Positions 1 through 64,000 of a stretch of 64,000 bases of DNA are shown here, piece after piece. Where the stretch lies: assembly GCA_902619105.1 (NCBI GenBank), contig CACNCV010000003.1:62001-126000 (forward strand). Direction: 5' to 3'. A program made the translations under genes and the position numbers. The notes beneath the pieces were generated by a model. The model worked only from the letters and a program-made list of their open reading frames with translations. It ran no database searches and was not told where the DNA came from. Within the stretch, counting starts at the first letter, position 1; each line of letters starts with the position of its first letter. Source of the DNA: an uncultured Pelagibacteraceae bacterium (GTDB taxonomy: Bacteria > Pseudomonadota > Alphaproteobacteria > Pelagibacterales > AG-422-B15).

Positions 1-1
1 C

Positions 2-280
2 GGTATTATTGAGATTGTATTATCGTCAACAGAAAACTATCTAAGTGTTTCTATTTCTGACGAAGGCCCAGGAATTAAGGACCCAAACATAAAAAGAATT
101 TTTGATAGATTTTATTCTTTTAGAGACAATAAAAATGACCAAAGTCATTCAGGTTTAGGTCTGAGTATTGCTAAGCAAATTATAGATGCTCATGATGGCT
201 ATATATCTGCGGACAACGTCATAGAAGGTGGAAATATAATGGGTGCTAAGTTCATCGTTAATTTACCATTGGCAGATTAG
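2..280 (+). CDS. Sensor histidine kinase, C-terminal ATPase fragment (ChvG-like), truncated at left edge
   Basis: Open frame from base 2 to TAG at 278-280; translation contains SDEGPGI, RIFDRFYSF and SGLGLSIAKQIIDAHDG (G1/F/G2 boxes of HATPase_c). Confidence 0.85.
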   Translation, partial: GIIEIVLSSTENYLSVSISDEGPGIKDPNIKRIFDRFYSFRDNKNDQSHSGLGLSIAKQIIDAHDGYISADNVIEGGNIMGAKFIVNLPLAD

Positions 281-331
281 ATGAAATATTAAGATTGATT
301 AATGTTATATATAACCTATATTTTATGATCT

Positions 332-1624
332 ATGGCAAATGAGGACTACAAAGTAGCAGATATAAATCTTGCAGATTTCGGTAGAAAAGAGATTTCACTC
401 GCTGAAACTGAAATGCCTGGATTAATGGCATTAAGACGAGAATATAAAGGAAAAAAACCACTTGAAGGGGCTAGAATTCTCGGCTGTCTTCATATGACCA
501 TACAAACTGCTGTGTTAATTGAAACATTAGTAGAATTAGGTGCGGATGTAAGGTGGTCATCATGTAATATATTTTCAACACAAGATCATGCCGCAGCTGC
601 AATAGCAAAAGCAGGTATTCCAGTTTATGCATGGAAAGGTGAAACAGAAGAAGAATATTGGTGGTGCGTAAGACAAACAATTGAAGGTAAAGAGGGTTGG
701 AAGCCCAATATGATACTTGATGACGGTGGCGACCTTACAAGTTTAATGCATAAAGAATATAATGAATTATTAAAAGAAGTTAAAGGTCTTTCAGAGGAAA
801 CAACAACGGGTGTACTTGCATTAAAAAAAATGGAGAGTGATGGAACTTTAATGGTGCCAGCTATTAATGTGAATGACTCAGTTACTAAATCTAAGTTTGA
901 TAATCTGTATGGATGTAGAGAAAGTTTAGTTGACGGAATTAAAAGAGCAACTGATGTTATGATGTCAGGTAAAGTTGCTATTGTAGCTGGTTTTGGCGAT
1001 GTTGGAAAAGGAAGCGCAGCATCATTACGTCAAAGTGGTGCAAGAGTAATGGTCACTGAAACAGATCCAATTTGCGCATTACAAGCAGCAATGGAAGGTT
1101 ATGAAGTTGTTTTGATGGATGAAATGATTAAGGAAGCAGATATTGTTGTTACAGCAACAGGCAATAAAGATATTGTAACAGCCGATCATATGAGAGATAT
1201 GAAAGATAGAGCAATTTTATGCAACATTGGTCACTTTGATAATGAAATTCAAGTTGATGCACTTAGAAATTACAAATGGGACGAGATTAAGCCACAAGTA
1301 CACGAAATCACATTCCCTGATGAAAAAAGAATTATTTTATTAGCTGAGGGAAGACTAGTTAATTTAGGTTGCGCTACTGGTCATCCAAGTTTCGTAATGA
1401 GCGCTTCTTTTACTAATCAGGTAACAGCGCAAATCGAATTATGGAATAACTCAGAAAATTATGAAAAAAAAGTTTATGTGCTTCCAAAGCACCTGGACGA
1501 AAAGGTTGCACGACTACACTTGGAAAAGGTAGGAGCTAAACTTACACAATTATCAAAAGATCAAGCAGACTATATTAGTGTAACTCCAGAGGGACCCTAT
1601 AAACCTGAAGCTTATCGATACTAA
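332..1624 (+). CDS. ahcY: Adenosylhomocysteinase
   Basis: 430 aa; NAD-binding [22 protein letters not shown]-terminal [21 protein letters not shown]. Confidence 0.97.
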
Positions 1625-1651
1625 ATTTCATTTTAGTGTTAGAATTTATTC

Positions 1652-2101
1652 ATGCTCCTAAAAAATGAGAGGGATACACAACTCTTTGCAAGAAAATTAG
1701 TAAAGTTTTCTAGGGGGAACAATATAGTAATTTGTCTTAATGGCAGTTTAGGATCTGGAAAAACCACATTCAGTAGGTATTTTATTCAAGAGTATTTAAA
1801 AGATGCAAAAATAAAAGAAATACCAAGTCCAACATTCACCCTGCTACAGATATATGAACATAAAAATATTAAAATTAATCATTTTGATTTTTATAGACTT
1901 AACTCAGCCGCAGAGTTAGTTGAATTAAATTTTATGGAATCAACATTTGACGATGCATGCTTAATAGAATGGTCTGATAAATTCAAAGAAATTCTTCCAA
2001 CAAATCGAATAGAAATATTATTTGAAATTTTAAAAAATAATACTCGAAATGTTGGTATAAAAAAATTTGGTAGGTTTAAAAATTTAAAAATTGATGGGTA
2101 A
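1652..2101 (+). CDS. tsaE: tRNA threonylcarbamoyladenosine biosynthesis ATPase TsaE
   Basis: Walker A GSLGSGKTTFSR, SPTFTLLQIY, HFDFYRL, CLIEWSDK. Confidence 0.92.
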   Translation: MLLKNERDTQLFARKLVKFSRGNNIVICLNGSLGSGKTTFSRYFIQEYLKDAKIKEIPSPTFTLLQIYEHKNIKINHFDFYRLNSAAELVELNFMESTFDDACLIEWSDKFKEILPTNRIEILFEILKNNTRNVGIKKFGRFKNLKIDG

Positions 2102-3074
2102 TCGTTTCAATCAGCTATTATTATATTTAGAGAAACAGAAAATCTCTACCAAAAATTTAGTTGAGATCAGAAGTGATGCATCTTTTAGAAAATATTACAG
2201 ATTAGAAAATAATATCCTTGTCATGGATGCAGCACCTGAAAAGGGTGAGTCAGTTTCAAAATTTTCAGAAATTGCAACAATACTTCATTCATTTAATCTA
2301 AGTGCTCCAAAAATAATAGACGTAAATAATAAAGAAGGCTTCATTCTACTCGAGGACTTTGGAGATAAAATTTTTTCTACATACATGAATAAAGAAAATA
2401 AAATTAATTTATACAAAAAAGCAATTGATGTTCTTATTGATATAAAGATTAAATCCAATCAAAATAAATCTTCTTTAAGCAAATTAACAACATATAATTT
2501 TGAGGAGCTATATAGAGAGTCAATTTTATTTATTGAATGGTTTATTGAGCAAAAACTTAGAATGCAGATCAGTAACAAAAAAAGAGAGGAATTTTATCAA
2601 ATTTTACAACAAGCTTTTTTAAATATTAAATCTCAAAACGATACTCTTGTTCTTAGAGACTACCACGTTGATAATTTAATTCTAAAGGATCACAAGGAGC
2701 CACTAAAACAAGTTGGTTTAATAGATTTTCAAGATGCATTATTAGGTTCATCATTTTATGATCTTGCTTCGCTATTGGAGGATGTACGTATGCCTTTAAA
2801 TGAAAATGAAAAAGAGGAATTGCTTAAATATTATATTAATATGACGAATGAAAATTATGAGACGGTTCTTAGAGAAATCAACTTTTTTTCTCTTCAAAGA
2901 AACCTAAAAATTCTTGGAATATTTAATAGACTTTCGATTAGAGATGGAAAAGCAAGATACTTAGAGTATCTTCCTGCAACTTTTAATTTTATTAAATCAA
3001 ATTTAAAATCTTCACTATTTTTTGATATGAAGAAGTGGATTGAAGAATTACAGATAAAAGAGCTGCAAACATGA
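2094..3074 (+). CDS. Aminoglycoside phosphotransferase-family sugar kinase (AmgK-like, cell wall recycling)
   Basis: APH-fold motifs LRDYHVDNLIL and GLIDFQDALLGSSFYDLASLLED; next to tsaE and a MurU-like nucleotidyltransferase; ATG at 2094 preferred over TTG at 2091. Confidence 0.82.
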   Translation: MGNRFNQLLLYLEKQKISTKNLVEIRSDASFRKYYRLENNILVMDAAPEKGESVSKFSEIATILHSFNLSAPKIIDVNNKEGFILLEDFGDKIFSTYMNKENKINLYKKAIDVLIDIKIKSNQNKSSLSKLTTYNFEELYRESILFIEWFIEQKLRMQISNKKREEFYQILQQAFLNIKSQNDTLVLRDYHVDNLILKDHKEPLKQVGLIDFQDALLGSSFYDLASLLEDVRMPLNENEKEELLKYYINMTNENYETVLREINFFSLQRNLKILGIFNRLSIRDGKARYLEYLPATFNFIKSNLKSSLFFDMKKWIEELQIKELQT

Positions 3075-3763
3075 AGTCTTCAATTATTCTTGCTGCAGGG
3101 TTAGGCAAAAGGGTAAGAGAATATTCTTCAAATTTACCTAAGCCACTAATCGCGGTGAATGGAAAACCATTTATAGAATATTCAATAAATATTATGGAGG
3201 AGTTAGGCTTTAAGGAAATTTTTATAAATGTTCACTACAAATCTGATCAAATTATATCGTATTTAACAAATCTGAATAATCCAAAAATCAAGATATCTGA
3301 TGAAACAGATTGTCTGTTAGATACTGGAGGTGGAATAAAAAAAATAATGGATGAAAATAAAATAGAACATGTCTTTATTTTAAATTGTGACAATTTATGG
3401 AAAGATGAAGACACTGTTTTCTTTAGAGAAATGATAGAGAGTTTTCCAAAAGATACAATGTCGTTACTTGCTTTAACACCAAAAGATCTTATAAGTGGCT
3501 ATGATGGTAAAGGTGATTTTTCATTTACTAAAGATGACCATATACAAAGATATAATGACACGACTAGTAAAGGCTACGTATTTAATGGCGCTCAGATTAT
3601 TAGAAAAGAAGCATTCAAAGACTTAAAAAATAGTGTTTTTTCAATTAATCAAGTATGGGATGATTTAATCTCAAAAAATTTGATCAAAGGCTACAAATTC
3701 AATAAAAATGTTTTACATCTTGGTACAACAGCTGCTTTAAGGAAATATGTTGATAAATCATGA
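3071..3763 (+). CDS. Sugar-1-phosphate nucleotidyltransferase (MurU-like)
   Basis: SIILAAGLGKRVREYSSNLPKPLIAVNGKPFIEY; overlaps upstream kinase gene by 4 bp. Confidence 0.85.
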   Translation: MKSSIILAAGLGKRVREYSSNLPKPLIAVNGKPFIEYSINIMEELGFKEIFINVHYKSDQIISYLTNLNNPKIKISDETDCLLDTGGGIKKIMDENKIEHVFILNCDNLWKDEDTVFFREMIESFPKDTMSLLALTPKDLISGYDGKGDFSFTKDDHIQRYNDTTSKGYVFNGAQIIRKEAFKDLKNSVFSINQVWDDLISKNLIKGYKFNKNVLHLGTTAALRKYVDKS

Positions 3764-4359
3764 TAAAAAAATTAAATATATTCATATTTACTACACTTCT
3801 AATTGCCATCTCAACTTTAGCATTTGCACAGGATGACCAAAATCTTGCAAGTTTTATACTCCGAAATCATGAAGCCGGTGCTCTTCCAACAGTTGGAAAC
3901 ATTGATGCGGAAATAACAGTTGTAGAATTTTTTGATTATAGATGTGGCTATTGTGCAAAACAGGCGAAAGATTTTGAAAAATTATTAAATGAGTCAGAAA
4001 ATGTTAAAATTGTTTATCTTGAATGGCCAATTTTTGGTGATATTTCTGATACAGCGGCAAAAATTGCATTAATTATTTGGGATAATAATCCCGATATGTA
4101 TTTTGATATTCATAATGGATTAATGAAACTTGGACCAAGGATGAAAAAAGAGTCAATAATCTCTTTATTGAATGAAAATAATCTTGATGGAGAAAAGATT
4201 TTTAACCAGGCATTAGGTCAAACTGAGAATCTAGTGATAAATGAAAACTTTAAATTAGCAAAAAACTTAGGGTTGAGAGGAACTCCTGCATCTGTGATTA
4301 ATGATTCGATTTATCCAGGGTATATTAAATACGAAGTATTAAGTAACTTAGTTAAATAG
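3760..4359 (+). CDS. DsbA-family thiol:disulfide oxidoreductase, exported
   Basis: Signal peptide, FFDYRCGYCAKQ CxxC motif, RGTPASVIND cis-Pro region. Confidence 0.85.
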   Translation: MIKKLNIFIFTTLLIAISTLAFAQDDQNLASFILRNHEAGALPTVGNIDAEITVVEFFDYRCGYCAKQAKDFEKLLNESENVKIVYLEWPIFGDISDTAAKIALIIWDNNPDMYFDIHNGLMKLGPRMKKESIISLLNENNLDGEKIFNQALGQTENLVINENFKLAKNLGLRGTPASVINDSIYPGYIKYEVLSNLVK

Positions 4360-4421
4360 TTATCTCATAAATAAAATTTCGACACTTGAATTTCATCACG
4401 AATACAGTAACCTCTTTACTA

Positions 4422-4748
4422 ATGATTAATAAAGCAAAATTCCAAATTGGTTCTATTGTAAAGCATAAGTACTTTGACTTTAGAGGCGTAATTTTTGATG
4501 TCGATCCAGAATTTAATAATACTGAAGAATGGTATCAATCTATTCCATTGCAAGTGAGACCTAGAAAAGATCAACCTTTTTATCATTTGTTAGCCGAAGC
4601 ACCTAGCCAACCTTCTTATGTTGCTTATGTCTCTCAACAAAATTTATTACCAGATGAAACAGATGATCCTGTTTCACATCCACTTGTTGAAGAGATGTTT
4701 ACTGGAATTAAAAACGGAAAATATATTTCTAAGACAAAACACAACTAA
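4422..4748 (+). CDS. hspQ: Heat shock protein HspQ (hemimethylated-DNA-binding family)
   Basis: FQIGSIVKHKYFDFRGVIFDVDPEF...PFYHLLAE...YVAYVSQQNL; ATG 4422 preferred over TTG 4386. Confidence 0.85.
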   Translation: MINKAKFQIGSIVKHKYFDFRGVIFDVDPEFNNTEEWYQSIPLQVRPRKDQPFYHLLAEAPSQPSYVAYVSQQNLLPDETDDPVSHPLVEEMFTGIKNGKYISKTKHN

Positions 4749-4758
4749 ATCTAATTTC

Positions 4759-5301
4759 ATGAGAAGTTCACTAAAACAAGTATTTGAGCTCGGCCCTCTT
4801 GTAGTATTTTTTTATTTTTTTATTAAGACTGGTAAAATTGAAGATGCAATTCTGCCACTTATGATTGCTGCAGGAGTAGCAATTGTTGGATCATATATTG
4901 TAGACCGAAAAGTTTCTCCAATGCTTTTGTTTAGCACTATTTTAATATTTATTTTTGGAGCTTTAACAATTTATTTCAATGATCCCTTTTTTATTAAATT
5001 TAAGGTTACATTAGTTAATCTTATTTTCTCTTTTGTACTTTTTGGAGGTCTATATTTTGATAGGCCACTATTAAAGTCTTTAATGGGTACTGCAATTAAA
5101 CTTACCGATTATGGCTGGGTCCAATTAAGCAAAAGATGGGCTTATTTTTTCCTATTTTTAGCAGCTGCCAATGAAATAGTTTATCGAAACTTTTCTGACA
5201 CAGTTTGGGTAAACTTTAAATTATTTGGAATTATGGGTCTGACTTTCATATTCATTTTCTCACAAGCATTTTTTATACAAAAAAACTTGGCCGATAATTA
5301 A
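4759..5301 (+). CDS. Inner membrane septation protein YciB/IspZ
   Basis: MRSSLKQVFELGPLVVFFYFF..., VNFKLFGIMGLTFIFIFSQAFFI; internal ATG 4759 gives a 180-aa family-typical protein. Confidence 0.88.
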   Translation: MRSSLKQVFELGPLVVFFYFFIKTGKIEDAILPLMIAAGVAIVGSYIVDRKVSPMLLFSTILIFIFGALTIYFNDPFFIKFKVTLVNLIFSFVLFGGLYFDRPLLKSLMGTAIKLTDYGWVQLSKRWAYFFLFLAAANEIVYRNFSDTVWVNFKLFGIMGLTFIFIFSQAFFIQKNLADN

Positions 5302-6173
5302 TTAATTTTCTCTTTCTCAATAAATTCATCTACAAGCCTCCATGTTACAAAAGCAAAAACTATCAAACCACCAAGTAATTCTATCATCGGAGGTTTTTCG
5401 CCAACACCCGCCCATGCCCAAATTGGAGCTAAGATAGGTTCTAATAGAATGTATAAAGCTGCTCGGTGCGGTGGAATATAGCGAGATCCTATTGTAATAA
5501 ACATAAAACCAAGACCTACTTGAAATGCACCCATAAATAAGACAAGCAACAGGTCTCTCGTACTTATTGAATGATCTTGAATAATCAATAAGCCAACAAT
5601 AATAACCAATATACCAGATAGAAAAGTTGATGGCATAAAGTCTATACTTGACCGTCTATTAATTAATGTGAGCTGTAATGCAAAACAAATTGGAACACCA
5701 AGTATAATTAAATTTCCAAGACTGTTAGCTGTTTCAAATCCTTGGGAAAACATAATTGAGATTCCAATCATCGACCCTGCTATTGCAACAATAGTTTTCG
5801 TACCAACAATTTTTTTTAAAAAGAAATAACTTGCTAAGGCAGCCCAAAGAGGTCCAGTGCTCATTAAAAAAACTGCATTTGCAACTGAAGTATTACTCAT
5901 CCCAAAAACAAAAAAAATATTACTTAGTGCTAAAATTACAGCAAGTAATAATCCGTCTTTACCAATATTAATAAAGGCCTTGGGTGTTTCAGATTTAAAT
6001 TTTATTAATATATAAATTAAAGCTACTAAGCAAAATGTAATCGATCTGTAGGAAGTTACTTGCATTGTAGTTGCATCATCTACAAGCCTGATAAGCAAAC
6101 CACCAAAACTTAAAAAAAATCCAGCTGCTAGAAGACAAATTGCACCAAAAATTTCATTGTTGTATTTTTTCAT
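5298..6173 (-). CDS. EamA/DMT-family transporter
   Basis: About 10 TM helices with duplicated EamA pattern; LLEPILAPIWAWAGVGEKP. Confidence 0.85.
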   Translation of the reverse strand: MKKYNNEIFGAICLLAAGFFLSFGGLLIRLVDDATTMQVTSYRSITFCLVALIYILIKFKSETPKAFINIGKDGLLLAVILALSNIFFVFGMSNTSVANAVFLMSTGPLWAALASYFFLKKIVGTKTIVAIAGSMIGISIMFSQGFETANSLGNLIILGVPICFALQLTLINRRSSIDFMPSTFLSGILVIIVGLLIIQDHSISTRDLLLVLFMGAFQVGLGFMFITIGSRYIPPHRAALYILLEPILAPIWAWAGVGEKPPMIELLGGLIVFAFVTWRLVDEFIEKEKIN

Positions 6174-6219
6174 TTTTTCGTAGAAAATATTTCACTACTT
6201 ATTACTCAATAATCAATTC

Positions 6220-7935
6220 ATGAAAATATTAATAAGCTTTTTCTTTTTTACTTTTTTGGTTTCATGTGGTGATCAAAACCAGTCTAATGAGACATTTAGC
6301 TCAGATCAAGGATTGTCTCAGGAGCATAAAAAAGAATTTAAAAAGGATTTAATTGAAGTAACTGAAGATATTTATGTAGGTGTTGGTTACGGCCTTGCTA
6401 ATTCAATTATGATTGAAACAGAAAACAGTTTAGTCATTGTCGATACATTGGGTTCTGTTGAAAGAGCGGAAGAATTATATCAAGATTTTAGAGAAATTTC
6501 AGAAAAACCAATTACAGCTATTGTATACACTCATAATCATCTAGATCATCTTGGTGGTGCAACTGTTTTCTATAACGAAAACGAAACAGAAATATATGCG
6601 CAAGAAAATATAATTTATAATTTAGATAATATAGCAACAACTATAAGACCGATAATCTTTCAAAGATCGGCAAGGCAGTTTGGAATACCTCTACCCGAGG
6701 AAGAAATAGTTCATCAAGGCATTGGAGGGTTTTTAGAAATTAATGATCAAGAAACGCTTGGCCTTGTCAGACCGACTATACTTTTTGATGATGAGTTAAC
6801 TATTGAAATTGATAATCTTACATTTGTCTTAGCACATGTGCCTGGTGAGACAGATGATCATCTATATGTGTGGATACCTAAGAAAAAAGCTGTGATGGTT
6901 GGTGATAATTTTTATAGATCATTTGCAAATTTATACGCAATAAGAGGAACAAAATTTAGAAATCCTATGGAATGGGTCGATAGTCTCGATAAAATCAGAT
7001 TACTTAATGCAGAGCATCTGGTTCCAAGTCACTCGCGTCCTATAAGTGGAAAAGAAAATGTAGAAAAAGCTCTCACTGATTATAGAGATGGCATTCAGTT
7101 TGTTCATGACCAAACTATAAGATATGCAAATAAAGGATTAACGCCTGATGAGATTGTGCAAAAAGTAAAATTACCAAAGCACCTAGCTGAGTCTCCATAC
7201 TTACAACCTTTTTATGGATCTATATCATCTTATGTTAGATCAACATTTAGTGGGTATATTGGCTGGTTTAGTGGAAACATATCTGACCTTCATCCTCTGA
7301 CTGTTAAAGAGAGAGCTCAAAAATTAGAAGCTATGGCTCAAAGGCAAACTAAAATATCTGATGAGGCACAAAATGCTCTCGATAATGGAGAATATCAGTG
7401 GGCCTTGGAATTATCAGATATGTTAATCGCACTTGATGCAAACAATACACAAGCCAAAAATATAAAAGCTGCTGCAGCTGATCAATTAGCCAAGTTTCAA
7501 CTTGCATCTAACGATTACTATTTTTATAAAACAGTTGCAGGTGAATTAAGGGATGAAATTGATGTAAATCCATCAACTCCGAATAGTGTTACGTCTGAAC
7601 AATTACAGGCCACACCAATGAAAGCAATAATGAAGTCACTTCCCGTAAATCTTAACGCGGATAAATCTGTTGAAATAACAAAAAAATATGAATTTAGATT
7701 TATCGATAGCGAAGAAGTATACACTATACATATAAGAAAAGGAGTAGCCCAATTAAGTAAAATACCAGATTCTAGTGCTGAAGTTAAAGTCATCACTGAT
7801 CAACAAACTCTTAAGGAAGTGTTTGCAGGTCTAAAAAATGTAGCTGCTATCTCTCTTCTCCTAGCAAATAACACGATCGAAGTAGAAGGTGGAAAACTTG
7901 AATTTCTAAAATTCTTGGGATTATTTACCGACTAG
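6220..7935 (+). CDS. Alkyl sulfatase (SdsA1-like MBL-fold lipoprotein with C-terminal SCP2-like domain)
   Basis: Lipobox LVSC, zinc motif THNHLDHLGG, VPGETDDHLYVW, dimerisation region, C-terminal SCP2-like segment. Confidence 0.85.
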   Translation: MKILISFFFFTFLVSCGDQNQSNETFSSDQGLSQEHKKEFKKDLIEVTEDIYVGVGYGLANSIMIETENSLVIVDTLGSVERAEELYQDFREISEKPITAIVYTHNHLDHLGGATVFYNENETEIYAQENIIYNLDNIATTIRPIIFQRSARQFGIPLPEEEIVHQGIGGFLEINDQETLGLVRPTILFDDELTIEIDNLTFVLAHVPGETDDHLYVWIPKKKAVMVGDNFYRSFANLYAIRGTKFRNPMEWVDSLDKIRLLNAEHLVPSHSRPISGKENVEKALTDYRDGIQFVHDQTIRYANKGLTPDEIVQKVKLPKHLAESPYLQPFYGSISSYVRSTFSGYIGWFSGNISDLHPLTVKERAQKLEAMAQRQTKISDEAQNALDNGEYQWALELSDMLIALDANNTQAKNIKAAAADQLAKFQLASNDYYFYKTVAGELRDEIDVNPSTPNSVTSEQLQATPMKAIMKSLPVNLNADKSVEITKKYEFRFIDSEEVYTIHIRKGVAQLSKIPDSSAEVKVITDQQTLKEVFAGLKNVAAISLLLANNTIEVEGGKLEFLKFLGLFTD

Positions 7936-7937
7936 TT

Positions 7938-8387
7938 ATGGGCCAAAAACAATCATTTATTTTGGGTGGACTTGGATTAATTCCATTTATCTTAATTTTA
8001 ATTGCATGCGCAATATCACCTCCAACTGAAGAATTGTATGGATTACTTTTATTTATTTATGTTGCATATGCAGCAATCATCTCATCATTTCTGGGTGGTA
8101 TTCAGTGGGGCCTAATCACAGCTTTTGCTGACAAAATTTACTACGTCTTTATTCCACTTTTTATTTCTGTTATGCCCCCATTGATTGCTTGGGCTGCACT
8201 TTTGAGTATTGAGAATTTAAGTCTCTCATTAGGTTTAATTCTTGTAAGCTTTCTAATATCTGCCGTTCATGATTATTATTTGTATCAACAGCAAAAAATC
8301 TCACAATTATGGTTTATAACAATGAGAATATCTCTTTCATCAATAGTGATAGTTATTACGAGCCTGATGTTTTTATTTGTTTTTTAA
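7938..8387 (+). CDS. DUF3429-like membrane protein
   Basis: Multi-TM, FLGGIQWGL motif; starts 2 nt after the alkylsulfatase gene. Confidence 0.6.
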   Translation: MGQKQSFILGGLGLIPFILILIACAISPPTEELYGLLLFIYVAYAAIISSFLGGIQWGLITAFADKIYYVFIPLFISVMPPLIAWAALLSIENLSLSLGLILVSFLISAVHDYYLYQQQKISQLWFITMRISLSSIVIVITSLMFLFVF

Positions 8388-9607
8388 GCTATGAGTCTTT
8401 GAATAAAAAAGAAGAAACCAAAGAAAACAACCGCAAAGAATGAAAGATTTTTCATGACTTCTATTATTTTTGTAATTTTTAATGTCATTAATAATTTGTA
8501 TATTAATAAAATTAATAAGACAAAAATTATCTGACCTACTTCTACACCTAAATTGAAACCTAATAATCCAGAGAAAATATTTTCACTACTTATTTTTGAG
8601 CCAAGTAAAAATCCTCCAAAACCAAATCCATGAATAAGTCCAAAAATAATTGTTATAATAGATAGCAAATTATTTTCTGAATTTAAATTTTTAAGTAAGT
8701 AAAAATAACCTAGAGAAAATAGAAGTATTCCTAATATTAAGAAATACGGAAAATTTGGATTGATTAAATTGCCAAATATTAAAAGTAATAAACTTAGCGT
8801 CGTTATAAAGATCATACTTACTCTATGATCATTATTTTCTTTATACAAATATTCCAAGCCGACGAACATTATTGTATAACCAATTAATGCTTCAACTAAA
8901 GAGGATTTTACTTGGATAATGTTTATTACTGAAAGTGATAGAGTTAAACTGTGTCCAATAGTGAATCCCGTGATTACCAGAAGCAATCGTTTTAAATTTG
9001 TTACTAAAAGCAACAGTCCAAGAATAAATAGCAAGTGATCATAGCCACTTAGAATATGATCAAGACCCAATGAGAAAAATTTATAAAAACTATTCGAGAA
9101 GCTATTATTTTCCTTTTCTTCATTTAAATCAATTGACTGATCATTAAAAAATAAGGCTTTTTCAGTATATAAATTATTATCAATGTAGATACGTGTTATA
9201 TGAATATGACTTTGAACAAGATTAAACAGCGCATTGTTTATGATTTTTATTTCTTTGTTTGATGGACATTCAAAATTTAGTAAGAGATTTAAACTTCCTT
9301 CTTGAGAATTTAATTCTTTAATTTCATCAACAAGAGAACAATTTTTGCCTTCTGAGGTGACTTTGAGATGCTGGCTGAGGTAGATTTTAAATACATCGGT
9401 CTCACTCAAATTCTCTTCAAACATAATCTTCTGATAGTTTTCAACTTGAAAAATACGAGTAGACTCAAGTGTTAAAAGAGAAAAATTTGCTTCAATTTTA
9501 TTATCTACAACATTCCATTTAGAGAATGACTCACTAAAGTAGTGGGCGTTCAACGGTGATAAAAGAAAAAAGAAGATTATAACTGTGTTTGCAATTATGT
9601 AATTCAT
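8384..9607 (-). CDS. HupE/UreJ-family membrane protein with N-terminal extracytoplasmic domain
   Basis: FFSLGLDHILSGYDHLLFILGLLLL, FTIGHSLTLSLSV, IIFGLIHGFGFGGFL. Confidence 0.8.
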   Translation of the reverse strand: MNYIIANTVIIFFFLLSPLNAHYFSESFSKWNVVDNKIEANFSLLTLESTRIFQVENYQKIMFEENLSETDVFKIYLSQHLKVTSEGKNCSLVDEIKELNSQEGSLNLLLNFECPSNKEIKIINNALFNLVQSHIHITRIYIDNNLYTEKALFFNDQSIDLNEEKENNSFSNSFYKFFSLGLDHILSGYDHLLFILGLLLLVTNLKRLLLVITGFTIGHSLTLSLSVINIIQVKSSLVEALIGYTIMFVGLEYLYKENNDHRVSMIFITTLSLLLLIFGNLINPNFPYFLILGILLFSLGYFYLLKNLNSENNLLSIITIIFGLIHGFGFGGFLLGSKISSENIFSGLLGFNLGVEVGQIIFVLLILLIYKLLMTLKITKIIEVMKNLSFFAVVFFGFFFFIQRLIA

Positions 9608-9610
9608 TAT

Positions 9611-10513
9611 TTATTGAAAATCATATCTTGTGATGGATGAATTTTCTTTTAAATATAAAAGGTAGTCTTTTAATTTTTGATCGTCTAGTTGATTGTTATA
9701 ATCAAATACAATTCTCTCTTTTATTTCCTCGAAGTAATCGTCATTCACTTCTAATTTTTGAATATCGTATAATTTAAAAATATAAAACCCATTGGTTCCA
9801 AATATTGGTTCAGAAATAGAATTTGTCTCCATCATGGTTATTTGATTACAGATGCCTTTGCCTAATAATTGTTCACAATCTTTGATATTGATTAATTTTT
9901 GAGGTACATCAAATAAGTTGTTTTCGTTATACTTCTGCTTTACCTCAGAAAAGGTTTTAGTATCTAACTCAAGATTAATATTACTTATTTTTGTTTCAAG
10001 TGTTTTAAGGTCAGACTCGGTTCCTTGCAAAACAGAATTTGGATTTTTTGATTTTAAAAAAATAAAATCAAATTTAATTTTCTCCGTCGGTGCATACTTA
10101 TTTATATTTTTTTCAAAATAGTCTTTCACATCAGCTTCAGTTATCTGATTATCTTCAACTTGAATAATAAAATCGATCACCTGGGTAATCATTTCCTTTC
10201 TTACGCCAATATCTTTTTTGTGCAGATTAAGTTCTATACCTCTTTGCACCAAAAGTTCCTCCTCAATCATACGTTCAAGAAGAAGATCAAGTATTTCAAA
10301 ATCGTTACTAAGGTCTAAATCAGCTCCGAGATTTGTTGCATATCTTAGGAATTGATCTTCAGTGATGACCGTGTCATTCACTATAGCGACAGCTTTTTTG
10401 TTACTGAGAGATAAGTTGTCATTAAAACTAATTGTATCGTAAAAAATCAGAAACAGTCCCGCTAGGATTGCAGTAAAAAATAATAAATTTAATTTATTAA
10501 AAATTTTAATCAT
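9611..10513 (-). CDS. PpiC/SurA-type peptidyl-prolyl isomerase (parvulin-like), membrane anchored
   Basis: N-terminal TM, AIVNDTVITEDQFLRYA chaperone-like N-domain, YFEKNINKYAPTEKIKFDFIF; adjacent to HupE/UreJ gene. Confidence 0.7.
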   Translation of the reverse strand: MIKIFNKLNLLFFTAILAGLFLIFYDTISFNDNLSLSNKKAVAIVNDTVITEDQFLRYATNLGADLDLSNDFEILDLLLERMIEEELLVQRGIELNLHKKDIGVRKEMITQVIDFIIQVEDNQITEADVKDYFEKNINKYAPTEKIKFDFIFLKSKNPNSVLQGTESDLKTLETKISNINLELDTKTFSEVKQKYNENNLFDVPQKLINIKDCEQLLGKGICNQITMMETNSISEPIFGTNGFYIFKLYDIQKLEVNDDYFEEIKERIVFDYNNQLDDQKLKDYLLYLKENSSITRYDFQ

Positions 10514-10561
10514 TTTAGAGAGATTACCACAGGTTTTTTTATCATTATAACGAAAATACTT

Positions 10562-10589
10562 TTGACATAAGCAGTGCCAGAACTATACT
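10562..10589 (+). promoter_or_regulatory. Predicted sigma70 promoter (TTGACA-N16-TATACT)
   Basis: -35 TTGACA at 10562-10567, -10 TATACT at 10584-10589; ATG at 10597. Confidence 0.7.
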
Positions 10590-10596
10590 TTTTTAT

Positions 10597-13002
10597 ATGA
10601 ATATTTTAAAAGTTATAAGATATTTTTTTATTCTATCTATTCTCTTCATCATTAGTTGTCTTGTTGTTTTACAATTTGGTTTATTCAGTGAAGACCTTGG
10701 ACCTGGTGAAATCACTGGAAAAATAAATACAGTTGAATTTGTTGAAGATAAGAAAAAACGACAACTTCAGGCAATGGAGTCATTAAATGAAATCCCAACA
10801 AAGCAAATATTATTTGGCGATTTACATGTTCATTCTACTTTTTCTGCGGACGCACATGCAATGAGCTTGCCTATTACTGGAGGGAATGGCGTACACCCTG
10901 TTGCAGATGCCTGTGATTTTGCAAGACACTGTTCAGCATTAGATTTTTGGTCAATTAATGATCATGCAGAAGCAACCACTCCAAAGAGATGGATGGAAAC
11001 AAAAGAAACAATTAGAAAATGTAATGCCTTGAACATTGATCCAGCAAATCCTGATTGTGTGGCATTCTTAGGTTGGGAGTGGACACAAGTCGGTGTTGTC
11101 AGAGGCAATCATTGGGGGCATCACAATGTAATTTTAAAAGAAGAAGATGATCAATTGGTACCACCTCGAGCAATCGCTTCTTTATCTGTAGCAAGACAAG
11201 CAATGACTGCAAGACCACTGCTGCCAGGAACATTATATCCTTTTGTCGATCTTGAAAATTTCAAACGTTACAATGACTTTCAACGTTATCAGGTGGAAAC
11301 AGTTAAAGTACCTGATTGTAATTTAAGAACGCCTTCAAAAGATTTACCGCTTGATTGTTACGAACAAGCGGTCACGCCACTTGATTTAGTTACTAGACTA
11401 GAAATGTATGACAGTGACTACATGGTTATACCTCATGGCCAATCATGGGGACTTTATACACCCGCCGGTTATACTCTTGATAAAAGTTTAGAGCACTCAA
11501 AAAAATTTCCCAAAATGTTTGAGCTTCTCGAAACCTACTCTGGACATGGTAATGCTGAAGAATATCGCTCTTGGCGTGGCGTTGATGTAGTCAGAAATGG
11601 CCAACAAGAATCAAGGCCTTTCACTTTTACAATGGGCGATATTGATTTAAAGCAAGGAACTTTTACCATTGAAAACCCTGATGGTTCTGAAGAAGTAATC
11701 GATATTGGAACTCAAACATGTCCTAATCCATCTGACAATTATATTCCTCAATGTTGGCAGGCTGGTAAAATAATATATGAGCGATGCATTGAAGAAGGCA
11801 CAGATGAATCCGAGTGTGCATCAAGAAGAGAAGAAACAAAACAGTCAGTGGTAGATAGGGGTCGAGCCGGTTATCAAGTTGTTCCAAAAAATACTTTCTT
11901 AGATCGTAATATTTCTGGTCAATGTACTGATTGTTATAGTCCCCCAATGAATCACGTGCCTGGCGCAAGTGCTCAATACGGTCTAGCTCTCACTAAATTC
12001 AAAGATGACGGCACTAAACATAGGTTTCGATACGGTTTTATAGGCTCAAGCGACAATCACTCTTCTGCGCCTGGAAGTGGATATAAAGAATTATTTGGAA
12101 ATAACATTGATGGAAGCGGTCCATCTACTAAATTTTTTGATAGACTGCTTCACATGGATCCTTGGTATTTTCCAAAAAGTCTAAGCCCCACTGGTAAGAA
12201 TTCAAACCCAATTAAAGACTCATACATATCTGACTCTCAACCTCAACAATATGAAATCCCAGAGTTGATTGTTGGATTTAATACAATTGAATGGGAAAAA
12301 CAAAGAGGTTTCTTCACCACAGGTGGATTAGCTGCAGTACATTCAGATGGACGTTCAAAAGAAGAAATATGGGATGCTCTTAAAAGAAAAGAAACCTATG
12401 CAACAAGTGGAACTAGAATTCTTCTATGGTTCAATATGATTAGTGGTGATAAAAAAATTCCTATGGGCTCATCTATTGAAATGTATGCTGTACCAGAATT
12501 TGAAGTCAAAGCTATGGGATCATTTGAACAAAAGCCAGGATGTCCAGAAGATGCGTATAATGCTCTTGGAGAAGACAGGGTAGATGAATTATGTTACAAC
12601 GAATGTTATAATCCAAGTGATAAAAGAAATTTTATACAACGCATTGAAGTCATAAAAGTTTTACCTCAAGAATATTCTGATCAACCAATTGATGACCGTA
12701 TAATTGATACTTGGAAAGTGCATTATTGTAATCCAGATGATGTTGGGTGTACTTTCAGATTTAAGGATGAGGATTTTCTAAAAGATCAAAAAGATGCAAG
12801 TTATTATGTCCGCGCTATTGAATTGCCATCACCTCAGATAAATGTGAAGGGCGGTGTATGCACGTTCGATGATGAAGGTAATTGTGTAAAATTTAAGTTG
12901 TGTACGCAAGACTGGAGACATCCTAGAGATATTGAAACTTGTTCTGAAATTGATGAACATCGCGCATGGTCGTCACCAATTTATGTAGATTTTCTCTCTT
13001 AA
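10597..13002 (+). CDS. DUF3604 domain-containing protein (PHP-like)
   Basis: FGDLHVHSTFSADAHAMSLP, DFWSINDHAE, FLGWEWTQVG, GFIGSSDNHSSAPG, GGLAAVHSDGRSKEEIWDALKRKETYATSGTRI. Confidence 0.9.
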   Translation: MNILKVIRYFFILSILFIISCLVVLQFGLFSEDLGPGEITGKINTVEFVEDKKKRQLQAMESLNEIPTKQILFGDLHVHSTFSADAHAMSLPITGGNGVHPVADACDFARHCSALDFWSINDHAEATTPKRWMETKETIRKCNALNIDPANPDCVAFLGWEWTQVGVVRGNHWGHHNVILKEEDDQLVPPRAIASLSVARQAMTARPLLPGTLYPFVDLENFKRYNDFQRYQVETVKVPDCNLRTPSKDLPLDCYEQAVTPLDLVTRLEMYDSDYMVIPHGQSWGLYTPAGYTLDKSLEHSKKFPKMFELLETYSGHGNAEEYRSWRGVDVVRNGQQESRPFTFTMGDIDLKQGTFTIENPDGSEEVIDIGTQTCPNPSDNYIPQCWQAGKIIYERCIEEGTDESECASRREETKQSVVDRGRAGYQVVPKNTFLDRNISGQCTDCYSPPMNHVPGASAQYGLALTKFKDDGTKHRFRYGFIGSSDNHSSAPGSGYKELFGNNIDGSGPSTKFFDRLLHMDPWYFPKSLSPTGKNSNPIKDSYISDSQPQQYEIPELIVGFNTIEWEKQRGFFTTGGLAAVHSDGRSKEEIWDALKRKETYATSGTRILLWFNMISGDKKIPMGSSIEMYAVPEFEVKAMGSFEQKPGCPEDAYNALGEDRVDELCYNECYNPSDKRNFIQRIEVIKVLPQEYSDQPIDDRIIDTWKVHYCNPDDVGCTFRFKDEDFLKDQKDASYYVRAIELPSPQINVKGGVCTFDDEGNCVKFKLCTQDWRHPRDIETCSEIDEHRAWSSPIYVDFLS

Positions 13003-13018
13003 TCAATTTTCTGGATTC

Positions 13019-13183
13019 ATGAAATTTTTAATTCCAAGCATAATATCTGTTGTCGTAGGTTCCTTGTTTAGCTGGGCATATTTGACTGCGTATGGACTCA
13101 CTATTTTATACTTTGTTTACTTATCGATGATGATTGGTGTAGTTTTTCTTGCTGCCGATGCTTGGAGGAATCGAGATAAGTGA
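13019..13183 (+). CDS. Small membrane protein (54 aa)
   Basis: ATG-TGA ORF: MKFLIPSIISVVVGSLFSWAYLTAYGLTILYFVYLSMMIGVVFLAADAWRNRDK; absent from supplied ORF track. Confidence 0.5.
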   Translation: MKFLIPSIISVVVGSLFSWAYLTAYGLTILYFVYLSMMIGVVFLAADAWRNRDK

Positions 13184-13334
13184 ATATTTAGCATTAGAAA
13201 GTTATTGCTAAATTATTGATTTTATTAAATTTTAATTTTTTTCCACACGTTGTCATATTGGCATTCAACCATAATTGTGAATCCCGCTATTTAATAAATG
13301 ATGCCGGTATCAAAAAAAAATAGGGAGAAAATAC

Positions 13335-14603
13335 ATGTTTAAAAAAGTTATACTTTATACAGTATTATTTTCATCACTATTATCCGCTAATGCTTTTGCA
13401 GCTGTCGATGACGAAACGGCATATGCTTTAAATACACTTTTGTTTTTAATTAGTGGTTTCCTAGTGATGTGGATGGCTGCTGGGTTCTGTATGTTAGAGT
13501 CTGGTTTAGTTACATCGAAAAGTGTATCTACGATAGCCGCAAAAAACATTGGCCTTTATTCAATTGCTGGAATTATGTTCTGGCTAGTAGGATATAATTT
13601 GGCCTATGGAATACCTGAAGGTGGGTACATTGGATCATTTACAGCTTGGAGTGATGGCTCTGCTATTGCTACAGGTTATTCTGATGGATCTGACTGGTTC
13701 TTTCAGATGGTTTTCTGTGCAACAACAGCATCAATTGTTTCAGGAACATTAGCTGAAAGAATAAAAATTTGGCCATTCTTTTTATTCGTAGCAATTTTAA
13801 CTGGCGTAATTTATCCAATCGAGATGGGTTGGCAATGGGGTGGTGGATGGTTATCTGCTGCTGGCTTCTCAGACTTTGCTGGTTCAACTCTTGTGCATGC
13901 AGCAGGTGGTGCTGCAGCATTAGCTGGAGCAATTGTTCTTGGTCCAAGGCTTGGAAGATTTGATAACGGTAAATTAGTACCGTTTGCGAACTCATCTATA
14001 CCCCTTGCAACTCTAGGTGTATTTATTCTATGGCTAGGTTGGTTTGGATTTAATGGTGGTTCACAGTTAGCATTAGGATCTTTTGATGATGCTACAGCTG
14101 TTGCTACAATTTACATTAACACAAACCTTGCAGCTTGTGCTGGTGTACTAGTATGTGCGGCTATCACAAGATTGGTTAGAGGTAAAACTGATGTAGTAAT
14201 GATGTTAAATGGTGCTCTTGGTGGTCTAGTCGCAATAACTGCAGAACCATTAATGCCAACACCTTTAATGGCAATCATTATTGGAGGTATTGGTGGTGCA
14301 CTAGTATTTGCTGGTACTGAATTACTTACATCATTAAAAATTGACGATGTTGTAGGAGCGATTCCAGTTCACCTAATTGCAGGTGTATGGGGTACTCTTG
14401 CCGTACCAATTACTAATCCGGATACTAGCTTTGGAACCCAATTCCTTGGCACAGCATCAATTTGTGTGTTCGTATTCGTAGTGTCCATAATCATATGGTC
14501 AATTATGAAAGCCACAATCGGTATAAGGATTAGCGAAGAAGCTGAAAAAGAAGGAACTGACGTAGCTGAGACAGGTGTTATTGCCTACTCAATTAGAGAC
14601 TAA
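13335..14603 (+). CDS. amtB: Ammonium transporter Amt/AmtB
   Basis: Signal-like N-terminus, GFCMLESGLV, GSTLVHAAGGAAALAGAIVLGPR, LGWFGFNGGS, AGVWGTLAVP. Confidence 0.95.
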   Translation: MFKKVILYTVLFSSLLSANAFAAVDDETAYALNTLLFLISGFLVMWMAAGFCMLESGLVTSKSVSTIAAKNIGLYSIAGIMFWLVGYNLAYGIPEGGYIGSFTAWSDGSAIATGYSDGSDWFFQMVFCATTASIVSGTLAERIKIWPFFLFVAILTGVIYPIEMGWQWGGGWLSAAGFSDFAGSTLVHAAGGAAALAGAIVLGPRLGRFDNGKLVPFANSSIPLATLGVFILWLGWFGFNGGSQLALGSFDDATAVATIYINTNLAACAGVLVCAAITRLVRGKTDVVMMLNGALGGLVAITAEPLMPTPLMAIIIGGIGGALVFAGTELLTSLKIDDVVGAIPVHLIAGVWGTLAVPITNPDTSFGTQFLGTASICVFVFVVSIIIWSIMKATIGIRISEEAEKEGTDVAETGVIAYSIRD

Positions 14604-14623
14604 GTTCATTCTTTTAAACTAAT

Positions 14624-14672
14624 AAAAAGGGTCCACTTTTTCCCCAATGATTATTCAAGTGGACCCTTTTTT
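14624..14672 (+). terminator. Rho-independent terminator after amtB
   Basis: AAAAAGGGTCCACTT ... AAGTGGACCCTTTTTT inverted repeat plus T-tract. Confidence 0.9.
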
Positions 14673-14714
14673 ACATTTGTATTCGTATTCTATTTCCTTT
14701 AATCTCTCCCCGTT

Positions 14715-15659
14715 ATGTCCGACACAATAAATCCATTTGAAAAGAAAAAAAAAGGTGTCTTCTTTTTTAAGTCATCTAATCCATATGAGTTTTATGATCT
14801 TCTAAATGGTAAGAACATGGATGATAAACAAGATGTTTGGGGTACACTAATTTTTCCTGAAAATGCAAAGAAACCATGTCCCCTTATTATACCCATTCAT
14901 GGTAGCGCAGGGTTAAGAGAAGGTCACCACACTCACATGGTCAATTTATTAGACGCTGGATTTGCTATTTTTAGAATACATCATTTTGAATCCAGAGGAG
15001 TTATTTCAATTGTTGAAAATCAAACAGAGGTAACCCTTGCGTCCATGATTACAGATGCCTTTCGTGCTTTAACATTAGTTTCAAAACATCCTGATGTTGA
15101 TAGCGACAAAATAGGTATCATGGGATGGAGTCTTGGTGGTAGCACAGCTTTTTATGCGGCCTGGCAACCTATTATTGATACTCTTACACAGAATGGTGAA
15201 AAGTTTGCTGCGCATTTACCTATTTACCCTGGAACGTTACTTAAGCCTGAGGATAATCGTTGGTCAGATGCTCCTATGCATGTTCTTTTTGGAGAAGATG
15301 ACGACTATACTCCTTTAAGTCTTTGTAAGAAAATGATTGAGTATATGAAGCCAGTTCGTAGTGTAGAGCTTACAACTTATCCAAATGCTCATCATTCCTT
15401 TGACTCTATCGATCCTGTTGAATTTATTCCTTATGCTATTAGGCTGAAGGATATGTTCATTGATTTAAAAATGGATGGACGACAAATTTTTACTGATGAA
15501 AACAATAATACTTTTCATTTAGACTCACTTGAAGAAAGAATGCGTCTGTTAAAAGAAACGCCAAATATTCTTGGAGCTCATGCAGGGGGTAACTGGGCAG
15601 CTCGTAAGCAATGTCATAAGGACACTGTCTCATTTTTTCAAAAACAATTTTTTTCATAA
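14715..15659 (+). CDS. Dienelactone hydrolase-family alpha/beta hydrolase
   Basis: IPIHGSAGLREG, IGIMGWSLGGSTAFYAAW nucleophile elbow, FGEDDDYTPL, PNAHHSFD. Confidence 0.8.
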   Translation: MSDTINPFEKKKKGVFFFKSSNPYEFYDLLNGKNMDDKQDVWGTLIFPENAKKPCPLIIPIHGSAGLREGHHTHMVNLLDAGFAIFRIHHFESRGVISIVENQTEVTLASMITDAFRALTLVSKHPDVDSDKIGIMGWSLGGSTAFYAAWQPIIDTLTQNGEKFAAHLPIYPGTLLKPEDNRWSDAPMHVLFGEDDDYTPLSLCKKMIEYMKPVRSVELTTYPNAHHSFDSIDPVEFIPYAIRLKDMFIDLKMDGRQIFTDENNNTFHLDSLEERMRLLKETPNILGAHAGGNWAARKQCHKDTVSFFQKQFFS

Positions 15660-15676
15660 AAATTCACTGAGCAGTA

Positions 15677-15722
15677 TTGACTCTTACCTCCACTAGTGCA
15701 ATAATTAGAACAAAACAAGAAC
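15677..15722 (+). promoter_or_regulatory. Predicted SOS promoter with LexA box (TTGACT-N17-AATAAT, then GAAC-N7-GAAC)
   Basis: -35 15677-15682, -10 15700-15705, GAACAAAACAAGAAC at 15708-15722, directly upstream of umuD ATG 15740. Confidence 0.75.
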
Positions 15723-15739
15723 AAAATAGAATTTATCCA

Positions 15740-16138
15740 ATGTTTTTAACATTTTATAAAGAAGCGGTGGAATGCGGTTTTCCTTCTCCAGCGAGAGATT
15801 TTACGGAGGGGACGATTGATCTAAATGAGGAACTTATTCCACATCCAAATGCGACTTTCATAGTCCGAGCACGCGGCGACTCTATGATTGGTTCAGGTAT
15901 TTATCCAGGAGATCTTCTCATTGTTGATCGGAGCATTAAGCCTCAAAATAACTCTATAATCATAGCAGTTTTAGATGGGGAACTGAGTGTTAAAATTTTA
16001 AAAATGGAAAATAAACAAGTTTGTTTATCATCATCTAACAAGAACTATATTGATGTTTTGGTCTCTGAAGAAATGGATTTTACCATATGGGGAGTATGCA
16101 CAAACGTTGTTCATAGTTTAAGTCCAAAGAATAGATAA
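15740..16138 (+). CDS. umuD: UmuD-like LexA-family autoprotease (Pol V accessory)
   Basis: ECGFPSPA cleavage-site region, RGDSMIGSGIYPGDLLIVDRS, ELSVKIL (Ser/Lys dyad); start moved from TTG 15677 to ATG 15740 because the SOS promoter occupies 15677-15722. Confidence 0.9.
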   Translation: MFLTFYKEAVECGFPSPARDFTEGTIDLNEELIPHPNATFIVRARGDSMIGSGIYPGDLLIVDRSIKPQNNSIIIAVLDGELSVKILKMENKQVCLSSSNKNYIDVLVSEEMDFTIWGVCTNVVHSLSPKNR

Positions 16139-16141
16139 TTA

Positions 16142-17404
16142 ATGAGAGACAAAGTTTTTGCACTAATCGATTGCAATGCATTTTATGTTTCATGTGAACG
16201 TGTTTTTAACCCGAAACTTAACAATAGACCAGTCGTAGCTCTGTCAAATAATGATGGCTGCATAATATCACGTTCCAAAGAAGCAAAGGCTCTTGGAATA
16301 AAAATGGGTGTTCCACTTTTTAAGGTGAAAGATATTGTAGAAAAAGAAAAGGTAGTTGTATTTTCTTCAAACTACACATTGTATGCAGACATGTCGCGCC
16401 GAGTAATGAATATTATTTCTAGTTCTTCTCCGTATACAGAAATATATTCAATTGATGAAGCATTTGTAGAGTTGAGCAGTTTACCGATTGATTATGAGTC
16501 TTATGCCCATCAACTGAGACAAACTATTTTACAGCATACAGGAATTCCAGTCAGCATAGGTATTGCCTCAACAAAAACCCTTGCAAAAGTTGCAAACCAT
16601 AAGGCTAAAAAAGATGATTCTTTGAACGGTGTATGTTCACTTGTGAATTATAATAATATTGACCAAATACTTGAACTAACTGAAGTGGGTGATGTATGGG
16701 GAGTAGGAAGACGTTTATCAAAAAAATTAATTAACCATGGAATACATAATGCAGAACTACTAAAGAATTGCAGTGATTCATGGATAAGAAAAATGATGAG
16801 CGTTAATGGCTTGAAAACAATTACAGAGTTAAGAGGGATTTCTTGTATTCCCCTTGAAGAATACTCAATGACAAGAAAAAGCTGCTGCACCACGAGATCA
16901 TTTGGAAAACTTCTAACAAATTTAGAAGACATAGAGCAGGCTGTCACAACTTTTGCGCGAAGAGCCGCTGAACGTATACGCTCTGAAAGCCTTGCGGCGT
17001 CTTGTGTTTCGGTCTTTGTAAGAACTAATCCTTTTGACAAAAAAAGTACTTATTATTCAAACGGAGCATCAAGAACACTTTCTCATCCAACTCACGACAG
17101 CATAACAATTATTGAAACAGCTTTATTGCTTACAAAGAGAATTTTTAAAAACAACTATCAGTATAAAAAAGCAGGTGTACTTCTTAGTGGTTTATGTGAC
17201 AAGTCAGAAATTCAAGAGACACTATTTGAAAAAAATTATAATCAAAATTCTGATCTTATGTCAGCAATTGATGCCATTAACTATCGTTATGGTCGGGATA
17301 CACTTCAGATGGCATCAGAATGTAAAGTTGGCAATTGGAAACAAAAAAGAGAAAACTGCACAAGAAACTATACAACGCAGATTGATAGATTGCTCTTAGT
17401 TTAA
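16142..17404 (+). CDS. umuC: DNA polymerase V catalytic subunit UmuC (Y-family)
   Basis: ALIDCNAFYVSCERVFNP, SIDEAFVEL, GIPVSIGIASTKTLAKVANHKAKK. Confidence 0.95.
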   Translation: MRDKVFALIDCNAFYVSCERVFNPKLNNRPVVALSNNDGCIISRSKEAKALGIKMGVPLFKVKDIVEKEKVVVFSSNYTLYADMSRRVMNIISSSSPYTEIYSIDEAFVELSSLPIDYESYAHQLRQTILQHTGIPVSIGIASTKTLAKVANHKAKKDDSLNGVCSLVNYNNIDQILELTEVGDVWGVGRRLSKKLINHGIHNAELLKNCSDSWIRKMMSVNGLKTITELRGISCIPLEEYSMTRKSCCTTRSFGKLLTNLEDIEQAVTTFARRAAERIRSESLAASCVSVFVRTNPFDKKSTYYSNGASRTLSHPTHDSITIIETALLLTKRIFKNNYQYKKAGVLLSGLCDKSEIQETLFEKNYNQNSDLMSAIDAINYRYGRDTLQMASECKVGNWKQKRENCTRNYTTQIDRLLLV

Positions 17405-18346
17405 ATTTTTATTTAGAAAGTCAGTAAATATATTATTGAGTTCATCAACAATAAATCCACCGCCACCGTGACCACCTGTAAAAACAAAACTTTCAGCCCT
17501 TGGAATTAAGTTTAAAACCTGTTCAACAGTTTTTGGATCAATTTCATCATCATCACTTGCATAGGCTACATGAATAGGAATATCAAACTGTGAGAATTTT
17601 TTATAATCAGGAATAAAGTTAGTATTTACAATATTACGTAATGAAGAAAGTAGTGATTGCTCTGTTCCAGGTAGTGTAAGTTGAGCAATATATCTGTCAA
17701 CCAAATCTCTCTGTTCAGGATTATCGGTTACCCATTGACCAGCTCTATTTTTTAAAAATGGAATTCCCAAAACTCTTAAAACAAAATTTCCCAAGATTGG
17801 AGTTTTAAGAATACTAAGTATTTTACTATTACTGTTTACTAGAGGAACTTGTAAACCGATAGCAGATACTTGATTTGGAAATTTGTTAGCGTAACTGATT
17901 GCAATTGGGGCTCCCATGGATGAACCATGTAAAATAGATTTCTTTATTTCTAAATAACTCAACAGCTCGTAAAGTTGATCCAAATAAAATTCCATGTTGT
18001 AATCAGAAACCGGTCTGTCAGAGTAACCTCTTCCATATTGATCATAACAGATTACTCTATAGCCTTTTAGACTTAATCCCTCACAGAAACCAATATATCC
18101 TTCTGAAGGTAAGGTTGCCCCATGAATAATAATTATTGCAGGATCATTTTTATTTCCATAATCCTTATAGGCTGTTTGCCCTTTAGAAAGATTGACAAAA
18201 TTATAGTCTGATTTCTCTTGATAAGATTTTAAGTCCCCTTTTTCAAAGCTGCTAAATGCATAAATAACTGTGAGAATAATTATGATGATTAAAAGTACAA
18301 GAAGTGTAATCGTAGATATACTCTGCAAAATATTCATTTTTATCAA
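17396..18346 (-). CDS. Alpha/beta hydrolase, membrane anchored
   Basis: N-terminal TM; IIIHGATLPSEG, CYDQYGRGYSDRP, ILHGSSMGAPIAISYA. Confidence 0.85.
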   Translation of the reverse strand: MIKMNILQSISTITLLVLLIIIIILTVIYAFSSFEKGDLKSYQEKSDYNFVNLSKGQTAYKDYGNKNDPAIIIIHGATLPSEGYIGFCEGLSLKGYRVICYDQYGRGYSDRPVSDYNMEFYLDQLYELLSYLEIKKSILHGSSMGAPIAISYANKFPNQVSAIGLQVPLVNSNSKILSILKTPILGNFVLRVLGIPFLKNRAGQWVTDNPEQRDLVDRYIAQLTLPGTEQSLLSSLRNIVNTNFIPDYKKFSQFDIPIHVAYASDDDEIDPKTVEQVLNLIPRAESFVFTGGHGGGGFIVDELNNIFTDFLNKNLN

Positions 18347-18432
18347 CTATAATTACTTAATAAATAAAATCAAAGTTGATCCTAATTAGCTGATTTGCTA
18401 GCATAAAGGCCAATTAAAATGGGAGATTATTA

Positions 18433-19647
18433 ATGAAAAAAACGATATTCAGTTTAATAGCAGGGGTGTTGGTCTTAGGACTGTTCTATGGTTGTGACAG
18501 ACAGTCAGATCAAGCATCTACTGACGAAATAAAAATCGGAGTAATTCTTGGATTTACAGGCCCAATTGAGTCACTCACACCAACGATGGCCAGCTCAGCT
18601 GAACTCGCAATGAAAGAAGCAAGTGACTCTGGATTACTTTTAGGTGGAGCAACAGCAAGCTCAGTCCGTGCTGACTCAACATGTGTTGATGCTGGTGCGG
18701 CAACTTCAGCCGCAGAGAGACTGGTAACTTCAGATAATGTTGCAGCAATAATGGGAGCGGATTGCTCCGGAGTTACAACTGCAATTGCAAATAATGTAGC
18801 AGTGCCTAATGGGGTAACAATGATTTCTCCATCAGCTACTTCACCGGCATTAACGGACATCGATGATAAAGGTTACTTCTTTAGAACTGCGCCATCAGAT
18901 GCAAGACAAGGGCAAGTATTAGCTCAAGTAGTTATGGATAGAGGTATCAACGAAGTTGCTGTTACTTATACTAACAATGACTACGGTAAAGGACTGTCCG
19001 ATAGTTTTGTAAATGCATTTAAAGCAATGGGTGGATCTGTTACAACGGAAGTACCTCATGAAGATGGCAAAGGTGATTACTCAGCAGAAGTATCAACACT
19101 ATCAGCGTCAGGCGCTTCAGAAGTTGCTGTTCTTGGTTACGTAGACCAAGGTGGTCGAGGAATCATTCAGAACTCAATGGAGACTGGAGCATTTTCAAGG
19201 TTTATTCTTGCCGATGGAATGATAGGTGACAGTCTGATTGAAAATGTAGATGGTGATTTAACGGGAACTTTTGGAACTTTACCAGGATCTGAGTCAGAAG
19301 GGGCAAACATGTTTAAATCAATTGCATCTTCAAACGGTATCCCAGGTGATGGACCATTTGAACCAGAGTCTTATGATGCAGCTGCTTTAATATTGCTTGC
19401 AATACAAGCAGGTAATTCTGCGGACAGATCTTCAATCGCTCAAAATGTAATGGGAGTTGCAAACGCTCCTGGAACAGAAATTTTTCCAGGTGAATTAGGC
19501 AAAGCATTGCAAATTTTAAAAGATGGAGGCCAAGTTAACTATCAAGGCGCAACAAATGTTGAGTTCTCTGATGTTGGCGAAGCTTCTGGTTCTTATAAAG
19601 AGCTTGAAATAGGTAACGGTAAATTTAATACAGTTACAGTTCGTTAA
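18433..19647 (+). CDS. Branched-chain amino acid-type ABC transporter substrate-binding lipoprotein
   Basis: Lipobox LFYGC; IKIGVILGFTGPIESLTPTMASSAELAM; periplasmic-binding-protein type 1 fold pattern. Confidence 0.9.
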   Translation: MKKTIFSLIAGVLVLGLFYGCDRQSDQASTDEIKIGVILGFTGPIESLTPTMASSAELAMKEASDSGLLLGGATASSVRADSTCVDAGAATSAAERLVTSDNVAAIMGADCSGVTTAIANNVAVPNGVTMISPSATSPALTDIDDKGYFFRTAPSDARQGQVLAQVVMDRGINEVAVTYTNNDYGKGLSDSFVNAFKAMGGSVTTEVPHEDGKGDYSAEVSTLSASGASEVAVLGYVDQGGRGIIQNSMETGAFSRFILADGMIGDSLIENVDGDLTGTFGTLPGSESEGANMFKSIASSNGIPGDGPFEPESYDAAALILLAIQAGNSADRSSIAQNVMGVANAPGTEIFPGELGKALQILKDGGQVNYQGATNVEFSDVGEASGSYKELEIGNGKFNTVTVR

Positions 19648-19666
19648 GATCTTAACATTTTAATTA

Positions 19667-19697
19667 ATAGGGGCCGAGTTTGGCCCCTATTTTTTTT
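19667..19697. terminator. Bidirectional terminator between convergent liv genes
   Basis: ATAGGGGCC-GAGTTT-GGCCCCTAT followed by T8; lies between/over converging gene ends at 19647 and 19687. Confidence 0.85.
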
Positions 19698-21057
19698 GGA
19701 TTTTCTCAGGTATCACCCCTTTTGGCATAAACCTCAGCGCCAATAAAAGTAATAACCCCATTATAAATAATCTAAGATGTGCAGCACTTCCAAGCAGATG
19801 CATTCTAAGAGGATTGTCATATTCAAGCCCTCCAGCTAACATGTTCATAAAACCAATGGACAATGGTTCCGCTTCAATCCAAATAAACCAAATAAAAAAT
19901 CCACCAAAAATTGATCCCAAGTTATTACCTGATCCACCAATGATAACCATTAACCAAATAATAAATGTAAATCTTAATGGACGATAAGACCCTGGTGTAA
20001 ATTGGCCATCTAAGGTAGTGAGCATCGCTCCCGCTATACCAATTATTGCTGAGCCAATTATAAAAATTTGTAAATGTTGTGCAAAAATATTCTTACCCAT
20101 TGCACTAGCTGCTTCTTCATTATCTCTTATGGCTCTTAACATTCTTCCCCATGGTGAGTTTAAAGCAAGCTGACTTAGATAGAAGATTAACAAAAGAACA
20201 GAAAAAAATAATCCTGCATAACATAGTTTTACGAATATTCCTGAACTATCAATAACAAGATCGTTAAGCAAATCTTGTCTTGATGAAAGAGATTGCATAG
20301 CTTCTAGTTTTGAAAAGTTTATTATCTCAACTAGATTAAGGAACCATTCAGATTGCTGAAGTTCGATTTCATATGGAACAGGTCTATCTAAACCTGAAAC
20401 ATTTTTAACTCCTCGAGATAACCAATCTTCATGTTTAACTATTGCAATTACAATCTCTGAAATCCCAAGAGTTGCGATAGCTAAATAGTCTGACCGTAAT
20501 CGGAGAGTAATTTTTCCTATTACCCATGCAACAAGTCCGGCGACTACTGCAGCAATCAGCCAAGAGAAAATAATCGGTAATCCCAAACCTCCAAGAAAAC
20601 CTGTTTTAGCAGGATTAATCGACTCGATAATATCTATTGAAGGTCCATAAAAATTATTAATACCAATTAAGCCAAAAACAATTATTAAGATTATAAGAGT
20701 GTTTCTTATTTGCTTATTTTCAATATTTCTGAATACAAACAAGAGCGCAGTAATTGATAATACAAATATTATTGCACTAATGACAATTCCGACACCCGCT
20801 TTATCCCATGCTTCATAAATTGGATCGTGTGAAACTAATACCGCTGTCAAACCTCCAAGCGCAGTAAAACCCATTACACCTGCATTAAACAAACCCCCGT
20901 ATCCCCATTGCAAATTGACCCCTATAGCCATGATTGAAGAAATAATACAAAGATTAATAACACTAAGAGATACAGACCATGACTGAGTAAAGCCCACAAT
21001 TGCAAGCAAAATCCCCATTATGGTGAAAGCAATTGGAGCTCTTAATTCATCGTTCAT
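19687..21057 (-). CDS. livM: Branched-chain amino acid ABC transporter permease (LivM-like)
   Basis: INLQWGYGGLFNAGVMGFTALGG, LRSDYLAIATLGISEI, SPWGRMLRAIRDNEEAASAMGKN. Confidence 0.92.
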   Translation of the reverse strand: MNDELRAPIAFTIMGILLAIVGFTQSWSVSLSVINLCIISSIMAIGVNLQWGYGGLFNAGVMGFTALGGLTAVLVSHDPIYEAWDKAGVGIVISAIIFVLSITALLFVFRNIENKQIRNTLIILIIVFGLIGINNFYGPSIDIIESINPAKTGFLGGLGLPIIFSWLIAAVVAGLVAWVIGKITLRLRSDYLAIATLGISEIVIAIVKHEDWLSRGVKNVSGLDRPVPYEIELQQSEWFLNLVEIINFSKLEAMQSLSSRQDLLNDLVIDSSGIFVKLCYAGLFFSVLLLIFYLSQLALNSPWGRMLRAIRDNEEAASAMGKNIFAQHLQIFIIGSAIIGIAGAMLTTLDGQFTPGSYRPLRFTFIIWLMVIIGGSGNNLGSIFGGFFIWFIWIEAEPLSIGFMNMLAGGLEYDNPLRMHLLGSAAHLRLFIMGLLLLLALRFMPKGVIPEKIQKK

Positions 21058-22073
21058 ATTATTTTACCTCTTACAATTCCTGTCGGTCTGACGATCAGCA
21101 CAATCACTAAAATAATGAAAGAAATGGCAAACTTATAATCTGTCGAGAGAACTTGCATCAATCCTGAAGGTTCCAAACTTTCTGGAAGAAGATACACAAA
21201 GAATTTCTTGTAAGCATAGGTTAATGTAATTTCTGAAAACGCAATAACATAGCCCCCAATTACTGCCCCTATTGGTGATCCGATTCCACCTACAATTGCA
21301 GCTGCAAACATCGGTAACAGTAAATTAAAATACGTAAATGGTTTAAAGCTCTTATCAAGCCCATAGAGAACTCCAGCAGTAGTAATCAAGATTGAAGATA
21401 TAATCCAAGTAACAATCACTATTTTTTCAGGATTAATTCCTGATAATAGTGCTAGGTCTTCATTATTAGAGTACGCTCTCATTGATTTGCCCAGTTTAGT
21501 CTTCTGTAAGAAATAGAATAAGCTTATCATTGCAACAAGAGCTACAATGACCGTGATTAATTGAGTTGATTTGATTGTTAATCCTTCTTCTAATCCAAAG
21601 TAATTTTTAAAATCCAGTGCATGTACTATATACTTTTCACCATCAAAAAACTTTCTATCATTTGGTCCTATAATAAATCTGACTACTGCCTGTAGAATAA
21701 ACATAACCCCTACGGAAACGATCATTAGCACTATAGGTTGACTTTTTTGTTTACGATAAAAACTGTAAACTGATCGATCAATTAAAAGACAAAACAAAGC
21801 TGTTACTATAATAGCAAAAGGCAGAGCAAGTAACGCAGTAGGAAGAATTCCAGCATTTATTCCTGCGCTCTGAAATAACCAAGTAAATAAAATTGTTGCC
21901 ATCGTTCCAAATGACATCCAATCAGCTTGAGCAAAATTTGAAAATCTTAATACACCATAAATAATTGTTAAACTTAATGTAGCCAATGCCAGTTGACTTC
22001 CATATGACAAAGCTGGGACAATTACAAAATTTGCCAACAGGACCATTGCATTAATAAATTCAAAATTTTCCAA
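21054..22073 (-). CDS. livH: Branched-chain amino acid ABC transporter permease (LivH-like)
   Basis: LTIIYGVLRFSNFAQADWMSFG, KLGKSMRAYSNNEDLALLSGIN, MFAAAIVGGIGSPIGAVIGGY. Confidence 0.92.
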   Translation of the reverse strand: MENFEFINAMVLLANFVIVPALSYGSQLALATLSLTIIYGVLRFSNFAQADWMSFGTMATILFTWLFQSAGINAGILPTALLALPFAIIVTALFCLLIDRSVYSFYRKQKSQPIVLMIVSVGVMFILQAVVRFIIGPNDRKFFDGEKYIVHALDFKNYFGLEEGLTIKSTQLITVIVALVAMISLFYFLQKTKLGKSMRAYSNNEDLALLSGINPEKIVIVTWIISSILITTAGVLYGLDKSFKPFTYFNLLLPMFAAAIVGGIGSPIGAVIGGYVIAFSEITLTYAYKKFFVYLLPESLEPSGLMQVLSTDYKFAISFIILVIVLIVRPTGIVRGKII

Positions 22074-22074
22074 C

Positions 22075-22782
22075 TTACCCTCCCAAAAAACTCTTTCTTA
22101 CTTCTTGATTATTTAATAGCGCTTGTCCTTCGCCACTAAATTTGTTCTCCCCTCCGACTAGAACATAACCAAAATCTGCAATATTTAATGCTTGTTTGGC
22201 ATTTTGCTCGACGATCACAATTGCAACTCCTGAGTTCTTAATAGTTATAATTCTCTCAAAAATTTCCTTCATAACTATTGGTGAAACACCCGCTGTTGGC
22301 TCATCGAGCATGAGAACCCTAGGTCTTGTCATTAATGCTCGACTAACTGCAACTTGTTGTCTTTGCCCACCAGATAATTCACCTGCAAGCTGATTTTTCT
22401 TGTCTTTCATAGCCGGGAATAAGTTATAAATTTCCTCAATTGTTTCTTTAACATTATCATCTCTAAGAAAAGCACCCATTTCTAAGTTTTCTTCAACTGT
22501 AAGCTCGCTAAAAATATTCATTGTCTGTGGTACAAAGGCAATACCAGCGGCAACTCGATCTTGAGGTGTTAATTTTGAAATATCTGAGCCATCTAATATC
22601 AAACTACCTTCTTTTAGAGAAATCATGCCAAGCATTGCTTTCATGGCAGTTGACTTACCTGCACCATTTGGGCCTACGATTACAACTATTTGATTTCTAT
22701 CTACTTCAATATCACAACCATGAATAATGTTTTCACCACCGTATCCACCTGTCATATTTGTGCAACTTAAGAACTTAGTCAT
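22075..22782 (-). CDS. livF: Branched-chain amino acid ABC transporter ATP-binding protein (LivF-like)
   Basis: GPNGAGKSTAMKAM, LSGGQRQQVAVSRALM, LMLDEPTAGVSP. Confidence 0.94.
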   Translation of the reverse strand: MTKFLSCTNMTGGYGGENIIHGCDIEVDRNQIVVIVGPNGAGKSTAMKAMLGMISLKEGSLILDGSDISKLTPQDRVAAGIAFVPQTMNIFSELTVEENLEMGAFLRDDNVKETIEEIYNLFPAMKDKKNQLAGELSGGQRQQVAVSRALMTRPRVLMLDEPTAGVSPIVMKEIFERIITIKNSGVAIVIVEQNAKQALNIADFGYVLVGGENKFSGEGQALLNNQEVRKSFLGG

Positions 22783-23543
22783 TGATTATCATCTCTACCC
22801 AAATAGGCTTCTATTACTTTTTCATTTTTTTTTATTTCTTCAATATTACCTTCTACGAGAACAGACCCTTCAGTCATTACAATTACCTTATCGCAGAGTT
22901 GACTTAAAAAATTCATATCATGCTCAATCATAAAAAACGTATAATTTTTTTCAGTATTTAATTTTTTAATTGTATCTGCAATATCATTTAATAAAGTTCT
23001 ATTAACACCTGCACCAACTTCATCCAATAACACTATCTTTGCATCAACCATCATAGTGCGGCCAAGCTCTAGTAATTTTTTTTGTCCACCCGATAAATTA
23101 CCTGCTAACTCAAAAGTTAGATGCTCCAGTTTAAGAAAATTTATAACTTCAATTGCTTTCTCTCTAATAATTGATTCTTCTTCTTCAATAATTTTTCTTT
23201 TAAACCATGTATTAAGTATTCTTTCACCTGATTGAGGTCCTGGAACAACCATTAAATTCTCAAGCACAGTCATGTTTGAGAATTCATGTGCTAATTGAAA
23301 AGTTCTTAATATTCCTTCATCAAATAGCTCATGTGATTGAAGTCCTGTAATATTTTTACTATCCAAAAATACAGTTCCATTTGTTGGTGCAATATTACCC
23401 GCTATGATATTAAAAAGGGTAGTTTTGCCAGCTCCATTTGGGCCAATTAAGCCAGTAATTTTTCCTTTTTCAACTTCCATAGTTGCATTATTTACTGCCT
23501 TAATGCCCCCAAAATTTACTGATAATTGATTAATGCTTAACAT
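22779..23543 (-). CDS. livG: Branched-chain amino acid ABC transporter ATP-binding protein (LivG-like)
   Basis: GPNGAGKTTLFNIIAG, NLSGGQKKLLELGRTMM, FFMIEHDMNF. Confidence 0.93.
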   Translation of the reverse strand: MLSINQLSVNFGGIKAVNNATMEVEKGKITGLIGPNGAGKTTLFNIIAGNIAPTNGTVFLDSKNITGLQSHELFDEGILRTFQLAHEFSNMTVLENLMVVPGPQSGERILNTWFKRKIIEEEESIIREKAIEVINFLKLEHLTFELAGNLSGGQKKLLELGRTMMVDAKIVLLDEVGAGVNRTLLNDIADTIKKLNTEKNYTFFMIEHDMNFLSQLCDKVIVMTEGSVLVEGNIEEIKKNEKVIEAYLGRDDNQ

Positions 23544-23582
23544 TTAAAACTATTAAATTTTCTTTACTTAATTCTTCTATAC

Positions 23583-24482
23583 TTACTTTGAAGACACATG
23601 ATTAAGATAAAGTGCAAATAGTATCATAGCGAGTGAAACTAGTACATTCACCCTGATAATTTCATTAAGAAATAAAACTCCAGAAAAATAGGCAATGAGA
23701 GGTATCATAAAATTGATTAAAGATAAAAATACTGGGCCTTGAAGTTCAATAATTTTAAAAAACAATAAGTTTGCAATTGCTGTGGCAAATAATCCCTGAA
23801 TTATGATGGCTGTTATTGATGGGCTGGTGAAACTTTCAAGCCAAAATGGTTCATAAAAAAAAGCAAAAGGGCTTATAATTATTGTACTCGCAATAGTTGT
23901 TCCAGTTGCTAAAGAAATAAAATTTATTTTTGGGACTAATTTTGAAACAATAGAATTTACGCCGTAGCATAGTGCAGCAAGTAAAACAAAAACTTGGCTG
24001 AAAAATTCAATTCTGTTATTCCCGCCTAATTTAGAAAGATTCTCAAAACCAAAAAGTACAACCAGACCCAGTGCTGCTAAAATAAAGCTAAGTACTTTAA
24101 TTAAACTTATATTTTGATCTTTTAAAATTAAAGCTGACAAAGCAAGAGTAATTAGTGGCATTGGACTCATTAAAACTCCAGCAATTCCAGCATCAATAAT
24201 TCTCTCTGCATCTGATATTAAATAAAAGGGTATTGCTGAGCCTAATGCTCCAATAGATACGTAAAAAATAAGATATGTTCGAGTAAGAATAATTTTATTT
24301 CCAGTAAATCTCATGCAAATGTATAAAATTATAGATGCCATAAATAGACGACAAAATACATTGGTTATTGGACCAACATCTGTAACCGCAATTTTAATAA
24401 ATAAAAAATTTACTCCCCATATGATGGCAAGTGAAAAGAGCAGTATCCAACTAACAATACTCGGTTGATTTATTTGTTTCAT
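23583..24482 (-). CDS. EamA/DMT-family transporter
   Basis: Ten-TM pattern, FSLAIIWGVNFLFIKIAV. Confidence 0.85.
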   Translation of the reverse strand: MKQINQPSIVSWILLFSLAIIWGVNFLFIKIAVTDVGPITNVFCRLFMASIILYICMRFTGNKIILTRTYLIFYVSIGALGSAIPFYLISDAERIIDAGIAGVLMSPMPLITLALSALILKDQNISLIKVLSFILAALGLVVLFGFENLSKLGGNNRIEFFSQVFVLLAALCYGVNSIVSKLVPKINFISLATGTTIASTIIISPFAFFYEPFWLESFTSPSITAIIIQGLFATAIANLLFFKIIELQGPVFLSLINFMIPLIAYFSGVLFLNEIIRVNVLVSLAMILFALYLNHVSSK

Positions 24483-24536
24483 TTAATGTTTGAGAAAGGT
24501 ATTATTTTAAACTTTCAAAGTAAATGAATAAAAAAA

Positions 24537-25139
24537 ATGAGATTATTTGCTCTTTTAATTTTTAGTTTTTTAGTTCTTCATGGTTGTGCCAGTAAACCTC
24601 CATCTCAACAAGAAAACATTTGTTCTATCTTTGATCAAAAATCTTCATGGTATAGATTAGCCAATAAATCGTTTGAAAAATGGGGAGCACCTATACATGT
24701 TCAAATGTCAATTCTCAGACAAGAATCCGCTTTTCAAAATAGGGTTAAACCTGAGAGAACTAAATTATTAGGTGTTATTCCTTGGTCAAGAAAATCAAGT
24801 GCATTCGGATATACGCAGGCAATCGACGCAACCTGGGATTGGTATCGTGATGAAAACAATAAACCCCTTGCATCAAGAGTTAATTTTGCAGACGCAATTG
24901 ATTTCACAGGATGGTATATAAATAAATCTTATCAAATTAATGGCATCAATAAAGGCGATGCATACAATCAGTATTTAGCCTATCATGAGGGTCACGGTGG
25001 TTTTAAAAAGAAATCATACCAAAGTCAAAGTTGGCTGATTGATGTTGCAAAAAAAGTTAAAATTCGTTCAGATAAGTATGAAAATCAATTAGATAATTGT
25101 GAACATAAATTTCAAAAGAAATTTCTAGGGATATTTTAA
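24537..25139 (+). CDS. Lipoprotein with lytic transglycosylase (SLT/lysozyme-like) domain
   Basis: Lipobox LHGC; MSILRQESAFQN, SSAFGYTQAIDATWDWY, YLAYHEGHGGF. Confidence 0.75.
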   Translation: MRLFALLIFSFLVLHGCASKPPSQQENICSIFDQKSSWYRLANKSFEKWGAPIHVQMSILRQESAFQNRVKPERTKLLGVIPWSRKSSAFGYTQAIDATWDWYRDENNKPLASRVNFADAIDFTGWYINKSYQINGINKGDAYNQYLAYHEGHGGFKKKSYQSQSWLIDVAKKVKIRSDKYENQLDNCEHKFQKKFLGIF

Positions 25140-26137
25140 TGAGTTCGAATTCAAATATTATAGCTTTAACGATGGGTGATCCATCTGGAGTCGGCACTGA
25201 GATTGCGATCAGGGCAAAAATAAAAAAAATAAAAAAACCAGATTTTTTTATTATTCACGATATAGATTTTGTAAAAAAAATCTTAAAAAAAATGAAATCA
25301 AAATTAAAAGTTAGAGAAATAAGCAGTCCATCGGAAGTTAAAAAATTACCAAAGAATTATTTAGCAGTCTTGCCAATAAAAATTAGTAAAAATACACAGT
25401 TAGGAAAAAAAAATTTATCTAATGTTAAGTCTATTTTAACATCAATTGATCTTGCAGTTAAACTCGCAAAAAATGGAGAAGTTGCAGCAATTGTAACTAA
25501 TCCAATTAACAAAGATGTAATTGGAAAAAAAGTCAAAAATTTCAAAGGTCATACAGAGTACCTTGCAAAAAAGGATAGAACAAATGATCAACTAATGATG
25601 ATGATGAACAAAAATTTGAAAACTATTCCTCTAACAACTCATATTGCAATTAATAAAGTTTCTAACAAAATAAATAAAAAAAATATAATTAAAGCCATCA
25701 TTAATGCCAATGTAAGTTTAAGAAAAGATTTTAAAATCAAAAAACCTCGAATAGCTGTTACAGCTTTAAATCCACATGCGGGTGACGGTGGACTTATTGG
25801 TGATGATGAAAAAGTAAAAATTTTACCGGCTATTAAGTATTGTAAAAAAAAGAAAATATCTGTTGAGGGGCCTTTGCCTGCTGATTCAGCATTTATAAAA
25901 AATAATCAAAATAAATATGATATTTTTATTTGTATGTTTCATGATCAAGCTTTGATACCTGTGAAGATGATAAGTTTTGATGAGACAGTCAACTATACGG
26001 CTGGACTATCATTTGTAAGAACAAGCCCAGACCACGGAACCGGTCTTGATATTGCAAAGAAATTCATTGCATCACCCAATAGCTTAATAGCAGCCTTGAA
26101 GTCGGCGTCAAAAATTGCTCAAGCTAGAAGAAAATGA
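25139..26137 (+). CDS. pdxA: 4-hydroxythreonine-4-phosphate dehydrogenase
   Basis: ALTMGDPSGVGTEIA, GHTEYLA, ALNPHAGDGGLIGDDE, MFHDQALIPVKM, RTSPDHGTGLDIA. Confidence 0.95.
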   Translation: MSSNSNIIALTMGDPSGVGTEIAIRAKIKKIKKPDFFIIHDIDFVKKILKKMKSKLKVREISSPSEVKKLPKNYLAVLPIKISKNTQLGKKNLSNVKSILTSIDLAVKLAKNGEVAAIVTNPINKDVIGKKVKNFKGHTEYLAKKDRTNDQLMMMMNKNLKTIPLTTHIAINKVSNKINKKNIIKAIINANVSLRKDFKIKKPRIAVTALNPHAGDGGLIGDDEKVKILPAIKYCKKKKISVEGPLPADSAFIKNNQNKYDIFICMFHDQALIPVKMISFDETVNYTAGLSFVRTSPDHGTGLDIAKKFIASPNSLIAALKSASKIAQARRK

Positions 26138-26757
26138 CCTTATCACTTTATTCTGCATTATTTATTTTTGCGACCATTATGGTTATAACGCCTGGCCCCG
26201 CAAATTTATTACTAATGAGCGCTGGAGCCCAACATGGATTTTACAAGTCAGTACCTTTTGTAATAGGCGTTACCTGTGGGAAATTGTTTTTAACAATTGG
26301 TTTAGGAATTGGATTTTTAACTCTTTTGAACTCAAACCCGATATTGGTGAGTATTATTAAAGTAATTGGCACAGCCTATATATGCTGGCTTTCATGGAAA
26401 ATACTTTTTTTGAATTTTCAATCAACTGGAGGTGAACAAAATGAAAAGGTACCTAATTTTTTAAATGGTTTACTTGTTCACCCTTTAAATCCTAAAGGTT
26501 GGGCGATGGTAATCGCTGCTTATACACAATTCACTTCCTTTGGGAATACATACGCTTCTTCAAGTTGGATATTAGAAGTCATTATTGTTGCAGGGACATT
26601 TTTTCTCATTCAGTCAATTTCTCATTCTATATGGTGTTGGTCCGGTAGCTTAATATTTAAATTTTTAAGTAATAAAAATGTAATAAGACAAGCCGTAGTG
26701 ATTATTCTTGCTTTACTTACGATTGGTACAGTAGTTTACAGTAATTTTTTTATTTAA
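26134..26757 (+). CDS. LysE/RhtB-family amino acid exporter
   Basis: MVITPGPANLLLMSAGAQHGFYKSVPFVIGVTCG, LVHPLNPKGWAM. Confidence 0.85.
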   Translation: MTLSLYSALFIFATIMVITPGPANLLLMSAGAQHGFYKSVPFVIGVTCGKLFLTIGLGIGFLTLLNSNPILVSIIKVIGTAYICWLSWKILFLNFQSTGGEQNEKVPNFLNGLLVHPLNPKGWAMVIAAYTQFTSFGNTYASSSWILEVIIVAGTFFLIQSISHSIWCWSGSLIFKFLSNKNVIRQAVVIILALLTIGTVVYSNFFI

Positions 26758-27514
26758 TTTTACTGAGACTATTTTTTTCGACAGACTCACTAAAACTTGC
26801 AAATAATTTTTTTGAAAAGTCATCTGTAGTTGCTGAATACTCTGGATGCCATTGAACTCCATAAAAGTAACCGCTGTAATTTGATAAACTGATAGCTTCA
26901 ACTGTTTCGTCTTTAGCGACACCTTCAATAACCAGATTATTTGCTATTTTATCGATTCCTTGAGTATGAAGTGAATTTACCTCTATAGTTGGTGTACCGG
27001 CCAACTTTTCAAATTTTCCATTTTCAGTTAAATAAACTTCATGCTGTTTTGAAAATTGTACTTCTGGATCATCAGATTCTGGGCACCTGTGATCCATTCT
27101 TCCTGGTACATCATGAATATCTGCGTGAAGAGAGCCACCCATTGCAACGTTAACTTCTTGAAAGCCCCTACAAATAGCTAACATAGGAATTTCATTTTTA
27201 AATATGAAATCAATCATAGGGAGAACAGTCTTATCTCGATCGATGTCTAATGGTTCAACTATTTTGTCTTTATTATAAAACTCAGGATAAACGTTTGAGA
27301 GACTGCCTGTTAGCATCACCCCATCAAATTTTCTCAAAGTGTTTCTGTAGTCAATTGTTGAGCCAAGGGCTGGTAAAATGACAGGTATGCAGCTAGTAGC
27401 TTCAGCCACAGCTTTTATATAGTTCGTTCCTGACGCATGATATGTCCGATGCAATTCAGCTTTTTCAATTACGTCGGCAAATACAGCAATTAGTGGCTTA
27501 TTTTGAGTATCCAT
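26750..27514 (-). CDS. Gamma-glutamyl-gamma-aminobutyrate hydrolase-family peptidase (PuuD-like)
   Basis: GVMLTGSLSNVYPEFY, PMLAICRGFQEVNVAMGGSLHADI, NSLHTQGI, GVQWHPEY. Confidence 0.9.
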   Translation of the reverse strand: MDTQNKPLIAVFADVIEKAELHRTYHASGTNYIKAVAEATSCIPVILPALGSTIDYRNTLRKFDGVMLTGSLSNVYPEFYNKDKIVEPLDIDRDKTVLPMIDFIFKNEIPMLAICRGFQEVNVAMGGSLHADIHDVPGRMDHRCPESDDPEVQFSKQHEVYLTENGKFEKLAGTPTIEVNSLHTQGIDKIANNLVIEGVAKDETVEAISLSNYSGYFYGVQWHPEYSATTDDFSKKLFASFSESVEKNSLSKIK

Positions 27515-27562
27515 AAAAAAATTAGTTTACTAATATCAGGATAATATCATATAACAACTTTA

Positions 27563-28768
27563 ATGGTTATAAATATTCAAGATAAACAATCACAACATAA
27601 AGCAATGTCTGCATGGGATGACGTCTTGGTCATCGATGATCAACTTTCGAGTGAAGAGAAAATTTTAAAGTCGTCAGTGAGATCTTATTGCCAGGAAAAA
27701 CTCTTACCTAGAATCATAGAGGACAACAGAAATGAAAATTTCAGTAGAGAGATTTTCAATGAAATGGGTGAGCTTGGAATTCTAGGTTCTTATTTACATG
27801 GATATGGATGTGCGGGCACAAATTACGTTTCTTATGGGCTTATTGCTCGAGAAATTGAAAATATTGATAGTGCATACCGATCTATCATGTCGGTTCAAAC
27901 AAGTCTTGTTATGTTTCCTATATATCAATTTGGTACTGATGCACAAAAAGAAGAATATTTACCAAGACTTGCAAAAGGGGAAATCATTGGAAGCTTCGGT
28001 CTGACTGAGCCTGATGCAGGTAGTGATCCTGGTGCAATGAAAACCAAAGCGATAAAAGTCAAAGGGGGTTATGAATTGACTGGTACCAAGACATGGATCA
28101 GTAATGCACCCTTCGCAGATGTAATTATTGTTTGGGCCAAGGATGAAGATAATGTAATCAGAGGATTTATTGTGGACAGAGAGTCCAAAGGCCTATCAAC
28201 ACCTAAAATTGAAGGTAAATTATCTTTGCGCGCTTCAGCAACGGGGCAAGTTGTTATGGAAAATGTTTTTTGTTCGGAAGATAAAGTTTTACCAAAAGCA
28301 TCAGGCTTGGGCGGACCTTTTCAATGCTTAAATAGTGCAAGATACGGAATTTCATGGGGTGCTCTAGGAGCAGCAGAGTTTTGTTTTGCAACAGCTAGAC
28401 AATACGCGTTGGATAGAATGATGTTTGGAAAACCTATTGCTGGCACTCAGCTTGTTCAGTCTAAGTTAGTTGATATGCAGACAGAAATTGCTTTAGGTCT
28501 GCAGGCTGCACTTAGAGTTGGGCGTCTGATGGATGAAGATCAGTCAGATAGCAATATGGTAAGTCTCATAAAAAGAAATAATGTTGGAAAAAGTTTAGAT
28601 ATTTGTAGGAGTGCGAGAGATATTCTTGGTGGCAACGGTATTTCAGATGAGTATCATGTAATGAGACACATGGTAAATTTGGAAACCGTAAAGACATATG
28701 AAGGTACACACGATGTGCATACTTTAATTATGGGAAGAAACTTAACAGGCATACAGGCTTTTAAATAA
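27563..28768 (+). CDS. Acyl-CoA dehydrogenase, glutaryl-CoA dehydrogenase-like
   Basis: [67 protein letters not shown]. Confidence 0.88.
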
Positions 28769-28770
28769 TT

Positions 28771-30135
28771 ATGGCTTATCTAAATCGTACAACAAAGCAA
28801 TGGCAGGAAATTGATACAGCTCATCATCTGCATCCTTTTACTGATTATAAGTCGCTTGCAAAAGAAGGTAGTATCATCATTACAAAAGCAGATGGTGTTC
28901 ACCTTACTACATCAGATGATAAACAGTTACTTGATGCCATGTCTGGCTTATGGTGTGTAAATGTAGGTTATGGAAGAAAGAATCTTGCAGATGTTGCCTA
29001 TAAGCAAATGCAAGAACTACCTTATTATAATTCTTTTTTTAAAACAGCGACACCGCCATCAATTGAACTTGCTAAAGAGTTAGCTGAAATTAGTCCACAC
29101 GATTTAAATCATGCATTCTTTTCTTCAAGTGGCTCTGAAGCCAACGATACTGTTGTAAGAATGGTAAGGAGATATTGGGATTTAAAAGGTAAGCCAAATA
29201 AAAAAACATTTATTAGTAGAGAATATGCTTATCACGGAAGTACGATGACTGGGATGAGTTTGGGCGGTATGACAGCGATGCATTCTCAAGGGGATATGAT
29301 GCCTGGTTTTGAACATGTGTTGCCTCCTTATTGGTACAAGTATGGAAGCGATATGTCTCATGATGATTTTGGTATTCATGCAGCTAATAAAATTGAAGAA
29401 AAAATAAATGAAATTGGTCCAGATAATATTGCGGCGTTTATAGGAGAACCAATTCAAGGAGCTGGAGGAGTTATCATTCCACCTGATACCTATTGGCCAA
29501 GAGTTCAAGAAATTTGTAAAAAATATGACATTCTTCTTGTTGTTGATGAAGTCATTTGTGGTTTCGGTAGAACTGGAAACTGGTTTGGATCAGATACTTA
29601 TAATATTAAACCTGACATTATTACTATGGCCAAAGGGATTACCTCAGGATATATCCCACTGTCTGGAATCATGATTTGCGACAGAGTTTGTGAAACTTTA
29701 ATCAATGAGGGTGGTGAATTCTACCATGGTTATACTTATTCTGGCCACCCAGTAGCTTGTGCAGTGAGCCTTGAAAATCTTAAAATTATCAAAGAAGAAA
29801 ATCTGATTGAACAATCACGAAATGTCTCAGTTTATCTGGAGCAGCAAATGCGCGAAATTGAAAAGCACCCTTTAGTTGGTGAAGTTAGAATGAAGAGCTT
29901 TATTGGAGCTGTAGAATTAGTGAAAGATAAAGAAACTAGAGAAATGTTTGAAGACACTGGCACAGTTGGAACGATTTGCAGAGACTATTGTATTGAAAAC
30001 GGTTTAGTAATGCGAGCTGTAAGAGATGGCATGATTTTCTGCCCGCCTCTTATATTCAATAATAACCATGTGGATGAACTTTGTGAAAAGCTAAAAACCT
30101 CGCTGGACCAAACACTGGATCATATATCTAAATAG
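28771..30135 (+). CDS. Class III (omega) aminotransferase, SpuC-like
   Basis: FFSSSGSEANDTVVRMVRRYW, YHGSTMTGMSL, LLVVDEVICGFGRTG, TMAKGITSGYIPLSG. Confidence 0.92.
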   Translation: MAYLNRTTKQWQEIDTAHHLHPFTDYKSLAKEGSIIITKADGVHLTTSDDKQLLDAMSGLWCVNVGYGRKNLADVAYKQMQELPYYNSFFKTATPPSIELAKELAEISPHDLNHAFFSSSGSEANDTVVRMVRRYWDLKGKPNKKTFISREYAYHGSTMTGMSLGGMTAMHSQGDMMPGFEHVLPPYWYKYGSDMSHDDFGIHAANKIEEKINEIGPDNIAAFIGEPIQGAGGVIIPPDTYWPRVQEICKKYDILLVVDEVICGFGRTGNWFGSDTYNIKPDIITMAKGITSGYIPLSGIMICDRVCETLINEGGEFYHGYTYSGHPVACAVSLENLKIIKEENLIEQSRNVSVYLEQQMREIEKHPLVGEVRMKSFIGAVELVKDKETREMFEDTGTVGTICRDYCIENGLVMRAVRDGMIFCPPLIFNNNHVDELCEKLKTSLDQTLDHISK

Positions 30136-30352
30136 GCCAATTAAGAGAATCTGAGTCTGCTCCTTCATTAAAAATATTTACCCAATAACAATTAGACCCG
30201 TCACTTTTATACAAACCTTTGACATCAAAAATAGTTTCACTGTCAAGATGTGAAATTATTAAATAGTTTGAATGCTGCGACAAATATTCAGCGCCTCTAA
30301 ATTTATTTTCATTAAGAGGCGCACAAAGTAAAAAAATGATTGATTCAACCAT
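30128..30352 (-). CDS. Hypothetical protein (74 aa)
   Basis: Intact ORF in a minus-strand run of small genes; no recognised motif. Confidence 0.4.
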   Translation of the reverse strand: MVESIIFLLCAPLNENKFRGAEYLSQHSNYLIISHLDSETIFDVKGLYKSDGSNCYWVNIFNEGADSDSLNWPI

Positions 30353-30367
30353 TTGGAATTTTAAATA

Positions 30368-30724
30368 CTAAAATTGTAGATAGTATAGTTCTTGCATGAT
30401 GGCTATAAAAACTCTTAGGACTGCTAGAGCTACCATTACTTTTGCAGCATATCCCCAAAAAGCAGAGTTGCCTTCTGATTTTTTGTTTGAAATATAATTA
30501 GTGGAGCTTCTCCAAATTGAAACTAGTATGTGAACCAGTAGTGCTATGAAAACTATGTAAAGTATTAATACTCCTGAAATCATGTCATTTACAATAGCGC
30601 CATCCATTAAGTAAAGAATTGAATAGCCAGCTATATTTCCAAAAATTATGCCATATACCCAATAAGTCATTACCAAGGGCACATCCCCATGCCAAAGATC
30701 TTTAATTAATTTCATTTTTATCAA
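30368..30724 (-). CDS. Hypothetical membrane protein (118 aa)
   Basis: Three predicted TM stretches; overlaps next minus-strand ORF. Confidence 0.55.
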   Translation of the reverse strand: MIKMKLIKDLWHGDVPLVMTYWVYGIIFGNIAGYSILYLMDGAIVNDMISGVLILYIVFIALLVHILVSIWRSSTNYISNKKSEGNSAFWGYAAKVMVALAVLRVFIAIMQELYYLQF

Positions 30725-30917
30725 CCTTTCTTGTTGAGATAATTCTTAGTTTATTATTACTTTCAGTATAGTCACTTAAATTATCTTTATAAACAGTAGA
30801 ATCAGGGTCACAAATTTTGGCAATAGCTATCGCGCGAGCTTCTCTTTCAGTTTTTGCCTGCACATATATATTTTCAATATCTGTGACCAACACTCTTACA
30901 TGATACGTATTGGACAT
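30702..30917 (-). CDS. Hypothetical small protein (71 aa)
   Basis: Starts with YHVRVLVTDIENIYVQAKTEREARAIAIAK, overlaps neighbours as in an operon. Confidence 0.5.
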   Translation of the reverse strand: MSNTYHVRVLVTDIENIYVQAKTEREARAIAIAKICDPDSTVYKDNLSDYTESNNKLRIISTRKVDKNEIN

Positions 30918-31108
30918 TACTTCTTACCTTTATCTTCAATCATTTCTTCCCCACTATTTTCTTTCTCAGTGTCGAATGAAGAGGTAATAAGAGTCCAAAC
31001 AGCAGTTAATCCAAAGAAGCTAAACCAATATCCTGAAGCTGGCATAATGTATGTAAATACTACTATCTGCTCTATGATACCAAGGATTATCCAAGTTTTT
31101 AGTGTCAT
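30917..31108 (-). CDS. Hypothetical small membrane protein (63 aa)
   Basis: One or two TM helices and charged tail; abuts the preceding ORF. Confidence 0.5.
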   Translation of the reverse strand: MTLKTWIILGIIEQIVVFTYIMPASGYWFSFFGLTAVWTLITSSFDTEKENSGEEMIEDKGKK

Positions 31109-31205
31109 TTTATGTTCCTTTCTTTTTTACGTTTTTAAATTATGATTTGAATATATTTATTAAATTCTAATTTACTGGAACAATAGAAAGGCTCAAAAAG
31201 TTCCT

Positions 31206-31685
31206 ATGGCAGTAGATCGTAAAATTGATACTTTAGAAGGCGCACTAAGGGATGCCATCGAAAGATTTGGTTCTGAAAAAGTAGCTGAAGCTATTGGCAA
31301 AAGTAAAGATTATGTAAATAATTTAAGTAATCCAAATCAAAAAAATATTGGTGAGCGAAGAAGAAAAAAAATCTCTCATGAAGACTCGATAATTCTTGAT
31401 AAATTTTGCTTAGAGAATGAAATGGCACCTCCAATGATCGCTGTTCATCAAATGCTGATTGATAATTATAGGTCTAATTTAGACCCATCAAGATCGATTG
31501 AGCAAAGCATAAGTACAATTTCATATAGATTTGCTGAGGTTGTAAATAAAGTCGAAACGTCTCTTGATCCTAATAGTGAAAAAGGAATTGATTTTAGTGA
31601 AAATGAAAAAAAACAAATCCATACTTCAATTAAGGAGCTTGAAGAACAATTGAAAGTATTTAAAAACTTAATATCCTTAAAATGA
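31206..31685 (+). CDS. Putative DNA-binding regulator, phage CII-like
   Basis: N-terminal helix-turn-helix-like IERFGSEKVAEAIGKSKDYVNNLSNPNQ, coiled C-terminus; first gene before pLGIC homolog. Confidence 0.5.
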   Translation: MAVDRKIDTLEGALRDAIERFGSEKVAEAIGKSKDYVNNLSNPNQKNIGERRRKKISHEDSIILDKFCLENEMAPPMIAVHQMLIDNYRSNLDPSRSIEQSISTISYRFAEVVNKVETSLDPNSEKGIDFSENEKKQIHTSIKELEEQLKVFKNLISLK

Positions 31686-31688
31686 ATA

Positions 31689-33485
31689 ATGCCTAAAATA
31701 ATATTTAAAATTTCAATAATTTTATTGACTTTTTTTGCTACGATTTTGATCGCAAGGGCTGAGACAGATCAGTTTGAACTTTCAAATGATCCATGTGGTG
31801 ATTTATTTAATTCAATTAGCAATAATATCCAAACTTTACAAAATGCACCTGGGCTAAGCAGACAATATTATGGTTTTAGCATTGAGCCTGCATTTATTGA
31901 TGGTCATGAATTAGATGGTGTTTCAAGTAAAGATGAAGTTGAGAATTTTTTGATTGTCACTGAGGTGCCCAATCAAAATGATAATACATACTATATGATG
32001 GATCAAAATAATGTTTATCAATCTTATATAAAGTCTGAAAGTTCTACAGGATCAGTATACAAAACTGATGGACTTATGGTCGGTGACTTGATCTATGAAA
32101 TTAATGGTTTGAAGGTTAATTCAAATAATTTTTATGATGCCTGGCAAAACCTTTATTTGTATTACGGAAAAAATTATTCTTTTACGGAGTATGTTTTATT
32201 TGATTTTGTTAATGAGGAATTAGGCATAGACCTGAACAATCAAGATACTATCCAGCTTGGAATTTACAGACCTAGTGAGTTTAGTGGAGACCATGTCGTA
32301 AGCTTAGATGAAGACTTAATGTATATCAAAATCACATCTGATAATGATTATCCAATAATTCCTGCTGAGCTTGAATTGGACATAGAAAAGATAATTGAGA
32401 TAAATAGTAAGGGAAATTATTTTGAAGCAAACTATGTTAAAAATTTAATTAATTGGGATAAGTCTGAATTAGCTGATTTGTCCTCAAAAATTTTTGGCAA
32501 TAATAGTTATTTTTGTTACTGGGAAGAAACTGATATTGAGTATGGTACATTGCAAGCGTTATGGAGGCCTGCAGTAAAATGGACAAACAGACTTGGTTTT
32601 GACAAGGATCAAATCAAGAATTCAATTCATGTTCAGTTTTATCCTGAAATATTGGAAAACAATTGTCCCTGCGCAGTTGTATTTTTTAGGGAAGAGGGTA
32701 TTGCAAAATTCCAGACATACTTTGATTATAGATCCTTTCCATTCGATAAACAAAACCTATCCATATCACTTTTTAACTATGGCGATGGTTATACATATGG
32801 TACGGAAACTCTAAATTGGTCTTTTGGTGATGCAAAGCCAAAATTTGTAGGTGCAAAATTTATCAGTCCAGAAAGAGTTAGAAGGGATATATCGGGCTGG
32901 TCAATCAATAGTGAAGACAAGTATGACGTTGAAATTGTAAAAGTTTTCGACTCTTCTGAATTTAGATCGGAGATTGAAAAAGGAATAGTTTTAGCTGATT
33001 CAGTAAATTGGGATACAAGAGATATTTTTACCTTTGAAATGAATTGGCAAAAAGACATTGAGAGACAATGGGTTTACTTTTTTTTTAAAATTATAGCTCC
33101 ACTTGTTCTTATACTTTTAATTTGTTGGTCGGTGTTCTGGACACCTAGCAGGGAACTTGAATCAAGACTCACAGTAACAATTACATGTTTTTTAGCGCTT
33201 GTTGCTTACACTTTTGTTATAGATGATGATTTACCGCAGTTATCTTATCTTACGCTGATGGATTACGTAATTTTAGTTACTTATTTTTTTGCGTCACTTC
33301 CAACTGTATTGAGTATTATTTCTTATAATTTAGCAAAAGAAAATAACAGTTCTAATATAACAGTTGACAGATTTAGTAGATATTCAGGACCTTTTCTGTA
33401 TATAATTTCACTCTATATAATTTTAACATTTAATGTAAATGAAGAAAATACTCTGCCAATTGCGAAATCTTTAGTGCTCTTCTAA
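31689..33485 (+). CDS. Pentameric ligand-gated ion channel homolog with N-terminal signal peptide and PDZ-like domain (paralog 1)
   Basis: Signal peptide; PDZ-like DGLMVGDLIYEINGLKV; pLGIC loop A-like LWRP, Pro-loop FDYRSFPFDKQNLSI; TM module VFWTPSRELESRLTVTITCFLALVAYTFVIDDDLPQLSYLTLMDYVIL. Confidence 0.82.
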   Translation: MPKIIFKISIILLTFFATILIARAETDQFELSNDPCGDLFNSISNNIQTLQNAPGLSRQYYGFSIEPAFIDGHELDGVSSKDEVENFLIVTEVPNQNDNTYYMMDQNNVYQSYIKSESSTGSVYKTDGLMVGDLIYEINGLKVNSNNFYDAWQNLYLYYGKNYSFTEYVLFDFVNEELGIDLNNQDTIQLGIYRPSEFSGDHVVSLDEDLMYIKITSDNDYPIIPAELELDIEKIIEINSKGNYFEANYVKNLINWDKSELADLSSKIFGNNSYFCYWEETDIEYGTLQALWRPAVKWTNRLGFDKDQIKNSIHVQFYPEILENNCPCAVVFFREEGIAKFQTYFDYRSFPFDKQNLSISLFNYGDGYTYGTETLNWSFGDAKPKFVGAKFISPERVRRDISGWSINSEDKYDVEIVKVFDSSEFRSEIEKGIVLADSVNWDTRDIFTFEMNWQKDIERQWVYFFFKIIAPLVLILLICWSVFWTPSRELESRLTVTITCFLALVAYTFVIDDDLPQLSYLTLMDYVILVTYFFASLPTVLSIISYNLAKENNSSNITVDRFSRYSGPFLYIISLYIILTFNVNEENTLPIAKSLVLF

Positions 33486-34207
33486 TGGAAACACAACTTT
33501 TACTTTTTTTATATTTCTTACTTGTGATGGGTCCTCCCGTTATCTTAGCAACTATTTTCGTAAGACTAGATATTTTCAGAGAGCCAATAAGAGCTGTCGT
33601 TCTTACTCTTATTATTTCTTACGCTGCTACGTCAATCTTTGGTGAAATTAAATACGGAATTCTTGATATACCAGATGCCTGGTACGATAACAATTTTATA
33701 AATTCACTTTTCTTAATTGCATTACCTGAGGAATTGACAAAATTCTTTGTACTTTACTTTTACTGCGCGAGAATAAGAGCCTTCAATGAACCAATGGACG
33801 GTCTTGTTTATGGTTCTTTATCAGGACTGGGCTTTGCAATCAATGAAGCTTTTGGTTATGCCTACCTTTATCAAGAAGAGTCCTCAGAGGTTATCGAGGT
33901 TGTAGATAGTATTCTTATGAGAGGATTAATAGCCGTGCCCGGACATGCATTTGATGGCATTTTAATGGGCGCATTTATTGGCGTAATGATCTTTAGAAAA
34001 GTGAACAAAAGCTTATTTATTTTATTGGCGATATTAGTTCCAACAATTTTTCATTTCCTTTGGGACTTCAGTATATACGCGGGTTATGGAGGATTTGTAT
34101 ACTTAATTTACTTCATACAATTAATAATTGTTGTCCTCTTATTTAGGCGTTTTCGTAATTTACAAAAATCAAAAATCCGAGAAGAAGAGCTAAAAATTAA
34201 CAAATAA
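33485..34207 (+). CDS. PrsW-family intramembrane-associated protease
   Basis: ALPEELTKFFVLYFY, MDGLVYGSLSGLGFAINEAFGYA, VPGHAFDGILMGAFIG; ATG overlaps TAA of upstream channel gene. Confidence 0.75.
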   Translation: METQLLLFLYFLLVMGPPVILATIFVRLDIFREPIRAVVLTLIISYAATSIFGEIKYGILDIPDAWYDNNFINSLFLIALPEELTKFFVLYFYCARIRAFNEPMDGLVYGSLSGLGFAINEAFGYAYLYQEESSEVIEVVDSILMRGLIAVPGHAFDGILMGAFIGVMIFRKVNKSLFILLAILVPTIFHFLWDFSIYAGYGGFVYLIYFIQLIIVVLLFRRFRNLQKSKIREEELKINK

Positions 34208-34250
34208 CTGGAACTTATTTTAATTGTTATTGTTCCAGTAATTTTGTCTT
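34207..34250 (+). terminator. Possible terminator or operator hairpin after PrsW gene
   Basis: ACTGGAAC (34207-34214) ... GTTCCAGT (34232-34239) followed by weak T-rich AATTTTGTCTTT. Confidence 0.45.
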
Positions 34251-34296
34251 TGGATCCTTATATTTCATTCAAATGAAAAATCGAAAGGAAAAAAAG

Positions 34297-34548
34297 ATGA
34301 AAAAACTAATGTTGATCCTTATTGCTGTAATCGGTTTATCGGGTTCAGTAAATGCTGGCGTGAGCTGCAGTGAAGATTTCTTTGGAAATTATAATTGCAC
34401 AAGTTCTGGTGATACAGGCAACTGGAGGTCTAGCACTTCTACTGATTACTTTGGTAATGATAACACAACGATATATGACAGAGACTCATTTGGCAGCTCT
34501 AGCTATAGCTGTTCTTATGATTATTTTGGAAATTATAACTGTAATTAA
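34297..34548 (+). CDS. Small secreted repeat protein (83 aa precursor)
   Basis: Signal peptide MKKLMLILIAVIGLSGSVNAG then CSEDFFGNYNC / TDYFGNDNT / DRDSFGSSS / CSYDYFGNYNC; internal ATG 34297 preferred over 34273. Confidence 0.65.
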   Translation: MKKLMLILIAVIGLSGSVNAGVSCSEDFFGNYNCTSSGDTGNWRSSTSTDYFGNDNTTIYDRDSFGSSSYSCSYDYFGNYNCN

Positions 34549-34556
34549 AAAAAAAA

Positions 34557-34582
34557 TTCCAGGCTAATTAATTAGCCTGGAA
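34557..34582. repeat. 26-bp perfect palindrome
   Basis: TTCCAGGCTAATT|AATTAGCCTGGAA; preceded by A-tract, so T-tract lies on the minus strand. Confidence 0.9.
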
Positions 34583-34596
34583 AGAAAGGATTAAAA

Positions 34597-34812
34597 GTGA
34601 AAAAAAATAGAAATACAGAGGAATTTAAAAAATTTATCAATTCTTCATCGGTAAAGAATATATCTGGAGAAGAAAAAACAAATAACATTAAAAAGTTTTG
34701 GGGAAAAAAATTAACTACCAAAAGAAAAGGTAAGTCGCGACCAGAAATAGGACTGGAATTTAAAAGAATGCACTTAGCAAAGAAAAAAGTATCGAAAGGC
34801 ACATATGAATAA
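34597..34812 (+). CDS. Small basic hypothetical protein (71 aa)
   Basis: Lys/Arg-rich ORF, overlaps DUF2130 gene start by 8 bp. Confidence 0.45.
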   Translation: MKKNRNTEEFKKFINSSSVKNISGEEKTNNIKKFWGKKLTTKRKGKSRPEIGLEFKRMHLAKKKVSKGTYE

Positions 34813-35989
34813 TAATCAAATTAAATGCCCATATTGCAAAGAAGAATTCTCAATAGGAGAAGCATTAGACAAACATGAAAATGAAATTAGAATTAAAATT
34901 GAAGAAGAAAATAAATCTAAAATTAAATCTCTAAAATCTAAGCTAGAACAAGACGCAAAAGCTAAGGCAGTGAAACTTGTTGATGACAAATTAAAAATGG
35001 AGAGAGATAAAATGATATCACGCGCTCGAAAAGATATAGAAATAGAACAAAAAAGAGAAATAAGCCAAGTAAAAGCTGAATTAGAAATAAAACATCAACA
35101 TAAAATTCAATCATTACAAAAACAAAATGAGAGAAAGGAAGAGCTCAACAAAGAACATTTAGAAAAAGAAAAACAAAAGATAAAAAGTGAGCTTGAGAGT
35201 AAGGTTGCTGCGGAGAAACTTGCAATTGAGGAAAATAATGCGAAGAAAATAAAATCGCTTGAAATAGATAATGCACGTCTCAAGAAAACTGTAATAGAAT
35301 CAGCTCGTAAAGCAAAACAAGGTGCTGTTGAACATCAAGGTGAAGTTCAAGAGGAAGTTCTTGAAGACTTCTTGAGAAGAAATTTTGAATATGATCAATT
35401 CGAACCCATAAAGAAAGGTGCTAAAGGTGCTGACATTTTACAAACAGTTTATAAAAGAGATGAAGATGTCGGAAAAATACTCTGGGAGAGTAAAGACGCT
35501 GTAAATTATAACAAGGCTTGGGAAGAAAAGTTACTCAATGACATGACCGAAACAAATGCCATGTTTGGTATAATTGTAACTGAGGTCATGCCAGCAGAAT
35601 CTAAAGGACTTATACAGTTCAGGGCGAACGGCAAAATAATAATTTGCCCAATGAAATGGGCTAGTATTCACACTGTAACTAGTTTACTTAGACCTATTGT
35701 TGATGCTTTTTCAAGGGAAACAAAAAATCATCAGAGCTTATCACAGCAAAAAGACGCCCTATATCAATTAGTGAGTAGTCCAAGATTTAAACTTATGGTG
35801 CAACAGCTAATGAATGAATTTGAAAGTGAATACCAGCAATTAGAAAGAGATAAAAAATCAAATACCAGAAGTATTCTAGCGAGAGAAAAAAACTTAGAAA
35901 ATAAAAAAAGTTATATAGACAATTTGATTACACAAATTGCAATTGAAGCAGACTTAAAAGAATACCTTACTGAAAACACCAATTATTAA
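34805..35989 (+). CDS. DUF2130 domain-containing coiled-coil protein
   Basis: IKCPYCKEEFSIGEAL, long coiled coil, GEVQEEVLEDFLRRNFEYDQFEPIKKGAKGADILQ, ILWESKDAVNYNKAWEEKLLNDM. Confidence 0.8.
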   Translation: MNNNQIKCPYCKEEFSIGEALDKHENEIRIKIEEENKSKIKSLKSKLEQDAKAKAVKLVDDKLKMERDKMISRARKDIEIEQKREISQVKAELEIKHQHKIQSLQKQNERKEELNKEHLEKEKQKIKSELESKVAAEKLAIEENNAKKIKSLEIDNARLKKTVIESARKAKQGAVEHQGEVQEEVLEDFLRRNFEYDQFEPIKKGAKGADILQTVYKRDEDVGKILWESKDAVNYNKAWEEKLLNDMTETNAMFGIIVTEVMPAESKGLIQFRANGKIIICPMKWASIHTVTSLLRPIVDAFSRETKNHQSLSQQKDALYQLVSSPRFKLMVQQLMNEFESEYQQLERDKKSNTRSILAREKNLENKKSYIDNLITQIAIEADLKEYLTENTNY

Positions 35990-36047
35990 CAAAGCTTTAG
36001 AACTTAAACTCTCTTGATACAGACAGTCAATGATGTAAGATTATGAA

Positions 36048-38126
36048 GTGAAGTTCCTGCAAATAGTTTTTTGTTTAATAGTTTATATTTTCTCATTTCC
36101 TGCGATTGCAGATAATTTTTGTAATATATTAGCGTTAGAAATCGAAAAAAATTTACCTCAATTTACGAAGACGCCATACTATGATCTGAGTCCTTACTAT
36201 GGTTTTGATGTTATTGAAGGAGACGACTACCTTGAAGTTACTCATATAAATCAAATGCATCCACTGTCCGGCTTATTGACTTCTGATGATGGAGAGAAAC
36301 AAATTGTTATAAGAAATCATTTTGAAATAAATGATCTAGTTAAAGACGATAAAAGCGCTCAAAAAAACAAAGAAATTGAAATTTCAAAAAAACAATATCA
36401 AGAATATAATCATAGTTACCTCAAAATAGGCGATTTGATTTATTCAATTAATGGTAAAGATATTACTGATAAGTTTATTGGTGAAGAATTTTTAGACTAT
36501 TTTGATGAGTTCGTTTCAAAAGAATACAGCGATATTATTAAAAATGAATATAACGGTGATAAAGAATTATTTATTTTTGACAAAGTAGTATTACATAGAA
36601 ACTACAGAAATGATCTAATTGATCAAATAAATGCAAGAATACGTGAAATAAGAGATATTTCTCCAAAAGTATTCGCAGGATATTTTGGTTTACCCTTTAA
36701 CAAGGAAAAATTAAAAAATTATCTGAGGAGAGAAGCCGAAGGAAGAGAAAGAGCTGATTATCGGGACGTTGTCTATAATTATAGATACCCAGTAAATGAC
36801 CATAAATTAACTCTTGGAATTTTTAGGCCAGATGCTTTTGATGGGGATATTGATGAAAATGGCGTTATGCACTTTACCGAAAAAGACCTCTTTTATTTTG
36901 ACGTTTACCCTTCATATAATACCGATAATATCGATGTAAGTGTAGAATACGAATTTTATGATATTCGCAATATAGATGTTCAAAATAATATTTTTACTGC
37001 TGATTATAAATTGAAACTTAGGTGGTACGATACTAATCTTGGAAACCTCGCGGCAGAAATTTTTGCGAGAAACGAAAAAAATTTCAATGAATACGGTGAA
37101 TTTTTAATTGCTCCTGAAAGAGATAACAGGTGTTCGTATGATAATAGTGATGCAAATTATGAAATTATAAGTAAAGTTTGGCGACCAGATTATTATAAAT
37201 TGAATCAATTAAGCACTGAAAAAAATAAATATAAGGAAAATATAACTATTATGCCTTTTTTACAAACAATCCATGACTCAAGAAAAAATATCTTAATGGT
37301 GACTCAAACTGAGAGTGGAACTTCACAATTTACGTTAAATTTTGATTACTCATCCTTCCCATTTGATACTCAAACATTGTCAATAGGAATAGAACAAAAA
37401 ACACAAAGAAGTTTTTCAAGATTGCCATATTCGGTTTCGGATAGATTTAATCCAGCCAAATCTATTGATCTATCAAAGAGCATGGAAGCATTTAATCATA
37501 AACTTTCAGGTTGGGAAATGGCTGAAAAACCTATTAATCAAATTAAATTTGAGATAACTGAGATTAAAGACGATCGTAAAATTAATTTATTAAGCAATTA
37601 TGATGTGCTAAATGATAAAAACTTTGAAAATTCTTATTATCAAATAAAAGATAGATTTAACGATGAGTTTACACAAGTAATAATATTCTCAAAAAAAATA
37701 GATCGAAATTGGAAATATTTTGTTTTTAAAATTATTGCACCGATCATATTAATATTAGTTGTTTGCTGGTCAATATTTTGGACGCCATCAAGAGAATTAG
37801 AATCAAGATTAACAGTTACAATTACATGCTTTTTAGCACTTGTTGCATACACATTTGTCATAGACGATGATCTGCCTAAGTTGTCCTATCTAACTTTAAT
37901 GGATTATATTATTCTTATTTCTTACTTCTATGCGGCTATGCCAACAATCTTGAGTGTTATTTCTCATAAATTATATAATCAAAACAATCTTTCTAACATT
38001 AAGTTAGATTATTACGCAAAATTTTTGGGTCCAATTACTTACGTGCTCTTAATTTATGCTATTATATTTGGAACTGTATCATCTAACAATTCAATACCAT
38101 TCTTAAAAGCAATAACTTTCCAATAA
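36048..38126 (+). CDS. Pentameric ligand-gated ion channel homolog with N-terminal signal peptide and PDZ-like domain (paralog 2)
   Basis: GTG start; signal peptide; YLKIGDLIYSINGKDI; LRWYDTNLGNL, VWRPDYYKLNQ, FDYSSFPFDTQTLSI; TM module IFWTPSRELESRLTVTITCFLALVAYTFVIDDDLPKLSYLTLMDYIIL. Confidence 0.82.
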   Translation: MKFLQIVFCLIVYIFSFPAIADNFCNILALEIEKNLPQFTKTPYYDLSPYYGFDVIEGDDYLEVTHINQMHPLSGLLTSDDGEKQIVIRNHFEINDLVKDDKSAQKNKEIEISKKQYQEYNHSYLKIGDLIYSINGKDITDKFIGEEFLDYFDEFVSKEYSDIIKNEYNGDKELFIFDKVVLHRNYRNDLIDQINARIREIRDISPKVFAGYFGLPFNKEKLKNYLRREAEGRERADYRDVVYNYRYPVNDHKLTLGIFRPDAFDGDIDENGVMHFTEKDLFYFDVYPSYNTDNIDVSVEYEFYDIRNIDVQNNIFTADYKLKLRWYDTNLGNLAAEIFARNEKNFNEYGEFLIAPERDNRCSYDNSDANYEIISKVWRPDYYKLNQLSTEKNKYKENITIMPFLQTIHDSRKNILMVTQTESGTSQFTLNFDYSSFPFDTQTLSIGIEQKTQRSFSRLPYSVSDRFNPAKSIDLSKSMEAFNHKLSGWEMAEKPINQIKFEITEIKDDRKINLLSNYDVLNDKNFENSYYQIKDRFNDEFTQVIIFSKKIDRNWKYFVFKIIAPIILILVVCWSIFWTPSRELESRLTVTITCFLALVAYTFVIDDDLPKLSYLTLMDYIILISYFYAAMPTILSVISHKLYNQNNLSNIKLDYYAKFLGPITYVLLIYAIIFGTVSSNNSIPFLKAITFQ

Positions 38127-38127
38127 A

Positions 38128-38598
38128 CTAATTTAAATATAGGTAGTAATCGTAGTATTCGGTATCTCTTTGATAGTTTAATGACTCATAGAGACTTTGA
38201 GCTTTTTTATTTGTTATAGCTGTCGACAACTCAACACTTGTTACACCTTTTTCTTCAGCAAAACTTTTTGCAGCATTCATCAGCATACGTCCAATGCCTT
38301 TGTTTCTGTATTCAGATCTGACATATAAGTCGTAGAGTATTATTTTTTTACTCAATTCCAGTGAGTCAAAAGTTGTATACAACTGGGTCATGCCCATACA
38401 TTCTTTTTCATTTTCAATATAAAATATTTGTGCCTCTTTATTACTAAGGCGTTCCTTAATATAGTTTTTACAGGCTTCTACATTTGACTCCTTTTTATAA
38501 AACTGCCGATATAAATCAAAGATCTCACCAATTTTTTCGAAATCATCTGGTTGAGCAATTTTTATTTGTAAATCATCTGACATATACTTTATCTCCAA
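38128..38598 (-). CDS. GNAT-family N-acetyltransferase
   Basis: LYVRSEYRNKGIGRMLMNAAKSFAEEKG acetyl-CoA motif, AQSLYESLNYQ. Confidence 0.88.
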   Translation of the reverse strand: MEIKYMSDDLQIKIAQPDDFEKIGEIFDLYRQFYKKESNVEACKNYIKERLSNKEAQIFYIENEKECMGMTQLYTTFDSLELSKKIILYDLYVRSEYRNKGIGRMLMNAAKSFAEEKGVTSVELSTAITNKKAQSLYESLNYQRDTEYYDYYLYLN

Positions 38599-39746
38599 AT
38601 CGTTCGATATATTGATATCACTAAGAAAATAAAAGTAAAAGATGTAACTGTATAGATAAAGCCCATTGGTCCAACTGCATCCATGACTCTTCCTCCAATT
38701 AAAGGACCAATAAGCGAGCCAACCTCAAAGACCATCACAAGAATTGCTGTAGCACCTGCAACTTGAGATGCGCTATATCTCTCACCAAGCATAGTGAGTG
38801 AAATTGCAAAAAGTCCACTAGCAGCGCCACCCCATATAAAACAGCTCGCTGCCATTACATAAAAATTATCTAGATAGATAGCGAATAGAATTGGACAAAA
38901 GAACGTAATTAAAACTGCTATATTCAATAGCAGTCTTTTATTAAATTTGTCCAGCAATACGCCAATCAAGGGTTGGCACATCACACCTCCTACAAGAGTA
39001 ATAGTTACATATTGCAATGCAATCTCTTGAGTAAATTGGTTCTTAATCATAAAAATGGGAAAGAAAGATACAAACATTACATCATCTAAACCGCATAAAA
39101 TAGCTGCGCCAAAAATAGTTGGAGCTGCAATGATAGCCGCAAATACTGGAAGAGACTTTTTATCAGGTAATTTCGGGTCTTCAATCTCAAGCATAATAAG
39201 CGGTAAAATGGCGATAAAAGAAAGAGAAGAAATAACAATAAAAGGTAACCAGCCTTCAATTCCGGTTAGGGACAATACCATCGGGCCACTTGCAAAACCG
39301 ATGACAAAAACTGTGTTATAAATCGTTACTATTTTGCCGCGATTTGTATCATCAGCCATTGACAGCATCCATGTGTCAAATGCATTCCAAGCAAGCGCTC
39401 CAGCAAAACCAATTATGAATCTGATAACAAACCAAGCTGTCAAACTATCAAAAATTGGAAAAGTAAAATAAAGAATTATTGTAAATATTTGAGCAATGAT
39501 AATTGATTTCGCTAAACCTATCTTGTGAATAATTATTGGTGTTATTCTTACAAATAATATTACAGCAAGTGGTTGTGCTACTACATTGAGGCCAATTTCA
39601 GTATTGCTATATCCTCGTGCTTCTAAAATAAGTGCAAGTAGAGGAATTAAAGTACCAAGCTTAATACCAATAATTAATGCGCAAAGAAATAGGACAATAT
39701 ATGTCTTGTAATTTGTTCCTAAAAGATTCTGAACTGTAGTGTTCAT
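38589..39746 (-). CDS. Major facilitator superfamily transporter
   Basis: 12-TM pattern, TNRGKIVTIYNTVFVIGFASGP, LLDKFNKRLLL. Confidence 0.85.
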   Translation of the reverse strand: MNTTVQNLLGTNYKTYIVLFLCALIIGIKLGTLIPLLALILEARGYSNTEIGLNVVAQPLAVILFVRITPIIIHKIGLAKSIIIAQIFTIILYFTFPIFDSLTAWFVIRFIIGFAGALAWNAFDTWMLSMADDTNRGKIVTIYNTVFVIGFASGPMVLSLTGIEGWLPFIVISSLSFIAILPLIMLEIEDPKLPDKKSLPVFAAIIAAPTIFGAAILCGLDDVMFVSFFPIFMIKNQFTQEIALQYVTITLVGGVMCQPLIGVLLDKFNKRLLLNIAVLITFFCPILFAIYLDNFYVMAASCFIWGGAASGLFAISLTMLGERYSASQVAGATAILVMVFEVGSLIGPLIGGRVMDAVGPMGFIYTVTSFTFIFLVISIYRTIWR

Positions 39747-40390
39747 GCAAACCTATCTTCATTAACATAGATGCTTTTAAAATATTTAAGCACTAAATTT
39801 TTACAAAATTCATTTGTGTATATTTTTGGATCAAACAATATTCGCTGCCACAAACCATCAACCATGGAATGATAGGTTTCACTTACTTCTTTTGGAGTAA
39901 ATTCCTTTTGATTGGCAATATTATTAATTTCACTTACTAACTTTTCCATTTGTTGAGAATAAATTTCATCTTGTCTTTGACAAATCGCTAAATAAGAAGG
40001 TCTAAATTTCACCTCACTATAAAACGCAATCCATACTGAAATTTTATTTCTGTTGGCAATTTTTGAACTGAAATCATTTTGAATTATACGAATTATTCTA
40101 TCAATTGGATCTATGTTCTTTTCCTCAAAAATCTTTTGCCATGACTTTTTGTATTCATCAGATAAATACTGCAGCGAACTTATTAATAAATTATCTTTCG
40201 ACTTAAATCTAAAGTTTGCGTAACCTTGAGAAACTTTAGCTCTTTTTGCTACATGAGCAATCGTAGTATCCGCTAGGCCTCTTTTTGCAATTGTTTCTAT
40301 CGTAGCGTCAATCAACTTTTGATGATTAACAGAAATCTCAGTTTCACTGGCCTGTTCTGAAGATTTTTTATTAACTAAAGCCTTCATCAT
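39743..40390 (-). CDS. TetR-family regulator, BetI-like
   Basis: LIDATIETIAKRGLADTTIAHVAKRAKVSQGYANFRFKSKDNLL HTH; divergent to amine/FAD oxidoreductase cluster; ATG 40390 chosen over GTG 40408. Confidence 0.88.
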   Translation of the reverse strand: MMKALVNKKSSEQASETEISVNHQKLIDATIETIAKRGLADTTIAHVAKRAKVSQGYANFRFKSKDNLLISSLQYLSDEYKKSWQKIFEEKNIDPIDRIIRIIQNDFSSKIANRNKISVWIAFYSEVKFRPSYLAICQRQDEIYSQQMEKLVSEINNIANQKEFTPKEVSETYHSMVDGLWQRILFDPKIYTNEFCKNLVLKYFKSIYVNEDRFA

Positions 40391-40435
40391 ATTGAATAAA
40401 CAATACACAAAGATAACTATTAAAGATAGTTTTGT

Positions 40436-40465
40436 ATTGAATAATCATTCAATTTTTATTATCAT
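40436..40465 (+). promoter_or_regulatory. TetR/BetI-like operator over divergent promoter region
   Basis: Palindrome ATTGAAT-AATC-ATTCAAT (40436-40453); -35 TTGAAT 40437-40442, N17, -10 TATCAT 40460-40465. Confidence 0.7.
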
Positions 40466-40488
40466 GATTCCTAAATATTCTTAATTTT

Positions 40489-42117
40489 ATGGCAAAAAAT
40501 ACACACGATGTAATCGTAATTGGTGCGGGTCATAATGGTTTGACCGCTGCTAGTTATATGGCGAAGGCAGGACTAGATGTTGTTGTTCTAGAAAAAAATG
40601 AATGGATTGGAGGGGCTGCTGTTAGTCGCGAGCTCTATCCTGGATGGAAATATTCTAACTGTTCATATGTTTGCAGCTTACTAAGACCTGAGATCATGCG
40701 TGATCTTGAACTCTACAAATATGGTTTACAAATTATTCCTTACGAAGGTAGCGCAACAATGATGAGAAATGGGGACTACTATGCCCACTATCATGATCAT
40801 GATATGACGATCAATTCTATCAGAAGACATTCTCACAAAGATGCAGAGGCCTATGAAAGGTACAGTCGTGATGTCTTGAGGCAATGCAAAATTATCAAAC
40901 CGCTATTAAAAATGACACCACCTGATTTAACTTCTTTTAAACCAAAAGATTTATTTGGCGCCCTGGAGTTTGCAAAACATTTTGCAGCTAAAGACGAGTT
41001 AGGTGGACTTGGTGAAAAAGAAATTTATGACACTATTCGATTTTATACAATGAGCATCAGAGACTATTTAGATGAATATTTTGAAAGTGATATTACAAAA
41101 GCACACTTAGCTGGAAGTGCAATTATTGGAACTGCTCTTGGTCCTTGCTCACCTGGCTCTGCTTACGTATTACTGCACCATTATATGGGAGAAGTAGATG
41201 GTTCAGTTGGAGCGTGGGGGTATTCAAGAGGAGGTATGGGCTCTATTACAAAAGCAATGACAGGCTGCCTAAACGCTCACGGCGGTGAAGTAAAACCAGA
41301 TAATGAAGTCGTTAATGTCATTACTAAAAATGGTCGTGCGATTGGAGTTGCTACCAAAAAAGGTGATGAATATTACGCAAAAAAAATTGTATCTAACTTA
41401 GATGTTAAAAGAACATTCTTAAAAATTACTGAAGAAAGCTCTTTACCTGGTGAATTTGTTGAAAGAGTTAAAAACTTTAAAATTAGAGGCTCATCGGGAA
41501 AACTTAATATTGCCCTAGACGGCCTTCCTGAATTTCCATGTATTCCAGAAGGTGATCCAGGTGGTGGAGGTGATATGCACTTCACAGAAACAATTGAAGA
41601 AATGGAAGGAGCTTATGACGATTGGAAACGAGGTGAATGGTCAAGAAATCCTTATGTAGATATGTGTATTCCTTCTAAAAGCGATCCAACAATGGCAGCT
41701 CCGGGAAAGCATTATATGTCTGTCTTTATTCAATATGTTCCATTCAATCTTGCAAACGGCGGATGGAATGAAGAAAGAAAGCAAGAATTTGGAAGACATA
41801 TTGTTGATTGTATTGCTGAGTTTTCTCCTAATTTTAAAGATTTAATTAACCACTACGAAGTTCGTACTCCATTAGAATTAGACAATGAAGTAGGATTGAC
41901 AGAAGGAAACATCTTTCAAGGCGAATTAACAATGGATCAACTCATGTTTAATAGACCTGTGCCTGGATATGCACAGTACAGAACACCACTTAAAAATATG
42001 TATATGTGCAGTTCATCAACTCATCCAGGTGGTGGAGTTATGGGTGCACCAGGAGCGAATGCTGCAAGGGAGGTTCTAATTGATATGAATATCCCTCAAA
42101 CAGGTAATTATTATTAA
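40489..42117 (+). CDS. NAD(P)/FAD-dependent oxidoreductase (phytoene dehydrogenase-like)
   Basis: DVIVIGAGHNGLTAASYMAKAGLDVVVLEKNEWIGGAAVSRELYPG; C-terminal MYMCSSSTHPGGGVMGAPGANAA. Confidence 0.88.
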   Translation: MAKNTHDVIVIGAGHNGLTAASYMAKAGLDVVVLEKNEWIGGAAVSRELYPGWKYSNCSYVCSLLRPEIMRDLELYKYGLQIIPYEGSATMMRNGDYYAHYHDHDMTINSIRRHSHKDAEAYERYSRDVLRQCKIIKPLLKMTPPDLTSFKPKDLFGALEFAKHFAAKDELGGLGEKEIYDTIRFYTMSIRDYLDEYFESDITKAHLAGSAIIGTALGPCSPGSAYVLLHHYMGEVDGSVGAWGYSRGGMGSITKAMTGCLNAHGGEVKPDNEVVNVITKNGRAIGVATKKGDEYYAKKIVSNLDVKRTFLKITEESSLPGEFVERVKNFKIRGSSGKLNIALDGLPEFPCIPEGDPGGGGDMHFTETIEEMEGAYDDWKRGEWSRNPYVDMCIPSKSDPTMAAPGKHYMSVFIQYVPFNLANGGWNEERKQEFGRHIVDCIAEFSPNFKDLINHYEVRTPLELDNEVGLTEGNIFQGELTMDQLMFNRPVPGYAQYRTPLKNMYMCSSSTHPGGGVMGAPGANAAREVLIDMNIPQTGNYY

Positions 42118-43628
42118 TGTCAGGAAATTATGACGTAATAGTTATTGGCGCAGGCCATAATGGTCTTGTTTGCGCTAATATTCTCGCAAAAAAAAACCGT
42201 AAAGTTCTGATTTGTGAGGCACGTGAGAATTGCGGGGGACTTGTTGAAGAGAGTATAACTAACTTCGTTCCTCAGATACCGCTGAGCGTATCAAGCTCTC
42301 TTGGTGGACTGCCAGTAAAGTATAAAGCAAAGTCTACGATCGCACTGTCAGAGTCCGGTCAACATATTCGCCTAGTTGGAAACCAACATATTGACCATAA
42401 AGTTATTTCTGGTTTCTCTTCGAAGGATGCAGACAGATATGTAGAATTTCATGATAAAATGTCGTCCTTTTCAAAGGCTTTAGGTTCTTTCATGATGGCT
42501 TCACCACCAAGGATCATGAACAATACTTTCTCTGATTATTTTAAATTATTCAAACTAGGCATGAATGTTCGAATGCTTGGAAAGAAAAAATTTAATGAGT
42601 TTGCAAGAATGATAGGGCTTAATATTGCGGACGAATTGGAAGACAATTTTGAAAATACTCTTTTGCAAGGCCTAATCGCCCATGACGCGGTGCTTGGTTC
42701 TAACTTGGGCCCAAGATCACCCGGTTCATTAATTAATCTACTTTATCGCATGGCCACACATGACAACTCAATCTTTGGGGGAATATATGAAATTGATGGT
42801 GGCAGTAAAGCTTTTGTAGATACTTTGCTAGATATCAGTAATAAAAATAAAGTTGAAATTAAAACGTCTTCATCGGTTAAAAGATGCATTACTGAAAATG
42901 ATAAAGCAATAGGAGTTGAACTTCACAGCGGTGAAAAAATTTATGCAAAAAAAATTATTTCTAATGCAGATCCAAGATCGACTTATTTCTGTCTTTTAGG
43001 AACTGAGAATTTAGACACTGATGTGAAAAGAAGAATCAAACATCATCGATCAAAAGGAAAAGTTGCAAAATTATCATTAAGTCTCAATAAACAACCTGAA
43101 TTTATTAACTGCGATAAAAATGATTTAGAGAGTAGAATGGTAATTGCTCCTTCAATTGATTATATAGAAGAGGCATTCAATCCAAGTAAGTTTGATAAAC
43201 TTTCTATGGAACCTATTTTAGAAATGAAACTAAAAAATTCTGACCAGAGTAATCCTGTATTAGATATTCAAGTTCAATATGCTTCCTACGGTGCGCAGGA
43301 GGGTTGGGATAAAATTAAAGATAACTATGTAGATGCCGTTATAAAATTAATAGGGAAATATGCACCTGATATTCAAAGCTGTATAGAGACTAAAACAATT
43401 GTTACTCCCGACGACATAGAGAAAAATTTTTATGTTTCAGGCGGACATTGGCATCATGGAGAAATTCAAATCGATCAGCTTTTTATGCTCAGACCAATTC
43501 CTGGGGCATCACAATATAGAACCCATCTTGACGGACTATATATGTGTGGTGCAGGTACTCATCCGGGTGGAGGCTTAACTGGAATTCCAGGAAAAAATGC
43601 GGCTCAAGCTATCTTGGAGGACGCATAA
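42117..43628 (+). CDS. NAD(P)/FAD-dependent oxidoreductase (phytoene dehydrogenase-like), tandem paralog
   Basis: DVIVIGAGHNGLVCANILAKKNRKVLICEARENCGG; LYMCGAGTHPGGGLTGIPGKNAA. Confidence 0.88.
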   Translation: MSGNYDVIVIGAGHNGLVCANILAKKNRKVLICEARENCGGLVEESITNFVPQIPLSVSSSLGGLPVKYKAKSTIALSESGQHIRLVGNQHIDHKVISGFSSKDADRYVEFHDKMSSFSKALGSFMMASPPRIMNNTFSDYFKLFKLGMNVRMLGKKKFNEFARMIGLNIADELEDNFENTLLQGLIAHDAVLGSNLGPRSPGSLINLLYRMATHDNSIFGGIYEIDGGSKAFVDTLLDISNKNKVEIKTSSSVKRCITENDKAIGVELHSGEKIYAKKIISNADPRSTYFCLLGTENLDTDVKRRIKHHRSKGKVAKLSLSLNKQPEFINCDKNDLESRMVIAPSIDYIEEAFNPSKFDKLSMEPILEMKLKNSDQSNPVLDIQVQYASYGAQEGWDKIKDNYVDAVIKLIGKYAPDIQSCIETKTIVTPDDIEKNFYVSGGHWHHGEIQIDQLFMLRPIPGASQYRTHLDGLYMCGAGTHPGGGLTGIPGKNAAQAILEDA

Positions 43629-43630
43629 AT

Positions 43631-44830
43631 ATGAATAGAGATTTAAGATTTACAGCACTAAAAAAAACCCCTTTTCACTCTAGAACAAGCTTAGCTTCAA
43701 GAACAAATAAATATTATAACTGGAACGGTTTTACTGTACCCACAGAATACTCAACAACTGAGTTGGAATATACTGCTGCTAGAAATGGCACCTCAGTTAT
43801 GGATCTCACACCTATGTGCAAATATATGATCAATGGCAGCGATGCTAATAAATTTGTTGATTATCTTGTAACAAGAGATTTATCACAGATGGAAGATAAT
43901 ACAGTAGCATACATAATTTGGTGTAATGAAGATGGTAAAGTAATGGACGATGGTACCATATTTAAATTTTCGAATACTAAATTCATGCTTTGCTGCGCAG
44001 TAAAGATCTATAATTGGCTACATGACTCTGCTGAAGGTTTTGATGTTTCTTTTGAGGATGCAACAGACACAACGGCTGCATTAGCAATCCAAGGACCTAC
44101 TTCTTGTTCAACACTAAAAAACTACGGAGCAGATGACCTTGAATTATTAAAACCATTTGGAATGAAACAATATAATATTAACGGATATGATGTTTTGATC
44201 TCACGAACAGGCTTCACAGGTGATTTAGGATATGAATTATGGACTGATCCAGCTAATGCAGAAAACATGTGGGATAGTATCATGGAAGCTGGAAAAGAAT
44301 TAAAGATAAGACCTTTTGGCATGCATGCTCTTGAGATGACAAGAATTGAAGCTGGCTTTATTCAAACCAATACTGATTTTATGGCAGCTGAAGATTCCTT
44401 AAGACCAGTGAGAATGCGTTCACCGTATGAAATTGGAATGGGTTGGCTTGTTCATCTCAATAAAGAAAGTTACTTTGTAGGCAAACGCGCTTTAAAGAAA
44501 GAAAAAGAGACAGGTAATTCTGAAAGATGTTTAGTTGGATTGGACATAGATGGCGATAAGCCCGCAGTAGGCTCTGTGATTTATAATGAAAAAAAAGAAG
44601 ATATAGGAATTGTTACCGCAGCAATGTGGTCACCTACCATGAAAAGAAACGTTGCGCTTGCGTCTCTAAAGCGTCCATATGGAATTAAGATTAAAGAAAA
44701 TATTTTTGCAGAAATTTATCACCCAGAAGAATTGGAATATAAAAAAATATGGGCAAAGTGTAAGGTTGTAAAAAGACAATTTTTTAGCCCTGAAAGACGT
44801 AACAAAGTACCTGCAGACCTTTATGAATAG
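43631..44830 (+). CDS. GcvT-family aminomethyltransferase / demethylase-like protein
   Basis: ISRTGFTGDLGYELWTDPANAENMWDSI, GMHALEMTRIEAGFIQ; ATG 43631 used rather than the overlapping 43544 start. Confidence 0.85.
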   Translation: MNRDLRFTALKKTPFHSRTSLASRTNKYYNWNGFTVPTEYSTTELEYTAARNGTSVMDLTPMCKYMINGSDANKFVDYLVTRDLSQMEDNTVAYIIWCNEDGKVMDDGTIFKFSNTKFMLCCAVKIYNWLHDSAEGFDVSFEDATDTTAALAIQGPTSCSTLKNYGADDLELLKPFGMKQYNINGYDVLISRTGFTGDLGYELWTDPANAENMWDSIMEAGKELKIRPFGMHALEMTRIEAGFIQTNTDFMAAEDSLRPVRMRSPYEIGMGWLVHLNKESYFVGKRALKKEKETGNSERCLVGLDIDGDKPAVGSVIYNEKKEDIGIVTAAMWSPTMKRNVALASLKRPYGIKIKENIFAEIYHPEELEYKKIWAKCKVVKRQFFSPERRNKVPADLYE

Positions 44831-44851
44831 CCAAAAATAGGCTGTTTTTTT
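44827..44851 (+). terminator. Rho-independent terminator after GcvT-like gene
   Basis: ATAGCC-AAAAATA-GGCTGT then T-tract. Confidence 0.65.
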
Positions 44852-44862
44852 AAAATTCAATT

Positions 44863-44892
44863 ATTGAACAGCTGTTCAATATAGGCTATACT
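44863..44892 (+). promoter_or_regulatory. TetR/BetI-like operator overlapping promoter of aminotransferase
   Basis: Perfect 18-bp palindrome ATTGAACAGCTGTTCAAT (44863-44880); -35 TTGAAC 44864-44869, N17, -10 TATACT 44887-44892. Confidence 0.75.
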
Positions 44893-44897
44893 TCAAT

Positions 44898-46295
44898 ATG
44901 CCCAAATCAACTTCGATTCCCGAAAAAAAAGATCTCCTTAATACTCTCGACGATAGAATTCTATACCCATGGCAGTATCTTGAGTATCGTGGTGAAGACA
45001 GCAGGACATTCATTGATAAGTCAAAAGGAATTTATCTTTACGATCAAACAGGAAGACAGCTTATTGATGGTCCTGGAGGAATGTGGAATGTTAACGTAGG
45101 ACATGGCGTAAAAGAAATTGCTGATGCTGTTTATAATCAGATTACAAGAATGCCCTACGCCAGCCCATTCACGGAGTCCACTGAGATTGCATATAACTAT
45201 GCTTCACGACTTGTTAAATATGCGCCTGGTGATCTTAAAAGAGTATTTTTCACGTCTGGAGGATCTTCAGCGGTAGACTCTGCATTAAGATTTGTAATGT
45301 TTTATAATAATGTTCGTGGGTTAAGAGATAAGAAACAAATTATCTCACGTCATGATGCATATCACGGTAGTACATTTTTAGGGGCTTCATGCTCAGGTAA
45401 AGAAAGAGATAAAAACAACTTTGATTTTGCAGATAACTTAGTCCATCATTTGTCTGCACCAAATCCGTTTAAAAAACCAGATGATTTAAGTGATGAAGAA
45501 TTCTGTGATTTAAAAGTTAAAGAGTTAGAAAATAAAATTTTAGAACTTGGTCAAGATAAGGTCGCAGCATTTATTGCAGAGCCAATCCTAGCATCAGGTG
45601 GGGTAATTGTTCCTCCTAAAGGATATCACAAAAAGACAAGAGAAATTTGTACTAAGTACGACGTTATTTATATTTCTGATGAGATAGTAACCGGATTTGG
45701 AAGGTTAGGTCATATATTCGCTTCAGAAAATTATTTCGATTTAGAACCTGATATCATCCTTTTAGCAAAAGGGATTACTTCAGGATACGTACCTTGTGGT
45801 GCAGTTGTTATTTCTGAAAAGCTTATGTCTCAACTTGATAATAAAGAAAAAGTTATATTTTCAAATGGATTTACTGACTCGGGTCACCCAGTGAGTATGG
45901 CAGCAGCAACAGCAACACTTGATTATATTGAAAAAAATAACCTCCTTGAACATGTACAGGAAGTCGGCCCTTATTTTCAATCCAAATTAAGTGAATTAAT
46001 TGATCTACCAATTGTTGGCGATGTACGTGGTGAGGGATTAATGGCGGCTGTTGAATGTGTAATCAGTAAAGAAAAAAAAGATCCTCTGAATTTACAATAC
46101 GAGATCGCTTCTCGTATCAATTCTCATTGTCAAAATCTTGGTTTAATTGTTAGGCCGCTATTTAATACGTGCGTCATGTCTCCTTCTTTGATCATCACTA
46201 AGGAACAAATAGATGATCTCGTAAGTATACTTAGAAAAGGAATTGAGTTAGCTACAGACGACATCAAGAAAGAAGGCCTTTGGTCTGCATCTTAA
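44898..46295 (+). CDS. Class III (omega) aminotransferase
   Basis: FFTSGGSSAVDSALRFV, HDAYHGSTFLGAS, YISDEIVTGFGRLG, LAKGITSGYVPCGA. Confidence 0.92.
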   Translation: MPKSTSIPEKKDLLNTLDDRILYPWQYLEYRGEDSRTFIDKSKGIYLYDQTGRQLIDGPGGMWNVNVGHGVKEIADAVYNQITRMPYASPFTESTEIAYNYASRLVKYAPGDLKRVFFTSGGSSAVDSALRFVMFYNNVRGLRDKKQIISRHDAYHGSTFLGASCSGKERDKNNFDFADNLVHHLSAPNPFKKPDDLSDEEFCDLKVKELENKILELGQDKVAAFIAEPILASGGVIVPPKGYHKKTREICTKYDVIYISDEIVTGFGRLGHIFASENYFDLEPDIILLAKGITSGYVPCGAVVISEKLMSQLDNKEKVIFSNGFTDSGHPVSMAAATATLDYIEKNNLLEHVQEVGPYFQSKLSELIDLPIVGDVRGEGLMAAVECVISKEKKDPLNLQYEIASRINSHCQNLGLIVRPLFNTCVMSPSLIITKEQIDDLVSILRKGIELATDDIKKEGLWSAS

Positions 46296-46299
46296 AAAA

Positions 46300-47538
46300 A
46301 TGCTTGAGTTTAACCATCTGCTAAAAAACTATCAGGAGGGTAAAACCTTACCCCAAGACTTTTATACAGATTCGAATATTTTTTCCGAAGAGATGAAGCG
46401 AATTTATTTCAAACAGTGGTTAATGGTAGATCACATCAGTCGTATTCCTAATCCAGGTGATTATTTTGTTTTTGATGCCGAAAAGGAGTCCATCATAGTT
46501 ATTAGAGGAAGAGACAATGAAGTAAGAGCATTTTATAATGTTTGCACTCATCGAGGATCAAGAATTTGTTTAGATGAAGAGGGTTCAAAAAAACTTTTAG
46601 TATGTCCCTATCATGCTTGGAGTTTTTCAGCAGAAGGTGAGCTTAAAGCTGCACGCTTTATGCCGGAGGATTTTAAAAAAGAAGAGTGGGGTCTTAGAGA
46701 GTGTCATCTCAAAATTTATGAAGGATTAGTATTTATTAATTTATCTTTAGACGAACCGATGAATTTTGATGAATTCATTGAGCCCCTAAAAAAAATGATG
46801 GAATTTCATCAGACGAGTAAGTCAAAAATTGCGATAAGAAAAAAATATCCAACTCATGCAAATTTTAAATTAGTTCTTGAAAATTTTCAGGAGTGTTATC
46901 ACTGTCCCACAGCACATCCTGAGCTTTGTGCAGTACAGGACAAAGACTGGGTTGTCGCAATGGGTGCCGGAATAGGTACTGCGCCTCAAAAAGAGACTGA
47001 CGATTATTTAAATAAAATTAAACCTTGGGTCGAGGAATGTAAAAAAAATGGAACTCCGTCTGAGGTTTATCTTGAAACAGAAGAAGGATTGAAAAAAGGC
47101 TTAAACAGATATGTTGACAGAACCCCAATTGGAAACGGAAACTTATCACAAACCAAAGATGGAAAGCCAGCTTCTTCACTAATGGGACAGTTTAAAGATT
47201 TTGATGGAGGATTAACCCAAGTAAGCTTTAATCCATTTGGCTGTTGTTATTTCACAAATGATTTTGGCGTGATGTTTATTTTTAAACCCATCTCACTTCT
47301 AGAGTCTGAAGTGGAACTCATATGGCTCGTAAACGAGGAAGCTGAGGAGAATAAAGACTTTAAGCCCGAGGAAGTAAGCTATATTTGGGATGTTACTACG
47401 GCGCATGATACAACAATAATTGAAAATAACCAGGAAGGCCTTCTATCTCAGTCTTTTAAACCCGGAGTTTTATCTGAAAATGAGTCAGCGGTAACTTACT
47501 TTTATAATTGGTATTTTACCAACATGCAGTTACCATAA
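46300..47538 (+). CDS. Rieske [2Fe-2S] ring-hydroxylating/amine-demethylating oxygenase alpha subunit
   Basis: Rieske CTHRGSRICLDEEGSKKLLVCPYHAW; mononuclear Fe region ENFQECYHCPTAHPEL; AHDTTIIENNQEG. Confidence 0.93.
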   Translation: MLEFNHLLKNYQEGKTLPQDFYTDSNIFSEEMKRIYFKQWLMVDHISRIPNPGDYFVFDAEKESIIVIRGRDNEVRAFYNVCTHRGSRICLDEEGSKKLLVCPYHAWSFSAEGELKAARFMPEDFKKEEWGLRECHLKIYEGLVFINLSLDEPMNFDEFIEPLKKMMEFHQTSKSKIAIRKKYPTHANFKLVLENFQECYHCPTAHPELCAVQDKDWVVAMGAGIGTAPQKETDDYLNKIKPWVEECKKNGTPSEVYLETEEGLKKGLNRYVDRTPIGNGNLSQTKDGKPASSLMGQFKDFDGGLTQVSFNPFGCCYFTNDFGVMFIFKPISLLESEVELIWLVNEEAEENKDFKPEEVSYIWDVTTAHDTTIIENNQEGLLSQSFKPGVLSENESAVTYFYNWYFTNMQLP

Positions 47539-47555
47539 TCTCTGAGCAAGAGAAT

Positions 47556-48911
47556 ATGAAGCAACTTTATAATAAAGATATTTACGACGTTAATAAGCCA
47601 GTTAAAAGTTATTGGGAAAAAGTCAGTCAAATAGAACAAGACAAATATCCTAAGCTCACAACTGATGAAAGCTGTGATGTTTGTGTAATAGGTGGCGGCT
47701 TTACCGGAATAAGTACAGCTTATCACATTGCAAAGAATTATAGCGGCGACGTAAGATTACTAGAGGCAGGTCATTTTGGCTTTGCAAGCAGTGCAAGGAA
47801 TGCTGGCTTTTGTTGTTTGCCTGCAACAAAACTATCGGTCAACCAACTGATTGCAAAGTTTGGCTTAGATGAAACAAAGAAATTTTTTTCTTCGCAAATT
47901 GAAGGTGTTGAACTTTTATCCTCACTTATTTCAGAAAATAATATTGAATGTGAAAAAACTGGCACTGGCAATCTAGATGTTGCTCATCACCCTGATAGCA
48001 GTGAGGAACTAAAAGAGTGGGGCAACGATCTTAAAAAATATTTTGGCATTAACACCAAGTGGATACCCAAAGAGGAGTTTGATGAAGTTGGACATCAATC
48101 AACAGAACAATTTGGAGCTGTTTTTACTGAAGCAGGATTTGCAATGAACCCAATGGCTTTTATGAATGGCTTTGCATCAGCAACTGTAGATGTGGGAGCG
48201 AAACTTCATAGTTTTTCTAGAGTGAAAAAATGGGAAAGAAACGGTTCACATAAATTAATTACAGATAGCGGATCGATTACTGCAAATAAGGTTGTTGTTG
48301 CAACAAATGGTTATACAGATGAGTCTCTTCATCCAAGTTTTGCAAATAGAATGATGCCTGTTTTATCAAATATAATTGTTACTAGAGAAATGTCAGAAGA
48401 TGAGTTCAAACTACAAAACTATAAAACTCTTAATCCAATCTGCAACTCTAGAGAGATCTTGTATTACTATAGAAGAATGCCTTCAAACAGGATGTTATTT
48501 GGAACAAGAGGTGACACCTACGGCGATGAAAAGAGCGCAGAGAGAATGCAAGAATTCATGACAAAAAAATTTCGTGGGGTATTTCCAAATTGGAATAACA
48601 TCGATATTGATCATTATTGGAGAGGCACTGTTGTTATGACACGTGACTTTGTTCCGGCATTCGGTGCATTAGAAGAAGATAAGTCTGTATATTTTTCATA
48701 CGGCTATCAAGCTAACGGTAACAATACAACTGTCTATTGTGGTAAAAAATTAGCTGAAATGATTTACGAGTCAAATAGTGGGGAGACAAACATTTCAAAA
48801 GTCTATCAGGGCCTATCACCTAAAATCCCATTTGGATTTTTAAGACTTTGGTATTTAAGATTATATTTGTGGTATGCTAATCTCACAGATAGAAGCAAAA
48901 AAGAAATATAA
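47556..48911 (+). CDS. FAD-dependent amine oxidoreductase (DAO family, PuuB-like)
   Basis: CDVCVIGGGFTGISTAYHIAKN, LEAGHFGFASSARNAGF; ATG 47556 chosen. Confidence 0.88.
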   Translation: MKQLYNKDIYDVNKPVKSYWEKVSQIEQDKYPKLTTDESCDVCVIGGGFTGISTAYHIAKNYSGDVRLLEAGHFGFASSARNAGFCCLPATKLSVNQLIAKFGLDETKKFFSSQIEGVELLSSLISENNIECEKTGTGNLDVAHHPDSSEELKEWGNDLKKYFGINTKWIPKEEFDEVGHQSTEQFGAVFTEAGFAMNPMAFMNGFASATVDVGAKLHSFSRVKKWERNGSHKLITDSGSITANKVVVATNGYTDESLHPSFANRMMPVLSNIIVTREMSEDEFKLQNYKTLNPICNSREILYYYRRMPSNRMLFGTRGDTYGDEKSAERMQEFMTKKFRGVFPNWNNIDIDHYWRGTVVMTRDFVPAFGALEEDKSVYFSYGYQANGNNTTVYCGKKLAEMIYESNSGETNISKVYQGLSPKIPFGFLRLWYLRLYLWYANLTDRSKKEI

Positions 48912-48947
48912 ATTGCATCTATTATTTATATAAATTAAAATTTTCTT

Positions 48948-49832
48948 ATGTTTCAAGCTTGGCGAAATTTATACTCTAAGAGTGATAATGCAAAAGCATA
49001 TTCATTACTGTCTCCTGCATTATTTTTAATAATTCTCGTAATGCTTATTCCTATGGCATTAATGCTAAGTTTTAGTTCTTTTACACAAGTAAGCATGATG
49101 GAGATTGATTTCACTCCCACAGTTCAGCGATACATTGACTTTTTTGAAAAAAGTTTGCTTGTCTCACTTCTCATTAAGTCGGTTAAAATATCATTTATCG
49201 TAACACTGATCACTCTTCTAACAGCGTACCCTGTATGCTATTACATAGCTTTTTATGTGAAAAAAAATAAAATGTTATGGTTAGTTTTATTAACCTTACC
49301 TTTTTGGACTTCATACCTATTAAGAGTATTTTCTTGGAAAATCATACTAGGCACTAAAGGAGTTTTCAATTCAACATTATTAGGTGCAGGCATTATTAGT
49401 GAGCCTCTTACATTTCTTATGTACTCGGAGGAAGCTGTTATTATTACTCTAACACATGCTTGGGCAGCATTTGCTTTGTTACCACTTTACGTGTCTCTTG
49501 AGAAAATAGACTTTTCATATATTGAAGCTGCAAGAGATCTCGGTTTATCAAAATTTGAAGTATTTTGGAAAGTGACATTCCCTCTATCCTTGCCAGGTGT
49601 CATTGGTGCGATTTTAATAATATTTATTCCAACTGTAGGTGATTATGTAACGCCTGCCTTAATTGGGGGTACTGAGGGAAGAATGTTATCAAATATGATC
49701 CAAGCTTATTTCGGAAAAATAAACAATATACCACTTGGAGCGGCATCAGCCACAATCATGCTGACGACCGTTATTCTTATAACAGCAATTGTCTCATACA
49801 CAACAAAAAGACTTACACAGAGGCTTTCTTAA
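48948..49832 (+). CDS. potB: Spermidine/putrescine ABC transporter permease (PotB-like)
   Basis: IEAARDLGLSKFEVFWKVTFPLSLPGVIGAILIIFIPTVGDYVTPALIGG. Confidence 0.92.
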   Translation: MFQAWRNLYSKSDNAKAYSLLSPALFLIILVMLIPMALMLSFSSFTQVSMMEIDFTPTVQRYIDFFEKSLLVSLLIKSVKISFIVTLITLLTAYPVCYYIAFYVKKNKMLWLVLLTLPFWTSYLLRVFSWKIILGTKGVFNSTLLGAGIISEPLTFLMYSEEAVIITLTHAWAAFALLPLYVSLEKIDFSYIEAARDLGLSKFEVFWKVTFPLSLPGVIGAILIIFIPTVGDYVTPALIGGTEGRMLSNMIQAYFGKINNIPLGAASATIMLTTVILITAIVSYTTKRLTQRLS

Positions 49833-49835
49833 ATC

Positions 49836-50645
49836 ATGAATGAAAAAAACAATTCACTGCTAGTTTACACATTAATATATTTTGGTTTTCTCTATATACC
49901 GGTTCTTTTTTTACCGATTTTCAGTTTTAATGATGCAAATTATATGTCATTTCCATTAGCAGGGTTTACCACAGATCATTATGAGGAAATGTGGTCAAAG
50001 CGGAACTTACATAAAGCTTTATGGGCGAGCGTTAAAGTTGGCGTTGTTGCAAGCGTTGTAAGTACAGCAATTGCACTTCTCGCTGCAAAGGCATTTGTTA
50101 GATATAAATTTAGGGGACAGAATGTTTCTTACGGAGCCATAATGATGCCTTTTTTAATACCAGAAATTATTTTAGCAGTATCAATATTAATTATATGGAT
50201 CAATCTTGGTTTTCCATTGGGTCTGGTTCCAGTAACAATAGGACACATATTATTTTGTACTCCATTTGCAATGTTGATATTGATTGCGCGAATAGAAGGT
50301 TTTGACTTTTCTTTAGAAGAAGCTTCACGTGATTTAGGGGAAAATGCATGGGGAACTTTTTATAGAGTATCACTACCTCTATATTTGCCAGGCATAATAG
50401 CAGCTTTATTGTTAAGCTTTATTATATCCTTCGATGAATTTATTCTGGCATTCTTTCTATCCGGCAGTGATGCTACTTTACCTATGTATATGTGGAATCA
50501 AATGCGTTTTGTAAAAAAACTTCCACATGTACTTGCTTTGGGGGCGGTGATAATTGTGTTTACTACTTTTATTGTTTTGTTAGCATTCTGGCTGAGAAAT
50601 GTTGGACAAGGCAAAGAGAAACAGGATATAGCTATTAAATTGTAA
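49836..50645 (+). CDS. potC: Spermidine/putrescine ABC transporter permease (PotC-like)
   Basis: LEEASRDLGENAWGTFYRVSLPLYLPGIIAALLLSFIISFDEFILAFF. Confidence 0.92.
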   Translation: MNEKNNSLLVYTLIYFGFLYIPVLFLPIFSFNDANYMSFPLAGFTTDHYEEMWSKRNLHKALWASVKVGVVASVVSTAIALLAAKAFVRYKFRGQNVSYGAIMMPFLIPEIILAVSILIIWINLGFPLGLVPVTIGHILFCTPFAMLILIARIEGFDFSLEEASRDLGENAWGTFYRVSLPLYLPGIIAALLLSFIISFDEFILAFFLSGSDATLPMYMWNQMRFVKKLPHVLALGAVIIVFTTFIVLLAFWLRNVGQGKEKQDIAIKL

Positions 50646-50650
50646 GAATT

Positions 50651-51733
50651 ATGAACGAAAAATTTATTCAGATAAACGGAATTTCAAAACATTTTGGAAA
50701 TGTCAAAGCAGTTGATGATGTCTCTTTTTCAATTAAAGAAGGAGAGTTCTTTTCATTGTTGGGTCCTTCAGGATGTGGAAAAACAACTTTACTTCGATTG
50801 TTGGCAGGATTTGAATATCCAACAAATGGTAATTTATTGATCGATGGCAGTGATATCACTGCATTACCTCCTGATAAAAGACCTACAAATATGGTATTTC
50901 AAAACTATGCCATATTTCCACATATTAACGTTGAGCAAAATATAAAATTTGGATTAAGAAAACTTGGTTTGACTGATGACGAAATTAAAAAAAGAGTTGA
51001 TGATGTTTTGGCTCTTGTAAAGCTCGAGGGTTATGAGGAGAGATTCAGTGGGCAATTATCTGGTGGGCAGAGACAGCGTGTTGCGTTAGCAAGAGCTTTA
51101 GTCAGACAACCAAAAGTTCTTTTATTAGATGAGCCTCTTGGAGCGCTAGATAAAAAATTGAGAGACGAAATGCAACTTGAATTGAGAACTCTGCAAAAAG
51201 AAATTGGAATTACCTTTGTATTTGTTACTCATGATCAACAAGAGGCTATCAGTATGTCAGATAGAGTTGCTGTTATGAGTGAAGGCAAGATACAGCAACT
51301 ATCTGCTCCAAATGAACTTTATAAAAATCCAGAAAATATTTTTGTAAGTGATTTCATTGGTGAAACAAATTTTTTAAAAGCTTCTACAAAGTCAAAAGAT
51401 GGTGAGCATATAAATGTTACAATTGAAGATCTTGGTGATTTCAAGGTCAAAAATAACCTAAATATTCCAGAGAATTCATCCGACGTTGTGTGTAGTGTTC
51501 GACCTGAATCAATGATGATTTCCAGAGATAAATCTGATTGGGATATTTGCTTAGAAGCAAAAATAAATCAGACTTCCTACTTAGGAGAAATGACAAGATT
51601 TTATGTTGAGGTTTCTGGAATTAATAAAGTAATAACTGTATCATCCCAGCACTTTGATAATCAGTCATTTGAGAATAATACTTGTTTTATAAGTATCAGT
51701 TTAGAAGATATTAGCTTACTGCAAAAAAAATAG
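50651..51733 (+). CDS. potA: Spermidine/putrescine ABC transporter ATP-binding protein (PotA-like)
   Basis: GPSGCGKTTLLRLLAGFE, LSGGQRQRVALARALVRQPKVLLLDEPLGALDKKLR. Confidence 0.95.
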   Translation: MNEKFIQINGISKHFGNVKAVDDVSFSIKEGEFFSLLGPSGCGKTTLLRLLAGFEYPTNGNLLIDGSDITALPPDKRPTNMVFQNYAIFPHINVEQNIKFGLRKLGLTDDEIKKRVDDVLALVKLEGYEERFSGQLSGGQRQRVALARALVRQPKVLLLDEPLGALDKKLRDEMQLELRTLQKEIGITFVFVTHDQQEAISMSDRVAVMSEGKIQQLSAPNELYKNPENIFVSDFIGETNFLKASTKSKDGEHINVTIEDLGDFKVKNNLNIPENSSDVVCSVRPESMMISRDKSDWDICLEAKINQTSYLGEMTRFYVEVSGINKVITVSSQHFDNQSFENNTCFISISLEDISLLQKK

Positions 51734-51762
51734 CCTGCTCTCAATAAGAGAACAGGCTATTA
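51724..51762 (-). terminator. Terminator for minus-strand potD (stem may also serve potA)
   Basis: AATAGCCTG(C)TCTC-AATAA-GAGA(A)CAGGCTATT, with T8 on the minus strand. Confidence 0.8.
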
Positions 51763-51782
51763 ATGATTTCACAAATTTAAGA

Positions 51783-52907
51783 TTAACCGCCAGCAGTCAT
51801 TTCTGCCCACTGAGCTTCCATGTAATCCGTTACATCATCTGGTGGCATTACTGAGAATGCACCATTCGCTAAGTGTTCAGCTGGGTTTGGAGCAACTCCT
51901 CTTTCAGCTAGCTCATCTGCAGTAAGTGAGCCAAAGCCTTTTTGGTTAGAGTGTCCATAACCCCATTCGCTTAATAGATAAGCTGAAGTTTCGGCACTAG
52001 TTGCAGCGTTAATCATGTCATAAGCAACATCTAGATTTGCACCTGTTGCAATTGCAAGTCCGCATGCCCATGTCATTGTACCTTCAACAGGACGCATCAT
52101 TGGGTAACCAGTCTCCCATGATGTTTCATTCCAACAAATTGAAGCCCAGACCTCTTCGTTTCCAATTGCTTCAGCAATAGAAGCAGAGTCAGCGAAGAAT
52201 GTTCTAATGTTTCCATTATCTCTGAGTTCACGGAACTTATTGATACCTTGATCAATAGCCGCTTTATTTAATTGGTTAATGTCCTTAATGTCTGTTCCTA
52301 GATAGTGCATCATCAAGAATAAACTATCGGCAGCACTATCAAGTACTCCAATTTTACCTTTCATTCTTGGATCTTCTAAGAGATATAGACTTTCATTACC
52401 TGGTTGCATCCAAGTGACTTTATCAGTGTTGTACACAATACTTGTGTCTCCCCAGTCAACCGGTGCAAAATAGTTTTGTCCGTTAACTATACCACTTGGT
52501 AAGTCTCTAACTTCTGGGAACATATCTCCCCAGTTTTCTAATCTTGATGTGTCAAGTGGCTGAATAACACCAGCTCTTACCCATCGTGCAATTTCACCTT
52601 GGCAAGGCCAAGCAACATCAACTTCAAAACCAGCTTTTAATTTTTGAAGACCTTCTTCCGCATCTCCAAAAGTTGAATATTCTGGTGATCCGTGAGCTTC
52701 AACATATGGTCCAAATAGACCATCGTCATCATAACCGCCCCAAACAAAAGCACGTCCAGTAGCTGCAAATGCATTAGTAGCAGGAACAAGACCGGATGTT
52801 AAACCTAGAACACCAGCTGCACCCATACCCTTTACAAAAGACCTACGACTTACCTTGCCTTCACGCAAGTTATCAATGAACTTTTTAGTTACATCGTATT
52901 TTGGCAT
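51783..52907 (-). CDS. potD: Extracellular polyamine-binding protein (PotD-like) with Tat-type signal
   Basis: VSRRSFVKGMGAAGVLGLTSG twin-arginine leader; VAWPCQGEIARWVRAGVIQPLDTSRLENW; adjacent to potABC. Confidence 0.85.
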   Translation of the reverse strand: MPKYDVTKKFIDNLREGKVSRRSFVKGMGAAGVLGLTSGLVPATNAFAATGRAFVWGGYDDDGLFGPYVEAHGSPEYSTFGDAEEGLQKLKAGFEVDVAWPCQGEIARWVRAGVIQPLDTSRLENWGDMFPEVRDLPSGIVNGQNYFAPVDWGDTSIVYNTDKVTWMQPGNESLYLLEDPRMKGKIGVLDSAADSLFLMMHYLGTDIKDINQLNKAAIDQGINKFRELRDNGNIRTFFADSASIAEAIGNEEVWASICWNETSWETGYPMMRPVEGTMTWACGLAIATGANLDVAYDMINAATSAETSAYLLSEWGYGHSNQKGFGSLTADELAERGVAPNPAEHLANGAFSVMPPDDVTDYMEAQWAEMTAGG

Positions 52908-52977
52908 AATTAATTATCCTTTTTTTTGTTTAATCTGAAAAAATTGTACACCTCTGGGTAAACTGGTCAATACTATA

Positions 52978-54471
52978 TCAATCAAAAACTGGCCGATTTT
53001 TGGCATTATTTAGCCATGGATCCACGATTTCGTAGTTGTATCCTCCTTGAAATACTAGTTCATCACTGTAGGAGCGTGAAATAATCTGGATGCCGGTAGG
53101 TACTTGGTTTGAACTAAAGCCAGAGGGTACGGAAAGGACTGGCAGTTTACCCAACATATTGAATGGGTGAGACATGCACCATGCAAAGTCAGCACATTCT
53201 TGTTCTTTTCCATTAATAATGACGCGGTCATTAACTATATCAATATCTGCTTTGATTGCTGGTAAGGCATTGGTAGGACAAATAAATAAATCATATTTTT
53301 CCAATATAGGACCAATTTCTTCATACATTTTTCCAGTCACCATTGCACTTTCTTCAACGCCATAACCTAAGTGAGCACCAATTTGTTCGTGATAAATTTT
53401 TTTATTATTTTTTAAGGAGTCAATGTGCATTTCAGTAACACCACTGAACATTTTTGTGTAATCACTGAGTTGTTCTTTTTCAGAATCTGAAAGCTCAGAA
53501 ATTTCTTTATAAAAAGAATTTGCATAATGACTGAAGCAAACCGAATTTACTTCATCTTTTTTCCAATTAAGTTTCACTTCTGTGACTTGACATCCAAGAC
53601 TTTCAAATTTTTTCAATGCTGTCAGCGTATTCTGTTCCACTTCTTTATCAATCTCAAAAAATCCTAAGTCCATTGAATAAGCTATTTTCCAATTTTTAAT
53701 ATTTTCGTAATTTAATGGTAATATTTTTTTTGGCCGTAAAGATGTTATATCTTTTTGGTTTGGTCCACACATAATGTTTTGCATCATTGCAGTATCAACC
53801 ACTGTTCTTGCGAGTGGTCCTGTTACGCAGTAAGGGTCGTGATTGAATGGATAACTTTGAGCATTTCTTCCATGAGGTGGCTTGAATCCAACTACGCCGC
53901 ATGCACCTGCTGGTATTCTTATTGAACCTCCAATGTCACTTCCTGTTGTCAACATTGCACAACCTGAAGCTAATGCTGCCGCACTACCTCCACTTGATCC
54001 ACCAGGTGTCATATCTAAGTTCCAAGGGTTTCTTGTTACGCCATTTAGTTTTGAGTGACAAAAAGAAGTGAGAGAAAATTCTGGATTGGTTGTGCGACCG
54101 TGAAGTATCGCGCCAGAATTGACTATCGTTTCAACATCAATATCAGTTTTCTGTGCGATATTATTCTTGAGAAGTAAGCAACCATTACGATTTGGTTGTC
54201 CTTTTATATTCACTTCATCTTTTATTGCTAAAGGTAACCCTTCAAGAGGCAGAACATCATTATTATTTGAAAATTTTTTCTCAGACTCTTTTGCAAGTTC
54301 TAGAGACTTGTCAAAATCAAGATAATTAAATGCATTTATCTTAGGATTAACTGTTTCTATTCTTTTAATTACAGCCGACAGGACTTCAACTGGAGATAAT
54401 TTTTTTTCTTTGTACTTCTTTAATGTATTTGAAGCGGATAAATAACAAATTTCAATATCAGTATCATTCAT
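52978..54471 (-). CDS. Amidase (amidase signature family)
   Basis: GLPLAIKDEVNIKG, TPGGSSGGSAAALASGCAMLTTGSDIGGSIRIPAGACGVVGFKPPHGR. Confidence 0.93.
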   Translation of the reverse strand: MNDTDIEICYLSASNTLKKYKEKKLSPVEVLSAVIKRIETVNPKINAFNYLDFDKSLELAKESEKKFSNNNDVLPLEGLPLAIKDEVNIKGQPNRNGCLLLKNNIAQKTDIDVETIVNSGAILHGRTTNPEFSLTSFCHSKLNGVTRNPWNLDMTPGGSSGGSAAALASGCAMLTTGSDIGGSIRIPAGACGVVGFKPPHGRNAQSYPFNHDPYCVTGPLARTVVDTAMMQNIMCGPNQKDITSLRPKKILPLNYENIKNWKIAYSMDLGFFEIDKEVEQNTLTALKKFESLGCQVTEVKLNWKKDEVNSVCFSHYANSFYKEISELSDSEKEQLSDYTKMFSGVTEMHIDSLKNNKKIYHEQIGAHLGYGVEESAMVTGKMYEEIGPILEKYDLFICPTNALPAIKADIDIVNDRVIINGKEQECADFAWCMSHPFNMLGKLPVLSVPSGFSSNQVPTGIQIISRSYSDELVFQGGYNYEIVDPWLNNAKNRPVFD

Positions 54472-54523
54472 GACGATTTTTTATTTAAATTTAACAATTA
54501 TTAAAATATATTGAAAATTATTT

Positions 54524-55618
54524 ATGATAAGTGAAAAAATCAAAAGTTTAATACAAAGCCAAGATCCACACGCAGGAATGGACCAACTTTTCTTTACAAA
54601 TTTAGAGATATTTCATGCAAGTTATGATGCAATTTTCAAAAAACAATGGGTTTTTCTCACCCATCTCTCGTACTTTAATCAAAATGATATCTTTACATAC
54701 AACTTAAACAAAGGATTTATAGAGATAAAAAAAACAGATGATAATCAACTTTCAATTTCCGCATCTGATCAAAACATTAAGTGTCATTTAAAAGTGTATG
54801 AGAGTTTAGTATTTATCAATTTATCAAACTCTCCCTATTCTTTTGATGAATTCATTAAACCTCTTGAACCATACATCAAAATACATGGGCTGAATGATGG
54901 TAAGATTGCTTTTCAAAAAGATTTTATTTTTAATGCTTCACATTTAGCTACAATTCATAATTTTAAAGAATGCGCTCACTGCTGGGGAGGTGAATTTACA
55001 CACAAAGATTATCTAAGTGTGCATGGTGAAGATTATTGCAATTCTTATGGAGCAGGTGTTGGTTCGGGGATTGAGGCCCCTAAACTTACAAAACGTATTA
55101 AAGAGTGGACAGAACAAACTTTAAAAAGAGGTTTATTTGTTGGAGAGTTCAGTGAACATGACTCAAAATATTTTAGAATTGCAGAGCGCACACCTTTACC
55201 TGAAGGTATTGCATCAGAAACAATGGACGGCAGTTATTCTTGTTCAACATTGATGGGTGATTTTAGGAAGATTGGTGCTGATAATGGTTATACTGCAATT
55301 GGTTTCAGCCCATTTAACAGCTTTGTTGCAAATAATGAATTTGTGATACTTTTTTTATTCTCACCAATTAGTCAAAATAAAACAGTAGTGACCCAATATT
55401 GGGTAACTCATAAAGATGCAGAAGTTGATGTTGATAAAATGATTTTTTTGTGGGACCAAACTTCTACTGAAGACTCGCAGTTATGTGAAATGAATCAAAA
55501 AGGAATTGAAAGCAGGTCCTATCAGCCTGGCAAATATGGGGATTTAGAGACGAGCTTAGTTCAATATCAGAAATTTTACCTTAATCATTTACAGACACAC
55601 CTGAACGACTTAGTCTAA
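54524..55618 (+). CDS. Rieske-oxygenase-like protein lacking the Rieske cluster motif (catalytic-domain paralog of 46300..47538)
   Basis: Co-linear with 46300 product (VYESLVFINLS, HNFKECAHCWGGEFTH, STLMGDF, SFNPF/GFSPF, NQKGIESRSYQPG) but no CxH...CxxH motif. Confidence 0.8.
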   Translation: MISEKIKSLIQSQDPHAGMDQLFFTNLEIFHASYDAIFKKQWVFLTHLSYFNQNDIFTYNLNKGFIEIKKTDDNQLSISASDQNIKCHLKVYESLVFINLSNSPYSFDEFIKPLEPYIKIHGLNDGKIAFQKDFIFNASHLATIHNFKECAHCWGGEFTHKDYLSVHGEDYCNSYGAGVGSGIEAPKLTKRIKEWTEQTLKRGLFVGEFSEHDSKYFRIAERTPLPEGIASETMDGSYSCSTLMGDFRKIGADNGYTAIGFSPFNSFVANNEFVILFLFSPISQNKTVVTQYWVTHKDAEVDVDKMIFLWDQTSTEDSQLCEMNQKGIESRSYQPGKYGDLETSLVQYQKFYLNHLQTHLNDLV

Positions 55619-55636
55619 TCTTAATTCGATACCTAT

Positions 55637-57007
55637 ATGGAACTTGCAACACAATCAGAATTTGATGAAGTGCTTAATCGTCATCATAATATCCAATATG
55701 TAGACGCAATATTTACAGACCTCTGTGGTTATGTGAGGGGAAAAAGATTTCCATTGTTAGAGGCAGATAAAATTTTTTCAGATGGTGTATTGTTACCGTT
55801 TTCAGCATTTTACTTAGATGTCCTTGGTGGCGTAACTAACACGATGAATCTTGGTTGGACTGACGGAGATCCAGATGGGGTTTTAATGCCCGTTAAAAAT
55901 TCCATTAAGCCCGTTCCTTGGGATAACAAGGTTCTTCAAGTACTAATTTCTATGAGAAAAGAACAGGAAAAATGGGGCGTAATAGAAAATCCAGCGGAAG
56001 TTGATCCAAGAAATATTTTAGAAAAAGTAATGAATAAATTCAAAGGCACTGGATTAAATCCAGTAGTAGCTTTTGAATTAGAGTTTTATTTGTTGGATAA
56101 GAAAAGAAATGAGGAAGGCAAGCCAGTTCCTGCATTAGGTGCGAGCAAAACTCATGTATATGGAATTCCCGATCTTGATATGTTTGGTGACTTATTTGAT
56201 GAAATTAATGAGAACTGTAAAATTCAAGATATCCCTGCTACAACGGCTTCAAGTGAATTTGCTGCTGGCCAGTATGAAATTAATTTAAAACATACAGGCG
56301 ACCTGCTTAAAGCTGCGGACGATGCTGCAATGTTAAGAAGAATAATAAAAGAAACAACTGCAAAGCATGGGTTTGAGGCAACATTTATGGCAAAGCCATT
56401 TCTTGAGGAGACTGGAAATGGAATGCACCTGCATATCTCAGTGTACGATGATAATGGAAAAAATATTTTTGCGACGAAGAATCGGTACGGAAATGACAAG
56501 TTAAAAAATGCTTTAGCTGGTTTCCAAGAAACTTTTTATGACTCATTTCCGATATTTATTCCAAATAGAAACGGTTATCGAAGAATACAAACTCGAAATT
56601 TTGTTCCAGTGAATAAAAGTTGGTCATGGAATCGAAGAGATGTTTCATTAAGAATACCTGCTGGATCAGATAGCGCAAAAAGAATAGAACATCGGGTAGC
56701 ATCAGCTGATGCAAATCCATATCTTGTTTTAGCCTGTATACTCTCTGGGCTTCATCATGGACTTACAAAAAAACTATCACCAACAGACCAAGTAAGTTTT
56801 GATAACACTGAGGGTGCTGACAAGACTGCTGATCCCGAAATGCCAAAAAATATGGAGTCAGCACTAAATCGTTTTAAAGAGTCCAAACTTTTATCTAAGT
56901 ATTTTGGTAAAGAATATCTTGATTTATATGTATCAGCTAAAGAAGGTGAATTTGAACATATGGATAACAGTTTCATACCTTCAGAAGAATACGATTTTTA
57001 TTTATAG
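55637..57007 (+). CDS. Glutamine synthetase-family gamma-glutamyl-amine ligase (PuuA-like)
   Basis: VVAFELEFYLLDKK, ASSEFAAGQYEINLKHT, TFMAKPFLEETGNGMHLHISVYD, RIPAGSDSAKRIEHRVASADANPYLVLA. Confidence 0.88.
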   Translation: MELATQSEFDEVLNRHHNIQYVDAIFTDLCGYVRGKRFPLLEADKIFSDGVLLPFSAFYLDVLGGVTNTMNLGWTDGDPDGVLMPVKNSIKPVPWDNKVLQVLISMRKEQEKWGVIENPAEVDPRNILEKVMNKFKGTGLNPVVAFELEFYLLDKKRNEEGKPVPALGASKTHVYGIPDLDMFGDLFDEINENCKIQDIPATTASSEFAAGQYEINLKHTGDLLKAADDAAMLRRIIKETTAKHGFEATFMAKPFLEETGNGMHLHISVYDDNGKNIFATKNRYGNDKLKNALAGFQETFYDSFPIFIPNRNGYRRIQTRNFVPVNKSWSWNRRDVSLRIPAGSDSAKRIEHRVASADANPYLVLACILSGLHHGLTKKLSPTDQVSFDNTEGADKTADPEMPKNMESALNRFKESKLLSKYFGKEYLDLYVSAKEGEFEHMDNSFIPSEEYDFYL

Positions 57008-57011
57008 ACTT

Positions 57012-57731
57012 ATGACTGATCTGCTTTTCAATCAAGATAGTTACTTAAAAGAAACAGAAGCCAGTATTATTGGAGTTGAAGAGAATATTATACAATTGGA
57101 TAGAACAATTTTTTATGCAGAGTCTGGTGGGCAACCTGGAGATCAAGGCGAGATTGTATTAAAGGACCAAGTTCTCAAAGTTGTAGACACTAAAAAAGGA
57201 TCAAAGCCTAATGAAATTTTGCATATTGTTGATGGTCCCATCGATCAAAGCTTAATTAATCAATCCGCTGAACTTAAGATCAATTGGGAACTCAGATATG
57301 CGCATATGAAAATGCATTCGAGTTGTCACATTTTGTGTAGCTTAGTTGATGCCCTAATAACAGGCGCATCGGTTGGAAGCGCTAAATCAAGAATAGATTT
57401 TGATGTTGATCCATCGATACTCAATAAAGAAGAGTTAAATGAAAAGATTAAAGATATTATCAGTAAAGACTATCCCATAATCATAAATCAAATTACAGGA
57501 GATGAACTAAAATCAAATCCTCACCTAGCTAAAGGGGCTGCCGTTTCACCTCCAGTTATAGATAACAAAGTACAAACAGTTCAAATTGGTGAGGGGGAAA
57601 ACATTATCGATCTTCAATGCTGTGGAGGAACACATTGCCAATCTACTAAAGAAATTGGACCACTAGAGATCGGAAAGATTGAAAATAAAGGTAAGAGAAA
57701 CAGGCGAATTAATATAAGGTTTAGTTCATGA
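57012..57731 (+). CDS. Alanyl-tRNA editing protein (AlaX-like)
   Basis: RTIFYAESGGQPGDQG, HSSCH (HxxxH), CCGGTHCQSTKEIGPLEIGKIENKGKRNRRINI; ATG 57012 chosen. Confidence 0.88.
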   Translation: MTDLLFNQDSYLKETEASIIGVEENIIQLDRTIFYAESGGQPGDQGEIVLKDQVLKVVDTKKGSKPNEILHIVDGPIDQSLINQSAELKINWELRYAHMKMHSSCHILCSLVDALITGASVGSAKSRIDFDVDPSILNKEELNEKIKDIISKDYPIIINQITGDELKSNPHLAKGAAVSPPVIDNKVQTVQIGEGENIIDLQCCGGTHCQSTKEIGPLEIGKIENKGKRNRRINIRFSS

Positions 57732-58492
57732 CGGATATTTTAGTCAGTAAAGATGATGGACAAGTTGTAACGCTCACTCTTAATGATGCACCAGCAAATT
57801 GCCTGACAATGGAGATGATGTCAGCAATTAAAATGGAGATAGATCGAGTAAATCAATCCAAAGATCACAAGCTTGTTATATTTGAAAGTTCAAATGAAAA
57901 AATTTTTTGTAGCGGACATAGTTTTAATGAAGTTCAAGAGATGATTAAAAATAATGATAAGAAATCACAAGAACTTCTATTTGCGGAGTGCTCTGAAATG
58001 TTAATGAAAATTAGAACAAGTCCAAAGATTTTTGTTGCTAAGGTAAGAGGTATTGCAACTGCTGGCGGACTGGGATTAGTCAGTATAATGGATTGTGTTT
58101 TTAGTTCTAAATCAGCGAGATTTGCTCTTGGAGGTATAAACTTTAATTTTGGCTGTCATCAACCGTCAGTATCTGTAGCCCGAGCAATATCCTCAAAAAA
58201 TGTTATGGAATTATTAGTGAGTGGTCAGCCTCTTAATGCTAAAAGAGCACAAGAAGCAGGACTCATCAACGAATATTTAGAAGATGACGAGTTAGATAAA
58301 AGGGTCGAACTATTTTCTCAACAAGTTTGTGATCATACACCCGAAGTACTCGCGCTCACGAAAGAAACATTATACAAGCAGTCAGCAATGAAAATTTCAG
58401 ATGCCTACGACTTTGCAAGTAAAGCAATGGTTGAAAATCTACAAATGCCTGAAACTAAGAAGGGTATAGACACTTTTTTAAATAAAAATTAA
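57728..58492 (+). CDS. Enoyl-CoA hydratase/isomerase family protein
   Basis: FCSGHSFNEVQEM, VRGIATAGGLGLVSIMDCVFSS, ALGGINFNFGCHQP. Confidence 0.88.
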   Translation: MTDILVSKDDGQVVTLTLNDAPANCLTMEMMSAIKMEIDRVNQSKDHKLVIFESSNEKIFCSGHSFNEVQEMIKNNDKKSQELLFAECSEMLMKIRTSPKIFVAKVRGIATAGGLGLVSIMDCVFSSKSARFALGGINFNFGCHQPSVSVARAISSKNVMELLVSGQPLNAKRAQEAGLINEYLEDDELDKRVELFSQQVCDHTPEVLALTKETLYKQSAMKISDAYDFASKAMVENLQMPETKKGIDTFLNKN

Positions 58493-59391
58493 CGCTGAAT
58501 TGAAAATTTTTCTGGTTGGATCTCTTTCTTAAGAGCAGTTTCACGTCTGAGAATAAATATTGCTGATAAAATAATAAATCCAGCACCGACATAAGTATTC
58601 CACGCAGGTATCTCATTCCAAATCATATAACCAAATATTATTCCATAAATTAAGCTTAGATATTTCAAAGGTGTAACTAAAGAAACTTCAGCATGCTTAA
58701 ATGCTGAGGTCAGAGCAAGGTTTCCAATTCCTCCAAAAATTCCAACTGCTGTTAAAATTCCAAGGTCAAACCAAGATACTGGTATTTTCCATCCTCCAAA
58801 AGGAATTGTAAATAAAGATGCAATGAAACCAAATAAAGTAAAATACCAAGCAATCAAATAGGATGGTTCGGTCTCACTTAATAAACGGATTGAAATTGAT
58901 ACCATCGCAAAGAATACGCAAAATAAAATTGGTAATAACATGTAGACACTAAACTCACTGGATGTTGGATTGATTATGATCAAGACTCCAGCAAAACCAA
59001 TCACAATTGCAATCCATCTTCTTACTCTTACAAGTTCACCGAGTATAAATATTGACAGCAGTGTGCTAAAAATTGGTGATGCAAACGTGAGACTTACAGT
59101 GGTTGCAAGGGGTAAATAATGAAGACTTGCATAAACACAAAAAAGTGCAGCTGTTCCAGTGAATGCTCTAATAAACATCAAGCCGGGTTTAGTAGTATGA
59201 AAAAAATTACCCCACCTTTCTTTAGGCACAACAAGAAAAAGAGGGATCAAGCCCCCTATCATACGTGCCGCAATGACCATGCCTATTGAATATTCTGCAG
59301 TTGTCCATTTTACTGCAATATCCATAATGCTGAAACCTGTAACAGATATCAGCATATAGAGCGCGCCCAACTTAATATTATTTCTGTTCAT
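58489..59391 (-). CDS. EamA/DMT-family transporter
   Basis: Ten-TM EamA pattern; MNRNNIKLGALYMLISVTGFSIMDIAVKW. Confidence 0.85.
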   Translation of the reverse strand: MNRNNIKLGALYMLISVTGFSIMDIAVKWTTAEYSIGMVIAARMIGGLIPLFLVVPKERWGNFFHTTKPGLMFIRAFTGTAALFCVYASLHYLPLATTVSLTFASPIFSTLLSIFILGELVRVRRWIAIVIGFAGVLIIINPTSSEFSVYMLLPILFCVFFAMVSISIRLLSETEPSYLIAWYFTLFGFIASLFTIPFGGWKIPVSWFDLGILTAVGIFGGIGNLALTSAFKHAEVSLVTPLKYLSLIYGIIFGYMIWNEIPAWNTYVGAGFIILSAIFILRRETALKKEIQPEKFSIQR

Positions 59392-59438
59392 ATAGATTTT
59401 ATTAAAATTTAGATTATCATTAATCAATTTTTAAACCT

Positions 59439-60173
59439 ATGAACATTTGGAAATATTTAATAGCAGCTTCTTTAGGGAATATGATAGCAGGCCCTTTGGG
59501 CGCACTTGCATTTACTGCAGGTGCATACTTTCTTGGAAAGAAAACAAACTTTAGAAATCCTGGGGCTAACTTTAATAGTAATCAAGGTGTTTATGCTTTA
59601 GGGCTTGTTGTGCTCTGTGCAAAGTTAGCAAAAGCAGATGGAAGAGTCACTGACGATGAAATCAGAAAATTTAAAAAAATATTTAAAATACCTCAAGAAA
59701 ATATGAAACAGGTTGGAGTAATATGGAAAGAAGCTGCACAAACCAGTGCAGGATTTGAACCTTACGCTCAGCAGTTAAGAGACACTTTTTACCGAACTCC
59801 ACAAATGTTAGAGCAAGTCATATTAGGCCTCTTTGAAATTGGATATGCTGATCATGATTTATCGGCTCCAGAACTAAAATATATAAAAAAAGTTAGCCAG
59901 ATTTTTGGAATTGATCAAGCAACGTTCAATAGATTAAGAAATTCTCGACCTGAATTTGTCAAAGAAGACCCGTACAAGGTGCTTGGTGTTTCTAAGTCTC
60001 AGACGTCTGCAGAAATAAAAAAAGTTTACAGAAATTTAGCTCGCAAAAATCATCCGGATATCGTTCGGGCAAAAGGCATTACTGATAAAAGCCTTATTCA
60101 AAAAGCAAAAGAAAACTTTCAGAGAATTAATGACGCATACGAACAAATTTTAAAAATTAGAGGTGAAAAGTAG
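59439..60173 (+). CDS. DjlA-like co-chaperone (TerB + J domain)
   Basis: TerB-like KLAKADGRVTDDEIRKFKK; J domain DPYKVLGVSKSQTSAEIKKVYRNLARKNHPD. Confidence 0.88.
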   Translation: MNIWKYLIAASLGNMIAGPLGALAFTAGAYFLGKKTNFRNPGANFNSNQGVYALGLVVLCAKLAKADGRVTDDEIRKFKKIFKIPQENMKQVGVIWKEAAQTSAGFEPYAQQLRDTFYRTPQMLEQVILGLFEIGYADHDLSAPELKYIKKVSQIFGIDQATFNRLRNSRPEFVKEDPYKVLGVSKSQTSAEIKKVYRNLARKNHPDIVRAKGITDKSLIQKAKENFQRINDAYEQILKIRGEK

Positions 60174-60232
60174 GCAAAATTCCTATTCTTTTTTATCATT
60201 TTTAAATATGCATTTAGAGCTATAATAACAGC

Positions 60233-60382
60233 ATGGAATTTTTAACATTCATTGCTGTTTGTGTATTAATTTATCTTGTTTATTTAATTCGACAGGACTT
60301 TAAGGATCATTCTGTAAGGATTGAAAGTCAAATGCAGCGTGTTACTGAAGTTGTTATCAAGAACCAAGAAAAGCAAGAATAA
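60233..60382 (+). CDS. Small membrane protein (49 aa)
   Basis: MEFLTFIAVCVLIYLVYLIRQDFKDHSVRIESQMQRVTEVVIKNQEKQE; absent from supplied ORF track. Confidence 0.45.
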   Translation: MEFLTFIAVCVLIYLVYLIRQDFKDHSVRIESQMQRVTEVVIKNQEKQE

Positions 60383-60580
60383 TCACTTCTTTTTACTCCA
60401 ATTATTACGTTTTCTATTTCTAATTAAAGGTGGATACACACCTGTTGATAGATAAATTTTGACGAATCTAAGTTGTAAAAACCAAATTTTTTTTAATACT
60501 TCAATCATTATTTTTGATAATGCATCGCATTCGCTCTTATTTCAATTCAATTTTTTTACAATTTGACTATAAGTAAACTA

Positions 60581-61186
60581 ATGAGCATTGATATTTCTAA
60601 TTACAACAACTGGTTAGATGCGTGGAATGATTTTTACGAAAAAGAAAAGGAATTAGTAGAACTCGATCCTAATGCCGCGCTTGTTTCTTCAGTCGATGCG
60701 GAAGGTAATCCAAACGCACGTGTTATACTCATAAAAGATGTATCAAACAAAGGCTTTGTTTTTTACACAAACTATCAGTCTCAAAAAGGTAAGGAACTTT
60801 TCCATAATAATAAAGGACACCTCACATGGTATAGTCGAGCGCAAGGGGTTTCTATTCGTATTCAAGGTGAAGTACAAAAGATTGATGCTTCAATTTCAGA
60901 CAATTATTTTACATCTCGAGATCGCAACGCTCAAATTTCAGCAAGTATTTCTAAACAGTCAGAAACAGTTGAAAGTAGAGAAGTACTTGATGCTGAATTT
61001 AAAAAATTTGCAGATGATTATGAAGGTAAAGAAATTCCCAGACCTGATCATTGGGGAGGAGTAATTATACAACCTGAAAAAGTAGAAGTCTGGAAAAGCA
61101 GAGACGATTATAAAACAAGACTTCACGATAGGATTGTCTTTACATTATCAAATGATCAATGGATTAAATCAAGACTTTATCCCTAA
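60581..61186 (+). CDS. pdxH: Pyridoxamine 5'-phosphate oxidase
   Basis: NPNARVILIKDVSNKGFVFYTNYQSQKGKEL, RPDHWGGVIIQPEKVEVWKSRDDYKTRLHDRIVF; ATG 60581 chosen over TTG 60563. Confidence 0.95.
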   Translation: MSIDISNYNNWLDAWNDFYEKEKELVELDPNAALVSSVDAEGNPNARVILIKDVSNKGFVFYTNYQSQKGKELFHNNKGHLTWYSRAQGVSIRIQGEVQKIDASISDNYFTSRDRNAQISASISKQSETVESREVLDAEFKKFADDYEGKEIPRPDHWGGVIIQPEKVEVWKSRDDYKTRLHDRIVFTLSNDQWIKSRLYP

Positions 61187-62115
61187 TGACTTATGTAAAT
61201 ATTTCTCAAAATGAGTATGGAGAAAAAATAAAAAAATCTTCTTTGATTACTCTTGGAGTTGTTCTTTTCTTAATTATCATCAAAGCATTTGCGTATTTTG
61301 CTACTGGCTCAATTATAATTTTGTCATTGCTTGCAGATAGTTTTTTTGATCTCATTATCACTCTAACTACATTTATTTTAGTTAGAATATCATTAAAGAA
61401 AAATACTAATGAATACCGTTTTGGTTATGGTAAAGCTGAAGCATTGTCTGCTTTTATAGAGGGAATTGTTATTTTACTAATTTCGATATTCATACTTTAT
61501 ATGGCCTACCAAAACTTTATTGATCCTGAAATTACAATTATTAATTCCGAAATAGCACTTATTGTTATTGCAATCTCAATATTTGCCACTCTTATGTTGG
61601 TGAGGTTTCAAACAAGAATAATGAAAGACACTGCTTCATTAAGTGTGGAGTCTGAAAAGCTTCATTACTTAAGTGATTTATTAACTAATATTGCAGCATT
61701 TGTTGGAATTATGCTTGTAATGTTTGCTGATTTCTCAAGAGCGGATCCATTAATTGCCGCTTTAATTGCGATTTATATGATCTATACAACAATCGCTATT
61801 TTTCAAAAATCAATTGCTGTATTAATTGACCGTGAAATTGATGATGATCTCAAGTCTGAGATATTTGACATTGTAAAAGGCCATAACAAAGTTCTTGGAT
61901 TTCATGATGTTCGTACTCGTCAAAGTGGATCGAGTAAAGGAAAGTTTTTTATGCAAATGCACATTGAGGTCTCAGAGCATGTAAGCTTAGAAGAATCGCA
62001 CAATATTGCTGATCAAGTAGAAGAAAACATACTTAATAAATTTCCAGATGCAGAAATAATTTTACATGTCGATCCAAGTAATGTTATTGAGGAAAAAGAG
62101 TTTGTTGATGCATAA
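61186..62115 (+). CDS. Cation diffusion facilitator (FieF-like)
   Basis: LLADSFFDLIITLTTFILV, YRFGYGKAEALSAF, HDVRTRQSG. Confidence 0.92.
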   Translation: MTYVNISQNEYGEKIKKSSLITLGVVLFLIIIKAFAYFATGSIIILSLLADSFFDLIITLTTFILVRISLKKNTNEYRFGYGKAEALSAFIEGIVILLISIFILYMAYQNFIDPEITIINSEIALIVIAISIFATLMLVRFQTRIMKDTASLSVESEKLHYLSDLLTNIAAFVGIMLVMFADFSRADPLIAALIAIYMIYTTIAIFQKSIAVLIDREIDDDLKSEIFDIVKGHNKVLGFHDVRTRQSGSSKGKFFMQMHIEVSEHVSLEESHNIADQVEENILNKFPDAEIILHVDPSNVIEEKEFVDA

Positions 62116-62593
62116 AATACTGATACCAATATTTCTTCTACTTTTTACAACATTATCAACGTCTTCATCTGACCTTCCTGTTCCTCGATGGGTTTCATTA
62201 AAAGGTGACGCCAACTTAAGAAAAGGACCATTTCCTGAAGCGACAATTATTTATCGCTATCAGTTAAAAGGGTATCCAATGGAGATCATTAGGGATATCG
62301 AAGGCTGGAGGCAGGTTCGTGATCCGAGGGACGGAGTCACAGGCTGGATGGCTCATTTCCTTTTTTCAGGTAAAAGATATGCATTAACATCAAAAGAACC
62401 TTTCAGTTATGGTTATGACAAGCCAACCAAAAATAAGATCCTTGCTAAAATAGATCCTTTTGTTCATGCAAGAATTAATAAGTGTGACTCAAGTTGGTGT
62501 AGGATTACAATCACAGATGATGAGAAGGAAATTAAAGTCTGGATCGAAAAAAATAATTTACTAGGAGTATACCCTCACGAAATTATCAATTAA
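62108..62593 (+). CDS. Exported bacterial SH3 domain protein
   Basis: Signal peptide MHKILIPIFLLLFTTLSTSSS; RWVSLKGDANLRKGPFPEATIIYRYQLKGYPMEIIRDIEGWRQVRD. Confidence 0.85.
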   Translation: MHKILIPIFLLLFTTLSTSSSDLPVPRWVSLKGDANLRKGPFPEATIIYRYQLKGYPMEIIRDIEGWRQVRDPRDGVTGWMAHFLFSGKRYALTSKEPFSYGYDKPTKNKILAKIDPFVHARINKCDSSWCRITITDDEKEIKVWIEKNNLLGVYPHEIIN

Positions 62594-62602
62594 TATTTAT
62601 TA

Positions 62603-63004
62603 ATGATAAGAATTTTTTCTGTTCTAATTTTATTAATCTCTAATTCATTTGCAGATATACAAATAAGAAAACAAAATGACTTATTTTGTTATGATGGTGA
62701 TACATGCTATGTTACATATGAAGGAAAGAAAGATAAAGTTAGACTACTTGATCTAGATACTCCTGAAATTTCAAATCCTAAATGTGAAAAAGAGTATATA
62801 CTTGGGATTGAAGCTCGTGAGTATATTAACCAATTAATTTCAGAAGGGAAAAGAATCGAATTTGAAACCGAATTCAATAGAGACTTTTTCGGTAGAATCC
62901 TATCTTATATAATTGTAGACGGCGAAAACGTTTCAAAATTGATGGTCTCTCACAGTTTAGGAGTTGTGTATGATAAAAATAATAAGAAAGACTGGTGTGA
63001 ATGA
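62603..63004 (+). CDS. Thermonuclease-family (SNase-like) exported nuclease
   Basis: Signal peptide; CYDGDTCYVTYEGKKDKVRLLDLDTPE, NRDFFGRILSYI. Confidence 0.8.
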   Translation: MIRIFSVLILLISNSFADIQIRKQNDLFCYDGDTCYVTYEGKKDKVRLLDLDTPEISNPKCEKEYILGIEAREYINQLISEGKRIEFETEFNRDFFGRILSYIIVDGENVSKLMVSHSLGVVYDKNNKKDWCE

Positions 63005-63276
63005 GCAAAAAAAATAATCCTGTGAAAGATATTGATAAATTAAGCCATTTATTTAATCAAATAAATGAACCCATTGTTTGTGTTAAATGCTCTGATGAAT
63101 TTACATCAGGCCAGACAGACTCAAAGTCACTTCAGGACTACTCAAAATTTGATGTTGGATTTACAAATAGAGGATTTCAAATTTGGTGTAGGAGGCATAA
63201 TGTAAATGTATGCCATTTTAAATTTGGCGATAAACAGCCTGAAGCTGACTTTCGTTGTCTTGAAAAAAGAAAATAA
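63001..63276 (+). CDS. Hypothetical protein (91 aa)
   Basis: Overlaps the thermonuclease gene stop by 4 bp; Cys/His-containing, no recognised family. Confidence 0.55.
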   Translation: MSKKNNPVKDIDKLSHLFNQINEPIVCVKCSDEFTSGQTDSKSLQDYSKFDVGFTNRGFQIWCRRHNVNVCHFKFGDKQPEADFRCLEKRK

Positions 63277-63382
63277 ATTTTTTTACTCTTGTTTTTTTTA
63301 AATCAATGATAATATAAGAATCAAAGAATGGGGCAAACCCCCTGATTTCTTGAAATGCAATGTTTTAAGAGGGAGAAAAAAC

Positions 63383-64000
63383 ATGACTAAAATAGTAATT
63401 TACGATTTAGAAACCTCAGGTATTGACTCGGCTTTTTCATCAATTTTACAAGCCGCTGCAGTGTGTGTAGATGAAAATTTTAACGAAATAGATCGCTTTA
63501 ATTTAAGGGGTAGAATGAAAAAAGAGTACCCAATTCCTCATCCAAAAGCATTGTTGGTAAATGATGTTGGTGTCGATCAACTAAAAAACCACGAAAATTC
63601 TAATTTTGCTTTAATAAGTGAAATCCAAAATAAATTTCTTTCTTGGGGAGAGTGTTTATTTATAGGATACAACTCTATCGGATTTGATGAGCATCATTTA
63701 CGCCAAAGCTTTTATCAATCTGCGTTACCACCTTATTTAACCAACACTAATGGTAATAAAAGAGGAGACGCATTAAAACTCCTACATACTGCTGCTGCAT
63801 CACATCCAAATGCTTTTGTTAGACCTATCAGTGACGATACAGGGAGACCAACATTTCAATTATCTGAGTTTGCAAGAGTAAATAACATCTCGCAGGAAAA
63901 AGCACATGATGCTTTATATGATGTTGAGGCAACATTAGAAGTTTGCAGGCTTATAAAGGAACGATGCCCTGATGTTTGGACTGCCTCTTTACAGACTGCA
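63383..64000 (+). CDS. sbcB: Exodeoxyribonuclease I (SbcB-like), truncated at right edge
   Basis: Open from ATG 63383 to window end: VIYDLETSGIDSAFSSILQAAAV, FIGYNSIGFDEHHLRQSFY, AHDALYDVEATLEVCRLI (DEDDh exonuclease). Confidence 0.88.
   Translation, partial: MTKIVIYDLETSGIDSAFSSILQAAAVCVDENFNEIDRFNLRGRMKKEYPIPHPKALLVNDVGVDQLKNHENSNFALISEIQNKFLSWGECLFIGYNSIGFDEHHLRQSFYQSALPPYLTNTNGNKRGDALKLLHTAAASHPNAFVRPISDDTGRPTFQLSEFARVNNISQEKAHDALYDVEATLEVCRLIKERCPDVWTASLQTA

What the first reader, a model, noticed from the sequence alone, without database searches (positions are those of the whole stretch)
31206..38126. Candidate undescribed module: CII-like regulator, PDZ-pLGIC, PrsW protease, secreted repeat protein, DUF2130, PDZ-pLGIC
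All genes are on + strand with tight spacing (31685/31689, a stop-start overlap at 33485, 34812/34805) and sit between unrelated metabolic genes. Regulator + ion channel + membrane protease + small secreted protein + cytosolic coiled-coil protein is a plausible envelope signalling or stress-sensing circuit. Functional linkage is inference from synteny in one genome.
Basis: inference. Interest (0 to 1): 0.82.

Follow-up and report, generated by a model that had tools for sequence, protein, structure and literature searches.

The report
Mobile channel-and-protease module in SAR11
A stretch of DNA in an ocean SAR11-type bacterium is a self-contained, horizontally acquired gene cassette that pairs a relative of animal neurotransmitter receptors with a membrane-cutting protease, its own gene switch and a small exported protein, and the same set recurs at dozens of places in other marine bacteria, which gives a concrete handle on what these bacterial receptors do.

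Summary
Window 30135-38124 (7,990 bp) is missing in at least 25 same-genus genomes: the two flanks abut there, within 17 bp in the close relatives, so the whole block is one acquired cassette. It is larger than reported, because a minus-strand arm (30128-31108) belongs to it.

In 398 genomes of the order (SAR11/Pelagibacterales), 25 carry both a pentameric channel (pLGIC) and PrsW. In all 25 they lie within 10 kb, and in 20 within 2 kb. A wider scan gave 77 loci at up to 38 sites, including SAR86 and another gammaproteobacterium. Most hold PrsW (53) or the CII-like regulator (59).

The channels carry an N-terminal PDZ domain, are predicted cation-selective, and fold like ELIC. PrsW catalytic residues are conserved. 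Fixed-spacing inverted repeats sit between the regulator and small exported or membrane protein genes, including two in this window.

Best mechanism, inferred: an envelope-sensing circuit in which a PDZ-controlled cation channel works with intramembrane proteolysis under a CII-like autoregulator. A conflict or cell-death role and amine sensing are live rivals. I found no description of this system in the searched papers.

The parts
30135..38124 (.). the whole inserted cassette (7,990 bp)
   Evidence: Flanks 30134 and 38125 abut (0-17 bp apart) in 17 same-genus genomes at 88-99.7% identity, and lie 104-113 bp apart by alignment in ten more diverged ones, so no insert there; cassette GC 0.309 versus 0.343 for the rest of the window
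30368..30724 (-). small multi-pass membrane protein (c4mem; TTG start listed, an ATG lies 3 codons in)
   Evidence: homologs in 34 related loci, typically just upstream of the regulator or next to PrsW
30917..31108 (-). 63-aa membrane protein
   Evidence: homologs in 19 module loci, downstream of the channel gene in several, best E 1.5e-17
30702..30917 (-). 71-aa frame, no homolog in other module loci
   Evidence: uncertain gene (weak BrnT-like match E 4e-4, below cut-off)
30128..30352 (-). 74-aa frame at the left edge, no homolog in other module loci
   Evidence: uncertain gene, its stop codon lies across the boundary
31177..31204 (+). operator-like inverted repeat GGAAC-N18-GTTCC just before the regulator start codon
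   Evidence: 2 such sites in the window, 0.13 expected; 1 of 100 shuffles reaches 2
31206..31685 (+). CII-like (Phage_CP76 family) helix-turn-helix regulator
   Evidence: family profile matches, phrog_101 E 1.5e-6 for a homolog; model of seven helices, pLDDT 83, nearest PDB folds are helix-turn-helix regulators including phage 186 CII but all at E > 0.1
31689..33485 (+). PDZ-fused pentameric ligand-gated ion channel 1 (PDZ region roughly residues 55-160; ligand-binding domain about 187-459; four TM helices 461-582)
33485..34207 (+). PrsW-family intramembrane protease
   Evidence: PF13367 E 6.6e-32; E82, E83, K86, E121, H154, H190 invariant in 54 of 54 module homologs
34210..34236 (+). operator-like inverted repeat, ACTGGAAC-N17-GTTCCAGT in full
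   Evidence: lies 36 bp before the small exported protein gene
34273..34548 (+). small exported protein with DxFGNxxC-type repeats (signal peptide from the second Met)
   Evidence: homologs at two other module loci, L195 E 2.5e-15 and L210 E 8e-12, each beside an operator repeat
34557..34582 (.). perfect palindromic hairpin, terminator-like on the minus strand
34597..34812 (+). 71-aa frame overlapping DUF2130, no homolog in other module loci
   Evidence: uncertain gene
34805..35989 (+). DUF2130 coiled-coil protein
   Evidence: PF09903 E 1.2e-26; in 3 of 4 occurrences in channel-bearing genomes of the order it sits inside a module
36048..38126 (+). PDZ-fused pentameric ligand-gated ion channel 2 (GTG start)
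   Evidence: sister of channel 1 in the tree (SH-aLRT 100), so a within-lineage duplication

Best explanation
The cassette is a mobile envelope-sensing circuit. Shown: it moved in as one block, and its core (CII-like regulator, PrsW protease, PDZ-fused pLGIC) is a recurrent unit, usually with small exported or membrane proteins. Inferred from family knowledge: the PDZ domain in the periplasm reads a peptide or protein end (as PDZ domains of DegS, DegP and RseP do) and sets the gate of a cation-selective pentameric channel; PrsW cuts a membrane-anchored partner when the same signal is present; the CII-like regulator binds inverted repeats in front of its own operon and of the small exported or membrane protein gene, and so sets the level of the whole circuit. 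Channel opening would change membrane potential or ion content as the fast output, and gene expression would be the slow one. That the parts are a functional unit is near certain (about 0.95); the sensing mechanism and role are my best guess.
For: Empty site in 25 or more relatives. Channel and PrsW co-occur in 25 of 398 genomes (46 and 48 carriers; Fisher p 2e-14), always within 10 kb and 20 times within 2 kb, where chance gives under 1% per genome. 21 of 24 regulator genes lie within 5 kb of a channel. 77 loci in 38 flank groups, PrsW present in 26 groups and the regulator in 26. Start-stop overlaps regulator/PrsW/channel in many loci. PDZ profile closest to the PDZ tandem of the Aquifex RseP-type site-2 protease, E 2.8e-8. 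Pore: E at -2' in 24 of 25, L at 9' and P at 23' in 25 of 25, FPFD Pro-loop in 24 of 25. PrsW catalytic residues 54 of 54. Operators: GGACAA-N23-TTGTCC 17 times with identical spacing, CGTAGG-N16-CCTACG 9 times, nearly all beside the regulator or a small exported/membrane gene; phage 186 CII binds an inverted repeat two helical turns apart (PMC6593788).
Against: No substrate of PrsW, no ligand and no expression data are known. Some module loci have the regulator and channel with secreted trypsin and caspase instead of PrsW (16 of 77), so PrsW is not obligatory. PrsW also occurs with other membrane partners and no channel, so it need not act on the channel. The window's own operator pair is only moderately beyond chance, and inverted repeats of 7 bp or more are not rare in this AT-rich DNA. 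The PDZ part of the model is of low confidence.
Confidence: 0.45

Rival explanations
1. It is a biological conflict or cell-death system: proteases (PrsW, secreted trypsin-like and caspase-like) sense an invader or envelope damage and the channel is the effector that depolarises the cell.
For: Related loci carry catalytically intact caspase-like (19 of 19) and trypsin-like (29 of 29) proteases next to channel and regulator; the module is patchy, mobile and swaps its membrane partner; caspase/trypsin pairs are typical of described conflict systems (PMC7159879).
Against: No convincing PADLOC match for any core part; the caspase matches only a generic caspase model. The flanks are housekeeping genes, not a defence island. 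No relatives in viral contigs, phages or plasmids. Many partners are exported (secreted caspase, amine oxidase, small proteins), unlike typical cytoplasmic anti-phage systems.
Confidence: 0.25
2. It is a small-molecule (amine) receptor system for nutrient or chemical sensing; the channel's ligand-binding domain detects primary amines as ELIC does.
For: The short partner channel is next to a Tat-signal flavin amine oxidase in 12 of 13 such loci; ELIC is gated by primary amines (PMC3119659 abstract); closest fold is ELIC5; the genes left of the insertion look like amine/GABA metabolism.
Against: The window has neither the short channel nor the oxidase; the left flank is shared by relatives that lack the module, so it says nothing; it does not explain PrsW, PDZ or the regulator.
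Confidence: 0.15
3. The genes share only an insertion hot spot and have no functional link.
For: Modules do insert at a few preferred sites, and SAR11 has variable regions.
Against: The same partners stay within one or two genes of each other at 26 flank groups, often with overlapping stop and start codons; solo channels of the sister clade never show these neighbours.
Confidence: 0.02

Closest known systems
Prokaryotic pentameric ligand-gated ion channels (GLIC, ELIC, DeCLIC; Pro-loop receptors)
   Same: fold, Pro-loop FPFD, four TM helices, M2 with E at -2' and L at 9'; DeCLIC also has a large N-terminal domain and is the nearest solved relative by sequence (E 6e-28)
   Different: the N-terminal domain here is PDZ-like; the genes sit with PrsW and a CII-like regulator; earlier gene-neighbourhood work reported PBP-II, Cache and a Na+/H+ symporter (PMC549065), and neither that paper nor PMC4795631 mentions PDZ
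PrsW-type regulated intramembrane proteolysis (B. subtilis PrsW/RsiW)
   Same: PrsW family protease with all catalytic residues
   Different: no anti-sigma factor seen in the module; the protease is paired with an ion channel or other two-TM proteins
RseP/DegS envelope stress pathway
   Same: periplasmic PDZ domain plus intramembrane protease; the A5 profile's best hit is an RseP-type PDZ tandem
   Different: the PDZ is fused to an ion channel, and the protease is PrsW, not a site-2 metalloprotease
Phage 186 CII (PF06892) regulators
   Same: helix-turn-helix family; operator-like inverted repeats with long spacers
   Different: not in a prophage; arm sequences differ between module subtypes
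Peptidase-rich conflict systems (Kaur et al. 2020, PMC7159879)
   Same: caspase- and trypsin-like peptidases in a variable, modular locus in the related loci
   Different: that paper mentions neither PrsW nor ligand-gated channels; no NTPase core was seen here; many parts are exported

Membership tests
pentameric ligand-gated ion channel | ligand-binding beta-sandwich plus four TM helices, Pro-loop | tested here: met
   fold search TM 0.84 to ELIC5; FPFD 24 of 25
pentameric ligand-gated ion channel | pentameric, ligand-gated ion conduction | not testable with these tools
   needs electrophysiology
PDZ domain | PDZ fold and carboxylate-loop/GDxIxxING motif | tested here: met
   profile A5 matches PDZ structures, E 2.8e-8; 11 of 25 members match Pfam PDZ, best 7e-6; the window protein alone only E 0.18
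PrsW intramembrane protease | PF13367 match and conserved glutamates and histidines | tested here: met
   E 6.6e-32; 54 of 54
PrsW intramembrane protease | proteolysis of an anti-sigma factor | not tested
   no anti-sigma factor seen in the window cassette
CII (Phage_CP76) regulator | PF06892 profile match above cut-off | tested here: inconclusive
   window protein 15.9 bits versus cut-off 26; 13 of 21 family members match at E <= 0.01, best 3e-7
CII (Phage_CP76) regulator | binds an inverted repeat about two helical turns apart near a promoter | tested here: inconclusive
   fixed-spacing inverted repeats found next to the gene; centre spacing about 22-23 bp in the window and CGTAGG class, about 29 bp in the GGACAA class; binding not tested
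DUF2130 | PF09903 match | tested here: met
   E 1.2e-26
known anti-phage defence system | core proteins match PADLOC models | tested here: not met
   no convincing match for window core proteins
RseP/DegS envelope stress pathway | site-2 metalloprotease and RseA-type anti-sigma factor | tested here: not met
   protease is PrsW; no such genes in the cassette

The most novel reading that the evidence does not exclude
A bacterial neurotransmitter-receptor homolog is gated by a peptide signal made by its own operon: the small exported protein, processed by the module's proteases, is read by the PDZ or ligand-binding domain, so that proteolysis is turned into an electrical response, in a system that moves between marine bacteria as a cassette.
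Probability: 0.15. Interest if true: 0.95.

Novelty: categorically new. Interest (0 to 1): 0.82.

Why it matters
The physiological role of pentameric ligand-gated channels in bacteria is a long-standing open question. Here such channels are tied, by an exact insertion and by recurrence at dozens of sites, to an intramembrane protease, a dedicated regulator with operator-like sites and a small exported protein. That turns the question into testable ones (what the PDZ binds, what PrsW cuts, when the operon is on), in some of the most abundant bacteria of the ocean.

Tried and rejected
Single-sequence scans of genome and viral collections with the window channel found nothing; a profile was needed. 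The profile scan of viral contigs and protein searches of phages and plasmids gave no relative, so carriage on a phage or plasmid is not supported. PADLOC and Pfam on 61 flanking proteins: housekeeping genes; the PADLOC matches look like models that also hit housekeeping families such as primase and phospholipase D; a matched control set was prepared but not scanned. Profile of the regulator against the PDB gave no hit, and the fold search only weak ones. Membership of DUF2130 in the PD-(D/E)XK nucleases was suspected from a WESK motif; a motif search did not settle it, so I do not claim it. I first called one exported protein family 'VWA'; Pfam finds nothing in it, so that name is dropped. 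Chance clustering and hot-spot co-location were considered and rejected.
Full report
Observation. Domain scans confirm PrsW and DUF2130 outright; both channels match the neurotransmitter-gated channel models and are 37% identical to each other. The genome is 1.24 Mb. Contigs of sister genomes have the same lengths as records named Pelagibacteraceae (for example 78,058 bases, AG-430-P03; 92,659 bases, AG-422-B15), so the window belongs to the SAR11 order; that identification is inferred.

Boundaries. In same-genus relatives, 35 of 44 genomes (the window's own included) have the left neighbour, an aminotransferase, at 85-100% identity over most of its length. Aligning the region showed no insert in the 27 genomes where both flanks could be seen: in 17 the sequence up to window 30134 is followed within 0-17 bases by window 38125 or 38140, at 88-99.7% identity; in ten more diverged genomes the aligned flanks are 104-113 bases apart; two loci were uninformative. 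The junction lies between convergent genes. So 30135-38124 came in as one block of 7,990 bp.

Recurrence. With a profile of the channel, 46 of 398 genomes of the order have a channel of this kind; 48 have PrsW; 25 have both (Fisher p 2e-14, without correction for relatedness). In all 25 the two lie within 10 kb, in 20 within 2 kb. The regulator, searched in 58 genomes, was found 24 times, 21 within 5 kb of a channel. DUF2130 was found in only 4 of the 46 channel genomes, 3 times inside a module. A tree of 55 channels separates long, linked channels from a 15-row clade of about 415-aa solo channels, which serves as an internal control without these neighbours. A scan of 85,488 species genomes returned 77 loci, mostly SAR11 single cells, also SAR86 (L230), another gammaproteobacterial MAG (L205) and other Alphaproteobacteria (L170, L173, L188, L209). 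They fall in 38 flank groups (some split by short contigs); PrsW occurs in 26 and the regulator in 26. Only 3 of 77 loci have none of PrsW, regulator, trypsin or caspase. The profile used for that scan was built largely from linked channels, so the order-wide search is the fairer test.

Variants. One type is regulator-PrsW-channel, often with a second, short channel beside an exported flavin amine oxidase (12 of 13 loci with the short channel). Another has secreted caspase-like and trypsin-like proteases, regulator and channel, followed by tandem arrays of a roughly 200-aa exported protein. In loci where PrsW occurs without a channel the slot is often taken by a pair of two-TM proteins or other exported proteins, sometimes with the same regulator and DUF2130.

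Parts. Channel: AlphaFold model, mean pLDDT 68, confident in the ligand-binding and TM parts, poor in the N-terminal part; best PDB matches are ELIC, GLIC and GABA-A receptors. M2 has E at -2' (24 of 25), L at 9' and P at 23' (25 of 25), which by family knowledge predicts a cation channel with a hydrophobic gate. N-terminal domain: profile matches PDZ domains, best the RseP-type tandem of Aquifex. PrsW: catalytic residues invariant in 54 of 54. Regulator: Phage_CP76 family in 13 of 21 members, helix-turn-helix fold with weak matches to phage 186 CII among others. Small exported protein: homologs at L195 and L210.

Operators. Upstream regions of the regulator hold inverted repeats. GGACAA-N23-TTGTCC occurs 17 times in 1.2 Mb of module loci, always with the same spacing although 18-26 was allowed, nearly always between the regulator and a divergent small exported protein gene or before a small membrane protein gene. 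CGTAGG-N16-CCTACG occurs 9 times, each beside the regulator, often facing a small membrane protein gene. The window has its own pair, GGAAC-N18-GTTCC and GGAAC-N17-GTTCC, before the regulator and before the small exported protein (2 found, 0.13 expected). [quoted passage not shown] Binding here is inferred.

Mechanism and rivals. The shown facts are the insertion, the linkage, the conserved catalytic and pore residues and the repeats. The sensing role, the PrsW substrate, the ligand and the output are inferred. Conflict system and amine sensing remain possible. Flanking genes are housekeeping and no relative was found in viral, phage or plasmid collections.

Novelty. No held open-access paper contains both 'pentameric ligand-gated ion channel' and PrsW, or SAR11 with either term used. 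Tasneem et al. (PMC549065) and Jaiteh et al. (PMC4795631) describe other neighbours or only note Pelagibacter channels. Papers in subscription journals could not be searched. Each part belongs to a known family; the combination, as a recurrent mobile system, appears undescribed.

Noticed in passing
L122, L125, L126, L130, L131, L133, L134, L137, L138: PrsW islands without a channel carry a pair of two-TM proteins (about 290 aa each) in its place; L133 and L138 also have the regulator, DUF2130 and a neighbouring protein conserved between them.
   Followed up: partly
L082, L083, L084, L089, L090, L091, L099: A Tat-signal flavin amine oxidase is encoded in the same module as a short (about 400 aa) channel, usually directly beside it.
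   Followed up: partly
L095, L100, L107, L211, L213, L226, L235: Tandem arrays of two to eight divergent exported proteins of about 200 aa without Pfam match beside the channel and proteases.
   Followed up: no
L017, L018, L021, L103, L092: TerB domain protein next to a large coiled-coil membrane protein, near the channel or PrsW.
   Followed up: no
L024, L025, L101, L104-L106, L108-L110, L112-L116: A separate clade of solo channels of about 415 aa without PDZ domain or module neighbours; some share their flanking genes with each other.
   Followed up: partly
L188: The channel gene is split into two frames (172 and 288 aa), possibly a frameshift or pseudogene.
   Followed up: no
window 34557-34582: A perfect 26-bp palindrome TTCCAGGCTAATTAATTAGCCTGGAA, terminator-like on the minus strand.
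   Followed up: partly
window 26750-30135: Left flank encodes a class I amidotransferase-like hydrolase, an acyl-CoA dehydrogenase and an aminotransferase that look like amine/GABA metabolism; the aminotransferase is shared by relatives that lack the cassette.
   Followed up: partly

Follow-up and report, generated by a model that had tools for sequence, protein, structure and literature searches.

What does a bacterial channel with a PDZ-like periplasmic domain respond to, and is it coupled to the protease gene that overlaps it? The question is raised by P1, an open reading frame of 598 aa (31689-33485, + strand; all features below are on this strand unless stated otherwise) in the window, i.e. 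the whole stretch of 64,000 nucleotides analysed here, from a genome of 1.24 Mb that is 90% complete. The hosts are ocean bacteria of the SAR11 group with very small genomes, and an accessory operon that persists in such a genome is probably important. The answer that we favour, tentatively and at somewhat less than an even chance, is a PDZ-modulated cation channel which, together with a co-encoded protease, senses periplasmic peptides or damaged proteins. The linkage of the genes is observed, and the ligand, the gating and the substrate are inferred.

Two channel subunits in one locus

The P1 reading frame opens with ATG, and the opposite strand in the same register is rich in stop codons. 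The AlphaFold (AF2) model of P1 had a pLDDT of 72 overall and above 90 across most of the core of the extracellular domain (ECD) and the transmembrane (TM) helices; it consists of a beta-rich domain followed by helices at residues 461-484, 490-511, 523-550 and 555-582. A signal peptide was assigned by eye to residues 1-25 (31689-31763), and the model has a helix at residues 2-32. The ECD (residues 226-459; 32364-33065) was delimited by the model and by fold and profile matches, and it contains a Pro-loop, FDYRSFPFDKQ (residues 345-355; 32721-32753), without the cysteines of a Cys-loop. The four-helix membrane domain (residues 460-582; 33066-33434) follows in the model, and its pore helix M2 (residues 490-511; 33156-33221) was located by the GLIC alignment, the model and the family alignment. 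The earlier note, made from the letters alone, had the signal peptide, the Pro-loop and the four TM helices at these same positions.

Solved pentameric ligand-gated channels (pLGICs) matched the P1 model in the fold search at E 1e-18, with target TM-scores of 0.72-0.81. P1 alone matched GLIC in the PDB at 4.5e-14 (phmmer), with P516 aligned to the M2-M3 proline of GLIC, and it matched Pfam Neur_chan_memb at 4e-6, slightly short of the curated cut-off. A family profile from a 36-member alignment matched ELIC at E 3.2e-70 over the entire extracellular and membrane part, DeCLIC (6v4a) at 1.1e-65 and GLIC at about 1e-46. Two Pro-loop residues, P351 and D353, are invariant (40/40 family members), as is the M1 proline, P471 (40/40). 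P1 meets the pLGIC criteria, namely an ECD sandwich with a four-TM domain, the Pro-loop proline and the M1 proline. The pLGIC fold had been predicted before any search was run, and the fold test on P1 did not refute it (profile E 3e-70, fold E 1e-18). By profile and fold, P1 is a pLGIC subunit and so a relative of nerve-cell receptor channels; its assembly into a pentamer with a gated pore is inferred.

Numbering of M2 by the GLIC alignment places E491 at -2', T495 at 2', T499 at 6' and L502 at 9', and the first by-eye assignment of Glu, the two Thr and Leu was correct. Glu at -2' is present in 37/40 family members, Leu at 9' and Ala at 13' in 40/40 each, and the 6' position is Val or Ile in 38/40 and Thr in two. 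Acidic residues are also found at the outer mouth of the family pore. A cation-selective P1/P2 channel is inferred from these pore residues (-2' Glu and acidic outer mouth) and remains a prediction.

A second PDZ-pLGIC subunit, P2 (692 aa; 36048-38126), lies 2.6 kb downstream of P1 and had been overlooked in the earlier note. It is the sister of P1 in the tree (support 100/99), and the aligned ECD and membrane regions of the two proteins share 37% identity. A stretch of 20 residues in M2 is identical in P1 and P2, with the same codons at only 20 of the 43 matching positions of the M2 core. Recent gene conversion was rejected as the sole cause of this identity because the codons have diverged; we infer that an identical M2 with divergent codons fits constraint. 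Co-assembly of P1 and P2 is possible.

The PDZ-like domain and the ligand site

The family profile and a low-confidence model locate a PDZ-like domain with insertions at residues ~59-216 of P1 (31863-32336). It includes YYGFSI (31866-31883), inferred to occupy the site of the carboxylate-binding GLGF loop of PDZ domains, and GLMVGDLIYEINGLKV (residues 128-143; 32070-32117), identified by Pfam and the family profile as the GD-I--ING core and located here in the earlier note too. At least 90% of family members keep G62, in YYGFSI, which is one of two near-invariant residues of the N-terminal domain (NTD).

The Pfam PDZ match of P1 was weak (E 0.18 with the whole protein, 0.019 with the N-terminal part; 15.8 of 23.2 bits). 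As single-protein Pfam scans left PDZ under the cut-off, family profiles were used, and an NTD profile was built from the N-terminal regions of 40 distinct long-form proteins. The best PDB matches of this profile were PDZ proteins (the RseP homologue of Aquifex at 2.9e-8, DegP at 7.7e-7), and, taken singly, 18 of the 40 members had a match to Pfam PDZ at E <= 1 (best, 1.8e-6). When the window sequences were left out of the profile, P1 still scored 14.0 bits, with its elements in order, compared to 9.5 bits for the best of 2000 shuffled sequences (1000 each of the P1 NTD and the P2 NTD). A chance PDZ-like string was rejected, as P1 outscored all of the shuffles under this profile. The match of P2 to the same profile was negligible (P2 has larger insertions). 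The model of the isolated P1 NTD had a pLDDT of 64; its top Foldseek matches were PDZ domains, but at E 0.019 or worse, with nothing reaching 0.001. An NTD of two jelly rolls, as in DeCLIC, was rejected, since the listed profile and fold matches are PDZ proteins and include no DeCLIC or jelly roll.

At the family level, membership in PDZ is firmly established from sequence. The NTD of P1 is likely a PDZ, on motif and homology and with a low-confidence model of its own, and the putative PDZ of P2 derives from alignment and motif (GDLIYSING) only. The PDZ-like fold proposed in the earlier note was not refuted by its test, with the RseP-type profile match on one side and weak Foldseek E-values on the other, but the domain had been described as N-terminal to the channel and appears not to lie simply in front of it. 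Cys36 in the N-terminal helix (31794-31796) may form a disulphide with Cys276 of the ECD (32514-32516); this bond is inferred from the family alignment. Cysteine occupies each position in 36/40 of the forms with an NTD; the 11 short SAR11 forms, which have no PDZ, all carry it at both positions, and the pair is absent from the short forms of other bacteria. Because the pair is common to long and short SAR11 forms, the PDZ seems to be an insert that follows the N-terminal helix and precedes ECD strand 1.

Binding of C-termini or peptides by the NTD is inferred, and only the conserved loop glycine bears on it. At the ordinary ligand site, we take F19, Y38, F133 and positions 175 and 188 to form the aromatic amine box of ELIC. 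F19, Y38 and F133 are replaced in most family members; P1 has Tyr at the position of F133, and positions 175 and 188 are in uncertain register. The criterion of an aromatic amine box, by which an ELIC-type amine-gated channel was judged, is not fulfilled, and the loss of F19, Y38 and F133 from most members makes an input other than ELIC amines plausible.

PDZ domains often serve as tethers. The PDZ of P1 could be a localisation or assembly module that anchors the channel to some partner in the periplasm, for example a co-encoded protease, while a small molecule or pH gates the channel at an ordinary ECD site. The NTD of DeCLIC is highly mobile and affects gating kinetics, and is not known to drive gating (PMC9897478, PMC12664993), which is in line with a tether, but the mostly lost amine box speaks against gating at the ordinary site, although pH and further small ligands remain possible. 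On balance, we consider a pure tether rather unlikely.

Linkage to proteases and a regulator

Upstream of P1, with a gap of 3 bp, lies a gene for a CII/CP76-like HTH regulator (159 aa; 31206-31685), and the P1 stop codon is overlapped by 1 bp by a gene for a PrsW-family intramembrane protease (240 aa; 33485-34207). This packing (HTH, 3 bp, P1, -1 bp, PrsW) is a tight operon, which the first reading of the sequence had missed. No TM segment is evident in the HTH protein; a family member matched Pfam CII (PF06892) at 1.9e-5, just under the cut-off, and the window copy only at 0.012. The window PrsW matched Pfam PF13367 at 6.6e-32 and has the motifs EELTK and NEAFGY as well as two His motifs; it scored below the equivalog cut-off of NCBIfam PrsW (NF033739; 1.2e-21, 77.4 of 225 bits). 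A DUF2130 protein (34805-35989; Pfam) is encoded between both channel genes; its membership in the module is uncertain, and its family occurs in 3/31 loci (the other two are L041 and L049). A small membrane protein (118 aa; 30368-30724, - strand) belongs to a family found at 10/47 loci, with no Pfam family above cut-off. PADLOC gave only weak ZorA matches in the cluster (HTH protein 2.6e-4, small TM protein 0.0073), and a known anti-phage defence system was not supported, as neither the channels nor PrsW were matched.

A single-protein scan of genome contigs found nothing, and an alignment query was needed, which gave 52 loci from the species-genome collection. The first profile matched 58 of the 398 genomes of the order at E <= 1e-3, weak RseP-type PDZ and short-channel matches included. 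Weak matches were seen in proteins of ~375 aa in genus g6; the one scanned (L105) is an M50 RseP protease matched via its PDZ and not a channel.

Long-form pLGICs had a patchy distribution (27/398 Pelagibacterales genomes), and PrsW was above cut-off in 48/398. PrsW was present in 21/27 genomes with a long-form channel vs. 27/371 of the others (Fisher p 1e-16, not corrected for relatedness). Wherever one genome had PrsW and a pLGIC, long or short, the two were at most 10 kb apart (25/25), and at most 5 kb apart in 21/25. Three gene orders occur among the linked pairs (PrsW upstream and overlapping, downstream on the same strand, or downstream and convergent), and several deep branches of the tree retain the linkage. 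Within 5 kb of the channel, 47 distinct PDZ-pLGIC loci carried the HTH family (36 loci), a trypsin-like protease (23), PrsW (22) and a caspase-family gene (19), and PrsW or the trypsin-like protease was found in 42/47. The HTH gene sits directly beside or divergently to the channel, and GNSGG is kept in all nine trypsin-like proteins checked. Patchy distribution and varied flanks would also be expected if accessory genes were merely pooled in variable regions, with no common function, but this hitch-hiking is very improbable given the 25/25 proximity, the overlapping stop and start codons and the retention of linkage across deep branches and gene orders.

The partnership with PrsW is not obligate, because PrsW was detected in 23 genomes without a detected pLGIC and because two relatives outside the order, from another family, lack it. 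In these two alphaproteobacterial genomes, neither of which holds a PrsW, 1 bp separates the HTH gene from a channel gene downstream, whose product has a PDZ-like NTD (Pfam PDZ_2 at 0.0015 and 0.0017, under cut-off).

Bacillus subtilis PrsW acts on an anti-sigma factor. PrsW might likewise be the site-1 protease of a regulated intramembrane proteolysis in which P1 is the substrate or sensor and the signal passes to transcription. The HTH gene in the same operon and the best PDB match of the NTD profile, the PDZ of a site-2 protease, would suit such a pathway, but no anti-sigma factor gene was identified beside PrsW in the window cluster, the HTH protein lacks an evident TM segment, and PrsW adjoins unrelated two-TM proteins elsewhere. 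We hold this pathway to be unlikely.

Caspase domains were rare (6/95 genomes searched), and in 4/6 of the positive genomes the gene lay ~2.5 kb upstream of the pLGIC. A further possibility is that the channel is an effector, opened when a periplasmic protease (caspase-like, trypsin-like or PrsW) cuts the NTD. It would then serve as a switch for stress or cell death; the analogy is with the gasdermins of bacteria, which proteases release according to the literature. The position of the caspase genes, the frequency of caspase-family and trypsin-like genes (19/47 and 23/47 loci) and the patchy occurrence of the channel (27/398) are compatible with such a switch. However, no caspase or trypsin-like gene was found adjoining the window copies, PADLOC was silent on the channels and PrsW, and a simple motif check did not establish the caspase catalytic residues; the chances of protease-triggered opening appear poor.

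Further arrangements were observed at these loci. Caspase-family proteins are encoded near SAR11 PDZ-pLGICs at L046:263-2926, L056:877-2418 and L070:1347-3248, and the L046 protein also carries Sel1 and SH3 domains. Short SAR11 pLGICs without a PDZ occur near the PDZ forms (L049:4824-6035, L092:6176-7390, L097:5329-6528), with a FAD amine-oxidase gene between the short and the PDZ form; the two forms might build hetero-oligomers, or the genes might serve a linked pathway. Where PrsW has no pLGIC nearby (L119:2824-4628, L124:5785-7459), its gene lies beside those of a pair of proteins without a Pfam match that look to have two TM segments and a helical domain in the periplasm; these may be partners of another type. 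L050 has a PDZ-pLGIC and an overlapping PrsW on a contig labelled as a Gammaproteobacteria MAG; its grouping is SAR11-type and it may be mis-binned.

Proposed mechanism and comparison with known systems

In the favoured reading, a channel modulated by PDZ-bound peptides, P1 and P2 would be subunits of a cation-selective channel of the inner membrane, with the ECD and the inserted PDZ facing the periplasm. The PDZ would capture exposed C-termini or peptides from misfolded or cleaved envelope proteins, and bound peptide would bias channel gating. The co-encoded protease (PrsW here, trypsin-like at other loci) would act in the same pathway. It might generate the peptides that are sensed, or it might process the channel or some partner protein; the operon itself would be under the control of the HTH protein. 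The channel fold, the family-level PDZ and the tight, recurrent linkage with proteases and a regulator are observed; cation selectivity, peptide binding, gating, coupling of protease and channel, and the role of the HTH protein are inferred. Against this reading stand the poor model of the P1 NTD, the non-obligate PrsW and the fact that linkage is no proof of a shared mechanism.

The loci could also represent an undescribed class of envelope signalling, in which a PDZ-pLGIC reads the C-termini made by a co-encoded protease, or docks that protease, and proteolysis is converted to ion flux; the protease would be PrsW, trypsin-like or sometimes caspase-like. We put this forward as a possibility that is still doubtful. 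What bacterial pLGICs do in the cell is largely unknown, and the class, if true, would give them a physiological role. Their function is testable because the PDZ suggests a class of ligand (peptides) and the linkage suggests partners (PrsW, the trypsin-like protease, the CII-like regulator). The PrsW-channel linkage also gives a handle on the role of PrsW outside Bacillus.

Among the papers listed from the open-access literature we found no published PDZ-pLGIC, although an earlier description elsewhere is not excluded, and none linking PrsW with SAR11 or with channels. The 2016 pLGIC inventory discarded the termini and named Pelagibacter only as a pLGIC carrier (PMC4795631), and little is known about the NTDs of bacterial pLGICs according to recent work on DeCLIC (PMC12664993).

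P1 has in common with ELIC, from Erwinia, and GLIC, from Gloeobacter, the ECD beta-sandwich, the Pro-loop, M1-M4, the M1 proline, the -2' Glu and LP..Y.T in the M2-M3 region, but neither of them has an extra NTD. Tasneem et al. (PMC549065) described bacterial pLGICs with a PBP-I, Cache or MCP-N domain in fusion, an account from which PDZ is absent; like P1, these fusions join a periplasmic sensor domain to a bacterial pLGIC. The window PrsW and PrsW of Bacillus subtilis both belong to PF13367, whereas the window copy stays below the NCBIfam equivalog cut-off. The PDZ domains of RseP homologues and DegP are periplasmic, as is that predicted for P1, but they belong to proteases, while in P1 the PDZ is on the channel and a gene of its own encodes the protease. 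DeCLIC, from Desulfofustis, is a pLGIC with a large periplasmic NTD, like P1. The NTD of DeCLIC consists of two jelly-roll lobes with Ca2+ sites (PMC9897478, PMC12664993), whereas that of P1 is PDZ-like and apparently lies between the N-terminal helix and strand 1.
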